DNA of 64,000 bases from the NCBI RefSeq assembly GCF_001598915.1, contig NZ_BDAP01000002.1, positions 868,001-932,000 of the forward strand, given 5' to 3'. Below, in pieces: positions 1 through 64,000 of the stretch; position 1 is the first letter of the stretch; every line of letters begins with the position of its first letter. Source of the stretch: Williamsia muralis NBRC 105860 (GTDB lineage Bacteria; Actinomycetota; Actinomycetes; Mycobacteriales; Mycobacteriaceae). A program made the translations under genes and the position numbers. Under the pieces are notes generated by a model. That model was not told where the DNA came from and did not search any database. It saw only the letters and a list, made by a program, of their open reading frames with translations.

Positions 1-294
1 TTCAGTTGGACCGTGGACGGGTTGACCACGGTCGGATTACACCGCTGCAGTTCTAGAGTGTGAACCCGGATGACATTGTGGCAGCTTCTGCGAGCCACCG
101 CACGACGAGGGCTGCCATGGGCCGTCGGCGGGCTTTGGTGTCCGTAAGGATTCAATAACATTCTGCGGCAACATAAGTCGCGCCGTCTAATGCCCGTGGT
201 AATGCGGAAGTCGCCTCTTTGTCCCTTGTCGGCGGCTCACGGGTCACCTGTTGTGCATATTGTTTTAACCTACTGTTATTGATCGTGAACCGTG
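1..294. other. Intergenic start of window, possible gene remnant
   Basis: No full gene is supported here. A perfect 8-bp inverted repeat (GACCGTGG / CCACGGTC, 9-nt loop) lies at 9-33 and could be a terminator or an operator. A 25-codon plus-strand reading frame at 70-147 begins MTLWQLLRATARRGLPW and then stops. Its start resembles the N-terminus of a membrane transporter subunit, so it may be a decayed fragment, but this is weak. The last 60 bases are AT-rich compared with the surroundings. Confidence 0.3.
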
Positions 295-2805
295 CTAAAA
301 GCCTCTGACCAGGCGCTCGAGGCGTATCGCCCGGCGGGCGGTCAGAGTGATGGCGGCGAAGCCCAGCACGGTCGTGGCGCCGACGATGACCCCGAAGGCC
401 GATGGCGAGAAGACGGGGAACGGCACGCCCGACACCGCGATCGCGATCCCGGCCAGAGGTGGGTAGGCGATCACCGTGCCCGCGATTGCCGCGACCGCCA
501 CCGCGATCAGGGACTCGAGACGGATCATGCCGCGTACCTGCCGCGGACCCGCACCGAGCAGTTGCAGCAATGCGAACTCGCGACGCCGCGCCGAGGTCAT
601 CAGCACCAGGGTGTTGACCACCGCGATGCCGAGGAAACCCAGCAGCACCGCGAGCGCCACGACGTTCACCGAGTCCTGCGCCCGCTGGTCCTGCCGAACG
701 GCCCCGGCGAATCCGTCGCTCCTCATCACGGTCATGCCACCAGCGGCTTCGATGGCCCGCTGCGCCTCGTCGACCCGTCCCGGTGCCGCCGACACCAACA
801 TCTGGTCGACGAGCCCGGTTGTCGTGTGCTCTCGTACCTGTGCTGCCGGGAGGGTCACGTCGCCGAAGCCGAGACCGCGGTCGTAGGTGGCGACAACCCG
901 TGGTGTGATCACAGCGCCATCACCCATCCGCAGCGTCACGGTGTCTCCGACATCCGCGCTCATCGCCGACGATGCGTCGCGGCTGAGCGCCACCGCGCCG
1001 TCGGCCAGCTGCTGAAGGTCGCCCTCCCGGACATCGAGACGCATCGTGGCAGTGGCGCTCGCGGCGTCGATGCCTTGCACGGGATACGCCTCGGTGGTCG
1101 GGGCCTCGGAACTGTCCGTGGTGAACAGGGCCTTGGTGCGGGTGATCGGGTTCACCGCACGCACCACGTCCATCGAGTCGATCGTCGCGGCGAGTTGGGG
1201 GCTGATGCCGCCGGGGCCGGTCACGACCAGATCGGCCGTGGTGCCGCTCTCGGATTGGCGTTCGGCTGCTGCGGTCACCGTGCTCTGGCTGAACAGTTGC
1301 ACCGCCCCGATCGCGATCGCCAACGCCAGCGGCGTGATCGCCGCGGCAAGGCGGCGTCCATGGGCGTTGAGGTTGGCGGCCGCCAATACCGGCCCGGCCG
1401 AACCGGTGCGCAGCATCGGGCCGGAGACCACGCGCATGGCGCCCGAGACGAGGGCCGGACCCAGAAGGGCGAGAGCGATGACGAGGAGAACCGCAGACCC
1501 CCCGGCGCCGGCCATCGCCGCAGGTCCGGGGATGAAGGCAGGCAGGGTTGCAGTCACCAGCCCGCTCACCCCGACCGCCAGTCCGAGGATCACGCGGGTC
1601 CGGCTCAGCTTCTCCGGCTCGACCGCTGACTCGCGCAGCGCATCGATGGGGTCGAGGCGAGCCGGTCGGCGAGCGGAGACAGCCGCAGCGAGCCGGGCGG
1701 TCGCGACCGCAGCGGCGACTGCGACAAGAGCCGGGACCGGTCCGTAGGCCAGCGCGAAGTCCGGCGGCACAATGCCGGCGTCGGCGAATCGGCCCCGCAG
1801 GACACCGGCCAGCAGGTAGCCGGGTGCCACTCCCAGAAGTGCCGCCACGCAGGCGATGGCCCACGTCTCGGCGCCGATCAGTTTGTGTATCTGACGCGGT
1901 GTCGCGCCGGTCGCGCGCAGCAGCGCGAAGTCGTGGCGGCGCTGCTGGACCGACAACGACAGCGTGCTCGACACGACGAACACAGCGATCATCAAGGCCA
2001 CCCCGGCAAGTGCCGAGCTGAGCGCCACCAGCTCGCCGCGCGCCGCGCCGATGTCGACGTACTCGGCGTCCGCACGTGCCGGACCGGTGTAGGTGTCCAC
2101 CTCCACTCCGGGCAGGAGATCACGAACTCGGGAGGCGAGGGTCTCGGCGTCCACCCCGTCCTGTGCGATCAGACCGATCGTCGCCACCGTGCCGGTATGC
2201 GGCCAGAGTTGCTGCATCCGAACGTCGTTCAGGAACACCGTCGCCGGGCGGCCACCGGGTTCGGATGTGGATGTGCCGGCCACACCCACAACGGTGTACG
2301 CGTGGGCGACTCCGCCGTGTCGCAGCGTCACCTTCTGGCCCAGGTCAGCTGCACCCGTCATCACCACCTCGTCCGGTCCGGCCGGTGGGTGGCCGGCTGT
2401 GATGCTGTACGGCGCGAGAACCGCCGACGACCATCCGTGCGCATCGAACGCGCGCCCGCTGTCGTCGGTGAGGGGAGCGCTGATGTCGCCGACCGCCGAC
2501 CGGACGCCGGGTAGCGCCGAGAGTTCGGCGACCGTCGATTCGGGAAGCCGCGCGCGTTCGATGTAGGGCTGGTCGACGTCCTCGGTGATGTCGAGTGATT
2601 GCGGAGCCCCGACCACTACGTCGGCGCCGGAAAGGCGGTGCGGTGTGACGCCTCCGCGGATCCCGGACTCGAAAAGCACTCCGAGTGCGCACACCAACAG
2701 GGCGGCGGAGAAGACCGTGACGAATACGGCCGTGAAGCTGTTGCGATGTTCTCTCAGGTTAGCGGCAGCGATGCTGCCCATGCGTGAACGTTGCATCGTC
2801 ACCAC
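295..2805 (-). CDS. FtsX/MacB-type ABC transporter permease
   Basis: Membrane subunit of a type VII (MacB/LolE-like) ABC exporter, 836 residues. Residues 20-45 form the first membrane helix, followed by a long extracytoplasmic domain. Two FtsX-like membrane blocks follow: one near residues 260-375, with the typical arginine-rich cytoplasmic loop SLSVQQRRHDFALLRATGA, and one at the C-terminus, with TSARRREFALLQLLGA. A further membrane block lies between them, as expected for the ten-helix fused form common in actinobacteria. The gene overlaps the 3' end of its ATPase gene by 7 bases, so the two are translationally coupled. Such exporters carry drugs, peptides or lipoproteins; the substrate cannot be told. 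The divergent two-component system probably controls it. Confidence 0.93.
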   Translation of the reverse strand: MVTMQRSRMGSIAAANLREHRNSFTAVFVTVFSAALLVCALGVLFESGIRGGVTPHRLSGADVVVGAPQSLDITEDVDQPYIERARLPESTVAELSALPGVRSAVGDISAPLTDDSGRAFDAHGWSSAVLAPYSITAGHPPAGPDEVVMTGAADLGQKVTLRHGGVAHAYTVVGVAGTSTSEPGGRPATVFLNDVRMQQLWPHTGTVATIGLIAQDGVDAETLASRVRDLLPGVEVDTYTGPARADAEYVDIGAARGELVALSSALAGVALMIAVFVVSSTLSLSVQQRRHDFALLRATGATPRQIHKLIGAETWAIACVAALLGVAPGYLLAGVLRGRFADAGIVPPDFALAYGPVPALVAVAAAVATARLAAAVSARRPARLDPIDALRESAVEPEKLSRTRVILGLAVGVSGLVTATLPAFIPGPAAMAGAGGSAVLLVIALALLGPALVSGAMRVVSGPMLRTGSAGPVLAAANLNAHGRRLAAAITPLALAIAIGAVQLFSQSTVTAAAERQSESGTTADLVVTGPGGISPQLAATIDSMDVVRAVNPITRTKALFTTDSSEAPTTEAYPVQGIDAASATATMRLDVREGDLQQLADGAVALSRDASSAMSADVGDTVTLRMGDGAVITPRVVATYDRGLGFGDVTLPAAQVREHTTTGLVDQMLVSAAPGRVDEAQRAIEAAGGMTVMRSDGFAGAVRQDQRAQDSVNVVALAVLLGFLGIAVVNTLVLMTSARRREFALLQLLGAGPRQVRGMIRLESLIAVAVAAIAGTVIAYPPLAGIAIAVSGVPFPVFSPSAFGVIVGATTVLGFAAITLTARRAIRLERLVRGF

Positions 2806-3569
2806 TGCCCGAGGTCGGTGAGCGACCGAGCGATGGCCTCGGCGGTCGGTCCTTCGAGGTGGCCGGCCAGGCGGCCGTCGGCGAGGAACAGGACGCGGTC
2901 GGCTTGCGCGGCCGCGACCGGATCATGGGTGACCATCACCACCGTCTGTCCCAGTTCGGTCGACGCACCGCGCAGGAGCCCGAGGATCTGATGACCGGTC
3001 CGGCTGTCGAGCGCTCCGGTGGGTTCGTCGGCGAAGATGACGCGCGGTCGGGTGATGAGCGCCCGCGCGATGGCGACCCGCTGTTGCTGCCCGCCGGAGA
3101 GTTCGGCGGGACGACGTCGGCTCATCTTCGCGAGCCCCACCGACGCCAGCGCGTGCTCCACGCGAGCGCGATCGGCGGTTCGGCCGGCCAGCAGGAGCGG
3201 CAATGTGACGTTCTGCTCCACGGTCAGCGACGACAGCAGGTTGTAGGCCTGGAACACGAAGCCGATGTGGTCGCGTCGGAATGTGGTGCGCGCCTTCTGC
3301 TTGAGGGCGCTGATCTCGGTGTCTCCCAGCCAGATCGAGCCACTGGTGGGTTGGTCGAGTCCGGCAGCACAGTGCAGGAACGTGCTCTTGCCCGAGCCGG
3401 ACGGGCCCATGATCGCGGTGAATCCCTGCGGCGGCAACGTGAGACTGACGGAGTCCAGTGCGGTGATCTGGCCACGGCCTGATGAATAGCTTTTGGTGAC
3501 GTTGTCCAGGCGCAGCGCGGGTGTCGGCGACAACGATTTGAGGGTTTGAACGGGTGCTGTTGAAGTCAT
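2799..3569 (-). CDS. ABC transporter ATP-binding protein (MacB/LolD type)
   Basis: ATPase partner of the downstream FtsX-type permease, 256 residues from the ATG at 3569. A longer frame reaches 3626, but the first 19 codons lack family sequence, and the chosen start (MTSTAP) precedes the usual [10 protein letters not shown] opening. Walker [10 protein letters not shown], signature LSGGQQQR, Walker [14 protein letters not shown] and the switch histidine in VMVTHD are all intact. It acts at the inner face of the membrane, powering mechanotransmission rather than classic transport. It lies divergent to the histidine kinase gene, with 109 bases between the two starts. Confidence 0.95.
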
Positions 3570-3627
3570 GTCAGCAACGCTATGAATCGGCGAGCCACCG
3601 GACCATCCCGCTGGCCACCCAACCAAT

Positions 3628-3645
3628 GGTGTAGCCCGCTATACC
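3628..3645. promoter_or_regulatory. Near-perfect inverted repeat between ABC operon and two-component genes
   Basis: GGTGTAG-cccg-CTATACC forms an 18-bp dyad with one mismatch, midway between the divergent ABC exporter and kinase genes. NarL-type response regulators bind short dyads of this sort, so it is a candidate site for the regulator encoded at 4917-5561. This is inferred from position and symmetry. Confidence 0.45.
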
Positions 3646-3678
3646 GTTTTCGCGCGGTGGTTACGGCATCCTGGAGCG

Positions 3679-4929
3679 ATGAGTCGAAGCGAACAGGCCG
3701 CGAAGTGGTGGCGGGCATGTCGTTTCTTGATGGTCGAAGGCGCCGCGGCGGTGGTGTCGTTGGTGTTCGTGATCGGCGCGCTGATCATCGCGCCGTTGCT
3801 GATCCTCTTTGTCGGATGGCTGCTGGTGCCCGCTTACGTGAGGGTGCTGCGTTTCTGGGCCGGTGAGGCGCGTCGTCGCACCGGGCGTTACACCGGCGTC
3901 GTGATTCCGGAGCGGTACCCTCCGATGGAGGATCGCCTGGGATTCACCGACCTGCGAACCATGTTGTGGTCATCGCCGTTTCGCCGCGACCTGGCGTGGG
4001 TCACCGGCCACGCATTTGCTGCGCTCGTCGCGGGGTTCGTTGCCGTGGTGCTGCCGCTGGCGGCCATCAACTCGATGTTGATACCGGCGTACTGGTGGGC
4101 GATGCCCGCCGACGAGCCGGTGGGGAACATCTATCTGGTCACGTCGTGGCCCTTGGCGGCCACCATGCCGTTCATCGCGCTCGCCTACGCGGTGATCGCG
4201 TGGTGGCTGATTCCCGCGCTGGCACGTGCAATCGCGGGCATGGCCACCAAATGCCTTGCACCCAGGCGTGAAACCGAACTGACGCAACGGGTTACGGCGC
4301 TGACCGAAAGTCGGGCCGCGGCGCTCGATGCACACGCCGCCGAATTGCGGCGCATCGAACGCGATCTGCACGACGGTGCCCAGAATCGGTTGGTCGCGGT
4401 GGTGATGATGCTCGGTCTGGCCGAACGTTCGCTGCGTGTCGACCCCGAACAGGCTCTGCCGCAACTGCTTCGGGCGCAAGACGCCGCATCCGATGCCTTG
4501 TCGGAGCTGCGGACCCTGGTGCACGACATCTATCCGCCGATCCTCGATGAGCTCGGCCTCGAAGGTGCAGTCGCGGCTCTTGCCGGGCGCTCCTCGATCA
4601 CCTGCGTCCTGGATGTGCGGAATTTGATGCGTGCACCAGCCGCTGTGGAAGCTGCCGCCTACTTCGTGGTGGCCGAAGCGCTGACCAACGTGGCCAAGCA
4701 CAGCGGCGCCGAGACCGTGTACCTGACCATCAGCACTCGCGGCGACGAGAACGGGAACACGATGGTCATCACTGTTGTCGACGACGGCCGCGGCGGGGCC
4801 GAGGAGACCGCGGGTAGTGGGCTGTCGGGAATCCGCCGTCGGGTGGCAGCATTCGAGGGAACGATGACGTTGAACAGCCCTGCAGGCGGGCCGACGGAAC
4901 TCGAAGTGGAGCTGCCATGCGGATTTTGA
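3679..4929 (+). CDS. NarL-family sensor histidine kinase (HisKA_3)
   Basis: Membrane sensor kinase of 416 residues. The N-terminal half holds an actinobacterial putative-sensor domain with membrane helices near residues 22-55, 115-140 and 155-185. The phosphoacceptor is His231 in ERDLHDGAQNRL, the usual HisKA_3 box. The C-terminal ATPase domain has an N-box (EALTNVAKHS) and a G-box (DDGRGG, GSGLSGIRRR). It overlaps the response-regulator gene by 13 bases, so the pair is co-translated. The exporter genes diverge from its promoter, which is a common arrangement where the pair senses an envelope-active compound and induces the pump. The signal is unknown. Confidence 0.93.
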   Translation: MSRSEQAAKWWRACRFLMVEGAAAVVSLVFVIGALIIAPLLILFVGWLLVPAYVRVLRFWAGEARRRTGRYTGVVIPERYPPMEDRLGFTDLRTMLWSSPFRRDLAWVTGHAFAALVAGFVAVVLPLAAINSMLIPAYWWAMPADEPVGNIYLVTSWPLAATMPFIALAYAVIAWWLIPALARAIAGMATKCLAPRRETELTQRVTALTESRAAALDAHAAELRRIERDLHDGAQNRLVAVVMMLGLAERSLRVDPEQALPQLLRAQDAASDALSELRTLVHDIYPPILDELGLEGAVAALAGRSSITCVLDVRNLMRAPAAVEAAAYFVVAEALTNVAKHSGAETVYLTISTRGDENGNTMVITVVDDGRGGAEETAGSGLSGIRRRVAAFEGTMTLNSPAGGPTELEVELPCGF

Positions 4930-5561
4930 TCGCCGAGGACGACTCCCTGCTGCGGGAGGGGCTCGCGCTGCTGCTGCGGAGCGTCGGGATCGAGGTGACC
5001 GCCGCGGTCGCAGATGCCGAGCAGTTCCTCGAGTCGTTCGACGCGGACCCGCCCGACGGAGCAGTGCTCGACGTCCGCATGCCGCCGACGTTCACCAACG
5101 AGGGATTGAAGGCGGCCATCGAGGCACGCCGCCGGGTCCCCAACTTCCCCGTGCTTGTCCTGTCCGCCTACGTCGAGGACAGATATGCCGGCGAACTGCT
5201 GGCGGGCAGTGCGTCGGGGGTGGGGTATCTGCTCAAGGAGCGGGTCGGCAAAGTCGAAGAGTTCGTCGACGCGCTCGAACGCGTGGTCGCGGGCGGAACG
5301 GTGATGGACCCGGAAGTGGTGTCGCAGTTGATGAGCCGTCGTCGAGCCGACGACCCGATCCGATCGCTCACACCTCGCGAATCGGAGGTGTTGCGGTTGA
5401 TGGCCGAAGGCCTCGGAAACGCCGACATCGCTCGCAAGCTGGTGGTCAGCGACACCGCCGTGAGCAAACACATCGGCAACATCTTCGCCAAGCTCGGACT
5501 GACCACCTCCGACACCGGACACCGGCGAGTACTCGCGGTGCTGGCTCACCTGCGGTCATAG
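4917..5561 (+). CDS. LuxR/NarL-family response regulator
   Basis: DNA-binding partner of the preceding kinase, 214 residues. The receiver domain has acidic residues E7/D8/D9, phosphoacceptor Asp52 (VLDVRMPP) and the lysine in LLKERVG. A C-terminal GerE-type helix-turn-helix follows (LTPRESEVLRLMAEGLGNADIA...). Its start lies inside the end of the kinase gene. It probably acts on the divergent ABC exporter promoter, where an inverted repeat lies at 3628-3645. Confidence 0.95.
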   Translation: MRILIAEDDSLLREGLALLLRSVGIEVTAAVADAEQFLESFDADPPDGAVLDVRMPPTFTNEGLKAAIEARRRVPNFPVLVLSAYVEDRYAGELLAGSASGVGYLLKERVGKVEEFVDALERVVAGGTVMDPEVVSQLMSRRRADDPIRSLTPRESEVLRLMAEGLGNADIARKLVVSDTAVSKHIGNIFAKLGLTTSDTGHRRVLAVLAHLRS

Positions 5562-5591
5562 AGACGTTGACCCGGGCCGCCGGCTGATAAG

Positions 5592-5610
5592 TTAGGGTGA
5601 CCATACTTAA
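5592..5610 (+). promoter_or_regulatory. Candidate IdeR/DtxR iron box
   Basis: The 19-mer TTAGGGTGACCATACTTAA matches 12 of 19 positions of the IdeR consensus TTAGGTTAGGCTAACCTAA. It lies 26 bases before the start of a siderophore-binding lipoprotein gene, where an iron-dependent repressor would be expected to act. The ribosome-binding site AGAAGGTGG follows at 5621. Confidence 0.55.
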
Positions 5611-5636
5611 CTGACGCTCGAGAAGGTGGCTCTGGG

Positions 5637-6650
5637 ATGTATGTGATGAATCGTCGGCAGATGTTGACGTTGACCTTGACCGCGGCAGCCGGCGTTGTGG
5701 TTGCCGGATGTTCGTCGAGCAGCGACTCAACCGATTCGGACGTCGCCGTGTCCGCCGAGCCCGGCGCATTCCCGGTGACCATCGACCACGTCCACGGCTC
5801 GACGACCATCGAACAAGCACCCAAACGCATCGCGGTGGTCGGAATCGGCGACGCGGACGTGCTCTTGTCGCTGGGTGTCATTCCTGTGTTGGTCCCGGTG
5901 TGGACCGGATCCACCGATGACGGAATCGGGCGGTGGGCCGAGCCGCGGGTGGCCGGCGCAGATCCCGAAGCGCTGGAGAACGCGACCTCTGACTTCAGTA
6001 TCTCCGCAGTGGCAGCTGCGCAACCCGATCTCATTGTGGCAGTGAACAATGCGATCGACGCATCGACCTACGGGCAGTTGTCCGGTATAGCTCCGACGGT
6101 GTTGCATGCGGCCGATCAGACCGACTGGGTGTTGCCGTGGCAAGACGTCACCAACCGGATCGGCGCCGCGGTCGGGCTGCCCGGGGCTGCCGCGCAAGCA
6201 GTTGAGGACACCGAGAGCCTCATCGTCGAACGGCGCGAACAGAATCCGCAGTTCGTGGGCCGCACCGCCACCGTGGTCGCTCGGTGGGCCGATGGCAACC
6301 TGCGTGCGTACAGCCCTTCGTCCGCGCGTGCCCAATTGTTGACGGGATTGGGGTTTGTGCCACCCGTCGGGATCGCCGACAAGTTCGGTGACAATCTCTA
6401 TGTCGACATCTCCGCGGAAAATGTCTCGTTGCTCGAGTGCGACCTGCTGTTGTTCGACAACTGGGAACGGGCAAGGGTTCAGATGGAGGCATCGCCGCTG
6501 TTCATGGGACTGGATGTGGTGCGCTCGGGTGGGCTCGTCAAGCTGGATCCGATTGTCTCCGATGCGGTGTCGATGCCGAACCCGCTGACCATCCCGTTTG
6601 TTCTCGACGCCTTCGTCGACCAGATCAACGAGGCGCCGATCTGGACCTAG
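5637..6650 (+). CDS. Iron-siderophore ABC transporter substrate-binding lipoprotein
   Basis: Surface-anchored receptor for ferric siderophores, 337 residues, FepB/FecB-like fold (periplasmic-binding PF01497). The signal peptide carries NRRQML, compatible with Tat export, and a lipobox VAGC with lipidated Cys25. The mature part shows the family opening TIDHVHGSTTIEQAPKRIAVVG and the central QPDLIVAVN segment. No permease or ATPase genes are adjacent, so it must share a transporter encoded elsewhere. An IdeR-like box precedes it. It ends on a CTAG shared with the stop codon of the convergent MFS gene. Confidence 0.93.
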   Translation: MYVMNRRQMLTLTLTAAAGVVVAGCSSSSDSTDSDVAVSAEPGAFPVTIDHVHGSTTIEQAPKRIAVVGIGDADVLLSLGVIPVLVPVWTGSTDDGIGRWAEPRVAGADPEALENATSDFSISAVAAAQPDLIVAVNNAIDASTYGQLSGIAPTVLHAADQTDWVLPWQDVTNRIGAAVGLPGAAAQAVEDTESLIVERREQNPQFVGRTATVVARWADGNLRAYSPSSARAQLLTGLGFVPPVGIADKFGDNLYVDISAENVSLLECDLLLFDNWERARVQMEASPLFMGLDVVRSGGLVKLDPIVSDAVSMPNPLTIPFVLDAFVDQINEAPIWT

Positions 6651-7942
6651 ACGGCTATCGCTACCGGTCCGGCGTCAGGGTGACGCCGGTACCACAGCAT
6701 GAGGCCGCCGACAGCGCCGGCCACCGCCGCCGTCACGGCGCACCACACAAGCGCCGTCGCGAGATCGGCCTCTGATGTCAGGTCGTACAGGCCTCCGACT
6801 CCGACGGAGGCGATCAGGCACCCGAGTCCGGCGATACTGTTGAGCATTCCGAAGTGCGCGCCCAGATTGTGTTCGCCCGCAAGGGCTGCGACGGTGTCGC
6901 GCATCGGGGGCACCATCAGCATCTGGCCGATGTGGAGCAGTGCAACCCATCCCGCGACCGCGGCGTATTGCCATGCGGTCTTGTGGGTGAGCCCGTCTGC
7001 GGCGGCAGGCACGAGGAACGACACGGCCATCACCGAGAGTCCACCGATCACCGCCTCGCGGTGGCCGATGCGATGGACAAGCCGAACCACCGGTCGTTGC
7101 CACAGGATGACCATCAACGCAGCGCCGGCATAGAACCATCCCAATGCGCTCTGGTTGCCGGCGATGCTCTCGAGTTCAGCGGGCAGCATCAGATACAACA
7201 AGCTGTATGCCGACAGCTGCGCCGCGCACAGTGCGGCGTAGGCAAGAAACGCTCTGTGCGACAACACTGACCGCCACACCGCCCAGATCCGGCGCTCGGC
7301 TGGGGTGACCGATCCCGGCTGCATCGCCGACGTTGTCACAGTCGCGGGGAACCACCGAAAGAACGCAATCCACAACCCGGCGAAGAGCACCGCGGCCGAG
7401 CAGGTGGTCCACGCGAATGGCACGCCGAGCAAGGCTGCGCCCAGGAGCGGGCCGAGAACGGTTCCGGTGCGGCTGCACATCTGTTCGAGGCCGAACAGCT
7501 CGGTGCGGCGCATGATGTTCTGTCGCTCCAGCAGCGCACCGTAGCTGGCATTTGCCGCTTCGACCGCAGGCGCGAACAGCGCGGCCGCCAGCCCGATGAG
7601 CAACACGCCGACAACAACTCCGACAAGGGATTCGGCGAAACCGACGGCGATGAACCCGACGATTCGCACGGCGATTCCGATGAGGACGATCCGCCTGACA
7701 CCGAACCGGTCGGCAAGGCTGCCACCAACGAAGAACATCCCCTGCTGGGAAGCCATGCGCAGACCGAGAATCAGCCCGACGATCCATGCTGCAAAGCCGA
7801 GACCCTCAGAAAGGTGGACGGCGAGAAAGGGCACCACGAGATAAAAGCCGATGTTGAACAAAGTCATCGATGCCAACATCAAACGCACGGGAGCCGGCAG
7901 AGCAGCAATTCGCGTCAGGCCCGCCGGCACGCCGATCACCAA
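6647..7942 (-). CDS. MFS transporter, MdtH-like exporter
   Basis: Major-facilitator protein of about 430 residues with twelve predicted membrane helices. The family A-motif is visible after helix 2 as GGSLADRFGVRRIV. The N-terminal reading VRLMLASMTLFNIGFYLVVPF resembles drug and siderophore exporters of the MdtH/EntS type. The start is either TTG 7942 or GTG 7939; neither has a strong ribosome-binding site. It converges on the iron-siderophore receptor gene and the two stop codons overlap. Siderophore export is possible from context, but the sequence only supports a generic exporter. Confidence 0.88.
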   Translation of the reverse strand: MVIGVPAGLTRIAALPAPVRLMLASMTLFNIGFYLVVPFLAVHLSEGLGFAAWIVGLILGLRMASQQGMFFVGGSLADRFGVRRIVLIGIAVRIVGFIAVGFAESLVGVVVGVLLIGLAAALFAPAVEAANASYGALLERQNIMRRTELFGLEQMCSRTGTVLGPLLGAALLGVPFAWTTCSAAVLFAGLWIAFFRWFPATVTTSAMQPGSVTPAERRIWAVWRSVLSHRAFLAYAALCAAQLSAYSLLYLMLPAELESIAGNQSALGWFYAGAALMVILWQRPVVRLVHRIGHREAVIGGLSVMAVSFLVPAAADGLTHKTAWQYAAVAGWVALLHIGQMLMVPPMRDTVAALAGEHNLGAHFGMLNSIAGLGCLIASVGVGGLYDLTSEADLATALVWCAVTAAVAGAVGGLMLWYRRHPDAGPVAIAV

Positions 7943-8153
7943 TGCACCCGTATCTCGCTTCCGATGACGCCACTGCGGCGGCGCACGTCAGCGTTGGGCG
8001 GCGCGCGCTGCCCTCATCCTGCCAGCCGGCCACATGCTCTTGTGGTCAGGGCCTGTCCACGGTATCGGGGTGCCACGCTGGGTGAGTCGATCAGCGGAAA
8101 CGTTGTGTTGCAACGACTTGAAGATTGTCGCAGGTGGTGCTTCCTTCCGGACA
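7943..8153. other. Intergenic region without a recognised gene
   Basis: Both strands were read between the MFS start and the hairpin at 8154. Short frames are present on both strands but none has a ribosome-binding site or a family-like sequence. It probably holds the promoter of the MFS gene. Confidence 0.4.
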
Positions 8154-8193
8154 ATCCTGGCCGTGTGCAGCGTTGGCTACACACGGCCAGGAT
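8154..8193 (-). terminator. Perfect 14-bp hairpin after the small peptide gene
   Basis: ATCCTGGCCGTGTG at 8154-8167 pairs perfectly with CACACGGCCAGGAT at 8180-8193 around a 12-nt loop. There is no T-run, as is common for actinobacterial terminators. It lies 40 bases past the stop codon of the 29-residue minus-strand gene and is the natural end of that transcript. Confidence 0.7.
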
Positions 8194-8233
8194 CAGTTGG
8201 TCACCGGCGAGATGACCGGAACCGAAGATCGGA

Positions 8234-8323
8234 CTAAGCGTCGCTACCTGTGACGATGACCTCCGCGAAATCCCACAGTGCGTTGTCGATGGATTCGATG
8301 AAGTAAAAAATTGCAGACAGCAT
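8234..8323 (-). CDS. 29-residue acidic amphipathic peptide
   Basis: A very short gene read on the minus strand. It begins MLSAIFYFIE, continues SIDNALWDFAEVIV and ends TGSDA. A strong ribosome-binding site (GGGAAAGGA) stands 5-7 bases before the ATG. A promoter-like pair lies at 8399-8426 and a perfect hairpin follows the stop. The peptide has five acidic residues and no lysine or arginine. Plotted as a helix, I5, F8, I9, I12, L16, F19 and I23 fall on one face, and E10, N14, D18, E21 and T25 on the other. There is no signal peptide. Corynebacterial PorA and PorH channel-forming peptides share this small, acidic, amphipathic, signal-less character, so a cell-wall porin subunit is one possibility. 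A membrane-active regulator is another. No homology is claimed. Confidence 0.6.
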   Translation of the reverse strand: MLSAIFYFIESIDNALWDFAEVIVTGSDA

Positions 8324-8368
8324 TACGGTCCTTTCCCGACCCTGATTTGTTTGTTGCCCTGTGATGCA

Positions 8369-8426
8369 ATGAAACGAGATTAATATCTCTGTTTCATGAA
8401 TATCATGAGTGTGTCGGCAATCACAA
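8369..8426 (-). promoter_or_regulatory. Promoter and palindromes upstream of the small peptide gene
   Basis: On the minus strand TTGTGA (8421-8426) and GATATT (8399-8404) are spaced by 16 bases, a plausible sigma-A-type promoter. Overlapping the -10 is the 13-bp palindrome CATGAATATCATG (8395-8407). Just downstream, at 8369-8397, arms ATGAAAC and GAGAT pair with ATCTC and GTTTCAT, with one bulged base, around ATTA. The region is far more AT-rich than its neighbours. Either element could be a repressor site or a 5' untranslated hairpin. Confidence 0.5.
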
Positions 8427-8501
8427 GGGGTTGAGTAATTCATCGCGGAGTGGACAACATTCGCACGATGACTTTCATCGCCCGGCCAGGTCTGTCTCAG
8501 C

Positions 8502-9143
8502 ATGGGAAGCAATTTTTCTGCGGTCTGGCCGGTTGTCCACGCTGAGCGCGAGCGTTTGGTGAAAGATCTGAGCGACATACCTGCAGATGCTTGGGCGAAG
8601 CCATCACTGTGTCCGGGCTGGGATGTGCACGACGTTCTGGCCCACCTGATCGACGGCGCGATGACCACCCGTCTGGGCTTCGCGCGTCGGATGATGACCA
8701 ATCGGTTCGACTTCGATCGCGACAACTCGGCGGGGATAGCCCAGCAAAAGCGCGCTGATCCCCGACGGACGCTAGAAGCGTTGGGTGAGGTGATCACGTC
8801 GACCAGGACGCCGCCGGCCAACTCGAAGACGCGGCTCGTCGAGATATTTGTCCATGGTGAGGACATCCGGCGGCCGTTGGGCATCGATGTGAGCTATCCG
8901 GTGGATCCGGTGGTCGAGGCGCTGAGATATCAGGTGAAAACCGCGGTCGGTTTCGGTGGGGGACGGGAACGGGTGGTCGGGCTGCGTCTGACCGCCACCG
9001 ACTCGGACGTGGTGTTCGGGGGTGCTGACGCCGATGAGGTGCGTGGGCGGGCGATCGATCTGCTCCTGGCGGTGTCGGGCCGTCCGGTTCCACCCGGCGC
9101 GTTGGTGGGGCCGGGCGCGGGGAAGCTCGCGACGGCCGGGTAG
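8502..9143 (+). CDS. Maleylpyruvate isomerase-fold (TIGR03083) protein
   Basis: Protein of 213 residues with the N-terminal domain of mycothiol-dependent maleylpyruvate isomerases (DinB-like four-helix bundle). The hallmark block LCPGWDVHDVLAHLIDG is present, including a metal-ligand histidine. A later HGEDIRRPLG block is also typical of the family. Members use mycothiol or act as detoxification transferases; the substrate cannot be inferred. It stands alone, divergent to the small peptide gene. Confidence 0.85.
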   Translation: MGSNFSAVWPVVHAERERLVKDLSDIPADAWAKPSLCPGWDVHDVLAHLIDGAMTTRLGFARRMMTNRFDFDRDNSAGIAQQKRADPRRTLEALGEVITSTRTPPANSKTRLVEIFVHGEDIRRPLGIDVSYPVDPVVEALRYQVKTAVGFGGGRERVVGLRLTATDSDVVFGGADADEVRGRAIDLLLAVSGRPVPPGALVGPGAGKLATAG

Positions 9144-9177
9144 GTCGGCCCAGGCAAAGATCGCCACAAAATCTTTT

Positions 9178-9200
9178 AGTTGAGCGGAACAGACTCAACT
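9178..9200 (+). promoter_or_regulatory. HAIR element (HspR operator)
   Basis: AGTTGAG and CTCAACT are exact inverted copies separated by nine bases. This reproduces the CTTGAG-N9-CTCAAG layout of the HAIR element bound by the heat-shock repressor HspR, with one change in each outer base. In Streptomyces and Mycobacterium HspR controls clpB, and this copy lies 76 bases before the clpB start. Confidence 0.8.
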
Positions 9201-9276
9201 CTCGGTGCGTTACACCTTCTGAACGGGCACACTAGGAGCCCGTACCTGCTTGTTATTACCGAAGGAAGGTGCACGA

Positions 9277-11826
9277 GTGGACAGTTTCAACCCCACCACC
9301 AAGACGCAGGCCGCATTGTCGGCCGCGGTGCAGGCGGCAGCCGCCGCAGGCAACCCCGATGTCCGACCGGCACACGTGCTCGTCGCGCTGCTCGATCAGT
9401 CCGACGGGATCGCTGCGCCGCTGCTCAAGGCGGTCGGCGTTGATCCCGCTCAGGCGCGTACTGCCGCCCAACAGCTGGTCGACCGACTGCCGAAGGCATC
9501 CGGCGCCAGCTCAACCCCGCAACTCAGTCGCGAGTCGATCGCGGCTGTCTCGGCGGCCCAGCAGCTCGCCGGCGAATTGAGCGATGAGTACGTCTCCACC
9601 GAACATCTGGTCGTCGGGCTGGCGACCGGTGACTCCGACGTCGCGAAGTTGCTCGCCAACCTGGGCGCCACTCCGCAATCGCTGCGCGATGCGTTTGTGG
9701 CCGTGCGCGGCAACGCCCGCGTCACCACCGCCGACCCAGAAGGCACGTACCAGGCGCTGGAGAAGTACTCCACCGACCTGACCGCTGCCGCACGCGAAGG
9801 CAAGCTCGATCCGGTCATCGGCCGCGACACCGAGATCCGTCGTGTGGTGCAGGTCCTCAGCCGCCGTACCAAGAACAACCCTGTTCTGATCGGTGAGCCC
9901 GGCGTGGGCAAGACCGCCATCGTCGAGGGGCTCGCCCAGCGCATCATCGCCGGCGACGTCCCCGAGAGTCTGCGCGGCAAAACTGTTGTGTCCCTGGACA
10001 TGGGGTCGATGGTCGCCGGTGCGAAGTATCGCGGCGAGTTCGAAGAGCGGCTGAAGGCCGTTCTGGAGGAGATCAAAGGTTCTGCGGGCCAGGTCATCAC
10101 GTTCATCGATGAGCTGCACACCATCGTCGGCGCCGGTGCAACCGGCGAGGGCGCCATGGACGCGGGCAACATGATCAAACCGATGCTGGCACGCGGTGAG
10201 CTGCGGCTCGTGGGTGCCACCACGCTGAGCGAATATCGCCAGTACATCGAGAAGGACGCCGCTCTCGAACGCCGGTTCCAGCAGGTGTACGTGGGAGAAC
10301 CCTCGGTCGAAGACGCCATCGGCATCTTGCGTGGGCTCAAAGAGCGCTACGAGGTGCACCATGGTGTTCGGATCACGGACTCCGCACTGGTTGCCGCCGC
10401 CACCCTGAGTGACCGCTACATCACGGCACGGTTCCTGCCCGACAAGGCAATCGACCTCGTGGACGAAGCGGCATCGCGTCTGCGCATGGAGATCGACTCC
10501 CGTCCGGTCGAGATCGACGAAGTCGAGCGGGTTGTCCGTCGACTAGAGGTCGAGGAGGTCGCGCTCGCCAAGGAAACCGATGAGGCTTCCAAGGTGCGCC
10601 TGGACAAACTGCGTCAGGAACTCGCCGATCACCGTGAAAAGCTGAATGAGCTCTCCGCGCGTTGGCAGGGCGAGAAGCAGGCCATCGACGCGGTGCGAGA
10701 TCTCAAGGAACGTTTGGAGCACCTCCGTGGTGAATCCGAGCGCGCCGAGCGAGACGGAGATCTGGGGCGTGCAGCAGAGCTGCGATACGGCCAGATCCCT
10801 TCGCTGGAAAAGGAACTCGCCGCCGCTGCCGCCAAGTCAGGTGCGGTCAACGGTGATGTGATGCTGCAGGAAGAGGTCGGCCCCGACGATGTGGCGCAGG
10901 TCGTCTCAGCGTGGACCGGTATTCCGGCCGGCCGCATGCTCGAAGGCGAGACCGCCAAGTTGCTGCGGATGGAAGACGAACTCGGATCGCGGGTCGTCGG
11001 CCAGAAGCAGGCCATCGAAGCGGTGTCGGACGCGGTTCGTCGTGCTCGGGCCGGTGTGGCCGACCCGAACCGTCCGCTCGGATCGTTCCTGTTCCTCGGC
11101 CCCACGGGTGTCGGCAAGACCGAGCTCGCCAAGGCGCTGGCAGAGTTCTTGTTCGACGACGAACGTGAAATGGTCCGCATCGACATGAGTGAGTACGGCG
11201 AAAAGCACAGTGTCGCACGGCTCGTGGGTGCGCCTCCGGGATATGTCGGCTACGAGTCCGGCGGCCAGTTGACCGAAGCGGTTCGGCGTCGCCCGTACAC
11301 GGTGGTGCTGTTCGACGAGGTCGAGAAGGCCCACCCCGACGTGTTCGACGTGTTGCTGCAGGTGCTCGACGAAGGACGGTTGACGGACGGTCAAGGCCGT
11401 ACGGTCGACTTCCGGAACACCATCTTGGTCCTCACGTCGAACCTCGGTGCAGGCGGCAACAAGGACCAGGTCATGGCAGCGGTGCGCTCGGCGTTCAAGC
11501 CCGAGTTCATCAACCGGCTCGATGACGTGGTGGTGTTCGACTCGCTCACCGAGGAGCAGCTGGTGTCCATCGTCGACATCCAGTTGGGCCAGTTGCAGAA
11601 GCGACTCGCGCAGCGTCGACTGCATCTGGAGGTCTCGGACGACGCCAAGAAGTGGCTCGGCACACGCGGTTTCGATCCCCTGTACGGTGCCCGGCCACTG
11701 CGCCGGCTGGTTCAGCAGGCCATCGGCGACCAGCTCGCGAGGGCTCTGCTCTCCGGCGACATCACCGACGGCGACGTGGTGCCCGTGAACACCAGCGCCG
11801 ACGGCGAGACGTTGGTCCTGGGCTGA
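9277..11826 (+). CDS. clpB: Chaperone ClpB
   Basis: Hexameric protein disaggregase of 849 residues that works with DnaK. The GTG at 9277 gives the family N-terminus [14 protein letters not shown]; an in-frame TTG 27 bases earlier would add a non-conserved tail, and GAAGGAAGG sits at the right distance before the GTG. It contains the Clp_N double repeat (residues 1-150), AAA-1 with Walker [11 protein letters not shown] and Walker B FIDELHT, the coiled-coil middle domain with its many Glu/Arg residues (about 400-525), AAA-2 with [10 protein letters not shown] and [10 protein letters not shown], and the C-terminal D2-small domain. It is preceded by a HAIR element and followed by a strong terminator. 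Confidence 0.98.
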
Positions 11827-11845
11827 CTGGTCCGCCGAGATGACA

Positions 11846-11882
11846 CAAGAACCCCTGCACCACACAGGTGCAGGGGTTCTTG
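11846..11882. terminator. Strong bidirectional terminator after clpB
   Basis: A perfect 16-bp stem (CAAGAACCCCTGCACC and its complement) surrounds the 5-nt loop ACACA. It lies 19 bases after the clpB stop and between two convergent genes, so it can end transcripts from both sides. Confidence 0.85.
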
Positions 11883-11885
11883 CTG

Positions 11886-11937
11886 TCCGCAGGTGTTGCA
11901 ACGCCTGCAGCTGGATGAAACACCTGCACGCCTACGC
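11886..11937. repeat. Dispersed intergenic repeat, copy 1
   Basis: Starts GTCCGCAGGTGTTGCAACGC and ends in CACCTGCACGCCTACGCCG. It contains the inverted arms GCAGGTGTT and AACACCTGC. It resembles the elements at 43599-43650 and 44682-44721, sharing GCNGGTGTTGCARYGCC, and with the first of these also the later GAAA, CCTGC and ACGC positions. All three lie in gene-end intergenic space. Confidence 0.45.
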
Positions 11938-11951
11938 CGCGGGGACCAAAG

Positions 11952-12767
11952 TCAGCGAACGAAATCGACCTGCACCTCGGTGACCCACTGGCTCTGGTCA
12001 TCTGACATCTCGAGGTAGATCTCTCGACCCTGACCGGTCAGTCTGTAACCCTGCTCGCCGACCCACCGGTTGAGTGTCTGGTAAGTGCTGTCGATCTGAT
12101 CCATCGACCCGAGGTGGATCATCGAGGCCACCTCGCCGCCGGGGATGTCGAACGTCTCAAGCCCGGCAACGGAGTCGGCGGCGACCGGGAAGGTGGCGTG
12201 CACCCACACCGCGTCGGGTGAGTGTTCCGGTGCCGGAGCGTAGTACGCGATGCTCGGTCCGACGGGCGTCTGCCCGACGGCGCCCAGGGCTTCGATGATC
12301 CGTGGGTACAGCGGCTGGATCACCGGCCCGATGTCTTCGCTGGTGACACTGTCGGCCAGGGCCCGAAGGCCGATGGTGGTGGCCGGTTCAACCGTCTTGG
12401 TGGTGATGTTGGGTTCTGACATGTTGTCCTCCGATTCGATGAGTCGAAGCCTCGCCTCCACCCGGGCGAGCCGGTGCTGATCCTGACGAATCTGCGACTC
12501 GAGTTCGACCTGACGTAACCGCAGCATCGCGCGTAGATCCGCGCCGGTCAGCTCGCCGTCGAGAATGCGGCGGACCTGCTCGAGTCGTAGACCGAGATCC
12601 TTGAGCGCGACGATGCGGTTGAGCCGTTCCAGCTGGGACACCTCATAGAACCGGTATCCGCTGTGGGGGTCGATGACCTGCGGTGTGAGCAGACCGATCG
12701 AGTCGTAGTGCCGCAACATCCGCACCGACACCCGGCCGAGTTTGGCGAAATCTCCGATGGTTTTCAT
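11952..12767 (-). CDS. MerR-family regulator with GyrI-like effector domain
   Basis: Transcription regulator of 271 residues from ATG 12767; the frame extends 30 codons further but without family sequence. The N-terminal winged helix begins MKTIGDFAKLGRVSVRMLRHYDSIGLL. A coiled-coil dimer helix follows near residues 75-120. The C-terminal 150 residues form a GyrI/AraC-effector-like (BmrR type) ligand-binding domain. Such proteins sense hydrophobic or cationic drugs and twist an over-spaced promoter. A drug exporter of the DHA2 family lies just upstream on the same strand. The gene has its own palindrome at 12788-12802. Confidence 0.92.
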   Translation of the reverse strand: MKTIGDFAKLGRVSVRMLRHYDSIGLLTPQVIDPHSGYRFYEVSQLERLNRIVALKDLGLRLEQVRRILDGELTGADLRAMLRLRQVELESQIRQDQHRLARVEARLRLIESEDNMSEPNITTKTVEPATTIGLRALADSVTSEDIGPVIQPLYPRIIEALGAVGQTPVGPSIAYYAPAPEHSPDAVWVHATFPVAADSVAGLETFDIPGGEVASMIHLGSMDQIDSTYQTLNRWVGEQGYRLTGQGREIYLEMSDDQSQWVTEVQVDFVR

Positions 12768-12787
12768 GGCGGTCCCCACGTTGCAGG

Positions 12788-12802
12788 CTGACACGGTGTC
12801 AG
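12788..12802 (-). promoter_or_regulatory. MerR-type operator in an over-spaced promoter
   Basis: On the minus strand TTGACC is followed by the perfect dyad CTGACAC-c-GTGTCAG, then by CAACGT, with 19 bases between the two hexamers. Long spacers holding a dyad are typical of promoters activated by MerR-family proteins. It lies 21 bases before the regulator start, which suggests autoregulation. Confidence 0.65.
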
Positions 12803-12850
12803 GGTCAAGGGTGTCGCACAACAGCTTGTTCGGCTCGCGCACGCTCCGGT

Positions 12851-12884
12851 GCGTCACGCACGTGTTCGAACAGGTGCGAGACGC
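12851..12884. repeat. 34-bp near-perfect palindrome
   Basis: Arms GCGTC-n-CGCAC flank a central TGTTCGAACA and are mirrored by GTGCG-n-GACGC. Only two symmetric positions out of 17 fail to pair. It sits between the drug-exporter terminator and the MerR promoter. It could be a large operator or a cruciform/terminator element. Confidence 0.55.
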
Positions 12885-12917
12885 ACAGAACGGTGCGCCG
12901 GCTTCGCCGACAGCAAA

Positions 12918-12951
12918 AACCGGGCCGCGCCCGCGAGGGCACGACCCGGTT
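12918..12951 (-). terminator. Hairpin after the DHA2 exporter
   Basis: AACCGGG pairs with CCCGGTT, with an inner GCCC/GGGC pair around GCGA. It lies 17 bases past the exporter stop codon on the minus strand. Confidence 0.55.
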
Positions 12952-12967
12952 CTCCGGCCGATGAAGA

Positions 12968-14527
12968 TCAGGCGGCGACCACCGCGGCATTCTGGGTTTC
13001 GTCGCCCAGGGCGTGCCGATTCATGCGGATCATGAAGACGGTGACCGCAAGGGCCAGCGCCATGAACCCGGCTCCCCAGTAGAACGCGACGTCGTAGCTG
13101 TGGATGCTGGCCGAGATGAAGGCCTCTGGATCGACAGGAACCGGTTTCCCGTCTTCGCCGATCCTCGTTGCGCTGCCGGAATCGTTCGAGAACACCTGCG
13201 CCACAATCGTACTCAGTAGCGCAACGCCCACCGAACCGCCGACCTGCTGCGCCGTGTTCACCAGGGCGCTGGCCACGCCCGAGTCCTTGACGTCGATGCG
13301 GTGCAGCGCCACTGCCTGCATGGCGACGAACACCAGACCCATCCCGAGGGCGATCAGGAGCTCACTGGGCAGGATATGGGCCAGCCATGACGAGTCGGAG
13401 TCCAGTTGGGCGAGGTAGAGGTACCCCAGGACGCCCGAGACGGTGCCGGCGATCATCAACGGTCGCGGACCGAACCGTGGCAGCAGGGAGCTGGCCGCTC
13501 CCGCCGACACGATCAAAGCGATCGGGAACGGGAGGAACAGGACTCCGGCCCGCAGCGGTGTCTCCCCGAGGGTGTTCTGGAAGTAGTAGCTGAGGAAGAG
13601 GAACATCGCGAACATCGCAGTCGGGATGATGAAGGCGACCAGGTAGGCGCCACCGCGGTTGAGTTCGCCAGGAATACGGAGCGGCAGCAGCGGATTCGAC
13701 GTGCGCATCTCGATCGCCACGAACACGGCGAGCAACACTGCGCCGGCGACGAAGAAGAAGATGGTCGATGCCGCGCCCCAGCCGGATTCAGCTGCCTTCG
13801 TGAACGCGTAGACGATGCTGATCAGGCCGAGGGTCACCGTGATCGCGCCGGGGAGGTCGTAGCCACCGGTTCGTTTGGTGGGGATGTCCCGGATCACCAG
13901 CCACAGTCCACCGATGGCCGCGATGATCGCGATCGGGGTGTTGACCAGCATGGTCCAGCGCCACGACAGGTACTCGGTGAGCGCGCCACCTGCGATGAGG
14001 CCGATCGCGGCGCCACCCCCCGACACCGCTGCGTAGACGGCGAAAGCGCGTGCACGTTCACGGTGTTCGGTGAATGTGACGGTGATCAGGGACAGGGCTG
14101 CGGGGGCGAGGATGGCTGCGAACACACCCTGCAGCGCGCGTCCGGCGAAGAAGGACATTGCGTCCCAAGCGAATCCGGCCATGGCCGACGATGCGGCGAA
14201 GCCGGCCAGGCCGATCAGGAACATCCGGCGGCGCCCCAGGTAGTCGGCCATCCGGCCACCCAGTAGTAGTAGACCGCCGAACATCAGGGTGTAGGCGGTG
14301 AGCGCCCACTGTCTGTTGGCGTCGGAGATGTCCAGGTCGACCTGCGCGTAGGGCAACGCGATCGTGATGATGCTGGCGTCGAGCACCACCATCAGTTGGG
14401 CGAGGGCGATGATTCCCAGCGCCCACCATCGGCGCGAGTCGCCGGTCGACTTCGGTGCGGCCGCGCTGTCTTTCGCGAGCCCGCTGTCAGGTGAATCCTG
14501 TGAGATGACGGTGTCGGGTGAAGCCAC
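12968..14527 (-). CDS. MFS drug exporter, DHA2 (EmrB/QacA) family
   Basis: Proton-coupled exporter of 519 residues with about fourteen predicted membrane helices. The first helix reads WWALGIIALAQLMVVLDASIITIALP, which contains the DHA2 motif LDxTIxxxALP in its usual variant. Motif A is GGRMADYLGRRRMF. A disordered Ser/Ala-rich tail precedes helix 1. It diverges from a TetR regulator gene, the classic repressor-pump pair, so it is probably induced by its own toxic substrates, such as antibiotics, dyes or quaternary amines. Confidence 0.94.
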   Translation of the reverse strand: MASPDTVISQDSPDSGLAKDSAAAPKSTGDSRRWWALGIIALAQLMVVLDASIITIALPYAQVDLDISDANRQWALTAYTLMFGGLLLLGGRMADYLGRRRMFLIGLAGFAASSAMAGFAWDAMSFFAGRALQGVFAAILAPAALSLITVTFTEHRERARAFAVYAAVSGGGAAIGLIAGGALTEYLSWRWTMLVNTPIAIIAAIGGLWLVIRDIPTKRTGGYDLPGAITVTLGLISIVYAFTKAAESGWGAASTIFFFVAGAVLLAVFVAIEMRTSNPLLPLRIPGELNRGGAYLVAFIIPTAMFAMFLFLSYYFQNTLGETPLRAGVLFLPFPIALIVSAGAASSLLPRFGPRPLMIAGTVSGVLGYLYLAQLDSDSSWLAHILPSELLIALGMGLVFVAMQAVALHRIDVKDSGVASALVNTAQQVGGSVGVALLSTIVAQVFSNDSGSATRIGEDGKPVPVDPEAFISASIHSYDVAFYWGAGFMALALAVTVFMIRMNRHALGDETQNAAVVAA

Positions 14528-14650
14528 GAGATCCTCATATCTGAAGAGGGGGTGATTGGGTCCTCGGCAATAGTGGCAGAGTCAGACAGAAGTCGTCAAG
14601 CGACAAAATACGGACATTGCCAATTGGCGCGCTCCGCAGCAATTTCTGGG

Positions 14651-15319
14651 ATGTCGAGTTATCATGTGGACGTGACACTCGTACAAGCCGCAACTGGCCA
14701 GGTCAGGGCCGGTCTTCGGGAACGCAAGAAGGTCCAGACCCGTGATCGGCTCATCGCGGCTGCCCTGAAGTTGTGTGACGAACAAGGCTTCGAGGCCACC
14801 ACGGTTGACCAGATTTCGGACGCCGCGGACATCTCGCCCCGAACGTTCAACCGGTACTTCGCGACCAAAGAGGACGTTGTGCTCGCGCCGGTCGAGGACA
14901 TGATCCTGGCCATGACCGACTCCCTCGACGCGCAACCGCGCACCGGAAACGAGATCGAGGCACTGATCAACGCGCAGGTGCAGATCCTCGGCGGACAATG
15001 CCCCGTCGGCTCGGTGGATCTCTCCCGGTTCGAGACGATGAACCGGATCATCCAGAACGCGCCGGCGGTGAATGCGCGTGGCATGGAACTCAGCGACAGG
15101 AAGTTCCGCAGCATCAGCGACAAGGTTGCCGAGCGGATGGAAGTGCCGGCCGACGACGCGCGGGTGCGTGTCATCGTCTCGGTGTACATGTCGCTCATGC
15201 ACATCTCGCTCGACACCTGGCGGTGCGGGCAGGCCGGCTCGATAGCCGATTCGACCGTGGCGGCGGACACGCTCAAGGCCACGTACCAGACGTTCCGTGA
15301 GGTCGCCAAGAACCTCTGA
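14651..15319 (+). CDS. TetR-family repressor next to drug exporter
   Basis: Regulator of about 222 residues from ATG 14651; a GTG at 14672 (MTLVQAATG) is an equal alternative because neither start has a clear ribosome-binding site. The helix-turn-helix is clear: TRDRLIAAALKLCDEQGF then DQISDAADISPRTFNRYFATKEDV. The C-terminal ligand domain is not diagnostic. It is divergent to the DHA2 exporter, which it probably represses. The 123-bp gap includes the small palindrome CCAATTGG near 14630 and distant GGCAAT/ATTGCC arms. The following SWIM-operon gene starts only 46 bases after its stop, so read-through transcription is possible. Confidence 0.9.
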   Translation: MSSYHVDVTLVQAATGQVRAGLRERKKVQTRDRLIAAALKLCDEQGFEATTVDQISDAADISPRTFNRYFATKEDVVLAPVEDMILAMTDSLDAQPRTGNEIEALINAQVQILGGQCPVGSVDLSRFETMNRIIQNAPAVNARGMELSDRKFRSISDKVAERMEVPADDARVRVIVSVYMSLMHISLDTWRCGQAGSIADSTVAADTLKATYQTFREVAKNL

Positions 15320-15365
15320 ACTCCCGGTCGATGCGGTTGTCCGGGCTCTGTGGTTGGTTGGAAGT

Positions 15366-16697
15366 GTGGGCACACAGCGATGGCGGGCCGAGCAGGTACT
15401 GGCGCTCGCCCCCGACCCGGGTTCGCAGGCGGCGGGCCGCAAACTCTCCGTATCGGCGCCGTGGTCCTCGCAGGGCTGCGCCGACCAGGTGGTGTGGGGG
15501 CTCTGCCGAGGCAGCGGTAGAAATTCGTACCAGACGATCGTCGATCTGAGCGGCCCTGCCTACAAGTGCTCCTGCCCTTCGCGGAAGTTCCCCTGCAAAC
15601 ATGCGCTCGGGCTGATGTTGCTCTGGACTGCGGGCGGTGTGCCCGAAGAACCGCAGGTCGCAGACTTTGCCAGACCGTGGATTGATGAGCGCATAGCGAA
15701 AGCCGCCGCGGCCCCCTCCCGCCCGGTCCGAGCGGAACCGAAAGATCCCGAACGCGCGGCCCGCACTGCACAGCAGCGAGAACTCCGCGTCGCCGGCGGC
15801 CTGGACGAGTTCGAGATGTGGCTCGATGACCAGGTGCGCAGCGGCTTGGCCGGTGCGGAGGCGGATCCTTACCGGCGTTTCGATCCGGTGGCGGCGCGAC
15901 TCGTCGATGCGCAGGCGCCTGGCCTGGCCCGCCGGGTGCGTGAGCTGCCTGCGATGGTGACGGGCACCCGCTGGCCCGAGCGGTTGCTCCGAGAACTGGC
16001 GATGCTTCGGTTGTTGGTGCAGGCACATCGATCGTTGCGTGACCTCGATCCGGCGATGGCCGCGAACGTACGCAGGCATGTCGGTTACCCGGTTGCCCGG
16101 GCCGACGTGTTGGCGAGCTCACCCGTGAGCGACACCTGGAAGATCGTGGCCGTCCGTGACCGGGATGATGAACAGCTGGTCACCCGCCGGATCTGGTTGT
16201 GGGGCAGCGGGACCGGACGACGTGCGGTGGTGTTGTCGTTCGCGCCCACCACGGCCGGGCTCGACGGCCGGTTCCTCGCAGGCATGGTGTTCGACGGCCC
16301 GCTGTACTTCTACCCGGGGTCGCCCCCGCTGCGCGCGCTGGTTGCCGACGGCGACCTCGGCATGAGGCCGCCGGATCCGGCCGGTTCAGGGTCAACCCTC
16401 TTCGGGGACACCGTCGCGGCCGCACTCGCCGATCGGGCGGACGCAATAGCGAAAGACCCCTGGCTGCAGACGTTTCCGGTGGCCATTGTCGGGCGCCCCG
16501 CCGTCGCTGACGGTGTCAGGCTGCTCGTCGACGACGACGGCGCGTCGGTGAGCCTCGACGCGTCCGACGACCGCTGGTACACCCTGCTGGCCATCTCCGG
16601 CGGCCATGCCGTGCAGGTATTCGGCGAACTGGGACCGGAAGGGCTCGATCCGATTGCAACCGAACCACTTTCGGTGCAGCAGACAGGTGCGGCGTGA
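15366..16697 (+). CDS. SWIM zinc-finger protein (YehQ-like)
   Basis: First gene of a five-gene overlapping operon, 443 residues from the GTG at 15366. The frame extends to 15297, but only from 15366 does the sequence match the expected family opening (TQRWRAEQVLALAPDPGSQAAGRKL). The zinc-binding SWIM motif CxCx6CxH lies at residues 68-79 (C68, C70, C77, H79). The rest is uncharacterised and mostly alpha/beta. SWIM domains bind DNA or proteins. In E. coli a related protein, YehQ, is encoded beside YehL (AAA), YehM (DUF5682) and YehP (VWA), the same partners found here. Function is unknown. It overlaps the DUF5691 gene by 4 bases. Confidence 0.88.
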   Translation: MGTQRWRAEQVLALAPDPGSQAAGRKLSVSAPWSSQGCADQVVWGLCRGSGRNSYQTIVDLSGPAYKCSCPSRKFPCKHALGLMLLWTAGGVPEEPQVADFARPWIDERIAKAAAAPSRPVRAEPKDPERAARTAQQRELRVAGGLDEFEMWLDDQVRSGLAGAEADPYRRFDPVAARLVDAQAPGLARRVRELPAMVTGTRWPERLLRELAMLRLLVQAHRSLRDLDPAMAANVRRHVGYPVARADVLASSPVSDTWKIVAVRDRDDEQLVTRRIWLWGSGTGRRAVVLSFAPTTAGLDGRFLAGMVFDGPLYFYPGSPPLRALVADGDLGMRPPDPAGSGSTLFGDTVAAALADRADAIAKDPWLQTFPVAIVGRPAVADGVRLLVDDDGASVSLDASDDRWYTLLAISGGHAVQVFGELGPEGLDPIATEPLSVQQTGAA

Positions 16698-18181
16698 ACG
16701 CCTGGGACGAATTGGTATCCGCGGCCACGGTGGGGGTGGGTGGCAAAGCGCTCGAGATGACCGACTTCGACCCGGCCATCGCCGAACCGGTGAGCCGGAT
16801 CGACCGCAGAGACGCTGTTGCAGCGGTCTTCTCCATCGCTGCCCTCGACACGGTGGCCGTCCGGGCGGGGATGCCGACCGGACCTCAGGTTGACGCGTTG
16901 GCGCCCGCACCGGACGAGGACCGTCCGCTGATGAACGACCGGCTTGCCGGACTGCTCGGTCAGGCACTCGATTCCGGTGACGAGCTGGCCACCTGGGCCA
17001 TCGAATCCATGGCTGCTCGAGACCTTCGAGTGCCACCGGTGATGATCCCGGCGCTGCTGCAACGCACTGCCAGACAGGTCCGCATCAGACCTGCAGTAGC
17101 GGTCTTGGTCGGTGAACGGGGACGGTGGATCAGCGATGTCAGTGACATCCCCGGCACCCTCCCGGCCCGTGATCTCGCTGCCGAGCCCGATGTCGATGTC
17201 GAGGAGGTGTGGTCGCTCGGAAACACGCCGGCGCGGGTGGAGGTGTTGCGTCGTTGGCGTACAGCGGATTCGGCCGAAGCCCTGCGTCGGCTTCAGGAGA
17301 CCTGGGCATCGGAGCCCGGTGACGTCAGGGCGGCGTTGCTCGGCGCGCTCGAGGTAGGGCTGTCGTCCACCGACGAGGCATTTCTCGAGATGGCCCTCGA
17401 CGACCGCAAGGGATCGGTGCGGGCCGGTGCCGCCCGCCTGCTCACCAAGATTCCCGACTCCGGATTGCAGAAACGGATGATCGAGCGAGCCCGCGCTGTC
17501 CTGGTCGGTTCCGGTGGTGGCCGCCGGTGGCGTGTCGCACTGGTACTTCCCGAGGGTGCCGACCAGGCCGCTCGCCGTGACGGCATCGATCCCACACCGC
17601 CGAGGGGAACAGGGGCGGGTGGATGGCTTGCCAGTCAGGTTCTCGAAAGAGCGCCACTGTCGTTGTGGGAGGGCGTCTTCGGCAAGGATCCCGGCTCTTT
17701 GGTCGAGGCGGTCGCCGATGACGACGCCGACATCGTCCTCGGCGCGTGGAGTGCTGCCGCCGTCGCGCAACACAGCGCGACGTGGGCTCGGGCTCTGTAC
17801 AAATGGAAAGGCGCCGAACCCGGCCTTGTCGGAGTGCTCGACGAGGCAGAGAGGGGTGAGGCGGCCGTGTGGTGGTTACGCAACCGACGCCCGCCCGGAG
17901 CAGTGCTGCCGCACCTACCTGTGCCGTGGCCGGACGAGGTCGCCGCGACAGCCCTCAACCTCGTTCTCCGAGAGTCGATCACGGGCTCGGGAACACAACT
18001 CTGGCATTGGCGTGGGCTGGTCGACCACCTGCGTACCGGCCTCCCCGTCGGACCTGGTCACCGATGGATCGAACAGATCGACGCGGTCACCGACCGGATG
18101 AAGGGCAGCTGGCCCCAGTTGCTCGAACCACTCAAGTGGGCGCTGATCCTGCGCGCCGCGATCACCGAGGAGATGAAGTGA
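16694..18181 (+). CDS. DUF5691 helical-repeat protein
   Basis: Soluble protein of 495 residues, predicted almost all alpha-helical. Segments such as VEVLRRWRTADSAEALRRL, DVRAALLGALEVGLSSTDEAF and SVRAGAARLLTKI look like successive HEAT-like repeats in the middle third. The family assignment rests on position in this operon type and general character, since the domain has no short diagnostic motif. It starts inside the end of the SWIM gene and its stop overlaps the GTG start of the AAA gene (GTGA). It is probably a scaffold that brings the SWIM protein and the ATPase together; that role is inferred. Confidence 0.78.
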   Translation: MNAWDELVSAATVGVGGKALEMTDFDPAIAEPVSRIDRRDAVAAVFSIAALDTVAVRAGMPTGPQVDALAPAPDEDRPLMNDRLAGLLGQALDSGDELATWAIESMAARDLRVPPVMIPALLQRTARQVRIRPAVAVLVGERGRWISDVSDIPGTLPARDLAAEPDVDVEEVWSLGNTPARVEVLRRWRTADSAEALRRLQETWASEPGDVRAALLGALEVGLSSTDEAFLEMALDDRKGSVRAGAARLLTKIPDSGLQKRMIERARAVLVGSGGGRRWRVALVLPEGADQAARRDGIDPTPPRGTGAGGWLASQVLERAPLSLWEGVFGKDPGSLVEAVADDDADIVLGAWSAAAVAQHSATWARALYKWKGAEPGLVGVLDEAERGEAAVWWLRNRRPPGAVLPHLPVPWPDEVAATALNLVLRESITGSGTQLWHWRGLVDHLRTGLPVGPGHRWIEQIDAVTDRMKGSWPQLLEPLKWALILRAAITEEMK

Positions 18182-19287
18182 CAGACCCCGATGCGTCCAC
18201 GGTGAACACAGACATCCTGCGACCACATGCAGAGCAACTGTATGCGCACGAGCTGGCGGCGCTCGCCGACACCGACGACCGGCCCCGGCCGCCACACTGG
18301 AATCTGTCCCCAACAGCGGTGGTGACCTATCTGTTGGGCGGCACGCTGGACGACGGGACGACGATCTCTCCCAAATACATCGGGCCCCGGCGCCTGGTCG
18401 AGGTGGCGGTCGCGACACTTGCGACCGACCGGGCGCTGCTGCTGCTCGGGGTACCCGGTACAGCCAAGACGTGGATGTCCGAGCACCTCACAGCCGCCAT
18501 CAGCGGCCGCTCCACCCTGTTGATCCAGGGCACCGCCGGTACTCCGGAGGAAGCGATTCGCTACGGATGGAACTATGCCCGACTGCTGGCCGAGGGCCCG
18601 AGTGAGCAGGCGCTGGTTCCGTCACCGATCATGACCGCGATGCGTGAAGGGAAGATCGCACGCATCGAGGAACTCACTCGCATCCCGTCCGATGTACAGG
18701 ATGCGCTCATCACAGTGTTGTCGGAGAAGTCACTCCCGATACCCGAACTCGACACCGAAGTGCAAGCGGCCAAGGGATTTTCGGTGATCGCCACCGCGAA
18801 CAACCGGGACCGTGGTGTGAACGATCTGTCGTCGGCGCTTCGTCGTCGTTTCAACACGGTGGTCCTGCCGCTGCCCGCGACCGCCGACGAGGAGGTCGCG
18901 ATCGTGACGCAACGCGTCCAAGCCCTCGGGCAGACGCTGGAATTGCCGGAGATCCCGAGTGCCTCCGATGAGATCCGCCGGGTGGTCACGGTGTTCCGCG
19001 AACTGCGGTCGGGACTGACGGCTGACGGCAGGACCCGGGTGAAGCAGCCGTCGGGCACCTTGTCGACGGCCGAGGCGATCTCGGTGATCACGCACGGTGC
19101 GGTGATGTCGGCCCACTTCGGCGACGGTGTGCTCCGACCCTCCGACACTGCCGCGGGCATCCTGGGCGCCGTGGTCAAAGACCCGGTCGCCGATGCGGTG
19201 GTGTGGACGGAGTACCTGGAAGCCGTTGTGCGCGAACGCAAGGATTGGGCCGACTTCTACCGGGCGTGCCGAGAGGTCGGATCTTGA
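18178..19287 (+). CDS. MoxR-family AAA ATPase (YehL-like)
   Basis: Cytoplasmic AAA+ ATPase of 369 residues from a GTG at 18178 that overlaps the previous stop codon. The frame upstream of that GTG is the shadow of the DUF5691 gene. Walker A is GVPGTAKT (residues 91-98). The Walker B region reads KIARIEELTRIP, sensor 1 is VIATANN, and the arginine-finger block is SALRRRFN. MoxR ATPases act as chaperones that activate or remodel a target together with a VWA protein, which this operon also encodes. Catalytic motifs look complete, so it should hydrolyse ATP. Confidence 0.93.
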   Translation: MTDPDASTVNTDILRPHAEQLYAHELAALADTDDRPRPPHWNLSPTAVVTYLLGGTLDDGTTISPKYIGPRRLVEVAVATLATDRALLLLGVPGTAKTWMSEHLTAAISGRSTLLIQGTAGTPEEAIRYGWNYARLLAEGPSEQALVPSPIMTAMREGKIARIEELTRIPSDVQDALITVLSEKSLPIPELDTEVQAAKGFSVIATANNRDRGVNDLSSALRRRFNTVVLPLPATADEEVAIVTQRVQALGQTLELPEIPSASDEIRRVVTVFRELRSGLTADGRTRVKQPSGTLSTAEAISVITHGAVMSAHFGDGVLRPSDTAAGILGAVVKDPVADAVVWTEYLEAVVRERKDWADFYRACREVGS

Positions 19288-21686
19288 CGGCGGTGTCCGA
19301 ACTGAGTACCGGCACCACGCCACCGCAGGTGCTCGACACCGGGCGTCACGAAGATGTTGGTCCGGGCACCTACGTGCTCGGGATACGGCACCACGGGCCG
19401 GGTTCGGCCCGTGGGGTCCTGGCCGAGTTGAGTCGCATCGACCCGGACATCGTGCTGATCGAAGGACCGGCGGATGCCGACCCACTTGTGGGCTTCGTCG
19501 GGTCGGGCGAGATGTCGCCGCCTGTCGCCATCCTCGCGTATGCGGTAACCAAACCTGCGGTCGCGGCATTCTGGCCCTTCGCTGCGTTTTCTCCCGAGTG
19601 GCAGGCCATGCGCTGGGCCGTCGACAATGCTCGGCCGGTCCGATTCTGTGACCTCCCTGCTTCGATGGTGTTGGCCCACAGCGGTGGTGGTGGCCGGAGC
19701 GGGACCGAGCCGGCGGACGATGACCTCACCCTCGACCTGGCCGAACCGGGTGGGCTCGACGCGGGTGCCCCCGTACGGACCGATCCCATCGGAGTGCTCG
19801 CCGACGCGGCCGGGTACGACGATCCGGAACGATGGTGGGATGACGTCATCGAAACACGCTCGGATGGTGGGGGTTTTGATGCCATCGCCGAGGCCATGAC
19901 CGCGTTGCGCGAGGAACTTCCGCCGGTGGGCGATCTTGATGAACGACTACACGAGGAAAGACGCGAGGCGCATATGCGGCAGGTGCTGCGCAAAGCGCTC
20001 AAAGAGCCAGACGTGCAGAAGGTCGCGGTGATCTGCGGAGCGTGGCACGCCCCGGCGTTGATGGGAAAGTTGCCACCTGCAACCGCGGATGCGAAAGTGC
20101 TGCGGGGCACTCCCAAGGTCCGGGCAAAACTGGCGTGGGTGCCGTGGACACACTCGCGACTGGCGTTCACCTCGGGCTATGGCGCCGGGGTGGTGTCGCC
20201 CGGTTGGTACCACCACCTGTTCACGCAGCATCAGGACGTGATCACCCGGTGGCTGATCAAGGTCGCACACCTGTTGCGCGCCAAAGACATCGCGATCTCG
20301 TCTGCGCACATCATCGAGGCCGCCCGGCTCGCCGAGAGTCTGTCGACGCTCCGGCGGCGACCACTGCCGGGGCTCGCGGAGGTGAGCGAGGCGACCGAGG
20401 CGGTGATGTGCGACGGCGACGACACGGTGATGCGACTGATCGCCGACGAGCTGGTGATCGGGGAACAGCTGGGGTCCACGCCGGCGGACGCCCCGACGGT
20501 ACCTCTGGAGGCGGATCTGCGGGCTGTTGCCCGTTCGGCCCGGCTCAAGATCGAGCCCATGGTGCGCGAGCTCGTGCTGGACCTGCGCAGACCTCCTGAT
20601 CTGGCGAAGTCGGTTCTGCTGCATCGGCTTGCAGCTTTGTCGATCGACTGGGGCGTTCCGGAAGACGTGAGCGGTTCGGGCACCTTCAAGGAGGGCTGGC
20701 TCGTGGCGTGGAAGCCCGATTTCGCGGTCGACATCGTGGTCGCATCGGCGTGGGGGACCACGGTGGAGGCCGCCGCGACCAACAGGCTGATCGAGCGCGC
20801 GGTGAAGGCATCCCGGCTGTCCGGGGTCACCGCTGTGCTCGAGCAGGCGCTTCTTGCCGACCTCCCCGCCGCGGTGAGCCAGGTGCTGAACGCTCTACGC
20901 GACCGCGCTGCGCTCGACCGCGATGTGGAGCATCTGATGAGTGCTCTGCCTGCCCTGTCACGGGCCTTGCGCTACGGCGATGTGCGAGGCACCGACACCA
21001 GCGCCCTTGCCGACGTCACCACATCGTTGCTGGTCCGGGTCTCCGCGGGACTGCCCGCTGCGATCACCGGACTCGGCGCGGACGCTGCCGCCGAGTTCCG
21101 GACGTTGATCGATCAGGTGCACGAGGTGACTGCGCTGCTCGAACAGGGCGGGGTGGCCAGAGAAGAAGCAGCGAACTGGCGTGGCGTGCTCCGCGGCCTT
21201 GCCGATCGGCGGGATCTGCACGGTTCTCTGGTCGGTCGCATCGTCCGAATCCTGCTCGACTCCAGGGAGATCGACGGCGATGAGGCGGCAACGCGTTTGC
21301 ATCGTGCGCTCTCGGTGGGTGCTGTGCCGGCGGACAAGGCTGCCTGGATCGACGGTTTCATCGGTGGGGGAGGCCTGCTGCTGGTGCACGATCGGTCGCT
21401 GCTGGCCGTCATCGACCACTGGCTGGCCGGACTGCCCGACGAGCAGTTCACCGAACTGGTCCCGTTGCTGCGGCGCACGTTCAGTGTGTTCGAGGCCGGA
21501 ATCCGTCGCAACATCGCCGAGTCGGTGAAGGGTATCGGCGGAGGTGTGGTGCAGGTGGCGGCTCCGTCGTCGGTCGACCCGGAGCGTGCGGCGCCCGCTG
21601 TCGCCGTTGTCGCGGCGCTGCTCGGGCTGTCTGCCCCGCAGCCGCCCACACTGCCGGCGGCGAAGGATGGCGCTGATGACTCCTGA
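19284..21686 (+). CDS. DUF5682 protein (YehM-like) with TraB/TIKI-like motifs
   Basis: Large protein of about 800 residues. The likely start is TTG 19284, overlapping the previous TGA (TTGA) with GAGAGG before it; GTG 19293 is the alternative. Two GxxH motifs, GIRH at residues 33-36 and GAWH at 252-255, flank a Glu in VLIEGP (Glu60). GxxH-E-GxxH is the signature of the TIKI/TraB/EreA/ChaN-like superfamily, and the second motif context, VAVICGAWHAPAL, resembles the VVGxGHxxG of TraB. The C-terminal 400 residues are helical and unassigned. It may be the enzymatic effector of the complex, for example a metal-dependent hydrolase. That role is inferred, not known. Confidence 0.82.
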   Translation: MTAVSELSTGTTPPQVLDTGRHEDVGPGTYVLGIRHHGPGSARGVLAELSRIDPDIVLIEGPADADPLVGFVGSGEMSPPVAILAYAVTKPAVAAFWPFAAFSPEWQAMRWAVDNARPVRFCDLPASMVLAHSGGGGRSGTEPADDDLTLDLAEPGGLDAGAPVRTDPIGVLADAAGYDDPERWWDDVIETRSDGGGFDAIAEAMTALREELPPVGDLDERLHEERREAHMRQVLRKALKEPDVQKVAVICGAWHAPALMGKLPPATADAKVLRGTPKVRAKLAWVPWTHSRLAFTSGYGAGVVSPGWYHHLFTQHQDVITRWLIKVAHLLRAKDIAISSAHIIEAARLAESLSTLRRRPLPGLAEVSEATEAVMCDGDDTVMRLIADELVIGEQLGSTPADAPTVPLEADLRAVARSARLKIEPMVRELVLDLRRPPDLAKSVLLHRLAALSIDWGVPEDVSGSGTFKEGWLVAWKPDFAVDIVVASAWGTTVEAAATNRLIERAVKASRLSGVTAVLEQALLADLPAAVSQVLNALRDRAALDRDVEHLMSALPALSRALRYGDVRGTDTSALADVTTSLLVRVSAGLPAAITGLGADAAAEFRTLIDQVHEVTALLEQGGVAREEAANWRGVLRGLADRRDLHGSLVGRIVRILLDSREIDGDEAATRLHRALSVGAVPADKAAWIDGFIGGGGLLLVHDRSLLAVIDHWLAGLPDEQFTELVPLLRRTFSVFEAGIRRNIAESVKGIGGGVVQVAAPSSVDPERAAPAVAVVAALLGLSAPQPPTLPAAKDGADDS

Positions 21687-22848
21687 TGAATCAGACCCGG
21701 TGGAAGACACCAGGCTGCGACGGTGGCGAATGGTGGTGGGCACTGCGGCGGATGAGCCGCTCGGGACGCCCGATCCCGGACACATGCAAGGAATGGATCG
21801 GTCGCTGGCCGCCCTCTACGAGTCGGACCGTTCGCGCAGAGGCGGCTTGGGCGGGTCGGCGCCGTCGGTGGCCCGTTGGTTGGGCGACATTCGAAAGTAC
21901 TTCCCCTCGAACGTGGTTCAGGTTATGCAGCGAGACGCAGTCGAACGTCTGGGCATCACCAAACTGCTCGCCGAGCCGGAGTTGATGGATACCGTCGAGG
22001 CGAACATCGAGATGGTGAGCACACTGATCGGGCTCGGCAAGGCCATCCCGGAGACGTCGAGGGCATCGGCGCGCGCTCTGGTCCGCAAGGTGGTGGACGA
22101 CGTCGAGCGCCGAGTGGCCGACCAGACGCGTGCAGCCGTCACCGGTGCGCTGAACCGGGCGGCAACCACGCATCGCCCGCGACCGGGTGACATCGACTGG
22201 AATCGCACGATCGCCAGGAATCTGAAGCACTATCAGCCGGATTACCGCACGGTGATCCCCGAGCACCTGGTTGGGCATGGTCGGCGGGCCCGACATCTGG
22301 GGCGCGACGTCATCGTGGCCATCGACCAGTCGGCATCGATGGCGTCGTCGATCGTGTACGCGTCGATCTTCGGTTCGGTGCTGGCATCGATGCGGTCGGT
22401 GAAGACCTCTCTGGTGCTGTTCGACACCGAAATCGTTGATCTCACAGACGAACTGGAAGATCCGGTGGACGTCTTGTTCGGCGCGACCCTCGGCGGTGGT
22501 ACCGACATCAACCAGGCGATCGCGTATTGCCAGGGCCTGGTCACCCGACCTGCCGAGTCGATCTTTGTCCTCATCTCCGATCTCTACGAGGGCGGCCTCC
22601 GAGAGAAGATGCTGGCCCGGGTCGCTGCCATGACAGCGGCCGGGGTGCAGGTCATCGTGCTACTGGCGCTGTCCGATGAGGGTGCGCCGGTATTTGATCG
22701 GGACATCGCAACGGCTCTGTCCGCCATGGGCATACCGGCTTTTGCATGCACACCCGACGCTTTCCCAGAACTTCTTGCGGTGGCCATCGGTCGCGGCGAC
22801 ATCGCGGCTTGGGCGACGTCGAAGGAGCTCGCGGCGCGTGGGATGTGA
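21676..22848 (+). CDS. VWA-domain protein (YehP/CoxE-like)
   Basis: Last gene of the operon, 390 residues from ATG 21676, which has AAGGA 8-12 bases upstream and overlaps the DUF5682 gene by 11 bases; ATG 21667 is an alternative. The N-terminal half is helical with a basic segment. The von Willebrand factor A domain begins about residue 210 with an intact MIDAS motif DQSAS at 217-221, a later Thr in GGGTDINQ and an Asp in LISDLYEGG. VWA partners of MoxR ATPases bind Mg2+ and present the client. Its TGA abuts the stop codon of the convergent siderophore-receptor gene with no gap. Confidence 0.92.
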   Translation: MTPDESDPVEDTRLRRWRMVVGTAADEPLGTPDPGHMQGMDRSLAALYESDRSRRGGLGGSAPSVARWLGDIRKYFPSNVVQVMQRDAVERLGITKLLAEPELMDTVEANIEMVSTLIGLGKAIPETSRASARALVRKVVDDVERRVADQTRAAVTGALNRAATTHRPRPGDIDWNRTIARNLKHYQPDYRTVIPEHLVGHGRRARHLGRDVIVAIDQSASMASSIVYASIFGSVLASMRSVKTSLVLFDTEIVDLTDELEDPVDVLFGATLGGGTDINQAIAYCQGLVTRPAESIFVLISDLYEGGLREKMLARVAAMTAAGVQVIVLLALSDEGAPVFDRDIATALSAMGIPAFACTPDAFPELLAVAIGRGDIAAWATSKELAARGM

Positions 22849-23829
22849 TCAGGCGGGGATCTTGTCCGCCGCCGCCCCGATGAGGTTCAAGGCGTAGGGA
22901 ACGGAGTAGATCGTCGGTTCACTCAGTGCAGCTGCGTTGTTGTTGTTCACGTACACCACCGCACCGCTTTTGACGGCTGTCCGATTCGACCAGCCCGGTA
23001 GCGATTCGAACGCCGCCGGATCGCCGCCCAGTGGCCAGAGTACGAGCAAGTCGGAGTTCAGCAGATCGGTGCGTTCACGCGAGATCAGTACGCGTGTCTG
23101 GCCTTCGGCGACCTCTTTGACCTTGGGGTCGAGAACCATGCCCATCGACGACATCAACTTGCTGACCGGATCGGTGTCGTCGGCGACCACACCGACCTGA
23201 CCTTCCTGGGTCAGCTGTCCGAACGAGAATGTCTTGTTCTGTGCTGCAGGATGATCCGTCTTGAAGTCGGCGACCTGAGATTCCACATCGTCCACCAGTG
23301 ACTGGGCCTTGTCTTCTTTGCCGAAGATCCGGCCCGCCGTCAGTGTCACGTCTTGCCAGGAGTCCATGACCGCATCCTTGGCCATCACCGGAATGGTCGG
23401 GGCCACCTGGCTGATCCGCTTGTATTCGTCCTCGCTGCCGAGATATCCGGCGAGGATGAGATCTGGCGCGAGGGCAGCGAGTTGGGGGACGCTGATGGAT
23501 TCCGTGCCGAAATAGGTGATGACCTCGGCGTCGTTCTCCGGCGTCCATTCGAATCGGTTGTTCTCGCCGGCGTATCCCTCGGTCACGTACCGGGCTTTGA
23601 TCGGTTCGTCGAGTGCGAGGAGGGAATCGGTCCAGCTGCCCGTCAGCGTGACCACCGTCATCGGGTCGGAATCGATTGTGGTGGAACCGAACTGGTGCTC
23701 GACAACCACCGGTTCGTAAGCCCCGTTGTCGGAGGATTCGTCGTCTGGGGAGCTACAGCCTGCCGCCAGTAGCGACAAGGCAACCAGCACGCTGCCGATG
23801 ATTTTTCCGTGATCGAACGCCCGGCGCAT
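22849..23829 (-). CDS. Iron-siderophore ABC transporter substrate-binding lipoprotein
   Basis: Second solitary ferric-siderophore receptor in this window, 326 residues. The signal peptide ends in a lipobox LAAGC with Cys25. The mature protein shows VEHQFGSTTIDSDPMTVVTLTGS and APDLILAGYLGSEDEYKRIS, typical of the FecB/CeuE-like fold. No transporter subunits are next to it. A candidate IdeR box ends 26 bases before its start. It differs greatly from the receptor at 5637-6650, so the two probably take different siderophores. Confidence 0.93.
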   Translation of the reverse strand: MRRAFDHGKIIGSVLVALSLLAAGCSSPDDESSDNGAYEPVVVEHQFGSTTIDSDPMTVVTLTGSWTDSLLALDEPIKARYVTEGYAGENNRFEWTPENDAEVITYFGTESISVPQLAALAPDLILAGYLGSEDEYKRISQVAPTIPVMAKDAVMDSWQDVTLTAGRIFGKEDKAQSLVDDVESQVADFKTDHPAAQNKTFSFGQLTQEGQVGVVADDTDPVSKLMSSMGMVLDPKVKEVAEGQTRVLISRERTDLLNSDLLVLWPLGGDPAAFESLPGWSNRTAVKSGAVVYVNNNNAAALSEPTIYSVPYALNLIGAAADKIPA

Positions 23830-23854
23830 GCTTCACCCTTCACCAAAATCCAAC

Positions 23855-23873
23855 TTGAGTTAGGAGAGCCTAA
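23855..23873 (-). promoter_or_regulatory. Candidate IdeR/DtxR iron box
   Basis: Read on the minus strand, TTAGGCTCTCCTAACTCAA matches 13 of 19 positions of the IdeR consensus. The core GTTAGG-n4-CCTAAC is a perfect dyad. It lies just before the siderophore-receptor start. Confidence 0.65.
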
Positions 23874-23896
23874 CCATGCGTAGGGTTGAAAGGCAA

Positions 23897-25333
23897 CTAC
23901 TTCTTGGGTCCGGGGGCGCCAGGGGCAGCGGCCTTTGCTGCATCCGGGGCGTCGTACCCGCGATCGCCGTGCCGCTTTTGCATCCAGATGCCGATGGCCA
24001 CGATGATGACCGCCGAGATGGTCGACAACGTGATGGCGTCGCGTTGATCGGAGTCGAACGCCATCAGTATCAGCACGGCGACGATGAATACGATGACCAG
24101 TCCGGTGAGGTACGGGAACAGCCACATCCTCACGGCGGGAACCTGATCGCGGGCTCGCATCGACTTACCGAGTACCAGCTGGCTCACCGCGATGGACAGG
24201 TACACGAACAGCGCAACTGCGCCGCTGGTGGCCAGCAGGTAGCCGAAGATCTTGTCGGGGAGGACGTAATTGCCGATGACTGCGAGGAATCCCAGCACCA
24301 TCGATGCGAGCACCGACACCCACGGGACCCCGTTGGCCGTCAGCTTCTTGACCGCGGCGGGAGCCTCGTGCCGTTCGCCGAGCGAATACAACATCCGTGA
24401 TGCTGTGTACAACGCGGAGTTGAGGCACGATGCGACTGCCGTCAGCACCACCACGTCCATGATCTGCGCGGACGCGGGAATACCTATCGTCTCGAGCACT
24501 GTCTGATACGACCCGTCATCGAGCTGGTTGTAGGGCACAAGGGCCACCACCACGAAGATCGAACCGATGTAGAAGATGCTAATGCGCCAGATCACCGAGT
24601 TCACCGCGCGTGTGATGCCCTTTTCCGGGTCGGGTGATTCGGCCGCGGCGATGGTGACTATCTCGGTGCCCATGAAAGAGAACATCGTCACCAGCATGGC
24701 CGAGATGATCGCGGTGGATCCGTTCGGAAGGAAGCCGTCGGGCTCCCAGAGATGGCTGACCCCGCTGGTCTCCGAACCCGGGAACAAGCCGAGGATCGCC
24801 ACCACGCCGATCGCGATGAACGCAATGATGGCAACAACTTTGATCAAGGCGAACCAGAACTCGAACTCGCCGTAGTTCCCGACACTGATGAGGTTGGTGG
24901 CGGTGAGCAACAGTGTGACGGCAAGGGCCCAGATCCACTGTTCGCCGCCGATGAGTTTGCTGAAGATCTCCGCGGCCGCGGTGGCCTCCACAGGAATCAC
25001 CAGCACCCAGAACCACCAGTAGAGCCATCCGACGGAGAAGCCCGCCCAGCGCCCCAATGCCCTGTGCGAATAGACCGAGAAGGAACCCGTGTTGGGGTTG
25101 GCGGTGGCCATCTCGCCGAGCATGCGCATCACCAGCACCACAAGTGTTCCGGCAAGCGCGTACGAGATGATGACTGCCGGCCCGGCCTTCTCGATCGCAT
25201 TCGCTGAACCGACGAACAGCCCGGCACCGATGACGCCGGCGATCGAGATCATCGTGATGTGTCTGGGTTTGAGGCTGGTGCCCAACGTCGCCGACGTGGC
25301 CGATCCGCCGGGGTTCTTCTCTGTGGTGCTCAC
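23897..25333 (-). CDS. Amino-acid permease (APC family, GabP/AnsP-like)
   Basis: Cytoplasmic-membrane symporter of about 478 residues with twelve helices. The opening LGTSLKPRHITMISIAGVIGAGLFVGSANAIEKAGPA is the classical AAT-subfamily helix 1 with its unwound GVIGAGLF segment. The start is uncertain: a GTG at 25333 gives VSTTEKNPGG, a reasonable cytoplasmic tail, but lacks a good ribosome-binding site. The longer frame to 25495 has a Cys/Arg-rich non-family stretch. GABA or asparagine-type substrates are typical of close families. The 183-bp gap to the HNH gene holds no other recognisable gene. Confidence 0.88.
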   Translation of the reverse strand: MSTTEKNPGGSATSATLGTSLKPRHITMISIAGVIGAGLFVGSANAIEKAGPAVIISYALAGTLVVLVMRMLGEMATANPNTGSFSVYSHRALGRWAGFSVGWLYWWFWVLVIPVEATAAAEIFSKLIGGEQWIWALAVTLLLTATNLISVGNYGEFEFWFALIKVVAIIAFIAIGVVAILGLFPGSETSGVSHLWEPDGFLPNGSTAIISAMLVTMFSFMGTEIVTIAAAESPDPEKGITRAVNSVIWRISIFYIGSIFVVVALVPYNQLDDGSYQTVLETIGIPASAQIMDVVVLTAVASCLNSALYTASRMLYSLGERHEAPAAVKKLTANGVPWVSVLASMVLGFLAVIGNYVLPDKIFGYLLATSGAVALFVYLSIAVSQLVLGKSMRARDQVPAVRMWLFPYLTGLVIVFIVAVLILMAFDSDQRDAITLSTISAVIIVAIGIWMQKRHGDRGYDAPDAAKAAAPGAPGPKK

Positions 25334-25516
25334 GACTGAGCGTCCGTGCAGACGTTTCCGTGCCGCAGGATGACGCCGGGCGTCGACACAGCAGGCAGTG
25401 GGGTTGTTGTCGGCATGATGATCTGCCCTCTCGTTGCGCTGCGAGAAACTTGTTGCGCAGACTACCCCTTTGCGTCCGGCGCAAACCGCCGGCACCTGTC
25501 CACCTGTTGTGGCTTG

Positions 25517-27070
25517 TCAGCCCTCATCGTCCCTGCCGGCCGGGTCTTCCGGCGGGAGGTCTGGCGGCTGCGAATGGCTCTGCCGCATCAACCGATGTTC
25601 GTGTTCTCTGAGCGCTTCGTCGCGGGTGGCGATGACCTCGGCCCATTCGGCATCAACGGTTTCGCCCACGTGGTTGGCCCGGTTGACCCGCGGGACTTGA
25701 TCGGGATCAACACATGCCGGCGGGATCCAGGCGACCCGGCCCGCGTCGGCGCCTTCGGTGAGTATGACGGTATGCCACTGGTCAGGGCCGTCGCCGATCA
25801 TGGCGTGATGGGCGGGGCAGGCCGGCACCAGCTCATCGACATTGGTGAGGCCACCCAGAATCCACGCGTTCACGTGATGGATCTCGGCCCAGGTGGCCGG
25901 TTGGCGACAACCCGGGTGCGAACAGCCACGGTAGGCGGCGAACAACGCCAACCGCTGGCCCTGCTGGGCAACGCGTTTCGCCCGCGCGTAGTACAGGACT
26001 TCGGCCGAGTGATGTGCGAATACAGCCAACGACTTGTCTGAGCGAGCGGCGAGTTCGAGAGCGTCTTTGACTGGGAGATCCACCCCCGACGCGGTGGTTG
26101 CGATGCCTGCCACGTCGTCGAGTTGCTGCTTTGTCATCGTGATGATCACCTGGGCCGGCAACCCGCGGTGGGACGTGCCCAGAAGTTTGTATTCCAGGAC
26201 GGTGCGCAGAATCGCTTTGAACGCGTCGTGTTGGCGCTGGGCGGTGGTGCGGGTGTCGCGGTGGGCGGCCGACTCGATCAGTGCTTTGTGGTGGCCCGGA
26301 TCGTCGACGGCTCCGGCCGGGGAATCGGGGTCATCAGGGTTGTTCATGCCTGGGGCAGCCCACACATCGAGGACTGTCTTGAACAGTGCCAGTGTCTGCG
26401 GATCGAGGGTGCCGGTGATCTTGGCCATCAGATCTGCGCCCTGTTCGCCCACACTCAACCCGCGATTGCGTTTGCGGTCCTGCTCATCGGTCAGTGCGCC
26501 GTCGGGGTCGACCCGCGCCAGCACCTCGCGTCCACACTGGATCAGGTCGGTCGGATTCATCGTGCGCGCGTTGTCGACCATCCACGCATCGACAACGTCG
26601 AGTACCTCGGGCGCGGCCTTGTTGGGGATGTGTCTGCGCACATCGAGCATGACATCCATGTGCGCGAGACCAATTACTCCCTCCGCCAGCGCTTTTGCTG
26701 CTGCAGGGCACTTCGGCGGAAGCATCTCGCCCTGCAGGGAGTGAAGCCGGGCGACGGCATCCAATGCCTTCAGCCGCGATGACGCATCGCCGCGGGTCAC
26801 CCGCAACTCACTCATCACGAAGCGGTGCAAAGTCGGATGCCCGGCCTTGCGGAATGCGCCCCGATCTGACACTTCGAGTAGCCGTTGCAAACCTTGAAAA
26901 CCAAGGGCACGAACAGCTTTCTCGTTCATTCGTGCCGGCTCGCACACCGACGCGTCGTCAAGATCTGACGAAGACGCATCCGCTATTCGGTCCAGGACAG
27001 AACTCAGGTCTCGATACAGGCCGATCAACACCGGCGTCGCCGGTGGATCAAGAGAAGTGGTATCGGTCAT
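25517..27070 (-). CDS. DUF222 / 13E12-type HNH endonuclease protein
   Basis: Protein of 517 residues from ATG 27070 (MTDTTSLDPP), preceded by a G-rich ribosome-binding site. The N-terminal DUF222 domain spans roughly residues 30-330. The C-terminal HNH module reads CSHPGCRQPATWAEIHHVNAW with later CPAHH, giving the paired cysteines and the catalytic histidines. These proteins are numerous and repetitive in Mycobacteriales (REP13E12 in M. tuberculosis, a phage integration target). Nuclease activity is plausible but the cellular role is unknown. No integrase or attachment repeats are adjacent. Confidence 0.92.
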   Translation of the reverse strand: MTDTTSLDPPATPVLIGLYRDLSSVLDRIADASSSDLDDASVCEPARMNEKAVRALGFQGLQRLLEVSDRGAFRKAGHPTLHRFVMSELRVTRGDASSRLKALDAVARLHSLQGEMLPPKCPAAAKALAEGVIGLAHMDVMLDVRRHIPNKAAPEVLDVVDAWMVDNARTMNPTDLIQCGREVLARVDPDGALTDEQDRKRNRGLSVGEQGADLMAKITGTLDPQTLALFKTVLDVWAAPGMNNPDDPDSPAGAVDDPGHHKALIESAAHRDTRTTAQRQHDAFKAILRTVLEYKLLGTSHRGLPAQVIITMTKQQLDDVAGIATTASGVDLPVKDALELAARSDKSLAVFAHHSAEVLYYARAKRVAQQGQRLALFAAYRGCSHPGCRQPATWAEIHHVNAWILGGLTNVDELVPACPAHHAMIGDGPDQWHTVILTEGADAGRVAWIPPACVDPDQVPRVNRANHVGETVDAEWAEVIATRDEALREHEHRLMRQSHSQPPDLPPEDPAGRDDEG

Positions 27071-27345
27071 CGGTTGGTCCCCCCGGGCCTCGATCAACTG
27101 ATCCCAGACTACCTCGATGCTGACCATTTGTCGAACACGTGTTCGAGTACCGACAGTTGTGAGTGCCTCGACAGCACGAATCATTCTGCCGCGGCGCGGT
27201 ATTCGCCAGCCAATCGACTGTCGTGCTTCTCATCGGGTACGCGATCATCGCCGACGTCATGTCGGAGGCGTTGTCGACGTCGAAAGGCGTACCTCCACCG
27301 GGTGCGTAGCATCTGCGGACAAGGGCTGACGACGAAGGGCTTTTG
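27071..27345. other. Divergent intergenic region
   Basis: This gap separates the HNH protein and the F420-type oxidoreductase. No gene, long repeat or RNA-like structure was recognised. It should hold both promoters. Confidence 0.4.
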
Positions 27346-27732
27346 ATGACAACACCGTTTGGGCAGGCAGGAACTGCGAAATACGTGCAGCTGACCACGT
27401 TCCGTAAAGACGGGACACCGGTGTCCTCGCCGCTGTGGGCGGCGCTCGATGGCGACAAGTTGTTGATGTGGACGGTGACCGATTCATGGAAGGTGAAGCG
27501 GTTGCGCCGTAATCCGGCCGTGGTGGTCCAGGCGTGCGACGTGCGGGGCAAGCAGACGTACGGAGATCCCGTGCCCGGCACGGCCCAGATCCTCGATACG
27601 CCGGGCAGTGACCACGCCAGGGACGTGGTGCAGAAGAAGTACGGGCTTCTCGGATGGGTCACGGTCAAGGGCAGCCTGCTGCGCAGAGGCAAGAAGGGCA
27701 CCGTGGGGTTGGCGATCACCGCAAGCAGCTGA
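27346..27732 (+). CDS. PPOX-class F420-dependent oxidoreductase
   Basis: Small split-beta-barrel protein of 128 residues from ATG 27346; a TTG lies directly before it. The core KYVQLTTFRKDGTPVSSPLWAA and KVKRLRRNPAVVVQAC are characteristic of the Rv1155/Rv2074-like branch that binds F420 or biliverdin. The full length fits the family, about 130-150 residues. Physiological substrate unknown. It stands alone. Confidence 0.88.
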   Translation: MTTPFGQAGTAKYVQLTTFRKDGTPVSSPLWAALDGDKLLMWTVTDSWKVKRLRRNPAVVVQACDVRGKQTYGDPVPGTAQILDTPGSDHARDVVQKKYGLLGWVTVKGSLLRRGKKGTVGLAITASS

Positions 27733-27795
27733 ATTGACCCCGGTGTTCGTCGCCGCCAAAAACCGGCAGGCAGGTTGTGTGAGCCCGCCATTGCG

Positions 27796-27815
27796 GTAGA
27801 TTGTCAACAATCTAC
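27796..27815 (+). promoter_or_regulatory. Palindromic GntR operator, copy 1
   Basis: GTAGATTGT-ca-ACAATCTAC is a 9-2-9 inverted repeat 36 bases before the FCD-type regulator gene. Its core ATTGTCAACAAT occurs again at 39701-39712, before the catabolic operon. FadR/FCD regulators commonly bind TTGT-n2-ACAA-like dyads, so autoregulation is likely. Confidence 0.75.
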
Positions 27816-27851
27816 GAAGACGGAACGCGAGGGGTTTGGGTGCGGTGACTC

Positions 27852-28634
27852 ATGTCCGATGAGATCAAGAAGTCCGGCGGTGCCCGCGGGCGCGTGGCCA
27901 GGCCTCGGGTACTCGAACCCCTGGTCCAGGAGTCGACTCCGGCCATCATCGCCCGTCAACTGCGTGCAGCCATCGCCAAAGGCGACTTTCCTCCCGGTTC
28001 GCAACTGACCGAATCGGGCCTGGCGGCCGATCTGGGTGTCAGCCGTGGACCACTGCGTGAGGCCATGCAGCGGTTGACGCAGGAAGGGCTGCTGGTCAGC
28101 TACCGGAACCGCGGTCTGTTCGTGATCACGATGGACGACGACGACATCAAGGACATGTACGTCGCCCGGGCCGCGGTCGAGCGCGCCGCACTCGAACAGG
28201 TGATCCTGCGCCGCCCAGACGACGCCGTCGACGTCCTCACCGCCGCAGTCGAGGAGATGGAGCGGTACGCGGACGACCCCAACGGTCCGCAGATTGCGGA
28301 CGCGGACATGGCATTTCACCATGAACTCGTCGAACTCGCAGGTAGCCCCCGGCTCTCGCGACTTCACGAGACCATTCTCGTCGAGACACGGATGTGTCTG
28401 GGGGCCATGCGAGGCACCTACGTATCCGCCGAAGAGCGGATCTCCGAACACCGCCGCATCGTTTCGGCAATCGCCCAGCGGGACACAAAATCGGCCGACG
28501 AACTGATGGTCGACCACATGCGGGACGGGTTGCGGCGAATCATCGCCGAACCGGGTGCCGTATCTCAGTTCGGTGGCGCAGCGATAACGTCGAGTCCGAA
28601 CGTGCCCGTCGACCGACCGGTATCGGGAAGATAG
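27852..28634 (+). CDS. GntR-family regulator, FadR/FCD subfamily
   Basis: Regulator of 260 residues. The winged helix spans about residues 25-95 (TPAIIARQLRAAIAKGDFPPGSQL, ADLGVSRGPLREAMQRL). The C-terminal FCD domain carries candidate metal/ligand residues in DADMAFHHELV, EHRRI and DHMRDGL. FCD proteins sense small carboxylates or amino acids. It probably controls the nearby transporter and the minus-strand catabolic operon, since the same operator core occurs before its own gene and before that operon. It differs from EnuR, the usual ectoine regulator, which is a MocR-type protein. Confidence 0.93.
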   Translation: MSDEIKKSGGARGRVARPRVLEPLVQESTPAIIARQLRAAIAKGDFPPGSQLTESGLAADLGVSRGPLREAMQRLTQEGLLVSYRNRGLFVITMDDDDIKDMYVARAAVERAALEQVILRRPDDAVDVLTAAVEEMERYADDPNGPQIADADMAFHHELVELAGSPRLSRLHETILVETRMCLGAMRGTYVSAEERISEHRRIVSAIAQRDTKSADELMVDHMRDGLRRIIAEPGAVSQFGGAAITSSPNVPVDRPVSGR

Positions 28635-28784
28635 ATCGGGCTTCGGCAACCTGCCGGGGCCACCACCCTCGAGGAGGCCTCACCGACAAACGCCAAGTCA
28701 CCTGCTTTCAAAACGCGGAAGTAGCAGGAATCTGTGGGCCTCGAAGACACCAGAGCCCGACGTCTTCAATTTTAGGGGGTATCA

Positions 28785-30173
28785 ATGAGCCCGAACATCG
28801 CGAAAACGAATTCAGACGTTGCACCAGGATTTCCGGATCCGGATTCACCGGAAGGCAAGAAGCTCTTACGCAAGGCCATCGGCGCATCCGCCATCGGCAA
28901 CGCGACCGAGTGGTACGACTACGGCGTCTACGCGGCCACCACGACTTATCTCACGCAAGCCTTCTTTCCCGGCGACCTCGGGACCATCGGCACGATGCTG
29001 GGATTTGCGATCTCATTTGTGCTCCGACCGCTCGGCGGCATGATCTGGGGTCCGATCGGAGACCGCATCGGCCGAAAAGCCGTGCTGGCCATGACCATTT
29101 TGCTCATCTCGGGCGCCACCGCCCTCATCGGACTGCTGCCCACGCATGCGGTCGCCGGCGTATGGGCGCCGATCCTGTTGATCGCACTCCGGGTGGTCCA
29201 GGGATTCTCCACCGGAGGCGAATACGGCGGAGCGGCAACGTTCATGGCCGAATACGCGCCGGACAAGAAGCGCGGCCGCTACGGAAGCTTCCTCGAGTTC
29301 GGCACACTCGCCGGATTCGTGATGGGCACCGCCATCGTGCTGCTGCTCGAACTGGCGCTCAGCGACCAACAGATGGAGACCTGGGGCTGGCGCATCCCGT
29401 TCCTGCTCGCGTTGCCACTGGGCCTGGTGGGTCTGTACCTGCGAAATCAGATGGAGGACACACCGGTCTTCAAGGAACTCGAGCAGAAGGATGAGATCGA
29501 GGGCACCGCGTGGACGCGGTTCAAGGATCTGCTCACCAACTACTGGCAGCCCATCTTGGTGATGTTCGGCCTGGTGATCGCCCTCAACGTGGCCAACTAC
29601 ACGTTGCTGGCGTACCAGCCGACATACCTCAAGACCACCATCGGAATGAGCGAGACCACCGGCACGGTTGTCATCCTCATCGGCGAGCTGGCGATGATGG
29701 CGTGTATCCCGTTCTTCGGTGCCTGGTCGGACAAGATCGGCCGCAAACCGATGTGGTGGGGTTCGCTGATCGGTTTGTTCGTGTTCGCGTTGCCGATGTA
29801 TTGGCTGATGGGGCAGGGCTTCGGTTGGGCCATCGTCGGATTCCTGGTGCTGGGGCTGCTGTACATCCCGCAGCTGTCCACCATCTCGGCAACGTTCCCG
29901 GCCATGTTCCCCACACAGGTGCGGTACGCCGGGTTCGCCATCTCCTACAACGTGGCCACGGCGGCGTTCGGAGGCACGGCTCCGCTGATCAACGACGCGG
30001 TCACCGAGAACGAGGGTTGGGAGTTGTTCCCGGCCGGCTACATGATGCTCGCCTGCGCGATCGGCATGATCGCGCTGCCCTTCCTGCGCGAGACGGCAGG
30101 ATTCTCGATTCGGGGCACCGACATCCCAGGTGAGGAAACCGACGCCGAGAAGAAGTTGGTGCACAACAACTGA
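28785..30173 (+). CDS. MHS-family MFS transporter (ProP/ShiA-like)
   Basis: Metabolite:H+ symporter of 462 residues with twelve helices. The marks of the family are ASAIGNATEWYDYGVYA at helix 1, the motif GPIGDRIGRKAVL, and the helix-5 block GFSTGGEYGGAATFMAEYAP. Relatives import proline, betaine, ectoine, shikimate or dicarboxylates. AGGGGG stands before its ATG. It lies 150 bases after the FCD regulator and next to the catabolic operon, so it probably brings in the substrate of that pathway. Confidence 0.93.
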   Translation: MSPNIAKTNSDVAPGFPDPDSPEGKKLLRKAIGASAIGNATEWYDYGVYAATTTYLTQAFFPGDLGTIGTMLGFAISFVLRPLGGMIWGPIGDRIGRKAVLAMTILLISGATALIGLLPTHAVAGVWAPILLIALRVVQGFSTGGEYGGAATFMAEYAPDKKRGRYGSFLEFGTLAGFVMGTAIVLLLELALSDQQMETWGWRIPFLLALPLGLVGLYLRNQMEDTPVFKELEQKDEIEGTAWTRFKDLLTNYWQPILVMFGLVIALNVANYTLLAYQPTYLKTTIGMSETTGTVVILIGELAMMACIPFFGAWSDKIGRKPMWWGSLIGLFVFALPMYWLMGQGFGWAIVGFLVLGLLYIPQLSTISATFPAMFPTQVRYAGFAISYNVATAAFGGTAPLINDAVTENEGWELFPAGYMMLACAIGMIALPFLRETAGFSIRGTDIPGEETDAEKKLVHNN

Positions 30174-30180
30174 CGCACCA

Positions 30181-30245
30181 CGATCGGGCCCGTGGGACGC
30201 CGTCGAGGGCTATTCGCCCTTCGGCGGCGTCCACGGGGACGATCG
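30181..30245. terminator. Long hairpin between convergent genes
   Basis: CGATC arms at both ends enclose GTGGGACGCCG/CGGCGTCCAC (one bulge) and an inner AGGGC-tattc-GCCCT. It lies between the MHS transporter and the M20 gene and can end both transcripts. Confidence 0.7.
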
Positions 30246-30259
30246 TGACCACTTGCCGG

Positions 30260-31435
30260 TCAGAACAGGCGCAGCGCCAGCAATGCGTAAGCCTTTGCAG
30301 CTGTGACCAATTCGTGAATCGACACCGATTCATCCGGGCGGTGTGCTTGATCGTTGAGACCACCAGGGCCCAGGACGATGGCGGGGATCCCGAGGTCCCG
30401 GCTGATGAAGCCGCCGTCGCACGCCGCGGTCCAGCCGGTGATCTCGGTATGGCCACCGGCGTCACCGACGGCACGAGCGGCCTCGGTGACCAATGGGTGG
30501 TCGATGGTGGTCTGAAAACCCGGCATCGACATCGTCACCTCGACGTCCACTGTGATGCCGTCGCTGTCGATGCCCGCTTCGGTGATGGCGCCGCGTAACC
30601 AGGAGGCCACTGCGTTGGCGTCTTCCCCGGGCATCAGTCGGCGGTCGAAGCTGACGGTCGCATGCGGTGCGACCACCGAGATGCCCTGCCCGCCTTCGAT
30701 CAGCCCGGTGTTCCAGGTTCCCGAGCCCAGGAGCGGGTCTGGTGAGCGCGCCAGTCGGCGGGCGTCGGCACGGACGAGGTCGATGATCGCGGCGGCTGCG
30801 TCGATGGCGTTGCGGCCATCTGCCGGGCGACCCGAATGCGCGGCCCGTCCGGTCACCCGGACCTCGAGGTAAGAGGCTCCGCGGCAGGCGATCACGGTTT
30901 CGAGGTCGGTCGGTTCGGCTACCACACAACCGGCGAATCGATACGATCCATCGCTCCGGGTCACAAAATCGCGGATGCCGATGCCGAGGTCCTCCTCGTC
31001 GACGGTGCAGACCAATTGGACAGGCCCGGGTAGTTTCACCCCCGAGCGTGACAAGGCCGCCATCGCGATGATTGCGGCCGCGAGGCCACCCTTCATGTCG
31101 GTGGCGCCGCGACCGTAGATCCGCCCCGCGTCGACCGTGGATTCGAATGGATCGCGTGTCCATCCGTCACCGGCAGGTACCACGTCCGAGTGGCCGAGGA
31201 CCATGAGACCGGGTGCATCGCCGGTGCCGGGGAGTGTCGCAGTGAAGTTCGGTCTGCCCGGGGCCACCTCCCAGCTGTCGACGATGAAACCGAGTTCGTG
31301 ACAGGCCTTGTGGAGTACCTGGACCGTCTGTTGCTCGGTGCCGCCGGGATTCTCGCCGCCCGCGTCGATGAGCGAGCAGGTCAGTGCCACCAACTCAGGC
31401 TCGTCGATCAGCTCGAGAACAGACCGTTCGGTCAT
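30260..31435 (-). CDS. M20-family metallo-deacylase (ArgE/DapE type)
   Basis: Zinc-dependent amidohydrolase of 391 residues from ATG 31435, overlapping the previous stop as ATGA. Metal ligands are visible in LGHSDVVPAG (His and Asp), GATDMKGG (Asp) and DEED (the catalytic Glu pair), with the C-terminal SIHE histidine. The lid dimerisation domain spans roughly residues 170-290. Members deacetylate N-acyl amino acids. Last gene of a six-gene operon beside an ectoine-hydrolase-like protein, it could remove the acetyl group from N-acetyl-diaminobutyrate, replacing the usual DoeB/EutE enzyme. This is an inference from context. Confidence 0.9.
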   Translation of the reverse strand: MTERSVLELIDEPELVALTCSLIDAGGENPGGTEQQTVQVLHKACHELGFIVDSWEVAPGRPNFTATLPGTGDAPGLMVLGHSDVVPAGDGWTRDPFESTVDAGRIYGRGATDMKGGLAAAIIAMAALSRSGVKLPGPVQLVCTVDEEDLGIGIRDFVTRSDGSYRFAGCVVAEPTDLETVIACRGASYLEVRVTGRAAHSGRPADGRNAIDAAAAIIDLVRADARRLARSPDPLLGSGTWNTGLIEGGQGISVVAPHATVSFDRRLMPGEDANAVASWLRGAITEAGIDSDGITVDVEVTMSMPGFQTTIDHPLVTEAARAVGDAGGHTEITGWTAACDGGFISRDLGIPAIVLGPGGLNDQAHRPDESVSIHELVTAAKAYALLALRLF

Positions 31436-32661
31436 GCCGCCAGTGCCAGATCCAGTGCGGTACGCAGCCGCTTCACGCCCTCGTCGATGCGGTCGGGTGT
31501 GCTGGATGCAAAGCACAGCCGCAGCGCGTTTCGGTAGTGGCCACCGGGCGACAACGCCGGGCCCGGAATGAACGCAACACCTTCGGCCAGTGCGATCTCG
31601 AACAGCTCGCGGGTGTCGATACCGGCATATTTACCTTGCAATGTCACCCAGAGGAAGAAGCCACCCTCGGGATGTGTGGTGGCCACCTCATCGCCCAGAT
31701 GTGTGTGCAGAGAGGCGATCATCGCGTCCCGACGAATGCGGTACAGGTCGCGCAGCATCACCAGATGGTCCTCCAACCCACCACGCGAGATGTACTCGGC
31801 CACGATGTGCTGGTTGGGCACGTTGGTACATGTGTCCATCGCCTGCTTGCCGTTGATCAGCAGCTGCCGCAGAGCGGGGTCGGCGTCCACCCATCCGACG
31901 CGCCACCCCGGCGCGAGGATCTTCGAGAACGTGCGAACCGAAAAGAGCAGTGGGTCATCGGGACTCAGAGTCCGGAACGTGGGGATGTCCTCGCCGGAGA
32001 ACCGCAGCAGCGCGTACGGATCGTCATCGATGATGACCGCGCCCCACTTGTGGGCCAACTCCAGCAACGCGACTCGCCGTTCCAGCGACAAGGTGACGCC
32101 ACTCGGGTTCTGGAAATTGGGGATGGTGTATATGGCCTTGGGGGTTCGATGAGTTCGCGCGACCAGATCCGGCAGTTGGTCCACCATGAGTCCCTCGTCG
32201 TCCACCGGCACCTCGAGTAGCTGAGCCCCGTACGACAGGGCGGTGGCGCTTCCGTTGGTGTACGTGGGCGACTCGACGATCACGAGGTCGCCGGGGTCGA
32301 CGAACAACTTGCAGGCCAGATCGAGTCCCTGCATACCGCCGGTGGTGATGACCAGCCGGTCCTCGGATGCCGGATCAGGTGTGCCGGCAAGGTATTTGAC
32401 CAGTAGATCGAGCAGACGCGGCTCGCCCTCGGAAGCGCCGTAGGTGAACGACGTGTGGTCGAGGATGCTGCCGGCTATCTCGCGGAATTCGTCGGCGGGT
32501 ACCGCCTCGTCGGCGGGTGAACCCATCGCGAAGCGGACGATGTCGTGCTTCTGCGCGGCGAGCAGCGACGTCGACGAGTCGATCATCGACCCGACCAGAT
32601 CTTTGGCCCGGCCGGCCAGCGGGAAGGTGCGGCTGGAGTGGGACAGATCGGTTGCGGTCAT
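31432..32661 (-). CDS. Fold-type I PLP aminotransferase (LysN/MocR-domain-like)
   Basis: Pyridoxal-phosphate aminotransferase of 409 residues from ATG 32661. The cofactor lysine is in RTFSKILAPGWRVGW; other marks are FTYGASEGEPRL, YTIPNFQNPSG and IIDDDPY. It resembles 2-aminoadipate aminotransferases and the C-terminal half of MocR regulators, but has no helix-turn-helix domain. Fifth in the operon, its stop overlaps the M20 start. The amino acid it uses is not known. Confidence 0.92.
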   Translation of the reverse strand: MTATDLSHSSRTFPLAGRAKDLVGSMIDSSTSLLAAQKHDIVRFAMGSPADEAVPADEFREIAGSILDHTSFTYGASEGEPRLLDLLVKYLAGTPDPASEDRLVITTGGMQGLDLACKLFVDPGDLVIVESPTYTNGSATALSYGAQLLEVPVDDEGLMVDQLPDLVARTHRTPKAIYTIPNFQNPSGVTLSLERRVALLELAHKWGAVIIDDDPYALLRFSGEDIPTFRTLSPDDPLLFSVRTFSKILAPGWRVGWVDADPALRQLLINGKQAMDTCTNVPNQHIVAEYISRGGLEDHLVMLRDLYRIRRDAMIASLHTHLGDEVATTHPEGGFFLWVTLQGKYAGIDTRELFEIALAEGVAFIPGPALSPGGHYRNALRLCFASSTPDRIDEGVKRLRTALDLALAA

Positions 32662-32687
32662 GCGGTCACCTCTCACTTCTCATCAGG

Positions 32688-33881
32688 TCACTTGCGGATC
32701 AGGTCTCGCGGAAAGCTGGTGAACGTCTCGACCCCGGTCGCGCTCACCCGCACCGACTCGGACAACTCGAATCCGTAGCCGTCCATCCACATTCCACAGA
32801 CGATGTGAAATGTCATGTTCTCCTCGAGGATCGTCTCGTCCTCGGTCCGGATGCTGATGGTGCGCTCACCCCAGTCCGGTGGGTAGCCGATACCGATCGA
32901 ATAGCCGAGCCGTGAGGGCTTTTCGAGTCCGTACTTGGCCAAAGTCCAGTTCCACGTGGAGGCGAGCTCCCGCGTCGGCACGCCCGGTGCGATGGCGTCG
33001 AGAACGTTGTTGAGGCCCTCTGCGGTGGCTCCGGCAACGTAGTCGACATCCTTGTTCACCGGTCCGAGTGACACGGTGCGGGCGAGAGGGCAGTGGTACC
33101 GGTTGTGGGCGCCCGTCAGCTCGACCACCACTGCCTCACCACCGACGAAAGTGCCCTGATGCCAGGTGAGGTGAGGGGTGTCGGCTGCTTCGCCCGTGGG
33201 CATCATCGGCACGATGGCCGGGTAGTCGCCGCCGAATTGATCGGTACCGGTGATCTGCGCCTGCGAGATCGCCGCTGCCGCATCACACTGTCGCACTCCG
33301 ATGTCGATGGTGTCGATGGCCGCGCGCATCGCCTCCGAGCACACCATGCCCGCCTGCCGCATCAGCTGCACCTCGGCATCCGATTTGACCGACCGCACCC
33401 AGTTCACGAGCTCGAAGCAGTCCACCAGCTTCCACTCCGGGATCGCGTTGAACAGCGCCCGATACGCCTTGGGGGAGAAGAAGTGCGAGTCCATCTCCAA
33501 GCCGACGGAGCCACCTCGCGACGCCGGCGCGATCAGATGCCGTTGTCGCAAGGCGAATGCCACCCAATCGAACGGATGCACGTGGGGCCTGTGGATGTAG
33601 CTCTCGGGGTAGCCGACGATCTGCTCGTCGGGCAGCCAGGTGGTGCGATGTGCACCGCGAGCGTCCATGTCGCGCGCGAAGAACACCATGTCGCCGTCCA
33701 TCGGTACGAACAACATCTGTGGGGTGTAGAAGGACCACGCGTTGTACCCGATGAGGTAGAAGATGTTTGCCGGGTCCGTGACGATGATCGCCGACAGCCC
33801 CTGCCGGTCCATCAACTTGCGGACAGCCGCCAGCCGCTGCTCGTATTCGGCGTCGGTGAACAGCTGCGATCCGAGATACAT
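32688..33881 (-). CDS. M24-fold hydrolase, ectoine hydrolase (EutD/DoeA)-like
   Basis: Pita-bread-fold protein of 397 residues. It has the creatinase N-domain (GLSAIIVTDPANIFYLIGYNA, FFARDMDARG) and the catalytic domain (FGGDYPAIVPMMPTG, PHLTWH). The canonical M24 metal-ligand motif is altered: VVELTGAHNRYHCPLARTV has Glu and Pro where prolidases have two Asp. Ectoine hydrolases of the EutD/DoeA type are metal-independent members with a closely similar RYHCPL-RT segment, from memory of the family. It would open the ectoine ring to N-acetyl-diaminobutyrate. A creatinase-like enzyme acting on another ring or C-N bond remains possible. Confidence 0.82.
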   Translation of the reverse strand: MYLGSQLFTDAEYEQRLAAVRKLMDRQGLSAIIVTDPANIFYLIGYNAWSFYTPQMLFVPMDGDMVFFARDMDARGAHRTTWLPDEQIVGYPESYIHRPHVHPFDWVAFALRQRHLIAPASRGGSVGLEMDSHFFSPKAYRALFNAIPEWKLVDCFELVNWVRSVKSDAEVQLMRQAGMVCSEAMRAAIDTIDIGVRQCDAAAAISQAQITGTDQFGGDYPAIVPMMPTGEAADTPHLTWHQGTFVGGEAVVVELTGAHNRYHCPLARTVSLGPVNKDVDYVAGATAEGLNNVLDAIAPGVPTRELASTWNWTLAKYGLEKPSRLGYSIGIGYPPDWGERTISIRTEDETILEENMTFHIVCGMWMDGYGFELSESVRVSATGVETFTSFPRDLIRK

Positions 33882-33930
33882 ACTGTGTCCTCACACCTTT
33901 CGGTGAACGTTCGGGGTTGTGCCGGTCTGA

Positions 33931-35436
33931 TCAGGTCCTCGGTATGGCGAGATACTTGATCTCGAGGAACTCCTCGATCCCGACCCGGCCGCCTTCGCGG
34001 CCCAATCCGGATTGTTTCACCCCACCGAAGGGTGCTGCAGGGTTGGAGACCAAACCTGTGTTGAGACCCACCATTCCGACTTCGAGGGCCGACGACATCC
34101 GCAGTCCACGATCGATGTCTTGGGTGAACAGATAGCCGACCAAACCCCACGGTGTGTTGTTGGCCATCTCGATCACCTCTTCTTCGGTGTCGTAGGGGAT
34201 GACCGGTGCCACCGGCCCGAAGATCTCGGTACCCATCAGCTCGGACTGCGGGTCGACACCCGAGAGCACCGTCGGCTGGTAGAAGTAGCCGGCATCAGCG
34301 CCCTCCCCACCGCCCACCACCACGGTGGCCCCTCGTTCGACGGCGTCCGAGACCAAGGTGCGGACCTTGTCGACGGCCTTGCGCTCGACGAGCGGCCCCA
34401 CCTGGGTGCCCTCGTCCACGCCGTTGCCGACGTTCAACGCGCCCATCCGTTCGGCCAGCTTCCTGGCGAACTCGTCGGCCACGCTGCGATGCACGAACAT
34501 TCGGTTGGCCGCCGTGCAGGCCTCACCCATGTTGCGCATCTTGGCGACCATCGCGCCGCCGACGGCCTTGTCGAGATCGGCGTCAGGGCAGACGATGAAC
34601 GGTGCGTTGCCGCCCAGTTCCATCGACGTGCGCATCACGGTCCGAGATGCCTGCTCCAGCAGCAACTTTCCGACCTGGGTGGATCCGGTGAAGCTGACCT
34701 TGCGGGCCAGCCCACTGTCCATCCAGGTCTCCACCACGGAACCGGGGTCGTCGGTGGTGACCACGTTCAGCACACCGGCAGGCAAGCCGGCGAGCGTGAG
34801 GATCTCGGTGAGGGCAAGCGTTGTGAGCGGGGTGAGTTCGGCAGGCTTGAACACCATGGTGCAGCCGGCTGCGATCGCAGGCCCGATCTTGCGGGTGCCC
34901 ATCGCCAGTGGGAAGTTCCACGGGGTGATGAGGATGCACGGTCCCACCGGCTCCTTCGTCACCAGGATGCGGTTTGCACCGTCGCCGGTGGTGGTGTGAC
35001 CACCGTCGATTCGGACCGCCTCTTCGGAGAACCATCGGAAGAACTCTGCGCCATAGGCCACTTCACCTCGCGCCTCGGCCAGAGGCTTGCCCATCTCGGT
35101 GGTCATGATCAGCGCCAGATCCTCCTGTCGTTCGAGGATCAACTCGTATGCCCGGCGGAGGATGTCGCTGCGTGTGCGTGGCGGTGTTGCCGCCCAGCTC
35201 TTCTGGGTGGCCGCGGCCGACTCGATGGCCGCAGCGGCATCGGCCTGTGCACCCTTGGCGACGTGGGCGATGACCTCACCGGTGGCGGGGTTCTCGACCG
35301 CGAAGGTGGCGCCGTCCGCTGCTGGGCCCCACTCGCCGTCGATGTACAGGCCGGTGGGCAGAGAAGCGATCAGCTCGGCTGCCCGGGCACGTCGTTCGGC
35401 GTTCTGGGCGGCGGGTGTGACGGTGGATGTCGTCAT
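33931..35436 (-). CDS. NAD(P)-dependent aldehyde dehydrogenase (succinate/aspartate-semialdehyde type)
   Basis: Enzyme of 501 residues from ATG 35436, which overlaps the stop of the FAD/Fe-S gene (ATGA). The frame further upstream is only the shadow of that gene. Cofactor and catalytic marks are ITPWNFPLAMGTRKIGPAIAAGC, the general-base Glu in MELGGNAPF and the catalytic Cys in GEACTAANR. The overall type is GabD-like. In ectoine breakdown a member called DoeC oxidises aspartate semialdehyde to aspartate; in GABA breakdown the same family oxidises succinate semialdehyde. Context favours one of these two. Confidence 0.93.
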   Translation of the reverse strand: MTTSTVTPAAQNAERRARAAELIASLPTGLYIDGEWGPAADGATFAVENPATGEVIAHVAKGAQADAAAAIESAAATQKSWAATPPRTRSDILRRAYELILERQEDLALIMTTEMGKPLAEARGEVAYGAEFFRWFSEEAVRIDGGHTTTGDGANRILVTKEPVGPCILITPWNFPLAMGTRKIGPAIAAGCTMVFKPAELTPLTTLALTEILTLAGLPAGVLNVVTTDDPGSVVETWMDSGLARKVSFTGSTQVGKLLLEQASRTVMRTSMELGGNAPFIVCPDADLDKAVGGAMVAKMRNMGEACTAANRMFVHRSVADEFARKLAERMGALNVGNGVDEGTQVGPLVERKAVDKVRTLVSDAVERGATVVVGGGEGADAGYFYQPTVLSGVDPQSELMGTEIFGPVAPVIPYDTEEEVIEMANNTPWGLVGYLFTQDIDRGLRMSSALEVGMVGLNTGLVSNPAAPFGGVKQSGLGREGGRVGIEEFLEIKYLAIPRT

Positions 35437-38402
35437 GGTCGAACCTCCTCGGTGGTCTCGGATGAATTGGCCGGGTCGAGTAATTCGGCCAGGTGGACCG
35501 ACTCGACGGCCGGCACGGTGTCGTCGGTGGCAGAGAGGTGCGAAACGGCCATCGCACAACTGAATCCGTCGGTGAGGACCGGTGTGGATTGGTCCCGGGC
35601 ACGCAGCGCTGGGGCGAGCGCCTGTTCGGCTACACCCATGCTGACGTCGTAGTGACCTTTCTCGAAGCCGAAATTGCCTGCCACACCGCAGCATCCGTCG
35701 GCCTGCTCGACCTCGGTCGCCCCGAGTCTGCGCAGGACCGATTGCTGCACGGTTGGCCCGAACGCCGAGTACTCGTGGCAGTGGGTCTGCACGACGACGT
35801 CCGCGGGCAACGGCACGGGCGGTTTCCACCCGTCGTCGAGTAGATGGCCCACCTCGTCGGCAAAACTCCGAACCCGTGAAGCCACCCGGCGGGCGACCTC
35901 GCTGTGCACCAACTCCGGGAGGTCCTTGCGCAGTGCGGCGGCGCAGCTCGGTTCGGGCACCACGATCGGCCGGTCAGTGCCGTCGTCGAGAGCAGCGGCG
36001 GTACGGGTCAGCACCTTTCGCGCGTGATCGAGTTGCCCGGTGGAGATCCAGGTGAGCGCGCAACATTGGTCGGCCGAACAGCTCACGGTCTGGCCTCCCG
36101 ATTCCAGGACTCGGGCCGCGGCACCGGCGACGTGTGGCCGGAACGCCTTGGTGAACGAGTCGACGAACAGCACGACGTCGGATGTCGGGTCGGTGCGTAG
36201 ACCGGCCATCGCGGTGTGCACCTGTTTGCGGGTGGCGAAGGCGGGCATGGTGCGTCGCGGATCAAGCCCGCCGGCCCGGGATGCGGGACCGGCGAGGCGG
36301 CCCGCCAGCATCCTGTTGATGACGGGGGCCAAAGCCTTGGCGGCGCTGAGCCAGGCAGGCATCCAGCCGAGCGAATAGTGCGACAGCGGGCGCAGGCGCC
36401 GCCGGTAGTAGTTGGAGAAGAACTCGGACTTGTACGTGGCCATGTCGACGCCCACCGGGCAATCGGTCGAACACGCCTTGCATGACAGGCACAGGTCGAG
36501 GGCTTCGCGAGAATCCTCGTCGCGCCAGCCAGTTTCGATGTCGGGTGCGGTGCGGACCATCTCCTGCAGCACCCGTGCCCGGCCGCGGGTGGAGTCCTTC
36601 TCGTCGCGGGTGGCGCGGTAACTGGGGCACATGACACCACCGGAATCGGACCGGCAGCGCCCGACGCCGATACACCCCTGGACCGCATGCACAAAGGGGT
36701 CTAGGCCTGGTTGTCCATCGTCACGGGTCCTGGGCGTGCCGAGATCAAAACTGGTGCGCCATACGCGGCTGGGCACGTCGGCGAGCACAAGATTGGCATC
36801 GATGGGGTCCGGATCGACGATGCTGCCGGGGTTGAGGATGCCTGCCGGATCCCAGATCCGCTTGAAGGCGCCGAAGGCCTCGATCATCTGAGGCGAGTAC
36901 ATCAGGGGCAACAGCTCCGAGCGGGCCCGGCCATCGCCGTGTTCACCCGACAGCGAACCGCCGTGACGCACAACGAGTTCGGCGGCGTCATGACAGAACT
37001 TCCTCATCACCGCTCGGCCCTGCGCACTGCGGAGGTCGAAGGTGATCCGGACATGCATGCACCCGGCGCCGAAGTGTCCGTACATGACACCGGTCAGTCC
37101 GTGGTGGTCGAGCAGTGCGGTGAACCCTTCCAGATAGTCGGCGAGCCTTTCGGGGGCAACGGCCGAATCCTCCCAGCCGGGCCAGGATTCGTAGCTGCCG
37201 CCGTCCTCGGGGTTCACCTGCTGCGGTGCCACCAGCCGTGACGACAATCCGGCGCCGTCCTCCCGGATACGCCACAGCGAGACCCGTTGCTGGCGGTCGG
37301 GCACGGTCCGGCCGTCCACCAGTCGCCCGTTCGTATAGAGCTTGTCGAGAAGGTCCTGCGCCGCCTGCGGCACGTTCGAGCTGCTCTCCTCGTCGAGATC
37401 CACGTACAGCCAGGCATTTCCCTGTGGCAGGCCGACCACGGAGTCGTCGCCTCGACGCGCTTGCATCGTCTCGACGATGCGCTCGTCGATACCTTCGATG
37501 GCCGACGGCTTGAACTCGAGCAGGGTCGGTACGTCGCGGGCGGCGTCCACCACGTTGCGGTAGCCGAGACAGAGCAGCAGCGCGCTGGTGGGCGCGGGCA
37601 CGAGACGAACGGTGGCCGAGACCACGATCGCACAGGTGCCTTCGGTGCCGACCAGGGCGCGGGCCACGTCAAAACCGTTTTCGGGCAGCAACTTACCGAG
37701 GTGGTAGCCGGACACCTGGCGTGGGATCCGGTCCATCTCGGTTCGCAGTACGGCCATGTTCGCCGCCGTCAGCTCGCGCATCGCCGCACTCAGTTGGGCT
37801 GCCCGGGCCACCGCTTCGGTGTCGGAGGGGTCGGTTGCGCTCAACCCGTCGCGGAATGCGGTGAGGCGCAGTCCATCGGCCGTGACCAGGTTCAATGCCT
37901 CGACGTGGTCGGTGGTGCGCCCGTGGCGCACCGAGTGGTTGCCGCAGGCGTCGTTGCCGATGGCCCCGCCGAGGGTGGCCCGGGACTGGCTCGAGGGGTC
38001 CGGTGCAAAGGTCAGTTCACCGTCGGTCTGGGCCGCGACTTGTTGCTGCAGGGTGGTGAGCACCATGCCGGCCTGCGCCACCGCGGTCCTGCCGTGCGGA
38101 TCGACGGAGATGAGCCTGTTCATGTGCCGCGAGAAGTCCAGCACCACGCCGGTCCCGATCGCGTTGCCGCCCATGCCCGTTCCGCCACCGCGGGCGGTGA
38201 GCGTGAGGTGATGCCGGTGGCAGTAGGCGGCCACCGCAGCCACCTCGCGATCGTCCCGAGGGAAGACCACCGTGAGGGGCTTGAGTCGGTAGTTCGAGGC
38301 GTCGTAGGAGTATTCGGTGAGACGGCGAGACGAGGCGTCGGCGCTCAGCCCGAGCGCTTGTAGATCAGTGGCAACACGGGAGCCGGACAGTTCGGGGTCC
38401 AT
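35433..38402 (-). CDS. FAD- and 4Fe-4S-containing dehydrogenase (GlcD-GlcF fusion)
   Basis: Large fusion protein of 989 residues from ATG 38402. The N-terminal half is a FAD_binding_4/FAD-oxidase-C module (LTARGGGTGMGGNAIGTG) like D-lactate or D-2-hydroxyglutarate dehydrogenases. The C-terminal half holds an Fe-S domain with LCLSCKACSTDCPVGVD, a second cysteine cluster in GCIGVGRCRSDSG and MCPSY, and two CCG-type blocks (CHEYSAFG, DGCCGVAGNFG). It delivers electrons from a 2-hydroxyacid to the membrane quinone pool or a carrier. Its presence in an ectoine- or GABA-like operon is unusual. A divergent D-2-hydroxyacid dehydrogenase gene nearby suggests a 2-hydroxyacid intermediate. Confidence 0.92.
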   Translation of the reverse strand: MDPELSGSRVATDLQALGLSADASSRRLTEYSYDASNYRLKPLTVVFPRDDREVAAVAAYCHRHHLTLTARGGGTGMGGNAIGTGVVLDFSRHMNRLISVDPHGRTAVAQAGMVLTTLQQQVAAQTDGELTFAPDPSSQSRATLGGAIGNDACGNHSVRHGRTTDHVEALNLVTADGLRLTAFRDGLSATDPSDTEAVARAAQLSAAMRELTAANMAVLRTEMDRIPRQVSGYHLGKLLPENGFDVARALVGTEGTCAIVVSATVRLVPAPTSALLLCLGYRNVVDAARDVPTLLEFKPSAIEGIDERIVETMQARRGDDSVVGLPQGNAWLYVDLDEESSSNVPQAAQDLLDKLYTNGRLVDGRTVPDRQQRVSLWRIREDGAGLSSRLVAPQQVNPEDGGSYESWPGWEDSAVAPERLADYLEGFTALLDHHGLTGVMYGHFGAGCMHVRITFDLRSAQGRAVMRKFCHDAAELVVRHGGSLSGEHGDGRARSELLPLMYSPQMIEAFGAFKRIWDPAGILNPGSIVDPDPIDANLVLADVPSRVWRTSFDLGTPRTRDDGQPGLDPFVHAVQGCIGVGRCRSDSGGVMCPSYRATRDEKDSTRGRARVLQEMVRTAPDIETGWRDEDSREALDLCLSCKACSTDCPVGVDMATYKSEFFSNYYRRRLRPLSHYSLGWMPAWLSAAKALAPVINRMLAGRLAGPASRAGGLDPRRTMPAFATRKQVHTAMAGLRTDPTSDVVLFVDSFTKAFRPHVAGAAARVLESGGQTVSCSADQCCALTWISTGQLDHARKVLTRTAAALDDGTDRPIVVPEPSCAAALRKDLPELVHSEVARRVASRVRSFADEVGHLLDDGWKPPVPLPADVVVQTHCHEYSAFGPTVQQSVLRRLGATEVEQADGCCGVAGNFGFEKGHYDVSMGVAEQALAPALRARDQSTPVLTDGFSCAMAVSHLSATDDTVPAVESVHLAELLDPANSSETTEEVRP

Positions 38403-38410
38403 CACCCCCG

Positions 38411-39673
38411 CTATCCCAGTGCCGCGGTCAAAGCGGCCTCGAATCTGTTCAGACCCGTGGCCATTTCGTCTTCTGAGATCACCAGGGCGGGGATGAGGCG
38501 AACAACGTTGCCCATCGGTCCACACGTCAGCGTCAGCAGCTTCTCGGGTATGCACGCCTGCTGCACGGCGGCTGCCGAGACACTGTCGGGCGTGCCCGCA
38601 TCGTCAACGAATTCGATGCCGGCCATCAGGCCGATCCCGCGGACATTGCCGATCTGCGGGAACTTCGGAGCCAGTTCGGCCAGTCCGCGGAGCATCTGGT
38701 CGCCCCGGATACGCGCGTTGTCGACGAGGTTCTCCTCGGCGATCACCTCGAGCGTCGCGACGCCTGCGGCGGCGGCGACCGCATTGCCGCCATAGGTGCC
38801 ACCCTGCGAACCCGGCCATGCCTTCGCCATCAGGTCGCGGGGTGCGGCGATGGCAGAGATCGGGAACCCGGAGGCGATGCCCTTGGCTGTGATGAGGATG
38901 TCGGGAATCAGGCCGTCGGTGTGCTGGTGTCCCCAGAATCTGCCGGTGCGCCCGACGCCTGCCTGGACCTCGTCGAGGATGAGGACGATGCCGTATCGAT
39001 CGGCGCGTTCGCGGAGTCCCTCGAGAAATGCCGGTGGCGTGGGCAGGTATCCGCCGTCACCCAGTACCGGTTCGATGAGAAAGGCAGCGGTGTCATTGGG
39101 AGCGACGCGTGAGGCGAACAGGTAGTCGAGTTCCCGGAGAGCGAAGTCGACTGCTGTCTGCTCGTCCCAGCCGTACCGGTAGGCGTACGGGAAGGGCGCC
39201 ATGTGCACGCCGCCCATCAAGGGGGAGAAGCCTGCGGAGAAACGGGTTCCGGCGGTGGTCAGAGTGGCGGCAGCGACGGTGCGGCCGTGGAAACCGCCTT
39301 GGAAGACAACGATGTTCGGTCGTGATGTGGCCATCCGCGCCAGTCGGACGGCGGCCTCCACGGCCTCGGATCCGGAGTTGGCATAGAACACCGAGTCGAG
39401 CCCGGTGGGCAGATGATCACCGAGTTTGTCGGTCAACTCGAGCAGCGGCTTGTGCATCACGGTGGTGTACTGCGCGTGAATGATCTTGCCGCATTGTTCC
39501 TGGGCCGCGGCAACCACTTTCGGGTGGCAGTGCCCGGTGCTGGTGACGCCGATGCCGGTGGTGAAGTCCAGGTAGTCGAGGCCGTCCGTGCCGTGGATCC
39601 ACGACCCCTTCGCGTGATCGACGACAACCGGCGTGGCTTGTTTGAGGGCAGGACTGAGGGTGGCGCGGCTCAT
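38411..39673 (-). CDS. Class III aminotransferase (GabT/DoeD type)
   Basis: First gene of the catabolic operon, 420 residues from ATG 39673; 20 upstream in-frame codons are not family-like and would cover the operator. PLP-binding marks are YANSGSEAVEAAVRLAR, the aspartate in LILDEVQAGVGRTG and the cofactor lysine in ITAKGIASGFP. Class III enzymes transaminate omega-amino groups such as those of GABA or diaminobutyrate. With the aldehyde dehydrogenase it forms a transaminase-oxidase pair. The gene lies 8 bases before the FAD/Fe-S gene and directly behind the second GntR operator. Confidence 0.94.
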   Translation of the reverse strand: MSRATLSPALKQATPVVVDHAKGSWIHGTDGLDYLDFTTGIGVTSTGHCHPKVVAAAQEQCGKIIHAQYTTVMHKPLLELTDKLGDHLPTGLDSVFYANSGSEAVEAAVRLARMATSRPNIVVFQGGFHGRTVAAATLTTAGTRFSAGFSPLMGGVHMAPFPYAYRYGWDEQTAVDFALRELDYLFASRVAPNDTAAFLIEPVLGDGGYLPTPPAFLEGLRERADRYGIVLILDEVQAGVGRTGRFWGHQHTDGLIPDILITAKGIASGFPISAIAAPRDLMAKAWPGSQGGTYGGNAVAAAAGVATLEVIAEENLVDNARIRGDQMLRGLAELAPKFPQIGNVRGIGLMAGIEFVDDAGTPDSVSAAAVQQACIPEKLLTLTCGPMGNVVRLIPALVISEDEMATGLNRFEAALTAALG

Positions 39674-39700
39674 GGGTACACGGTGACGGCAGATTGATGG

Positions 39701-39712
39701 ATTGTCAACAAT
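39701..39712 (-). promoter_or_regulatory. Palindromic GntR operator, copy 2
   Basis: ATTGTCAACAAT is identical to the core of the operator at 27796-27815 nearly 12 kb away. It lies 28 bases upstream of the class III aminotransferase start. It is in the 87-bp gap shared with the divergent hydroxyacid dehydrogenase, so the FCD regulator could control both directions. Confidence 0.75.
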
Positions 39713-39760
39713 TGGACAGTCGCCGACGGACACTCCGCCGGGCTGCCCTAATCTGGGCCC

Positions 39761-40753
39761 ATGGCAACGCCGAACACACCACCGGTGGTCGCACTCCTGG
39801 GTCGTGAAGGACTTGCCCCGCCCAGCAACCTGGAGCAGATCCGCGACATCGCGACGGTGCGTGAATGCACCACCGCAGATCTGGGTGCGGCGCTCGACGG
39901 TGCGGACGTTCTGCTGTTGTGGGACTTCTTCTCCGCGGCCTTACGGGACAACTGGTCGGCCGCAGATGACCTCCGGTGGGTACATGTCTGTGCAGCAGGC
40001 GTCGACGCAATGCTGTTCGATGACGTGCGCCGGTCGGACGTCACCGTCACCAACGCCCACGGGGTCTTCGACGGGCCCATCGCCGAGTTTGTCCTCGGCT
40101 CGATCCTCGCCGAGGACAAGCAGTTGCATCTGTCGAAAACCCTCCAGCGGGAAAAGCGGTGGATCCGCCGCGACACCACCCGGACCGCCGGACGTTCGGT
40201 ACTCGTCATCGGGACCGGCGGGATCGGACGCGCCACCGCCCGCCTTCTACGGGCAGCCGGCCTGCAAGTGAGCGGTGCGGGTCGCACCGAACGTGCGCAC
40301 GACCCCGACTTCGGTGTGGTGGGGGCCACCGCAGACCTGACTTCCTACGTCGGCGATTTCGACGTGGTGGTCGCGATCGCACCGCTCACCGCCCAGACCG
40401 CCCGCATGATCGACGCCGCGGTACTGGCCTCGATGAAACCGACCGCGCACCTGGTCAACGTGGGCAGGGGGGAGTTGGTCGACGAGACGGCGCTCATCGA
40501 CGCGTTGCGGACGGGATCGATCGGAGCCGCCTCGCTCGACGTGTTCGAGACCGAGCCGCTGCCCGCCGAGAACCCGCTGTGGGAGATGGAGAACGTGCAC
40601 ATCTCGGCGCACATGAGCGGGGATGTGGTCGGGTGGGGCGATGAACTGGCCGGTCAGTTCCTGCAGAACCTGCAGCACTACATCGCCGGCGAACCGCTGA
40701 TGAACGTGGTCGACAAGCAGGCCGGCTACGTCAGGGCACGCGAAAACTCCTGA
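39761..40753 (+). CDS. D-2-hydroxyacid dehydrogenase
   Basis: NAD-dependent enzyme of 330 residues. The Rossmann motif VLVIGTGGIGRATARLLRAAG follows the split catalytic domain. The substrate Arg lies in NVGRGELVDETAL and the catalytic His in HISAHMSGD. It interconverts a 2-oxoacid and a D-2-hydroxyacid. It is divergent from the catabolic operon and shares the operator region. Together with the FAD/Fe-S dehydrogenase it could cycle a hydroxyacid by-product of transamination. Confidence 0.9.
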   Translation: MATPNTPPVVALLGREGLAPPSNLEQIRDIATVRECTTADLGAALDGADVLLLWDFFSAALRDNWSAADDLRWVHVCAAGVDAMLFDDVRRSDVTVTNAHGVFDGPIAEFVLGSILAEDKQLHLSKTLQREKRWIRRDTTRTAGRSVLVIGTGGIGRATARLLRAAGLQVSGAGRTERAHDPDFGVVGATADLTSYVGDFDVVVAIAPLTAQTARMIDAAVLASMKPTAHLVNVGRGELVDETALIDALRTGSIGAASLDVFETEPLPAENPLWEMENVHISAHMSGDVVGWGDELAGQFLQNLQHYIAGEPLMNVVDKQAGYVRARENS

Positions 40754-40814
40754 CAGAGGTAACAAGTCAGGCCCCGCTGTCGCTATTCACAGACGGATCT
40801 CAGACTCGGCTTCT

Positions 40815-41309
40815 ATGTTCGGACACGTGACTGATTCCACGCCGCGTTCGACAAGGGTCGTGACGCTGTTGTGCATCGCCGGCCTGGCGGTTGCGGGCGT
40901 GGCCCTGGGTTATTGCATCCATCTCGGAGCCGAGCGCAGCGATCAGGGCCAGGCGTCGACACAGATCAAGTACGTCACCCCGAGCGAACCGCCGAGTCAG
41001 GCCGGAGTGCTCTCGGGCGAGACCACAACCGAAGAGATCCCCGAGGCCCTCAGCACCGAACGGTCGAAGGTGGTGCTCTGCACCATCGACAAGATCAGCT
41101 CCGACTCCCTCGACGTCCACACCGCCGACGGGCGCAAACAGCACTTCATCCTCAGTCCGGACACCCACGTGCAGTCCACCGAGGGCAGCTCGCTCAGCGT
41201 CCTCGACGTCGGTGACCTGGTTGTCGTCCGGGTGGTGAAGGTCGACGGCACGATGATCGCCGACCTCATCGTGGACGGCCGGGTCTCCGGTTCGATCCCC
41301 GAGAACTGA
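40815..41309 (+). CDS. Small membrane-anchored or secreted protein, unknown
   Basis: Protein of 164 residues (or 160 from the GTG at 40827). A single hydrophobic helix (VVTLLCIAGLAVAGVALGYCI) at residues 15-36 is followed by a Ser/Thr/Pro-rich linker. A compact domain rich in beta strands follows (CTIDKISSDSLDVHTADGRKQHFIL, VLDVGDLVVVRVVKVDGTMIADLIVDG), resembling a small OB-like fold as in DUF5666 proteins. No family is claimed. It faces outward. Confidence 0.65.
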   Translation: MFGHVTDSTPRSTRVVTLLCIAGLAVAGVALGYCIHLGAERSDQGQASTQIKYVTPSEPPSQAGVLSGETTTEEIPEALSTERSKVVLCTIDKISSDSLDVHTADGRKQHFILSPDTHVQSTEGSSLSVLDVGDLVVVRVVKVDGTMIADLIVDGRVSGSIPEN

Positions 41310-41397
41310 CGCCCTCGCGGGGCCCGCTGGGCGAGTGCGGGTCTCGGCAACCTCGCCTGCGTATCGAATCGGACGCCCCACGGTAAGCTGACCGGTG

Positions 41398-42321
41398 ATG
41401 ACTGCCGTCTACTTCCTGATCGCCGCCCTCGCGCTGGCCGGCGCCCTGGCTCTGCTGTGGCTCGACCGCAAGCGGACGACCGGGGTGCGCCGTGAACGAG
41501 CAGTGTGGGGCGATCAGCACGGGTTCAAATACCGCGACTCCGATCCGGCCCTGAAATCGGAGTTCGGGCGGGCGGCGATGGATGTGCCCGACCACATCGA
41601 GGTCCAGGATCTGGCTTACGGCAGCTACTACGGCGAAGAGACCGTCGTCTTCGACCTTGCCGAGACCGCCACCATCGTGGCCATCCGCCGGACCACCGAA
41701 TCGAACGTGACGATCGATCTGCGGCACGAGAAGACTCTCGCGCCGGCCGAGGACGATGTCGAACTGCTCGGCGCGATGGGTAAGAGGGTGATGTTCTCCA
41801 GTCACCTCGATGTCGCCCGCCGAGTGTGCGATCGCCGCATGGTCGCCCTGGCCACCAACGCTCCCGACTACATCCAGATCCTCTGGAACGAGGGGGCGTG
41901 GTCGCTCGGGTCGATGCCGATCACCAACGACCCCGAACGCCTCGACGTCGCTCTGGAGACCGTTCGCCGCTTCACCGACCTGTTGCGGGTGCTGCCGCCC
42001 GTCGTCGATCCGCAGAGCACGCCGGACCCGCGGGACCCGTCGAGTCCCACCGGGCGCGCGCGTCGCGGCCTGGCCGACCCCCGTACCGAGAACATCCGCC
42101 GCGAGGATCTGCCACGACCGCAGCGCAATCCGGGGCCGCGGACCGAATCGGGGGCCCACGCCCGCGAGGCCGGCCCGATCCGTCGCAATGAGGGATCAGG
42201 CCCGATGACCCGAAGTGCCGGGCCTGTCACCCGCGGACCTGTTCCGCCCGTACGCACGTCAGGACCGATACCGCGCCAGCCCGGTCCGCCGGGGAGCCCC
42301 CGACCCGGAGGACCACAGTGA
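41398..42321 (+). CDS. Membrane-anchored protein with Pro/Arg-rich tail (Rv0383c-like)
   Basis: Protein of 307 residues with one N-terminal helix (AVYFLIAALALAGALALLWL), a folded cytoplasmic domain of about 190 residues, and a C-terminal low-complexity tail of about 100 residues. The tail carries repeated GPxxR and SGP motifs. It overlaps the start of pyrE by 4 bases. M. tuberculosis has a similar protein upstream of pyrE (Rv0383c), which supports orthology by position. Function unknown. The GTG just before the ATG is an alternative start. Confidence 0.75.
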   Translation: MTAVYFLIAALALAGALALLWLDRKRTTGVRRERAVWGDQHGFKYRDSDPALKSEFGRAAMDVPDHIEVQDLAYGSYYGEETVVFDLAETATIVAIRRTTESNVTIDLRHEKTLAPAEDDVELLGAMGKRVMFSSHLDVARRVCDRRMVALATNAPDYIQILWNEGAWSLGSMPITNDPERLDVALETVRRFTDLLRVLPPVVDPQSTPDPRDPSSPTGRARRGLADPRTENIRREDLPRPQRNPGPRTESGAHAREAGPIRRNEGSGPMTRSAGPVTRGPVPPVRTSGPIPRQPGPPGSPRPGGPQ

Positions 42322-42887
42322 CCGTGACCGATCGTGATGGCGCCGACGCGACGCCGGTGGCGCGTGAGCGGTTGGCCGAACTCGTCAAGGAAATCGCCGT
42401 GGTCCACGGCAAGGTCACGTTGTCGTCGGGCGCCGAGGCCGACTACTACGTCGACCTCCGGCGAGCGACCTTGCACCACGAGGCTTCTGCGCTGATCGGG
42501 ATGCTGTTGCGGGAATTGACCGCCGACTGGGACTTCGAAGCGGCCGGCGGACTCACCCTCGGCGCCGACCCGGTCGCCACCGCGATCATGCACGCGCCCG
42601 GACGGCCGATCAACTCGTTTGTGGTGCGCAAAGCCGCGAAAGCCCATGGGATGCAACGGCAGATCGAAGGGCCCGACATCGTGGGCAAGCGCGTCCTCGT
42701 GGTCGAGGACACCACCACCACCGGCAATTCACCGCTCACCGCGGTGCGTGCCCTCCGTGACGCCGGCGCCACAGTTGTCGGGGTGGCGACAGTGGTGGAC
42801 CGCGCCACCGGAGCCGACGCGATCATCGCGGCCGAAGGTGTGGAATACCGGTCGCTGCTCGGGTTGAGCGACATCGGCCTGGCCTGA
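42318..42887 (+). CDS. pyrE: Orotate phosphoribosyltransferase
   Basis: Pyrimidine synthesis enzyme joining orotate and PRPP, 189 residues from a GTG at 42318. The PRPP-binding loop reads VLVVEDTTTTGNS, and the flexible catalytic loop has RKAAKAHGMQRQIEG. Its start overlaps the preceding gene, and its stop directly abuts the methyltransferase start. Confidence 0.95.
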   Translation: MTVTDRDGADATPVARERLAELVKEIAVVHGKVTLSSGAEADYYVDLRRATLHHEASALIGMLLRELTADWDFEAAGGLTLGADPVATAIMHAPGRPINSFVVRKAAKAHGMQRQIEGPDIVGKRVLVVEDTTTTGNSPLTAVRALRDAGATVVGVATVVDRATGADAIIAAEGVEYRSLLGLSDIGLA

Positions 42888-43562
42888 GTGAGCCAGGACG
42901 AGTCCACCGCCGAGCCTGGGCCCACCGAGTGGGGCGAGCCGGTGGTCGGCAAGGGCCCCTGGTCCGAGGAATACGGCACCGAGCCGCCGACCGATCCACG
43001 GTACGACCCGACGCTTCTCGCTGAGGGTGACCGGCGCAATGTTGTTGATGCGTACCGGTATTGGACGCGCGAGGCCATCATCGCCGACCTCGATACGCGC
43101 CGCCACCCCTTCCACGTGGCCATCGAGAACTTCGGGCACGACGGCAACATCGGCACCGTGGTGCGGACTGCCAACGCATTCACAGCGGCCGCGGTCCACA
43201 TCGTCGGACGCAAACGCTGGAACCGGCGCGGCGCCATGGTTACCGACCGCTATCAGCATGTGCTGCATCATGATTCGGTCAGTGCCCTGATGGAATGGGC
43301 TCGCTCGCGGTCGCTTGCCGTGGTGGCCGTGGACAACACCCCGGGGTCGGTGCCACTCGAGACCGCGGACCTCCCACGAGAATGTGTGCTGCTGTTCGGT
43401 CAAGAGGGACCCGGGGTGAGCGCCGACGCCCAGGCCCACGCCCACCTCACCGTCTCCATCGCCCAATTCGGTTCCACTCGTTCGATCAACGCCGGTGTCG
43501 CTGCCGGTATCGCCATGCATGCCTGGATCAGGCAACATGCGGACCTGGATCAGGCCTGGTAG
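42888..43562 (+). CDS. TrmH/SpoU-family RNA 2'-O-methyltransferase
   Basis: SPOUT-fold methyltransferase of 224 residues from GTG 42888. Family motifs are NFGHDGNIGTVVRTANAF (motif 1), LLFGQEGPGVS (motif 2) and RSINAGVAAGIAMH (motif 3), which together form the trefoil knot that binds S-adenosylmethionine. The first 55 residues are a lineage-specific acidic extension. Target is tRNA or rRNA. The neighbourhood matches Rv0380c of M. tuberculosis. Confidence 0.93.
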   Translation: MSQDESTAEPGPTEWGEPVVGKGPWSEEYGTEPPTDPRYDPTLLAEGDRRNVVDAYRYWTREAIIADLDTRRHPFHVAIENFGHDGNIGTVVRTANAFTAAAVHIVGRKRWNRRGAMVTDRYQHVLHHDSVSALMEWARSRSLAVVAVDNTPGSVPLETADLPRECVLLFGQEGPGVSADAQAHAHLTVSIAQFGSTRSINAGVAAGIAMHAWIRQHADLDQAW

Positions 43563-43598
43563 TCGACCTCTTCCAATCTGCAGGCTTTGTGTTCGTTT

Positions 43599-43650
43599 GC
43601 CGGTGTTGCAGTGCCTGCGTTTTGCCGAAAACCCTGCGTGCGGACGCGGC
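43599..43650. repeat. Dispersed intergenic repeat, copy 2 / left direct repeat
   Basis: Starts GCCGGTGTTGCAGTGCC, which recurs exactly at 44682-44698 on the other side of the DUF559 gene. The following GTTTT-gccg-AAAAC forms a small hairpin. The 52-base span resembles the element at 11886-11937. It lies between the convergent methyltransferase and DUF559 genes. Confidence 0.5.
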
Positions 43651-43654
43651 CTGA

Positions 43655-44566
43655 TCAGATGACGCCGCCAACGCGAAGCGCTTGACGCAAGATGTTGCGA
43701 AACGCCTTGCGGTCTCTGACGATCTTGTAGTCCCACCGGACCACTTTGAACCCGTGACGTTCGAGCCGGTTGTGTCGCTCACGCTCGGCGTGCCAGGACT
43801 CGTCGGCGACGCGGCCGTCAGATGTGTACTTGGATCGGCCGTCGAACTCGCCGATGACCTTGCCCTTCCAATCGAAGTCTGATCGTGCGAGAAATGTCCC
43901 GCACGGCAGTCGGAACTCATGTTGCAGACGAGGCAATGGAATGTCCCCCATCTCGATCATGCCCGCTCGGCTCTCGGATTCACCGGCGCTCTCGGACTTG
44001 CCGTCGGCATATCGGAGTGCGGCCCGCAGTGTTGAGATTCCGGGTGTGCCACCGAGTCGGTCGGCGATCTCGACGAGAAGCTCGAACGAGACGCCCTTGC
44101 GCAGCGCGCTGTCCAGGACGACGAGAGCTGAGCTGAAGTCGCCCGCACATGCAACATCCGCTGCCGTACGAGCGAGTGAGGTGACGCGGATCGGGCCGAT
44201 CACCACCACGTCGTCATCCGTCAACACGCCGTGATGTTTGTAGACACCTGTGGTGATCTCTGCGCCACGCTCAACGATGTAGTGAACGTGCTGGTACGCC
44301 CGTCCCGCCATGCTCAACCCATGCAGCAACGCTGCGGATTGATGGCTCAGGACGCGAGGTCCCCTTGTGCGTCGGCAGGTGCCGACAATGCGCCGGAGAT
44401 ACTGCTGCTCAGGCGTGAGAGTCGGGTCGGGTGGCATGAGAACGCCGCGAACGACTCTTTGCAGTTCGCCGCCGACGACGGCGCGCCGGATGTACGCGTC
44501 GTCGCCCATGGTCGACTCGACCAGTTGGGAGCGGTAGACGAGTTCGAGGTCTTCAAAGGGATCCAC
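43655..44566 (-). CDS. DUF559 (Vsr-like fold) protein with AbiEi-like N-terminus
   Basis: Protein of 303 residues (GTG 44566; ATG 44509 is an alternative). The first half resembles type IV toxin-antitoxin AbiEi-like regulators: a short winged-helix-like start, then VLSHQSAALLHGL and ITSLARTAADVA-type blocks. The C-terminal 100 residues form a DUF559 nuclease-like domain with FDWKGKVIGEFDG, ERERHNRLERHGFKVVRW. The Asp and Glu in the FDWKGKVIGEFDG segment fit the PD-(D/E)xK pattern. No partner toxin is adjacent. Exact 17-bp direct repeats flank the gene, suggesting it was inserted or duplicated as a unit. Confidence 0.82.
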   Translation of the reverse strand: MDPFEDLELVYRSQLVESTMGDDAYIRRAVVGGELQRVVRGVLMPPDPTLTPEQQYLRRIVGTCRRTRGPRVLSHQSAALLHGLSMAGRAYQHVHYIVERGAEITTGVYKHHGVLTDDDVVVIGPIRVTSLARTAADVACAGDFSSALVVLDSALRKGVSFELLVEIADRLGGTPGISTLRAALRYADGKSESAGESESRAGMIEMGDIPLPRLQHEFRLPCGTFLARSDFDWKGKVIGEFDGRSKYTSDGRVADESWHAERERHNRLERHGFKVVRWDYKIVRDRKAFRNILRQALRVGGVI

Positions 44567-44681
44567 GTAGCCGAGCTTGGCGGCGCGAGGGCAGTACTAC
44601 CGCGGGCAGACGCCGGATGGGAATCAAACTGTGGATTGCATCCGCAGTGTGCACAAATCGGTACAGGTCTTTCGTCCTGAT

Positions 44682-44721
44682 GCCGGTGTTGCAGTGCCGG
44701 TACGAAGACGGAAAGCCGGCA
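44682..44721. repeat. Dispersed intergenic repeat, copy 3 / right direct repeat
   Basis: The first 17 bases repeat those at 43599-43615 exactly. They are followed by a GGAAAGCCGGCACGG segment that pairs loosely with the GCCGG at the start. It lies between the DUF559 gene and the end of the DedA gene. Confidence 0.45.
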
Positions 44722-44756
44722 CGGTTCGAGCCTGCGGTTCGAGCGGCGGGGCGGGG

Positions 44757-45476
44757 TCAGCTCGGGGTATCGGAAGGTGCGCTGGTGGGATCTGCCACAG
44801 CATCGTCTGAGTTCTGGGAATCGCGGCCGCGCCAGCGCTTGTACAGCTCGGTGATGATCGGGAGGACCGAGACGAACACGATGATCAGGAAGATGATGTC
44901 GATGTTCTTCTGGATGAACTCGATCTGGCCGAGGAAGTAGCCGAGCAGGGTGACGCCCGCACCCCAGGCGATGGCTCCGACGATGTTGTAGGCGAGGAAC
45001 GTCGAGTACTTCATCCTGGCTGCACCGGCGACGAGCGGCGCATAGGTACGGACGATGGGCACAAACCGCGCCAAGAAGATGGTGATGGGGCCGTGCTTCT
45101 CGAAGAACTCGTGCGCCTCATCGATGTACTTCTTCTTCAAGACCCGCGCATCGGGCTTGAACAGCGAGTATCCGAACCGGTTGCCGAGGAGATAGCCGAC
45201 CTGATCGCCGAGGAAGGCGGCAATCGGGATGGTGAGCAGCAACACCCAGAGCGGCGCGAACGGCTCGATCTCGCTCGACTTGGCGGCCACGATCAATCCG
45301 GCCGTGAACAACAGGGAGTCGCCGGGCAGCAGCGGGAACAGCAGACCCGACTCGATGAACACGATGAGCAGCAGCCCACCGAGCATCCAGGTCCCGAAGG
45401 AATTGAGGAGATTGATCGGGTCCAAGAACCCAGGCATCAACGCCACGTCGGTCGTTTGGGCAAGGACAGTCTCCAT
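44757..45476 (-). CDS. DedA-family membrane protein
   Basis: Polytopic protein of 239 residues from ATG 45476; the frame before it (33 codons) is Pro/Gly-rich and unlikely to be translated. The SNARE-associated/DedA domain contains FIESGLLFPLLPGDSLLF, GYLLGNRFG and the re-entrant FLARFVPIVRTYAPLVAGAARM motif, with the conserved Gly and Arg residues. A charged, Ser/Asp-rich C-terminal tail ends it. DedA proteins flip or recycle undecaprenyl phosphate and phospholipids. Equivalent to Rv0364 beside fba in M. tuberculosis. Confidence 0.93.
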   Translation of the reverse strand: METVLAQTTDVALMPGFLDPINLLNSFGTWMLGGLLLIVFIESGLLFPLLPGDSLLFTAGLIVAAKSSEIEPFAPLWVLLLTIPIAAFLGDQVGYLLGNRFGYSLFKPDARVLKKKYIDEAHEFFEKHGPITIFLARFVPIVRTYAPLVAGAARMKYSTFLAYNIVGAIAWGAGVTLLGYFLGQIEFIQKNIDIIFLIIVFVSVLPIITELYKRWRGRDSQNSDDAVADPTSAPSDTPS

Positions 45477-45616
45477 CACGGGACCCAAGGGTACCGGTTG
45501 TTGCCGGCCGGTCCCGCCAGGCGGCGCTGTGCCGTACGGCGGGAGGGTGCTCACCGGCGCAGACGGTCCTTGCAATACTGGTCAGCGAAGATCACCGAAC
45601 CTCGGCTGGAGGCCAC

Positions 45617-46654
45617 ATGCCCATCGCAACGCCCGAACAATACGCACAGATGCTCAACGCGGCGAAAGAGGGCGGTTTCGCCTTCCCCGCGATCAACTGC
45701 ACCTCGTCGGAGACCATCAACGCAGCCCTCAAAGGATTCGCGGAGGCGGGCAGCGACGGCATCATCCAGTTCTCCACCGGTGGCGCCGAGTTCGGTTCGG
45801 GTCTCGGTGTGAAGGACATGGTCACCGGTGCGGTGGCGCTGGCCGAGTTCGCGCACGTGGTGGCCGCCAAGTACGGCATCACGGTGGCCCTGCACACCGA
45901 CCACTGCCCCAAGGACAAGCTGGACACCTACGTGCGTCCGCTGCTCGCCATCTCCCAGGAGCGTGTGGACGCAGGCCAGAACCCGCTGTTCCAGTCGCAC
46001 ATGTGGGACGGCAGCGCCGTACCGCTGGACGAGAACCTGGAGATCGCCAAGGATCTGCTGGCCAAGGCCGCGTCCGCGAAGATCATCCTCGAGGTCGAGA
46101 TCGGTGTTGTCGGCGGCGAGGAAGACGGCGTGGAGAACGAGATCAACGACAAGCTCTTCACCACCGCCGAAGACTTCGAGGCCACCATCGAGGCGCTCGG
46201 TGCGGGCGACTCCGGAAGTCGCTACCTGCTGGCCGCGACCTTCGGAAACGTGCACGGCGTCTACAAGCCGGGCAACGTCAAGCTGCGCCCCGAGGTGCTC
46301 AAGACCGGCCAGGACGTGGCCGTCAAGAAGTTGGGTCTGGCCGACGGATCCAAGCCGTTCGACTTCGTGTTCCACGGCGGCTCGGGCTCGCTCAAGAGCG
46401 AGATCGAGGAAGCCCTGAGCTACGGCGTGATCAAGATGAACGTCGACACCGACACCCAGTACGCCTTCACCCGTCCGATCGTCGGCCACATGTTCTCGAA
46501 CTACGACGGCGTCCTCAAGGTCGACGGCGACGTGGGCAACAAGAAGTTCTACGACCCGCGCAGCTACATGAAGAAGGCAGAGACGTCGATGAGCGAGCGT
46601 GTGGTGGAGGCCTGCACCGACCTCAAGTCGGTCGGCAAGTCCATCAGCGCCTGA
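45617..46654 (+). CDS. fba: Class II fructose-bisphosphate aldolase
   Basis: Zinc-dependent glycolytic and gluconeogenic aldolase of 345 residues. Metal and substrate marks include VALHTDHCPKD (zinc His), LEVEIGVVGGEEDGV, TFGNVHGVYKPGNVKL and FVFHGGSGSLKSEI. Length matches the actinobacterial Fba-IIa form. It diverges from the DedA gene. Confidence 0.97.
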   Translation: MPIATPEQYAQMLNAAKEGGFAFPAINCTSSETINAALKGFAEAGSDGIIQFSTGGAEFGSGLGVKDMVTGAVALAEFAHVVAAKYGITVALHTDHCPKDKLDTYVRPLLAISQERVDAGQNPLFQSHMWDGSAVPLDENLEIAKDLLAKAASAKIILEVEIGVVGGEEDGVENEINDKLFTTAEDFEATIEALGAGDSGSRYLLAATFGNVHGVYKPGNVKLRPEVLKTGQDVAVKKLGLADGSKPFDFVFHGGSGSLKSEIEEALSYGVIKMNVDTDTQYAFTRPIVGHMFSNYDGVLKVDGDVGNKKFYDPRSYMKKAETSMSERVVEACTDLKSVGKSISA

Positions 46655-46667
46655 CAGCCGAGACGAA

Positions 46668-46683
46668 GACCGGGTAACCGGTC
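46668..46683. terminator. Short hairpin between fba and convergent gene
   Basis: GACCGG-GTAA-CCGGTC is a perfect 6-bp stem with a stable GNRA tetraloop, 14 bases after the fba stop and 9 bases past the end of the opposing gene. Confidence 0.55.
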
Positions 46684-46691
46684 CTGGTGGG

Positions 46692-47096
46692 TCAGAGCGC
46701 GATACCCACCAGGATCGCCAGTCCGAGCAATATCAACGCAGCGGCCGCGCACAAGACCGAGGTATCCACCCGGCGGTGCGGTCGCTGCGTTGTTGTCATT
46801 CGGGCCGGGGCCACGATCACCGGCCTCGGAGCGGCTTGTTGTTGCTCCACCGGCATCTGAGGACGGTCCCGGAAAGGAACGTCTGCCGGCGCGTGGACGC
46901 CAGATGGCGCCGGCGGCTGCCATGGACGGCCAGGCGGTTGCGGTGGTCGGGCCGCGGTGTCGCTCGGTCGAGGCGGTGCCTCGAACCCGCTACGTCGAAC
47001 GGGACCCGGGGGTCGCTGCGAACGCAATGGGATGGTCGCCGCGTCGATTACACGGTGATGGGGAGGTGGTGATGGTCGGTCCTGCGGTGAGGGCAC
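46692..47096 (-). CDS. Proline-rich tail-anchored membrane protein, unknown
   Basis: Protein of 134 residues starting at a GTG. Residues 1-100 are Pro/Arg/Gln-rich and disordered. The last 22 residues form one hydrophobic helix (VLCAAAALILLGLAILVGIAL) that ends at the stop codon, giving a C-tail anchor. No conserved domain is seen and the ribosome-binding site is weak. The clean hydrophobic ending on one frame supports coding. It precedes or accompanies the neighbouring large membrane protein on the same strand. Confidence 0.6.
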   Translation of the reverse strand: MPSPQDRPSPPPHHRVIDAATIPLRSQRPPGPVRRSGFEAPPRPSDTAARPPQPPGRPWQPPAPSGVHAPADVPFRDRPQMPVEQQQAAPRPVIVAPARMTTTQRPHRRVDTSVLCAAAALILLGLAILVGIAL

Positions 47097-47148
47097 CGAC
47101 CAAGCCTAACGCCCGAACGACCGCGAAGGCGCGGTTGTCACAGTCCGA

Positions 47149-48861
47149 TCAGGCCTTGCAGACCTTCCACTCCCCGTCGATCTTGCTCAGTGTGAGTGCC
47201 ACGTCGAGCTTCTCGTCAGGGGTGAGCGTCTTGTAGGCGATCACCTCTACAACAGCTCCGTTGCCGTCGTTGACGATCTTCGACGCCTTGACACCGTCGA
47301 CGCCGACCAGTTCGTTGTTCTCCTCCTGGATTCGGTGATCCTCGGCGAACTCCTGGTCGGACATGCTCGTAAAGCGTTGCTGCGCTTCGCCGCACGTGAT
47401 CTGTCGGAGAGTGATGATGTCGCCGTCGCGTAGCGCGGTGGTGTACTCGAGCGCCCGCGCGGCCGCGATGTCGGCGGGGACCTCGCTGGTTTCGTCTCCG
47501 GAGGCGGCAACGGCGATGACCGCCGCGACCACAGCTGCGATCAGTACCAGTGCGGCGAGAGCGAACCACAGACCTTTACGTGACTTCTTGGGTCCACCGC
47601 CGGTTCGATTCTGCTGGGCGCCCCCTGCAGGCGGGATGTACTGCGGCGCAGCCGGTTCCGCTTTCCAGTCGGGCACCTGCGTGGACGGCGATCCTGTATT
47701 CGACGGCGATCCCGGGTTCGACAGTGACCTGGTGTTCGAATTGGTCGACGACGCCGTCGTCGGCGCCGCCTTCGTGGTGCTGATCCGCTCCGTCGGTTGG
47801 TCGGTGACGTCGGCGGGGCCCGCAGCGGCAGCCAGCACCTCCGTCTCGTTCTCATCGGCGGGTGATCCGACGGGCTCGTCTCTCGGCGTCGAGTCGGATT
47901 GTGACGCCGAGGGTTTCGACGTGGAAACCGCCGGGACAGCGGCAAATTGGGCGGTCACGGCCTCGCTGGGCGCCGGGGCGGGGTCGCCGCCGGGCTGTTC
48001 CCCAGCAGTGTCTTGACGCGGTGTCTTCTCGTCCGCCACTGACTTCTCGTCTGTGACGGTCTGCTCGTCTGCCGGCACGGCCTCCGCTTCGGCTTCGGCG
48101 CGATCAGGCACCGACTTTGCAGGCGCCTCTTCGGGAGCATCCTGCGTCGCCTCCGGTTCAACGGAAGTTTCGGCCGCCTGACTGTCGGCTGTCTGATCGG
48201 CGACCGGCTCATCGGCAACCGGCTCATCGGTGTGCGGATCGGCCACCGGTGCGCTGTTGTCCTTCGCATCGGCAGGCTGCTCGTCGTCACCGGACGAATC
48301 GGTGGGCTCGTCCGACGCGGTGGCCTCATCCTCTGCGGAGGGCGGGACTTCAACGTCGTCCTCGGCCTCTGCCGTTTCGACGGCCGGGTCGGAGCTATCG
48401 GCTCCCTCGGCAGCCGGAGCTTCGTTGACCACGGCGTCGACCACCGGATCCTGGCTCGCTGTCTCGGCGGTGTCCGGGGTGGCAGGGGAGTCTTCGTCTG
48501 CGGCGTCGGTTCGGTTGTCCACCGCGGTATCAGCGTCCGGCTCGACAGGGGATTCGACAGGGGATGTCGGGCGGTCGGCGGGAGCGACGCCGGTGTCCGA
48601 TGCCGACTCCGGGGTCCCGCTCGCCGTGTCGGTCACCGGACTGTCGGCCGAATCGTTCACGGCCCCCTGTGGCGATTCGCCATCGGACTTTCCCTGCGGC
48701 AACAGACCCCCCTGTTTTTCCTGCCCCGCAGGAGATGTTGTGGATGTACCGGGGCGTCGTGCTGCTTCGGCCCCGCTACCCGATTTTCCTTCGCGAAGCT
48801 TACGAACTGCCGAAAAGGCCCTCCGTACAACAGAATTGCCTTCATCGTCAGGATGTGACAT
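47149..48861 (-). CDS. Acidic low-complexity membrane-anchored protein (Rv0361-like)
   Basis: Protein of 570 residues from ATG 48861. A much longer open frame continues to 50580, but that part is the shadow of the plus-strand exporter gene. Residues 1-400 are a disordered region packed with Asp, Glu, Ala, Pro, Ser and Thr, including short near-repeats such as EPVADEPVADQTAD. A membrane helix (GLWFALAALVLIAAVVAAVIAVAA) follows, then an extracellular domain of about 110 residues with a Cys in ITCGEAQQRF and another at the end (WKVCKA), probably disulfide-linked and DUF4878-like. The position matches Rv0361 of M. tuberculosis. Function unknown. Confidence 0.8.
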   Translation of the reverse strand: MSHPDDEGNSVVRRAFSAVRKLREGKSGSGAEAARRPGTSTTSPAGQEKQGGLLPQGKSDGESPQGAVNDSADSPVTDTASGTPESASDTGVAPADRPTSPVESPVEPDADTAVDNRTDAADEDSPATPDTAETASQDPVVDAVVNEAPAAEGADSSDPAVETAEAEDDVEVPPSAEDEATASDEPTDSSGDDEQPADAKDNSAPVADPHTDEPVADEPVADQTADSQAAETSVEPEATQDAPEEAPAKSVPDRAEAEAEAVPADEQTVTDEKSVADEKTPRQDTAGEQPGGDPAPAPSEAVTAQFAAVPAVSTSKPSASQSDSTPRDEPVGSPADENETEVLAAAAGPADVTDQPTERISTTKAAPTTASSTNSNTRSLSNPGSPSNTGSPSTQVPDWKAEPAAPQYIPPAGGAQQNRTGGGPKKSRKGLWFALAALVLIAAVVAAVIAVAASGDETSEVPADIAAARALEYTTALRDGDIITLRQITCGEAQQRFTSMSDQEFAEDHRIQEENNELVGVDGVKASKIVNDGNGAVVEVIAYKTLTPDEKLDVALTLSKIDGEWKVCKA

Positions 48862-49020
48862 CCACCCAGCCCTGTTCCTCGACCGACACTGTTCACAGTG
48901 CACGGGAACCTGGCCGACCTTCGGACAGTCACCCCCGCGCAGCGTCGCGCCCACCCTATCGAATGAACTGGCGGCCGGAGGGGTCGCCCGCACCCGATCG
49001 AGAGCTGCGACAATGGTCCG

Positions 49021-49437
49021 ATGACGTCGTTCGGAGATCTTCTCGGCCCTCAGCCCACCCTCTTGACCGGAGACGACGAAGCCGAATCGGACCTGTTGAA
49101 CGGTTCCGACCCGGCTGCGGTCGCCGCCCAGCACCCGACCGCCTCGATCGCCTGGGCCTACCTGGCCGAAGCCGCCATGAACGAAGGCGCGACCATCACC
49201 GCCTACGCCTACGCACGTACCGGCTACCACCGCGGGCTCGACCAGCTGCGGCGGCATGGCTGGAAAGGGTTCGGCCCCGTGCCGTGGAGCCACGAGCCCA
49301 ACCGCGGGTTCCTGCGTTGCGTCGCCGTGCTCGCCCGGGCGGCGCAGACCATCGGTGAGGAAGACGAATACCGGCGCTGCCTCGATCTGCTGAACGAAAG
49401 TGACCCGGCAGCCGCCGGCGAGCTCGGACTCGCCTGA
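49021..49437 (+). CDS. DUF3151 protein (Rv0360c-like)
   Basis: Soluble protein of 138 residues, mostly helical with a TPR-like pattern (ASIAWAYLAEAAM, AYAYARTGYHRGLDQLRRHGWKGFGPVPW). The sequence HGWKGFGPVPWSHEPNRGFLRC is strongly characteristic of this actinobacterial family. Function unknown. It overlaps the following exporter gene by 38 bases and is divergent to the acidic membrane protein. Confidence 0.9.
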   Translation: MTSFGDLLGPQPTLLTGDDEAESDLLNGSDPAAVAAQHPTASIAWAYLAEAAMNEGATITAYAYARTGYHRGLDQLRRHGWKGFGPVPWSHEPNRGFLRCVAVLARAAQTIGEEDEYRRCLDLLNESDPAAAGELGLA

Positions 49438-50566
49438 CACCGGCGGCTCGGACGGCCGTCTGCTGACCGTTCGCGCGGTGTTCGCCCGCGAACGGTTGCC
49501 GGCTCGCGTCCGCGCCCCTCTGCATCGGCTGCGCGTGGCGATCCTGCCGATCCTCCAGTGTTCCTTGGCGGCCGGCCTCGCCTGGTACCTCGCCACCGAG
49601 GTGTTCGCCCACGAGCGGCCGTTCTTCGCTCCCATCGCCGCGGTCATCTCGCTGGGTCTGTCTCTCGGGCAGCGGTGGCGCCGCGCCCTCGAGGTGGCGA
49701 TCGGCGTGACCGTCGGCGTGGCGGTCGGTGACCTGATCATCGCGGCGATCGGGTCGGGCACCTGGCAGATCATGGTGGTCGTCGCCATTGCGATGGTGGT
49801 GGCCATCGTGCTCGACCGGGGACCGCTGGTGCCCATCCAGGCCGCGAGCTCGGCCGTGTTGGTGGCAACGCTGCTGCCGCCAGGAGGAGCCGACGGGTTC
49901 CACCGCGTCATCGACGCCTTCATCGGCGGTGTGGTGGCGATCGTGGTGGTTGCGGTGGTACCAACCCATCCGGTGCTGCGGGCCCGCCGCGACGCCGCCG
50001 GGGTGCTCACCACGGTGTCCGATGTGCTCGCAGATGTGGCCGAGGGGCTGCGCCGAATGGACCGCGACCTGCTGCTCGAAGCGCTCGAGGAAGCGCGCGG
50101 AACCCAGCCGGAGATCGATGCGATGCGGTCGGACATCTCTGGTGGGCGTGAGATCAGTGTCATCTCCCCGCTGTACTGGAACAGTCGGTCGCGCCTCGAA
50201 CGCATCACCGCCGTCGCCGATCCGATCGACAATGCGGTGCGAAACGTTCGGGTGCTGGCACGTCGGGCGGCAAGCGCGATGGACAAGAACGAGCCGATCA
50301 AGCCTGAGATCGTCGAACTCATCGTCAGCCTCGCGCACGCATTCGAGGTGGTCAACGACATGATCCTGGCCGATCCCGGCCAGCAGCCCGACCCGGCGTC
50401 TGCGGCCAGGGTCTTGCGTAGCATCGCCCGTCGCTCGAAGCCAGAACTGGTTGAGGGCAGCGCGCTGTCGGAGACGGTGATCTTGGCGCAGATCCGTTCC
50501 ACAATCGTTGATCTGCTGATGGTGTGCGGACTCTCCCGCGTCTCGGCGATCGCCACGCTGCGCTGA
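49400..50566 (+). CDS. FUSC/ArAE-family membrane protein
   Basis: Protein of 388 residues from a GTG at 49400. The N-terminal half has about six membrane helices (ILPILQCSLAAGLAWYLATEVF, FFAPIAAVISLGLSLGQRWRRALEVAIGVTVGVAVGDLI). The C-terminal half is a long soluble helical domain with YWNSRSRLERI near its middle. The overall plan is that of the fusaric-acid-resistance-like family, which exports aromatic acids. In actinobacteria its role is unproven. The start overlaps DUF3151, so the two are co-translated. Confidence 0.85.
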   Translation: MTRQPPASSDSPDTGGSDGRLLTVRAVFARERLPARVRAPLHRLRVAILPILQCSLAAGLAWYLATEVFAHERPFFAPIAAVISLGLSLGQRWRRALEVAIGVTVGVAVGDLIIAAIGSGTWQIMVVVAIAMVVAIVLDRGPLVPIQAASSAVLVATLLPPGGADGFHRVIDAFIGGVVAIVVVAVVPTHPVLRARRDAAGVLTTVSDVLADVAEGLRRMDRDLLLEALEEARGTQPEIDAMRSDISGGREISVISPLYWNSRSRLERITAVADPIDNAVRNVRVLARRAASAMDKNEPIKPEIVELIVSLAHAFEVVNDMILADPGQQPDPASAARVLRSIARRSKPELVEGSALSETVILAQIRSTIVDLLMVCGLSRVSAIATLR

Positions 50567-50627
50567 CAGTTGCGACGCATGCGTAGTCATGCATATATTT
50601 GGGGTCCACTGACCGCGAAGGGACACG
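50567..50627 (+). promoter_or_regulatory. Short promoter region of the CDF gene with palindrome
   Basis: The 10-bp palindrome ACGCATGCGT (50575-50584) and an AT-rich ATGCATATATTTG lie just before the zinc-transporter gene. A metal-responsive repressor site is conceivable, but no known box (Zur, SmtB, CmtR) is matched. Confidence 0.3.
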
Positions 50628-51548
50628 ATGGGCCACACGCACAGCCACGGTCACGCCGGGCACGGCGCCGGTGACGACGGAACCCAGCGGCGACTATGGC
50701 CGATGGTGGCCGGGGCAGTCATCATCTCCGTGTTCTTCGCGGTCGAACTGACCGTCGGCATCGCCGTCAACTCGCTGGCTCTGATCGCCGATGCGGGCCA
50801 CATGCTCACCGATGTGGTGGCCATGGTGATGGGACTGGGCGCTTTGCTACTAGCCCGGCACGGGAGTTCGAGCGGGGTCAAGACCTTCGGCTGGCACCGC
50901 GCCGAGGTTTTCACCGCCGTGGCCAACGCCGTGCTGCTCATCGGCGTGGCCGTGTTTGTCCTCTACGAGGCCATCGAGCGCATCGGTACCGATCCCCACG
51001 TACCGGGCGGGACCCTTGTGGTGGTGGCGCTCATCGGCCTCGCGGCCAATCTGGTGGTGATGCTGCTGCTACGCGCGGACGCCAAGGGAAGCATCGCGGT
51101 GCGCGGCGCGTACATGGAGGTGCTCGCCGACGCCGTCGGGTCGATCGGCGTGCTGGTGGCAGGCGTGGTGACGATGACAACCAGTTGGCCGTACGCCGAC
51201 CTGGTGGTGGCAGTACTGATCGCGCTGTGGGTCGCCCCGCGCGCCATCCGCCTTGCCCTCGACGCACTTCGGATCCTGGCGCAGCAGGCCCCGGTCCACG
51301 TTGACGTGGACAAGATCCAGCGCGAACTCAGCGACCTGGCGGGTGTGACCGAGGTGCACGACCTGCACGTCTGGACGCTGACCACCGGCATGGACGTGGC
51401 AACGGTGCACGTGACCGCCACAGCCGACAACGCCGCGGTGCTCGCCGCCGCCAGGGAAGTCCTCGAACGCCATGGCCTCGACCACGCCACCATCCAGGTG
51501 GATCCGGCCGGAACCCAAGGCGACTGCCACAAGAAGATCACCTGGTAG
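50628..51548 (+). CDS. Cation diffusion facilitator (zinc/cobalt efflux, CzcD-like)
   Basis: Metal2+/H+ antiporter of 306 residues with six membrane helices. The N-terminus is His-rich (HTHSHGHAGHG). The transport-site signature is DAGHMLTDVVAM in helix 2 and EVLADAVGSIGVL in helix 5; the HxxxD pattern favours Zn2+ over Mn2+. The cytoplasmic C-domain starts about residue 215, with EVHDLHVWTLTTGMDVATVHV. It removes excess zinc from the cytoplasm. Confidence 0.95.
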   Translation: MGHTHSHGHAGHGAGDDGTQRRLWPMVAGAVIISVFFAVELTVGIAVNSLALIADAGHMLTDVVAMVMGLGALLLARHGSSSGVKTFGWHRAEVFTAVANAVLLIGVAVFVLYEAIERIGTDPHVPGGTLVVVALIGLAANLVVMLLLRADAKGSIAVRGAYMEVLADAVGSIGVLVAGVVTMTTSWPYADLVVAVLIALWVAPRAIRLALDALRILAQQAPVHVDVDKIQRELSDLAGVTEVHDLHVWTLTTGMDVATVHVTATADNAAVLAAAREVLERHGLDHATIQVDPAGTQGDCHKKITW

Positions 51549-51558
51549 CAGCCGCCCA

Positions 51559-51588
51559 ACTCCGTCGAGCGGGGCCCGGCCGGCGGAG

Positions 51589-51589
<1 letters not shown>
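51559..51589. terminator. Possible hairpin between CDF and glgX
   Basis: ACTCCG pairs with CGGAGT around a GC-rich interior that can fold further. It fills the 40-bp gap between two convergent genes. Confidence 0.4.
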
Positions 51590-53703
<2,114 letters not shown>

Positions 53704-53781
53704 CTGGTCCTCCTCGCATCAGCACACGGATTTTTCACACTACGACAGGTTCCGGCGCCGTGCTTGGGGGGCGACTACCCC

Positions 53782-54567
53782 CTACTTCCAGAAGACAAAC
53801 AAGTCCCAGCCCCACGACGCCAGAAAGCTGCTGACCCCGGACAATTCGAACAACCAGTACACGAGGTCGAAGAACGCGCGGTTGAGCTGGGGCACCAGCA
53901 GGATGACAAAGATCAGCAGGATCCCGAACGGTGCGACCGGCGCCACCGATCGCCGCGTGTTGTCGGACAGGTACGGCTCGATGATCCCGTAGCCGTCGAG
54001 TCCGGGGATCGGCAGGAGGTTGAGCACCGCGGCGGTGATCTGCAGCAGGGCCAGCATCGCCAGCGACGACCAGAAGTTCAGTTCACCGATCAGCGCCGCG
54101 TTGTCGCGGCCGGAGATGACCACGAGCAGGACGATGGCGATGAGGATGTTGGCCAGCGGGCCCGCAGCGGAGACCAGGCTGCGCTGGGCCCGCGTGAATC
54201 CCGACTTGTTCACGTAGACGGCGCCACCGGGAAAACCGATGCCGCCCAACAGGATGATGACCAGCGGTAGACCGATCGACAGGCCGGGATGGGCGTACTT
54301 GAGAGGGTTGAGTGTGAGGTAGCCGCGGAGCTCGGCGCCGCGGTCACCGAACTTGAACGCGGTGACGGCGTGCCCGAACTCGTGCAGCGACAGCGAGATC
54401 ACCCAGCCGCCCACAACGAGCAGCAGCGCCCCGATCACCGCCACGGGGTCGTTGTCCCGGCCCGATGTCCAGAGCAGTGCACCGCCCAGCGCGGTGGCCG
54501 CGACCACGGCGAGGAACACCGGACCAGGACGCACCGAGCGGATGATCTCGGTGGTGGTGGTGCTCAA
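53782..54567 (-). CDS. Site-2 protease family M50 metalloprotease (Rv0359-like)
   Basis: Intramembrane zinc protease of 261 residues. The TTG start at 54567 overlaps the previous TGA (TTGA); upstream codons are the shadow of the neighbouring gene. The zinc motif HEFGH lies at residues 62-66, and the second ligand Asp is in NLLPIPGLDGYG. Five or six membrane helices, with no PDZ domain, put it in the minimal Group III-like class. Targets such as anti-sigma factors are not encoded nearby. Confidence 0.9.
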   Translation of the reverse strand: MSTTTTEIIRSVRPGPVFLAVVAATALGGALLWTSGRDNDPVAVIGALLLVVGGWVISLSLHEFGHAVTAFKFGDRGAELRGYLTLNPLKYAHPGLSIGLPLVIILLGGIGFPGGAVYVNKSGFTRAQRSLVSAAGPLANILIAIVLLVVISGRDNAALIGELNFWSSLAMLALLQITAAVLNLLPIPGLDGYGIIEPYLSDNTRRSVAPVAPFGILLIFVILLVPQLNRAFFDLVYWLFELSGVSSFLASWGWDLFVFWK

Positions 54568-55238
54568 GGGCGGACCAACTTCCAGTTGACGTGATGGCGG
54601 TAGAAGGTCGACCTCTTGACCGGCCGAGGGCCGGGGACCCCGTCGCGGTCGACGACCAATTGAGGTGCGCCGGTCTGGACGGCCCTGCCGGTGAGCCAGG
54701 ACGAACGCCAGCGGCGGTCGACCTTGGCCCTGACCCCGGGCATCGTCATCAGCGGTTCGATGACAACTCCCTTGGTCCGCCCGCGGTAGAGCAGGTCGTT
54801 GTCGACGTAACTCTCGCCGCCGAGGTCGCCGTCGACGCCGCGCTGGTGGGCGCGGCCGAGCAACACGATGGCCGCATCGTCCCGGACCAGAGGTAGTTCG
54901 ACGGCGGTGCCGCTCTGGGCCAGTTCGACGGCCGGCGCCCCGAACGGCAGCTCGTAGATCTTGGTGGCGAGAGTGGGGGCGGGCAGGACGAGGGCCACCT
55001 CGACGTCGAGGCGTTCGACGAGCATGAGTCGTGCCACCACGGCAGCGCAGAAGGCGTCGGGCAACTCGGGCCCGGCGACCACGACAACTCGTCGCATGTC
55101 CGGGTCGGCCAATGTGGCGGTGACGGCACCGATGACCGACGCGCGTTCGCGCACCGCCCGGACCGTGGCGACGCCCGGGGGGATGAGATCGTCGGCCGCG
55201 TCTTGCTCGGCGATCACGTGTAGACCCTGTGGCGCCAC
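54564..55238 (-). CDS. Conserved hypothetical protein (Rv0358-like)
   Basis: Soluble protein of 224 residues from GTG 55238. The fold looks like a Rossmann-type alpha/beta with two strands RVVVVAGPELPDAFCAAVVARLML and VEVALVLPA. The C-terminus is Arg/Trp-rich (FYRHHVNWKLVRP). In M. tuberculosis a protein of similar size stands between purA and the M50 protease. Coupled to the protease by a 4-base overlap, it may be a cofactor of it. No function is known. Confidence 0.75.
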   Translation of the reverse strand: MAPQGLHVIAEQDAADDLIPPGVATVRAVRERASVIGAVTATLADPDMRRVVVVAGPELPDAFCAAVVARLMLVERLDVEVALVLPAPTLATKIYELPFGAPAVELAQSGTAVELPLVRDDAAIVLLGRAHQRGVDGDLGGESYVDNDLLYRGRTKGVVIEPLMTMPGVRAKVDRRWRSSWLTGRAVQTGAPQLVVDRDGVPGPRPVKRSTFYRHHVNWKLVRP

Positions 55239-55443
55239 CGGTCACCTCACTCGTCTCTTCACCTGCGGCGATCATCCTCGTGACGCCCGTCCGCGATCGT
55301 ACTGGCGGGCACCGCGGATGGGGTCGGCACGGCGCAGAGAGGGGCTTCCGCCACCGGGATCGGGTAATCGTCGGTCCGAACAAGTAGGGTTGTCCCACGG
55401 TTCGGTGTGTCTACGTCACGCTCGAACCGGAAGGAGCGCATAA

Positions 55444-56730
<1,287 letters not shown>

Positions 56731-56839
56731 CCGATGGCAGGGGCCCAGTCCCTGTCGCTTCGCCCGGGCTCCGTCTGACGGGACTGATCTGCCGAACCGT
56801 CCCAATGGCGGCGAACGCTGTGATAGACATCCCTCAGGG

Positions 56840-56859
56840 AACAGTCAGTACTGACTGTT
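56840..56859 (+). promoter_or_regulatory. 20-bp perfect palindrome, likely TetR operator
   Basis: AACAGTCAGTACTGACTGTT is its own reverse complement. It ends directly at the ribosome-binding site (GGGAGGGG) of the Tat oxidoreductase gene, so a bound repressor would block transcription. A TetR-family gene follows that oxidoreductase in the same transcription unit. Confidence 0.8.
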
Positions 56860-56875
56860 GGGAGGGGTCTCGATC

Positions 56876-58705
56876 ATGGTGGGTGCGACAACGGGCGACC
56901 GAGGGGTGTCTCGGCGCACCCTGCTCAAGGGGGCCGCGGCGGCGACCGGCGCTATCGGCACCAGCTTTGTGGTGCCGTCGCTGGTCGGACCGGGTGCCCG
57001 TGCGGTCCCACCGACGGGAGGCGGCGGCCGTGAGGTCGCGGTTTTCGGCGGCGGGATGTCGGGACTGGCCGTGGCCCAAGAACTCATCGAGCGTGGTTTC
57101 TCGGTGACCGTCTATGAACCTGCCTTCCTAGGGGGTAAGGCACGGAGCATGGACGTGCCCGGCAGCGCCGCCGGCGGACGGATGGCGCTGCCGGGGGAGC
57201 ACGGTTTCCGCTTCTTTCCCGGTTGTTATCAACACGTTCCGGACACCATGGCGCGAATCCCGTTGTCAGGTGGGGGAAACGTCAGGGACCGACACCTGAT
57301 CAATGTCGAGGGTGCGGTGGTGGCCCTCGACGAACCGGGTTACGCACCGATCACCGCACCACAGTCGATCGACGGGCTCGTGCAGCATGCCGGCGCCATC
57401 GCAGATCTGGACAATCTCCGCAACACCTTGATGACGTCGCTGAAGATCGCCGGAGACGTACCCGCCCACGAACTCGCGTTCTTCGTGCAGCGAGAACTCG
57501 TCATCGCGACCAGTTGCGAGGAACGGCGAATCGGTCAGTGGGAGAAGCAGTCCTGGATGGAGTTCGTCAAGGCCAACGGCAAATCCGCTGCCTACCAGAA
57601 GTATCTGGTGAGTGCCCTGACCCGGGCGACGGTTGCGGCCAAACCCGACATGGGGTCGGCGCGCACCATCGGGCAGATCGGACTCGCGCTGGTCACCTCG
57701 GCCACCGGTCTGATCTCGCAGTACGCCGGGACCATCGTCGGGGGTGGGGTGGACCGAATCCTCAACGCTCCCACCAATCACGCGTGGATAGACCCGTGGG
57801 TGGCGTACTTGCGTGGTCGGGGCGTGCGGTTCGTGATGGGCCAGGCCGCAACCGGCTTCGACGTGCGGGGTGGACGGATCACCGGCGCCCGGGTGGCCGG
57901 CGACGCCGGTGCCGCCTCGACCGTGACCGCCGACTGGTACGTCGCGGCCATGCCGCTGGACCGGCTCAAGCCACTCCTCCGGCCGGATCTCCTAGCGGCA
58001 GCACCGGCGCTCGAGGGCATCAACCACCTGGTCGACGACTGGATGGTGGGGATCCAGTACTTCCTGTCGCGACGGTCCGATGTGGTGCCGAGTCACATCG
58101 CGGCGCTGGGCACCCCGTGGGCCTTGACCGGCCTGTTCCAGGCGGCGCCGTGGGAGGTCGACTTCGGTCGCGTCTACGGCGACGGCCGGGTACACGACTG
58201 CCTGTCGGTGGACATCTCCGACTGGGACACTCCAGGAATCCTGTACGGCAAGACCGCCAAACAATGCACCAAAGACGAGGTCGCCAAGGAGGTCTGGGCG
58301 CAGATGGGCCGCGCTCTCAACCGTGGCTCGAAGCCGATCCTGCGCGACGAGGAACTGGTGAGCTGGCATCTCGATCCGGGTATCACCTGGGAACCCGCCA
58401 TCTCCAACGCGACACCGTTGATGGTGAACACCGCCGATTCCTACCGGCACCGGCCCACCGCCGGCACCGCGATCTCGAACTTCTTCATCGGCGGCGACCA
58501 CGTGCGCACGAACATCGACCTCGCGACGATGGAGGGTGCCAACGAGTCGGGACGGCGGGTGGCCAACGCAATCCTCGACGCAGCAGGCAGCAACGCCGCT
58601 CGCGTCGCGGTGCACCCGCTCTGGGAACTCCCGCTGCTGGACCCGTTCAAACAGACCGACCGCGACCGCTACCGGGCGGGTCTGCCGCACATCATGGACG
58701 TGTGA
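56876..58705 (+). CDS. Tat-exported FAD-dependent oxidoreductase (phytoene-desaturase-like)
   Basis: Flavoprotein of 609 residues from ATG 56876, which has GGGAGGGG 9 bases before it. The N-terminus carries SRRTLLKGAAAATGAIG, a Tat signal. The FAD-binding motif is EVAVFGGGMSGLAVAQELIERGFSVTVYE, followed by GGKARSMDV and GEHGFRFFPGCY, as in amine oxidase and hydroxysqualene-dehydroxylase-like proteins. The end has FFIGGDHVRTNIDLATMEGANESGRRVANAI. The substrate is unknown; a lipid or isoprenoid outside the cytoplasm is plausible. A perfect palindrome before it and a TetR gene behind it suggest induced expression. Confidence 0.88.
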   Translation: MVGATTGDRGVSRRTLLKGAAAATGAIGTSFVVPSLVGPGARAVPPTGGGGREVAVFGGGMSGLAVAQELIERGFSVTVYEPAFLGGKARSMDVPGSAAGGRMALPGEHGFRFFPGCYQHVPDTMARIPLSGGGNVRDRHLINVEGAVVALDEPGYAPITAPQSIDGLVQHAGAIADLDNLRNTLMTSLKIAGDVPAHELAFFVQRELVIATSCEERRIGQWEKQSWMEFVKANGKSAAYQKYLVSALTRATVAAKPDMGSARTIGQIGLALVTSATGLISQYAGTIVGGGVDRILNAPTNHAWIDPWVAYLRGRGVRFVMGQAATGFDVRGGRITGARVAGDAGAASTVTADWYVAAMPLDRLKPLLRPDLLAAAPALEGINHLVDDWMVGIQYFLSRRSDVVPSHIAALGTPWALTGLFQAAPWEVDFGRVYGDGRVHDCLSVDISDWDTPGILYGKTAKQCTKDEVAKEVWAQMGRALNRGSKPILRDEELVSWHLDPGITWEPAISNATPLMVNTADSYRHRPTAGTAISNFFIGGDHVRTNIDLATMEGANESGRRVANAILDAAGSNAARVAVHPLWELPLLDPFKQTDRDRYRAGLPHIMDV

Positions 58706-58724
58706 GCCGCGGTAGCATCACCGG

Positions 58725-59357
58725 ATGACCACCGGGCCCGAATCTGATCCTGTCGCAGTCGATCTCGGACCACGCGAGTCCAAGGGCACTCGTAGTCGTA
58801 ATCAGATACTCGACGCGGCGCTCGAGGTGCTGATCGACAGGGGTTACGCACAGGCGAGCACCCTCGCCATCCAGGAGGCCGCAGGGGTATCGCGCGGAAA
58901 GCTGTTGCATCACTTCCCATCTCGTGATGATCTGCTGATGGCGGCCGTGCATCACCTCGCGAAGGTGCGCATCGAGGACCTGGCCCGCCAGGTCGACTGG
59001 CCCGAGGATCCGATCGAGCGGATCTCCCTCGGCATCGACACCGGATGGTCGACATTCCATCAGCCGTACTTCGTCGCGTCCATCGAACTCTGGACCGCCG
59101 CGCGAACCAACACCAACCTGCGCAGTGCGCTGCTGCCCGCAGAACGTGAACTGGGCCCGACCGTCCGTGCCGCTGTCGCATCATTTCTCGGGCCGGTTCT
59201 GACGTCGGCGCCCCGCTACGACGAGCTGTATCCGATCCTGCTCTCCGGCATGCGCGGGGCGGCCATGCCGTACCTCATCGACAGACGCGACCCCCGCAAC
59301 GATCCGCATCTTCCGCTGTGGAAAACGCTTACAGCTCACTATCTGCTGCCGGGTTGA
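58725..59357 (+). CDS. TetR-family regulator
   Basis: Regulator of 210 residues. The helix-turn-helix is TRSRNQILDAALEVLIDRGY with AIQEAAGVSRGKLLHHFPSRDDLL. It starts 19 bases after the oxidoreductase stop and should be co-transcribed. It probably binds the 20-bp palindrome at 56840-56859 and so represses itself and the oxidoreductase. The helix-3 sequence RGKLLHHF is typical of repressors acting on lipid-like or amide ligands, but no ligand can be assigned. Confidence 0.92.
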   Translation: MTTGPESDPVAVDLGPRESKGTRSRNQILDAALEVLIDRGYAQASTLAIQEAAGVSRGKLLHHFPSRDDLLMAAVHHLAKVRIEDLARQVDWPEDPIERISLGIDTGWSTFHQPYFVASIELWTAARTNTNLRSALLPAERELGPTVRAAVASFLGPVLTSAPRYDELYPILLSGMRGAAMPYLIDRRDPRNDPHLPLWKTLTAHYLLPG

Positions 59358-59382
59358 CGGACAAAACCTGCAGCTCAACCCG
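59350..59382 (+). terminator. Hairpin with T-rich end after tetR
   Basis: CGGGTTGA, which contains the tetR stop codon, pairs perfectly with TCAACCCG across a 17-nt loop and is followed by TTTAAT. Confidence 0.55.
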
Positions 59383-59407
59383 TTTAATGCGGTGTCGCGA
59401 ACGGTGA

Positions 59408-59425
59408 GCAAAACGCGCAAAACGC
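59408..59425 (+). promoter_or_regulatory. Tandem 9-bp direct repeat before the citrate transporter
   Basis: GCAAAACGC occurs twice head to tail, about 105 bases before the CitMHS start. A shorter echo (ACGCGC) follows. It is a candidate site for the CitB-type regulator encoded downstream. Confidence 0.4.
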
Positions 59426-59530
59426 GACTTACGCGCTCAAGCGTGACTGTGACGTGCGCTACCTCAAGACTTCGGATGTAGCGGAGATCACTCCTCCAGT
59501 CCACAGTCGCCGACCGAGAGCAGCGTTGTC

Positions 59531-61027
59531 ATGTTAGTAGCCTTGGGCCTCCTGATGGTGGCCACCTTCATGTTCCTCATCATGACCAAGAGGACCACTC
59601 CGGTGGTGGGCCTCATCCTGGTCCCGATCGCCTTCGGTCTGTTCGCCGGCGCGGGCCTCGGGATCAGCGACATGATCACCGACGGAATCGAGGACCTGGC
59701 CCCGACAGCGGCGATGCTCTTCTTCGCCATCATCTACTTCGGCATCATGATCGATGTCGGTCTGTTCGACCCGATCGTGCGCGGAGTCGTCCGGGCGGTG
59801 AAGGCCGATCCGGCGCGGCTGGTGGTCGGAACGGCGTTGCTGGCGATGGTGGTCTCCCTCGACGGCGACGGCTCCACCACATTCATCATCGTCACCTCGG
59901 CACTGCTGCCCCTCTACCTCAAGCTGGGTGTCAGTCCGGTGGTCTTGACGGTCACCGCGGGTCTGGCCAACGGCACCCTGAACATCCTCCCGTGGGGTGG
60001 GCCGACCGCGCGTGCCGCTGCGGCACTGGGCATCTCACCGTCCGAGGTGTTCATCCCGATGATCCCGTCGCTGGTTGTCGGTCTTGTCATCGTGCTCCTG
60101 TTCTCCTACCACCTCGGCCTGATGGAACGACGCAGGATCGGTTCGATCACCATCAAGGAATCGGTGCTGGCCCGTGAGTCCGCCGACGTCCTGGTCGGCA
60201 GTGGCGGAGGCAACGGCGGCGGCAGGGGCGGCGGAACCGGCAACGGCCGTGGTCGCGGACCGCGTCGAGGCGCCGGTGGTTCGGGTACAAGTGGTTCGGG
60301 CGCAGGCGCATTCGGTGCAGGCTCTGGCGAGGACGCCCGGAACACCGATTCGGGTGACGCCGCAGACGCCGGCATCGTCGCAGGCGCGCTCGACCCTGAT
60401 CGCGCCACGTTGCGGCCCAAGCTCTTCTGGATCAACGCGGCGCTGACCGTCGTCCTGCTCGCGGTGCTCGGAATGGACGTCGTGGCCATCCCGGTGCTGT
60501 TCATGGTGGCCGCCGGCATCGCGCTGGTGATCAACTTCCCGCACATCAAGGACCAGCAGCAGGCGATCACCAGGCACTCGTCGAGCATCGTCTCCGTGGT
60601 GGCCATGGTCCTCGCGGCGGCAGTCCTCACCGGAGTTTTCGCAGGCACCGGCATGGTGGAGGCGATCGCACAGTGGCTGACCTCCGTGCTCCCTGATTCG
60701 ATGGGGCCGCACCTGGCCGTCATCACCGGCCTCCTGTCGATGCCGTTCACGTTCCTCATGAGCAACGACGCCTTCTACTTCGGTGTGCTGCCGGTGCTCT
60801 CGGAGACCGCTGCCACCTACGGGATCACCCCCGCCGAGATGGCGCGGGCCTCCATCACGGGCCAGACCGTGCACATGCAGAGCCCGCTGGTCCCCGCGAT
60901 CTTGTTGCTGGTGTCGCTCGCCGGGGTCTCGCTGGCCGATCACCACAAGAAGGTGCTGTGGCGCGCTGCGGCGGTCTCGGTCGCGATGCTCGTGGTCGGC
61001 ACCCTCGTGGGAGCCATTCCCATCTGA
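59531..61027 (+). CDS. CitMHS-family citrate-metal:H+ symporter
   Basis: Membrane symporter of 498 residues with about eleven helices. CitM-family hallmarks are VVSLDGDGSTTFIIVTSALLPLY and NGTLNILPWGGPTARAA in the first half, and LMSNDAFYFGVLPVL and GQTVHMQSPLVPA in the second. It imports Mg- or Ca-citrate complexes. Between the halves, around residues 216-285, sits an unusual Gly/Arg/Ser-rich loop of about 70 residues, much more repetitive than the usual linker. The two-component genes follow immediately. Confidence 0.93.
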   Translation: MLVALGLLMVATFMFLIMTKRTTPVVGLILVPIAFGLFAGAGLGISDMITDGIEDLAPTAAMLFFAIIYFGIMIDVGLFDPIVRGVVRAVKADPARLVVGTALLAMVVSLDGDGSTTFIIVTSALLPLYLKLGVSPVVLTVTAGLANGTLNILPWGGPTARAAAALGISPSEVFIPMIPSLVVGLVIVLLFSYHLGLMERRRIGSITIKESVLARESADVLVGSGGGNGGGRGGGTGNGRGRGPRRGAGGSGTSGSGAGAFGAGSGEDARNTDSGDAADAGIVAGALDPDRATLRPKLFWINAALTVVLLAVLGMDVVAIPVLFMVAAGIALVINFPHIKDQQQAITRHSSSIVSVVAMVLAAAVLTGVFAGTGMVEAIAQWLTSVLPDSMGPHLAVITGLLSMPFTFLMSNDAFYFGVLPVLSETAATYGITPAEMARASITGQTVHMQSPLVPAILLLVSLAGVSLADHHKKVLWRAAAVSVAMLVVGTLVGAIPI

Positions 61028-61050
61028 GCGACAACTCGATCGCCGAACTG

Positions 61051-62817
61051 ATGGCACGCAACGTGGGCACCCGCCGGATGGCGGGTGCCTACGCTGTGTT
61101 CATGCGGTTGCGAAACCAGGTCCTGCTCCTGCAGGTGGTGGTGATCCTGGTCAGTCTCGGGGTCGGGTTCGGCATCGTGATCTCCGGCAGCGACGACAAA
61201 CTGCGTGAGGAGTACGGTCAGCGCGCACTCGCCATCGCCAGATCGGTGGCGACCGACGATCAGGTGCGCGCCGAGGTGGCCGCGGGCAGCGGCGACTCGC
61301 TCGACCAGAAAGCCCTGGCTGGCGGACCGCTCCAAGCGCAGGCAGTCGCCGTCGCCGATCGCACCGGCGCCCTCTTCGTGGTCATCGCCAACAATCGTGG
61401 ACTGAGACTTGCGCACCCAGACACAACCGAACTGACCCGCCCCCTCAGTACCGATCCGGGCCGTGCACTCGGCGGTCGAGAGGATCTGGCCACCGACCGT
61501 GGAACGCTGGGCGAATCGGTGCGCGCCAAGGTGCCGGTCCTTGCCCCGGACTCCACCGAGGTGGTCGGGCTCGTGAGCGTCGGGATCTCCACGGAGAAGA
61601 TCAGCGACGACCTGCGCGGTGATGTGGTCGCCCTTGTCCTCATCGCACTTGCCGCCCTCCTCACCGGTGTCGTCGGCTCGGCGCTGCTCGCGCGGCGGTG
61701 GCGTCGCCTCACCCTCGGCCTGGAACCGGACCAACTCGCGGAGCTGGTGCGTGAGCAAGGGGCGGTGCTGCACTCGATCGGTGAAGGTGTGGTTGCCATC
61801 GACCCGTCCGGTGTGGTCCGGGTGATCAATGACAAGGCGCGCACCCTGCTGGGTGTGACCGCCGACATCGGCACCCCGGTCACCGAGGCCGGTCTGACCG
61901 CACGAGTGCTGGAGGTCGCGACCACGCCCGTGCAGACGCCGCGGTCGGCCGCGGTGGGTGACCGTGTGGTGTTGGTCAGTTCCCACCGGGTGCGGCGCGA
62001 CGGTACAGATCTCGGCATCGTGTTGTCGGTGGTGGACCGCACCGACGTGGAAGCCCTTACCCGACAACTCGATTCGATCAAGTCGATGACGGATGCGCTG
62101 CGCGCTCAGCGACACGAATCGGCCAACCGGATGCACGTCACCGCCGGCTTGCTGCGGCAAGGCGATGCCCGCGCTGCACTCGACTATCTGGACGAGGTGA
62201 TGGGCACAGGTCCGTACGGCATCGACCTGCCCGGCAGCGAGAACATCAACGAGCCCCACCTGCGGGCATTCCTCGACGCCAAGGCCGCCTCCGCCCGCGA
62301 GCGGGGCGTACTGCTCACGCTGGGTCCACAGACGTTGGTCGCCGGAACATTGCAGGACCCGGTGGCCGCGACGACCATCGTGGGCAACCTCATCGACAAT
62401 GCAATAGAGGCCGCCTCCGGCGATGCATCAGAGGCCGCCTCCGGCGGGACGTCAGAGGTCGCCTCTGGCGGGGCACCCGCCCAGGTCGAGGTGGAACTGA
62501 TCGTCGCAGACGACACCTTGCTGGTGGTCGTGTCGGACTCTGGGCCCGGTGTGAGGCTTGCCGATCCGCAGCAGGTCTTCACCGAGGGCGTCACCACCCA
62601 CAAGGACGACTCCGTGCCCGGCGGGCGGGGGATGGGTCTGGCGCTGGCGCGACAGTTGGCGCGAACCCGCGGCGGGGACCTGACGCTCGTGGATGCGGGC
62701 GGCGACGCCAGGCAACCCGACAACGTCCTCGGTGGCGCGGTCTTCGTCGCGCGGCTGCCCAGGATGCTGAGCCCGCACGAACCAGCCGAACCGCTGGACG
62801 AGGAGCCGGTGCGATGA
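61051..62817 (+). CDS. CitA/DcuS-type sensor histidine kinase
   Basis: Citrate-type sensor kinase of 588 residues from ATG 61051; ATGs at 61078 and 61102 are alternatives, and the frame upstream is a shadow of the transporter. TM1 (VLLLQVVVILVSLGVGF) and TM2 (VVALVLIALAALLTGVVG) flank a Cache-like extracellular sensor. A cytoplasmic PAS domain follows (EQGAVLHSIGEGVVAIDPSGVVRVIN). Phosphoacceptor His355 lies in QRHESANRMH. The ATPase domain has the N-box GNLIDNAIEAA, DSGPGV and GGRGMGLALARQLA. A triple 8-residue repeat interrupts it at 453-476. It overlaps the regulator gene (ATGA). Confidence 0.93.
   Translation: MARNVGTRRMAGAYAVFMRLRNQVLLLQVVVILVSLGVGFGIVISGSDDKLREEYGQRALAIARSVATDDQVRAEVAAGSGDSLDQKALAGGPLQAQAVAVADRTGALFVVIANNRGLRLAHPDTTELTRPLSTDPGRALGGREDLATDRGTLGESVRAKVPVLAPDSTEVVGLVSVGISTEKISDDLRGDVVALVLIALAALLTGVVGSALLARRWRRLTLGLEPDQLAELVREQGAVLHSIGEGVVAIDPSGVVRVINDKARTLLGVTADIGTPVTEAGLTARVLEVATTPVQTPRSAAVGDRVVLVSSHRVRRDGTDLGIVLSVVDRTDVEALTRQLDSIKSMTDALRAQRHESANRMHVTAGLLRQGDARAALDYLDEVMGTGPYGIDLPGSENINEPHLRAFLDAKAASARERGVLLTLGPQTLVAGTLQDPVAATTIVGNLIDNAIEAASGDASEAASGGTSEVASGGAPAQVEVELIVADDTLLVVVSDSGPGVRLADPQQVFTEGVTTHKDDSVPGGRGMGLALARQLARTRGGDLTLVDAGGDARQPDNVLGGAVFVARLPRMLSPHEPAEPLDEEPVR
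62407..62478 (+). repeat. Three tandem 24-bp repeats inside the sensor kinase
   Basis: Units at 62407-62430, 62431-62454 and 62455-62478 encode EAASGDAS, EAASGGTS and EVASGGAP. They lie directly after the N-box of the ATPase domain. The length keeps the frame. Confidence 0.85.
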
Positions 62818-63503
62818 CATCCCGGGAGTTCAAGGTGCTCATCGTGGACGACGACTTCCGGGTCGCCGGTCTGCACGCGTCCATCGTCGAGGCCGTCGGT
62901 GGGTTCTCGGTGGCAGGCACAGCAGGCGGTCGCGAGCAGGCCCTCTCGGTGCTCGCCGAACAACCCGACGTCGACCTCGCCCTCATCGACGTCCACCTGC
63001 CCGATGGTTCCGGACTCGAACTCGCGGCCCAGATCGGCTGCGACACGTTTGTCGTCAGCGCCGAGACCGACAGCGCTGCCATCCGGCGCGCGTTCCGCGG
63101 TGGGGCGTTGACGTACCTGATCAAACCGTTCGAGAACACCGAACTCGCGCGTCGACTGTCCGCTTACGCGCAGTACCGGCGCATCCTGGCTGCACCGGCG
63201 ATCGACCAGAGCACTGTCGACGCCGCGGTCAGCGCATTGCGGTTCGGCCGCGTCATGCGGGAGAGCTCCGAAAGTGGCTCGCACACAGAGCAACTGATTC
63301 TGGAAGCGTTCGCGCAATCGGGCGAGGTGATGTTCGCCGACGAGGTGTCCGCGGCGGTCGGCATCTCCCCGCCCACGGCCCGGCGGCATCTCGCCCACAT
63401 GGTGGCGTCGGGAAAGCTGGCGATGCGCCTGCGCTACGGCGCCACCGGCAGGCCCAAACAGGAGTACCGCCTGCCTGGTGAGCGCCGATCCGCAGTAGAT
63501 TGA
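62814..63503 (+). CDS. CitB/DcuR-type response regulator
   Basis: Regulator of 229 residues. The receiver has the acidic cluster at D12/D13/D14 and phosphoacceptor Asp59 (LALIDVHLPDG), with the conserved Lys in LIKPFENT. The C-terminal domain is an HTH of the CitB type (DEVSAAVGISPPTARRHLAHMVASGKLAM). It should activate the citrate transporter gene when the partner kinase senses citrate or a related tricarboxylate. Confidence 0.94.
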   Translation: MTSREFKVLIVDDDFRVAGLHASIVEAVGGFSVAGTAGGREQALSVLAEQPDVDLALIDVHLPDGSGLELAAQIGCDTFVVSAETDSAAIRRAFRGGALTYLIKPFENTELARRLSAYAQYRRILAAPAIDQSTVDAAVSALRFGRVMRESSESGSHTEQLILEAFAQSGEVMFADEVSAAVGISPPTARRHLAHMVASGKLAMRLRYGATGRPKQEYRLPGERRSAVD

Positions 63504-63540
63504 CCGGCGTGAAACCCACTCGCACCACACCGGAGCGCCG

Positions 63541-64000
63541 ATGAGGCTCTGGCGGCGCGAGTCCGACTATGGATCCATCCTCCTGGGGTCCACGCAGGAC
63601 TCCATCCACAAGAAGCGGATCCGGATCCAGCTCCTGATCTCCGTCGGTGTCCTCACCGCCAACGCCATCGGTGCCGGCATGGTGATCCTGCTGGTGACCA
63701 TCGGCATCCCGGAGCCGAGCGTGCTGCAGTCCGGTCTGTGGTGGGTCAACTTCATTGTGGTGCCGGTCTATGTGTCCCTGGCGTTCCTGATCGGACTGTG
63801 GGTGGGCACCACCCGAGTACTGCGACGACTCCGGTGGGCGTTGCGAGACGAACCGCCGACGGCGGCCCAGGCGCGCGCAGCACTGAAGGCGCCCGCACTG
63901 CTCACCAGGCTGCAGGCCGCGCTGTGGGTGGTGGCCGGCATCCTGTTCACCACCGCGTACGGGGTCTACGACGCTGCCCTCATCCCCAAGATCGCATTCG
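63541..64000 (+). CDS. Membrane adenylate cyclase, N-terminal part (cut by window edge)
   Basis: An open frame from ATG 63541 (GGAG 7 bases upstream) runs off the end of the window with 153 codons visible. The visible part has membrane helices near residues 28-55, 66-92 and 124-150 with the phrase IPEPSVLQSGLWWVNFIVVPVYVSLAFLIG divided among them. The order and the IPEP-n-WWVNFxVVPVY pattern resemble the N-terminal six-helix domain of mycobacterial HAMP-containing class III cyclases such as Rv1318c-Rv1320c and Rv3645. The catalytic domain lies beyond the window, so the assignment is provisional. Confidence 0.6.
   Translation, partial: MRLWRRESDYGSILLGSTQDSIHKKRIRIQLLISVGVLTANAIGAGMVILLVTIGIPEPSVLQSGLWWVNFIVVPVYVSLAFLIGLWVGTTRVLRRLRWALRDEPPTAAQARAALKAPALLTRLQAALWVVAGILFTTAYGVYDAALIPKIAF

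Follow-up and report, generated by a model that had tools for sequence, protein, structure and literature searches.

A five-gene operon in the window, the 64,000-nucleotide stretch of Williamsia muralis NBRC 105860 DNA analysed here, encodes a MoxR-type AAA+ ATPase and a VWA partner together with SWIM, DUF5691 and DUF5682 proteins. We give roughly even chances to a machine in which the MoxR-VWA motor works a TIKI-like hydrolase, with SWIM and helical-repeat subunits choosing the client. An uncharacterised machine built around this pair had been proposed in the earlier note, and co-inheritance of the genes across phyla supports it. MoxR-VWA pairs are common and the client is known for few; a MoxR-VWA-DUF5682 system carries its own probable enzyme, and its output should therefore be directly assayable.

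Operon layout and motor motifs

Five co-directional genes, in the order SWIM, DUF5691, MoxR AAA+, DUF5682 and VWA, span 15366-22848 with successive overlaps of 4, 4, 4 and 11 bases. Open reading frame (ORF) calls reproduced the order, strand and coordinates given for them before, and all five proteins matched the Pfam families expected of them. The features are listed below; motif counts were taken on ORFs above 200 bits, which excluded one MoxR and one VWA match.

15366..16697, + strand: SWIM zinc-finger protein, 443 aa, GTG start at 15366, Pfam SWIM PF04434
15567..15602, + strand: SWIM motif CSCPSRKFPCKH, CxC...CxH form in 73/77 SWIM ORFs
16694..18181, + strand: DUF5691 protein, GTG start, 4-base overlap with SWIM (GTGA), Pfam PF18944
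18178..19287, + strand: MoxR-type AAA+ ATPase, GTG start, 4-base overlap with DUF5691 (GTGA), Pfam AAA_5 PF07728
18448..18471, + strand: MoxR Walker A motif GVPGTAKT, Walker A in 80/80 MoxR ORFs
19284..21686, + strand: DUF5682 protein, TTG start, 4-base overlap with MoxR (TTGA), Pfam PF18934
19380..19394, + strand: DUF5682 candidate active-site motif 1 GIRHH, first His invariant in 107/107, second His in 105/107
19461..19463, + strand: DUF5682 candidate active-site Glu (LIEGP), invariant in 107/107
19962..19976, + strand: DUF5682 candidate active-site motif 3 REAHM, no variation at R, E or M in 107/107
20037..20048, + strand: DUF5682 candidate active-site motif 4 GAWH, no variation at G or H in 107/107
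21676..22848, + strand: VWA protein, CoxE type, ATG start, 11-base overlap with DUF5682, Pfam VWA_CoxE PF05762
22324..22338, + strand: VWA MIDAS motif DQSAS, DxSxS in 79/79 VWA ORFs

Pfam scans of the window proteins gave E-values of 4.3e-6 for SWIM (26.6 bits, cut-off 19.6), 1.1e-100 for DUF5691, 5.5e-39 for AAA_5, 5.9e-265 for DUF5682 and 2.4e-51 for VWA_CoxE. Other start candidates are a GTG at 19293 for DUF5682, leaving a 5-base gap after MoxR, and an ATG at 21667 for VWA. The overlaps, from which both co-expression and complex formation had been deduced, suggest the former without proving it; they are no proof of a complex, for which gene fusions are stronger evidence. A TetR gene ends at 15319, and the distance of 46 bases to the SWIM start is as first reported; this neighbour is local, a similar TetR gene being adjacent in 2/81 loci.

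Counts across loci bore out the Walker A and arginine-finger motifs described for the ATPase, the intact MIDAS of the VWA protein and the four zinc ligands of the SWIM protein. The window-type ATPase has the Walker A, Walker B, sensor and arginine finger of MoxR-type AAA+ proteins. Walker B is found in 80/80 ORFs, always in an unusual form with E-E instead of the usual D-E (E. coli YehL likewise reads FEE), and the arginine finger in 79/80. The solved chains closest to the window MoxR in a PDB sequence comparison are Midasin (1.8e-19) and NorQ (4.4e-8). In the VWA protein, the T and D motifs of the MIDAS are present in 74/79 and 76/79 ORFs. Adjacency of MoxR to a VWA protein with an intact MIDAS is the arrangement of the chaperone pairs NorQ-NorD, CoxD-CoxE and RavA-ViaA; unlike these, the window operon adds DUF5682, SWIM and DUF5691, and no neighbouring client enzyme was found.

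Co-inheritance and the E. coli sister form

Absence of co-occurrence outside close relatives had been named as evidence against a common system; we found the five genes co-inherited well beyond them. They occur together in 76 of 81 loci (the window and 80 others), the remaining five being broken by a contig end, and the association therefore exceeds chance. The order MoxR-DUF5682-VWA is kept in 80/80 loci; class C systems have the order VWA-MoxR-DUF5682, and no SWIM gene was seen in them. Beyond Actinomycetota, the five-gene operon is present in Cyanobacteriota, Pseudomonadota, Deinococcota and Bacteroidota (at least five phyla in all), and four of the five genes in Fusobacteriota. Distance matrices of the five families over 82 loci correlate at r 0.78-0.90, partly through shared species history; for none of the ten pairs did a permutation reach the observed value (0/999 in each case).

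SWIM and DUF5691 form a single ORF in 17/76 complete loci, and also in Hymenobacter, while DUF5682 and VWA form one in six loci (L021 and L023-L027); the single DUF5682-VWA polypeptide occurs in some actinomycetes. These natural fusions argue for one complex. DUF5691 is probably a helical scaffold, with one stretch that appears HEAT-like by eye.

A sister form, yehLMPQ, is near-core in E. coli (5,162/5,426 genomes, ~95%). Four of the five components had been assigned to E. coli, and this holds, with the amendment that the fifth slot is filled by the DUF4132 protein YehI; DUF5691 had no match in the E. coli control genome. MoxR, DUF5682, VWA and SWIM lie in one operon, with the MoxR-DUF5682-VWA order and the DUF5682 motifs of the window. 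The window operon has the MoxR-DUF5682-VWA and SWIM set of the yehLMPQ family, but carries DUF5691 in place of the DUF4132/WGR companion. The E. coli form further differs in having SWIM last, and the N-terminal part of its DUF5682 is 30% identical to that of the window. Outside the finger, window-type SWIM and YehQ are similar over 143 columns (pairwise E 8.6e-4, probability 23.6%); the profile score is 38.7, and the null comparisons peaked at 29.5 and 30.8.

The companions DUF5691 and DUF4132 partition the two system types. DUF5682 is present in 21/296 Actinomycetota and 12/299 Pseudomonadota genomes. DUF5691 exceeds the cut-off in 18/296 Actinomycetota genomes, every one among the 21 with DUF5682, and in 6/299 Pseudomonadota genomes, which are precisely those that carry window-type DUF5682. 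Of the Pseudomonadota genomes, 9/299 have DUF4132, including 7/7 with yeh-type DUF5682. The literature searched yielded no function for the E. coli sister form and no phenotype of a MoxR-VWA-DUF5682 system.

The N-terminal domain of DUF5682

The N-terminal domain of DUF5682, followed by a long C-terminal region, looks like a TIKI/TraB-like putative hydrolase. The assignment is made on profiles and motifs, which place DUF5682 near this superfamily and support the hydrolase postulated in the earlier note; the DUF5682-TraB profile match and the motif blocks are new in the present analysis. Against a 37-sequence TraB profile, DUF5682 alignment A5 gave a pairwise E of 1.9e-6 (score 52.9) and a 107-sequence alignment 2.8e-6 (score 50.2). 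The two alignments share sequences, and each comparison aligned one of two separate motif blocks over 39-47 columns. For A5 and the 107-sequence alignment, respectively, the best null scores were 25.4 and 22.9 among 57 flank-ORF families (uncurated clusters, some probably of non-coding frames), 33.7 and 30.5 among 20 column shuffles, and 17.9 and 17.2 for reversed TraB. An earlier set of 8 TraB sequences had matched weakly (E 0.0024, probability 12%). The Pfam TraB (PF01963) cut-off was not reached, with 2/42 DUF5682 members matching at best E 0.048, and the unrelated HTH_MCM7 likewise matched 2/42 with a better E of 0.013. A PDB sequence search with DUF5682 gave no match.

DUF5682 contains the ordered set GxxH, E, R[EN]xx[MW] and GxxH of TIKI/TraB proteins. 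A spacing pattern, composed after the motifs had been seen, fits 34/37 TraB and 101/107 DUF5682 sequences, 30/1703 flank ORFs and 0/11 EreA. Ten motif residues are invariant in 107/107 members, the weak class C among them, and the overall identity of E. coli and fusion types to the window DUF5682 is 24-28%. According to PMC6254334, TIKI enzymes carry a 2His/2Glu site, and the domains appended to them vary. Within the superfamily (TraB, PrgY, GumN and Tiki, with Ere and RRSP), DUF5682 has its motifs in TraB order with like spacing, and, like TraB, it lacks the first Glu of the E-x-H site of RRSP. It differs in its tie to an AAA+ motor, its long C-terminal region and a score under the Pfam TraB cut-off.

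Alternative readings and the proposed machine

Known MoxR-VWA maturation chaperones typically lie next to the gene of their client. No conserved client gene was found beside the window operon, the widest flanking-ORF cluster occurring in 17/80 loci and opposite the VWA end, which weighs against a maturation chaperone. Such a chaperone, in which MoxR-VWA would insert a metal or cofactor by remodelling a single dedicated enzyme (cf. NorQ-NorD, CoxD-CoxE) and DUF5682 would be a metal carrier or client-binding domain, seems unlikely to us; it would need no invariant catalytic-type residues in DUF5682. It draws on the CoxE family membership of the window VWA, on fusions that give DUF5682 the N-terminal place proposed for a client-binding domain in NorD, and on metal or cofactor insertion as the role of several well-studied pairs (PMC9976466, PMC13036017 and PMC7159879). 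In addition, the WGR relative molR was once linked to molybdate use (a 1990 paper, as cited in PMC8533742 and PMC7824862).

A defence device, one of the roles raised in the earlier note, is not favoured, because the PADLOC search was null (none of the five proteins matched significantly; lowest E 0.026), flank matches are scattered and yehLMPQ is carried by ~95% of E. coli genomes. MoxR-vWA ternary conflict systems comprise four published types, with VMAP, iSTAND, FtsH or beta-propeller as third component (Kaur et al. 2020, PMC7159879); as in the window, MoxR and vWA are joined there by a conserved third protein, and the order is fixed. The operon would then be an anti-phage or anti-plasmid system of a fifth kind, with DUF5682 as third component and its hydrolase domain as effector, which we also judge improbable. 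In the window the third protein is DUF5682, none of the four known components was detected by Pfam in the five proteins, and the window's own VWA protein, from a family that evolves slowly by distance comparison, shows no effector domain in Pfam: VWA_CoxE spans residues 193-409 of 434, with no Pfam domain downstream. The main text of PMC7159879 contains no words starting with SWIM, yeh, DUF56, DUF4132, TIKI or TraB. Consistent with conflict are the patchy distribution of DUF5682, its relatives in 35 plasmid-collection records (some of chromosome size) and a bpMoxR (beta-propeller type) score of 24.5 bits for the window MoxR, under the cut-off of 27. PADLOC models matched among 119 flanking genes, scanned without a background rate, include mad2 (2 genes), mad3 (1) and mad6 (1). 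Against it, eight flank representatives comprised six metabolic, transport or modification families above cut-off, one P450 below cut-off and one without a match; viral contigs gave no match, and the one phage-record match looks bacterial by its neighbours.

That DUF5682 is a TIKI-like fold without catalysis within a pure protein-remodelling complex is most improbable: the missing first Glu of the 2His/2Glu set and the known inactive relative PMT (PMC6254334) fit it, but the ten invariant residues at such low identity would be difficult to account for if there were no active or ligand site.

In the favoured reading, where the MoxR-VWA motor drives a TIKI-like hydrolase, the five proteins would be one cytosolic ATP-driven machine. 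VWA would plug the MoxR hexamer and its MIDAS grip a client peptide, as modelled for NorQ-NorD; a VWA-in-MoxR mechanism is described in PMC9976466 and PMC13036017. DUF5682, seated on VWA as the single polypeptides of some actinomycetes suggest, would hydrolyse a peptide or ester bond in whatever the motor opens or presents. SWIM and DUF5691 (DUF4132/WGR in the E. coli type) may pick the client, probably nucleic-acid-associated, a targeting suggested by family knowledge of SWIM and WGR. The role might be stress maintenance rather than day-to-day metabolism.

More tentatively, the two sister forms may represent a new kind of ATP-gated hydrolase, overlooked in E. coli, in which a cytosolic protease or esterase of the TIKI superfamily answers to a MoxR-VWA motor and is aimed by SWIM and HEAT/WGR subunits at clients on nucleic acid. 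Should DUF5682 prove to be an active TIKI enzyme, a protease or esterase would be run by a MoxR motor, a pairing not found in the literature searched, and DUF5682, DUF5691 and the YehI/MolR group (DUF4132) would gain a common context. In Deinococcus radiodurans, WGR and DUF4132 genes are strongly upregulated on DdrO depletion (as reported in PMC8533742), a DNA-damage lead with a possible link to MoxR-VWA-DUF5682 systems.

Conservation and architecture of the five-gene operon

The five genes lie on the forward strand at 15366–22848 of the window, with successive overlaps of 4, 4, 4 and 11 bases, and are assigned by Pfam, in gene order, to the SWIM zinc finger, DUF5691, MoxR AAA+, DUF5682 and VWA_CoxE families. 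For comparison, a collection with one genome per species (84,980 species) was queried with eight DUF5682 proteins, returning at least 564 relatives. The best 80 of these were retained and, with the window, make up 81 loci, a set biased to close relatives because the best 80 were kept. The complete five-family set was found in 76 of the 81 loci; each of the five exceptions (L065, L070, L078, L088 and L106) is truncated by a contig end at the flank where the missing gene would lie. The five overlapping genes described in the earlier note were thus confirmed. The operon encodes a real, widespread and uncharacterised machine of the MoxR-VWA kind, for which a putative function is proposed below.

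All five genes are co-directional and in the window order in 68 of the 76 complete loci; in the other eight (streptomycetes and kin), SWIM-DUF5691 is divergent and adjoins MoxR-DUF5682-VWA. The order MoxR-DUF5682-VWA was kept in 80/80 cases, and SWIM and DUF5691 form a single ORF in 17 of the 76 loci (Nocardia, Micromonosporaceae), for example the Nocardia fusion at locus L041, 5899–8799. Co-occurrence mapping, as the earlier note proposed, placed the operon well outside close relatives, in several phyla: beyond Actinomycetota it is present in Leptolyngbya, Thiofilum, Deinococcus, Rhizobium, Methylosinus and Hymenobacter, the last again with a single SWIM-DUF5691 ORF. Hymenobacter (locus L130, 8374–8985) and Deinococcus (locus L131, 8747–8983) carry an extra small hypothetical gene between MoxR and DUF5682, which is lacking in the window operon. 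Fusobacterium encodes SWIM, MoxR, DUF5682 and VWA, with a 638-residue ORF without family assignment in the place of DUF5691. On Methylosinus plasmid pOB3b3 (locus L136, 11157–12382), the VWA gene carries no annotation and is broken into three ORFs; insertion sequences lie further along this plasmid.

When matrices of pairwise distances over 82 loci were compared between the five families, the correlations ranged from 0.78 to 0.90, to which common descent contributes part. Median distances rise from MoxR (0.30) through VWA (0.47), DUF5682 (0.72) and SWIM (1.03) to DUF5691 (1.45), a ranking that fits a conserved motor with fast-changing recognition parts. Where Walker B usually has D-E, all 80 of the MoxR proteins examined (18178–19287 in the window) have E-E, and so does E. 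coli YehL.

Clustering of the flanking ORFs (at least 90 residues) of 80 loci revealed no conserved sixth component. Flanks that recur look either like synteny within a genus (Nocardia, Streptomyces) or like ordinary genes, and the widest cluster, on the opposite strand at the VWA end, covers 17 of the 80 loci. Ten proteins were scanned in this search, eight of them flank representatives, which were mostly ordinary genes. In the window, the gene 3' of the operon, on the opposite strand, encodes a periplasmic binding protein (Pfam), and a TetR gene ends 46 bases before the operon start. The connection with TetR did not hold: a similar TetR adjoins the operon in just 2 of the 81 loci, the window and its near relative L033 (97% identity in DUF5682), and control of the operon by TetR was rejected.

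Sister forms and their companion genes

Among 299 Pseudomonadota genomes, a sample centred on the genome of locus L107 (G297), DUF5682 scored over the cut-off in 12. The window type (E < 1e-190) is present in six of these (G297, G328, G382, G411, G496, G553), and the E. coli type (E near 1e-100) in seven (G422, G431, G451, G454, G467, G496, G546); G496 has both, in separate places. DUF5691 was over the cut-off in exactly the six window-type genomes, with sub-threshold matches in two further ones (G309, G509). DUF4132 was found in nine of the 299: each of the seven genomes with the E. coli type, and in addition G307 and G500, neither of which has a DUF5682 match. For Actinomycetota, where fusion and window types cannot be told apart by E-value alone and typing was done from the loci, DUF5682 was present in 21 of 296 genomes. 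DUF5691 was over the cut-off in 18 of 296, all within those 21; three sub-threshold matches fell outside them. Three DUF5682 genomes had no DUF5691 over the cut-off: G204, which has the fusion and weak types, G124, with the E. coli type, and G259, where the match lies on a 4.4 kb contig.

E. coli-type loci are ordered DUF4132-MoxR-DUF5682-VWA-SWIM or MoxR-DUF5682-DUF4132-VWA-SWIM, with one to three DUF4132 copies, and one such system is spread over two contigs. The earlier note credited E. coli with four of the five components; yehLMPQ indeed match four slots, but since the DUF4132 protein YehI stands in the DUF5691 place, E. coli fills all five. A second DUF4132 gene of E. coli K-12, the annotated pseudogene yehH, adjoins yehI (locus L032, 3411–6270). 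Comparison of the DUF5691 and DUF4132 profiles gave a score of 29.5 (E 0.045; null maxima 25.9 and 24.9), in one HEAT-like stretch only. DUF4132 genes also occur at L202, L203, L207 and L208, where none of the other families was detected in the surrounding 16–20 kb.

In a third form (L113, L114, L120), DUF5682 and VWA are one polypeptide, and MoxR is preceded by a very large ORF (1629–2024 aa):
L113, 12757–17643: very large ORF before MoxR
L114, 1386–7457: very large ORF before MoxR
L120, 529–6342: very large ORF before MoxR

The two scanned, from L113 and L114, had no Pfam match, and profile comparison of all three proteins revealed no similarity to DUF4132 or DUF5691. An ORF after MoxR has the SWIM motif, assigned by the motif pattern only; this pattern alone is unspecific, fitting 30 of 1,133 ORFs longer than 200 residues in the comparison loci, real SWIM genes included. 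The fourth form (L116, L117, L121) is VWA-MoxR-DUF5682, and no SWIM gene was seen in these three operons. No link of this form to TerD is claimed: a TerD-domain gene lies beside L116 only (7136–8869) and was absent among the scanned neighbours at L117 and L121.

The DUF5682 N-terminal domain as a probable TIKI/TraB relative

Pfam labels DUF5682 a family of unknown function. Its N-terminal domain contains the ordered motifs GIRHH, LIEGP, FSPEW, DLP, RExxM and GAWH. We compiled 107 such domains from the window, L032–L112 and the larger comparison loci, including matches with E up to 1e-10 and a span above 350 residues; 90 of them are window-type, 14 belong to the E. coli or fusion type and 3 to the weak type. 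Ten residues (H, E, S, E, D, R, E, M, G, H) are invariant in 107/107, and GIRHH retains its second H in 105/107.

The TraB motifs GxxH, E, RNxxW and GxxH have a spacing like that of DUF5682: a single spacing pattern, written after the motifs had been seen, fits 34 of 37 TraB and 101 of 107 DUF5682 sequences, 0 of 11 EreA and 30 of 1,703 flank ORFs. Against a 37-sequence TraB profile, one DUF5682 alignment (A5) matched in the C-terminal motif block (E 1.9e-6, probability 89.6%, score 52.9) and the 107-sequence alignment in the N-terminal block (E 2.8e-6, probability 88.4%, score 50.2); each E-value applies to one comparison, some sequences are common to both alignments, and one block was reported per run. 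Corresponding null scores were 25.4/22.9 for the best of 57 flank-ORF families (uncurated, some possibly non-coding frames), 33.7/30.5 for the maxima of 20 column-shuffled TraB trials and 17.9/17.2 for reversed TraB. An earlier 8-sequence TraB set gave a weak match (E 0.0024). Single-protein Pfam searches lent TraB no support, matching it in 2 of 42 DUF5682 members and HTH_MCM7 likewise in 2 of 42. The profile and spacing results suggest that the domain probably belongs to the TIKI/TraB superfamily, for which PMC6254334 describes a 2His/2Glu site and appended domains. What is new is the recognition of DUF5682 as the probable enzyme of the machine.

EreA was considered as the nearest relative. 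The corresponding motif aligned with E 0.07, but two of the 57 null families score as high and the spacing pattern fits no EreA sequence; EreA was dropped as evidence. EreA and TraB are assumed to be kin (PMC6254334). Their profiles themselves compare weakly (E 0.15 and 0.043), so the failure of EreA in the DUF5682 test says little.

Proposed mechanism and the question of defence

In NorQ-NorD, the MoxR ring is plugged by a finger of the VWA protein, whose MIDAS site has been proposed as the place of client binding (PMC9976466, PMC13036017); MoxR-vWA pairs generally are said to alter the conformation of a captured protein (PMC7159879). By analogy, DUF5682 would act on a client bound by MoxR-VWA. 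Client choice may fall to SWIM with DUF5691, or with DUF4132/WGR in the sister form, and the client would likely be nucleic-acid-associated. The earlier interpretation is thus supported in part and sharpened: the uncharacterised MoxR-VWA machine with a putative hydrolase is retained, and the TetR neighbour is a local feature. Depletion of DdrO in Deinococcus radiodurans strongly raises the expression of one WGR gene and one DUF4132 gene (PMC8533742), which offers a lead, and a lead only, towards a DNA-damage link of MoxR-DUF5682-VWA systems.

A less favoured alternative is that the operon is a MoxR-vWA conflict or defence system of the kind surveyed in PMC7159879, whose main text contains no words that begin with SWIM, yeh, DUF56, DUF4132, TIKI or TraB. 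DUF5682 occurs in 4–7% of sampled species in two phyla (Actinomycetota, Pseudomonadota). In E. coli, 5,162 of 5,426 complete genomes contain 80% or more of the 6.3 kb operon, a near-universal presence unlike that of typical defence genes; the system is thus an accessory one when species are compared, yet stable inside at least one of them. PADLOC gave no significant match for the five operon proteins. Its matches among 119 called flank genes (30 loci, up to two genes per side, each cut to at most 450 residues) were scattered: among the matches listed (25 of 36 families), two genes matched mad2 and two CARF3--CARF, mad3 and mad6 had a single gene apiece, there were a few others, and many PD-T4-6 models hit one flank gene each, perhaps the same kinase. 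This flank scan is weak evidence either way. Viral contigs yielded no copy, and searching them with TraB returned nothing. An apparent phage-borne copy, MT835988 (L137, labelled Bacteriophage sp.), was rejected: its MoxR-DUF5682-VWA genes adjoin MgsA and DUF5717 genes, so that it looks like a bacterial fragment.

In the open PMC literature (main texts), no paper mentions DUF5682 or DUF5691 and three mention DUF4132; prior notice of this system elsewhere is possible. No functional study of the yeh genes was among the titles listed there, where most of the hits were names of persons or species, and the 1990 work on molR reportedly concerned molybdate. A yehM mutation is listed in copper-evolved E. 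coli populations (PMC12409786), and work on butanol tolerance included yehQ in its set of cloned genes (PMC6442406), neither of which demonstrates a function.

Around the operon start, no LexA box with up to two mismatches to the consensus was found. More than 4 kb past the operon, at 27131–27146 of the window, lies a perfect actinobacterial LexA-like palindrome, TCGAACACGTGTTCGA, and the gene there is possibly under SOS control.
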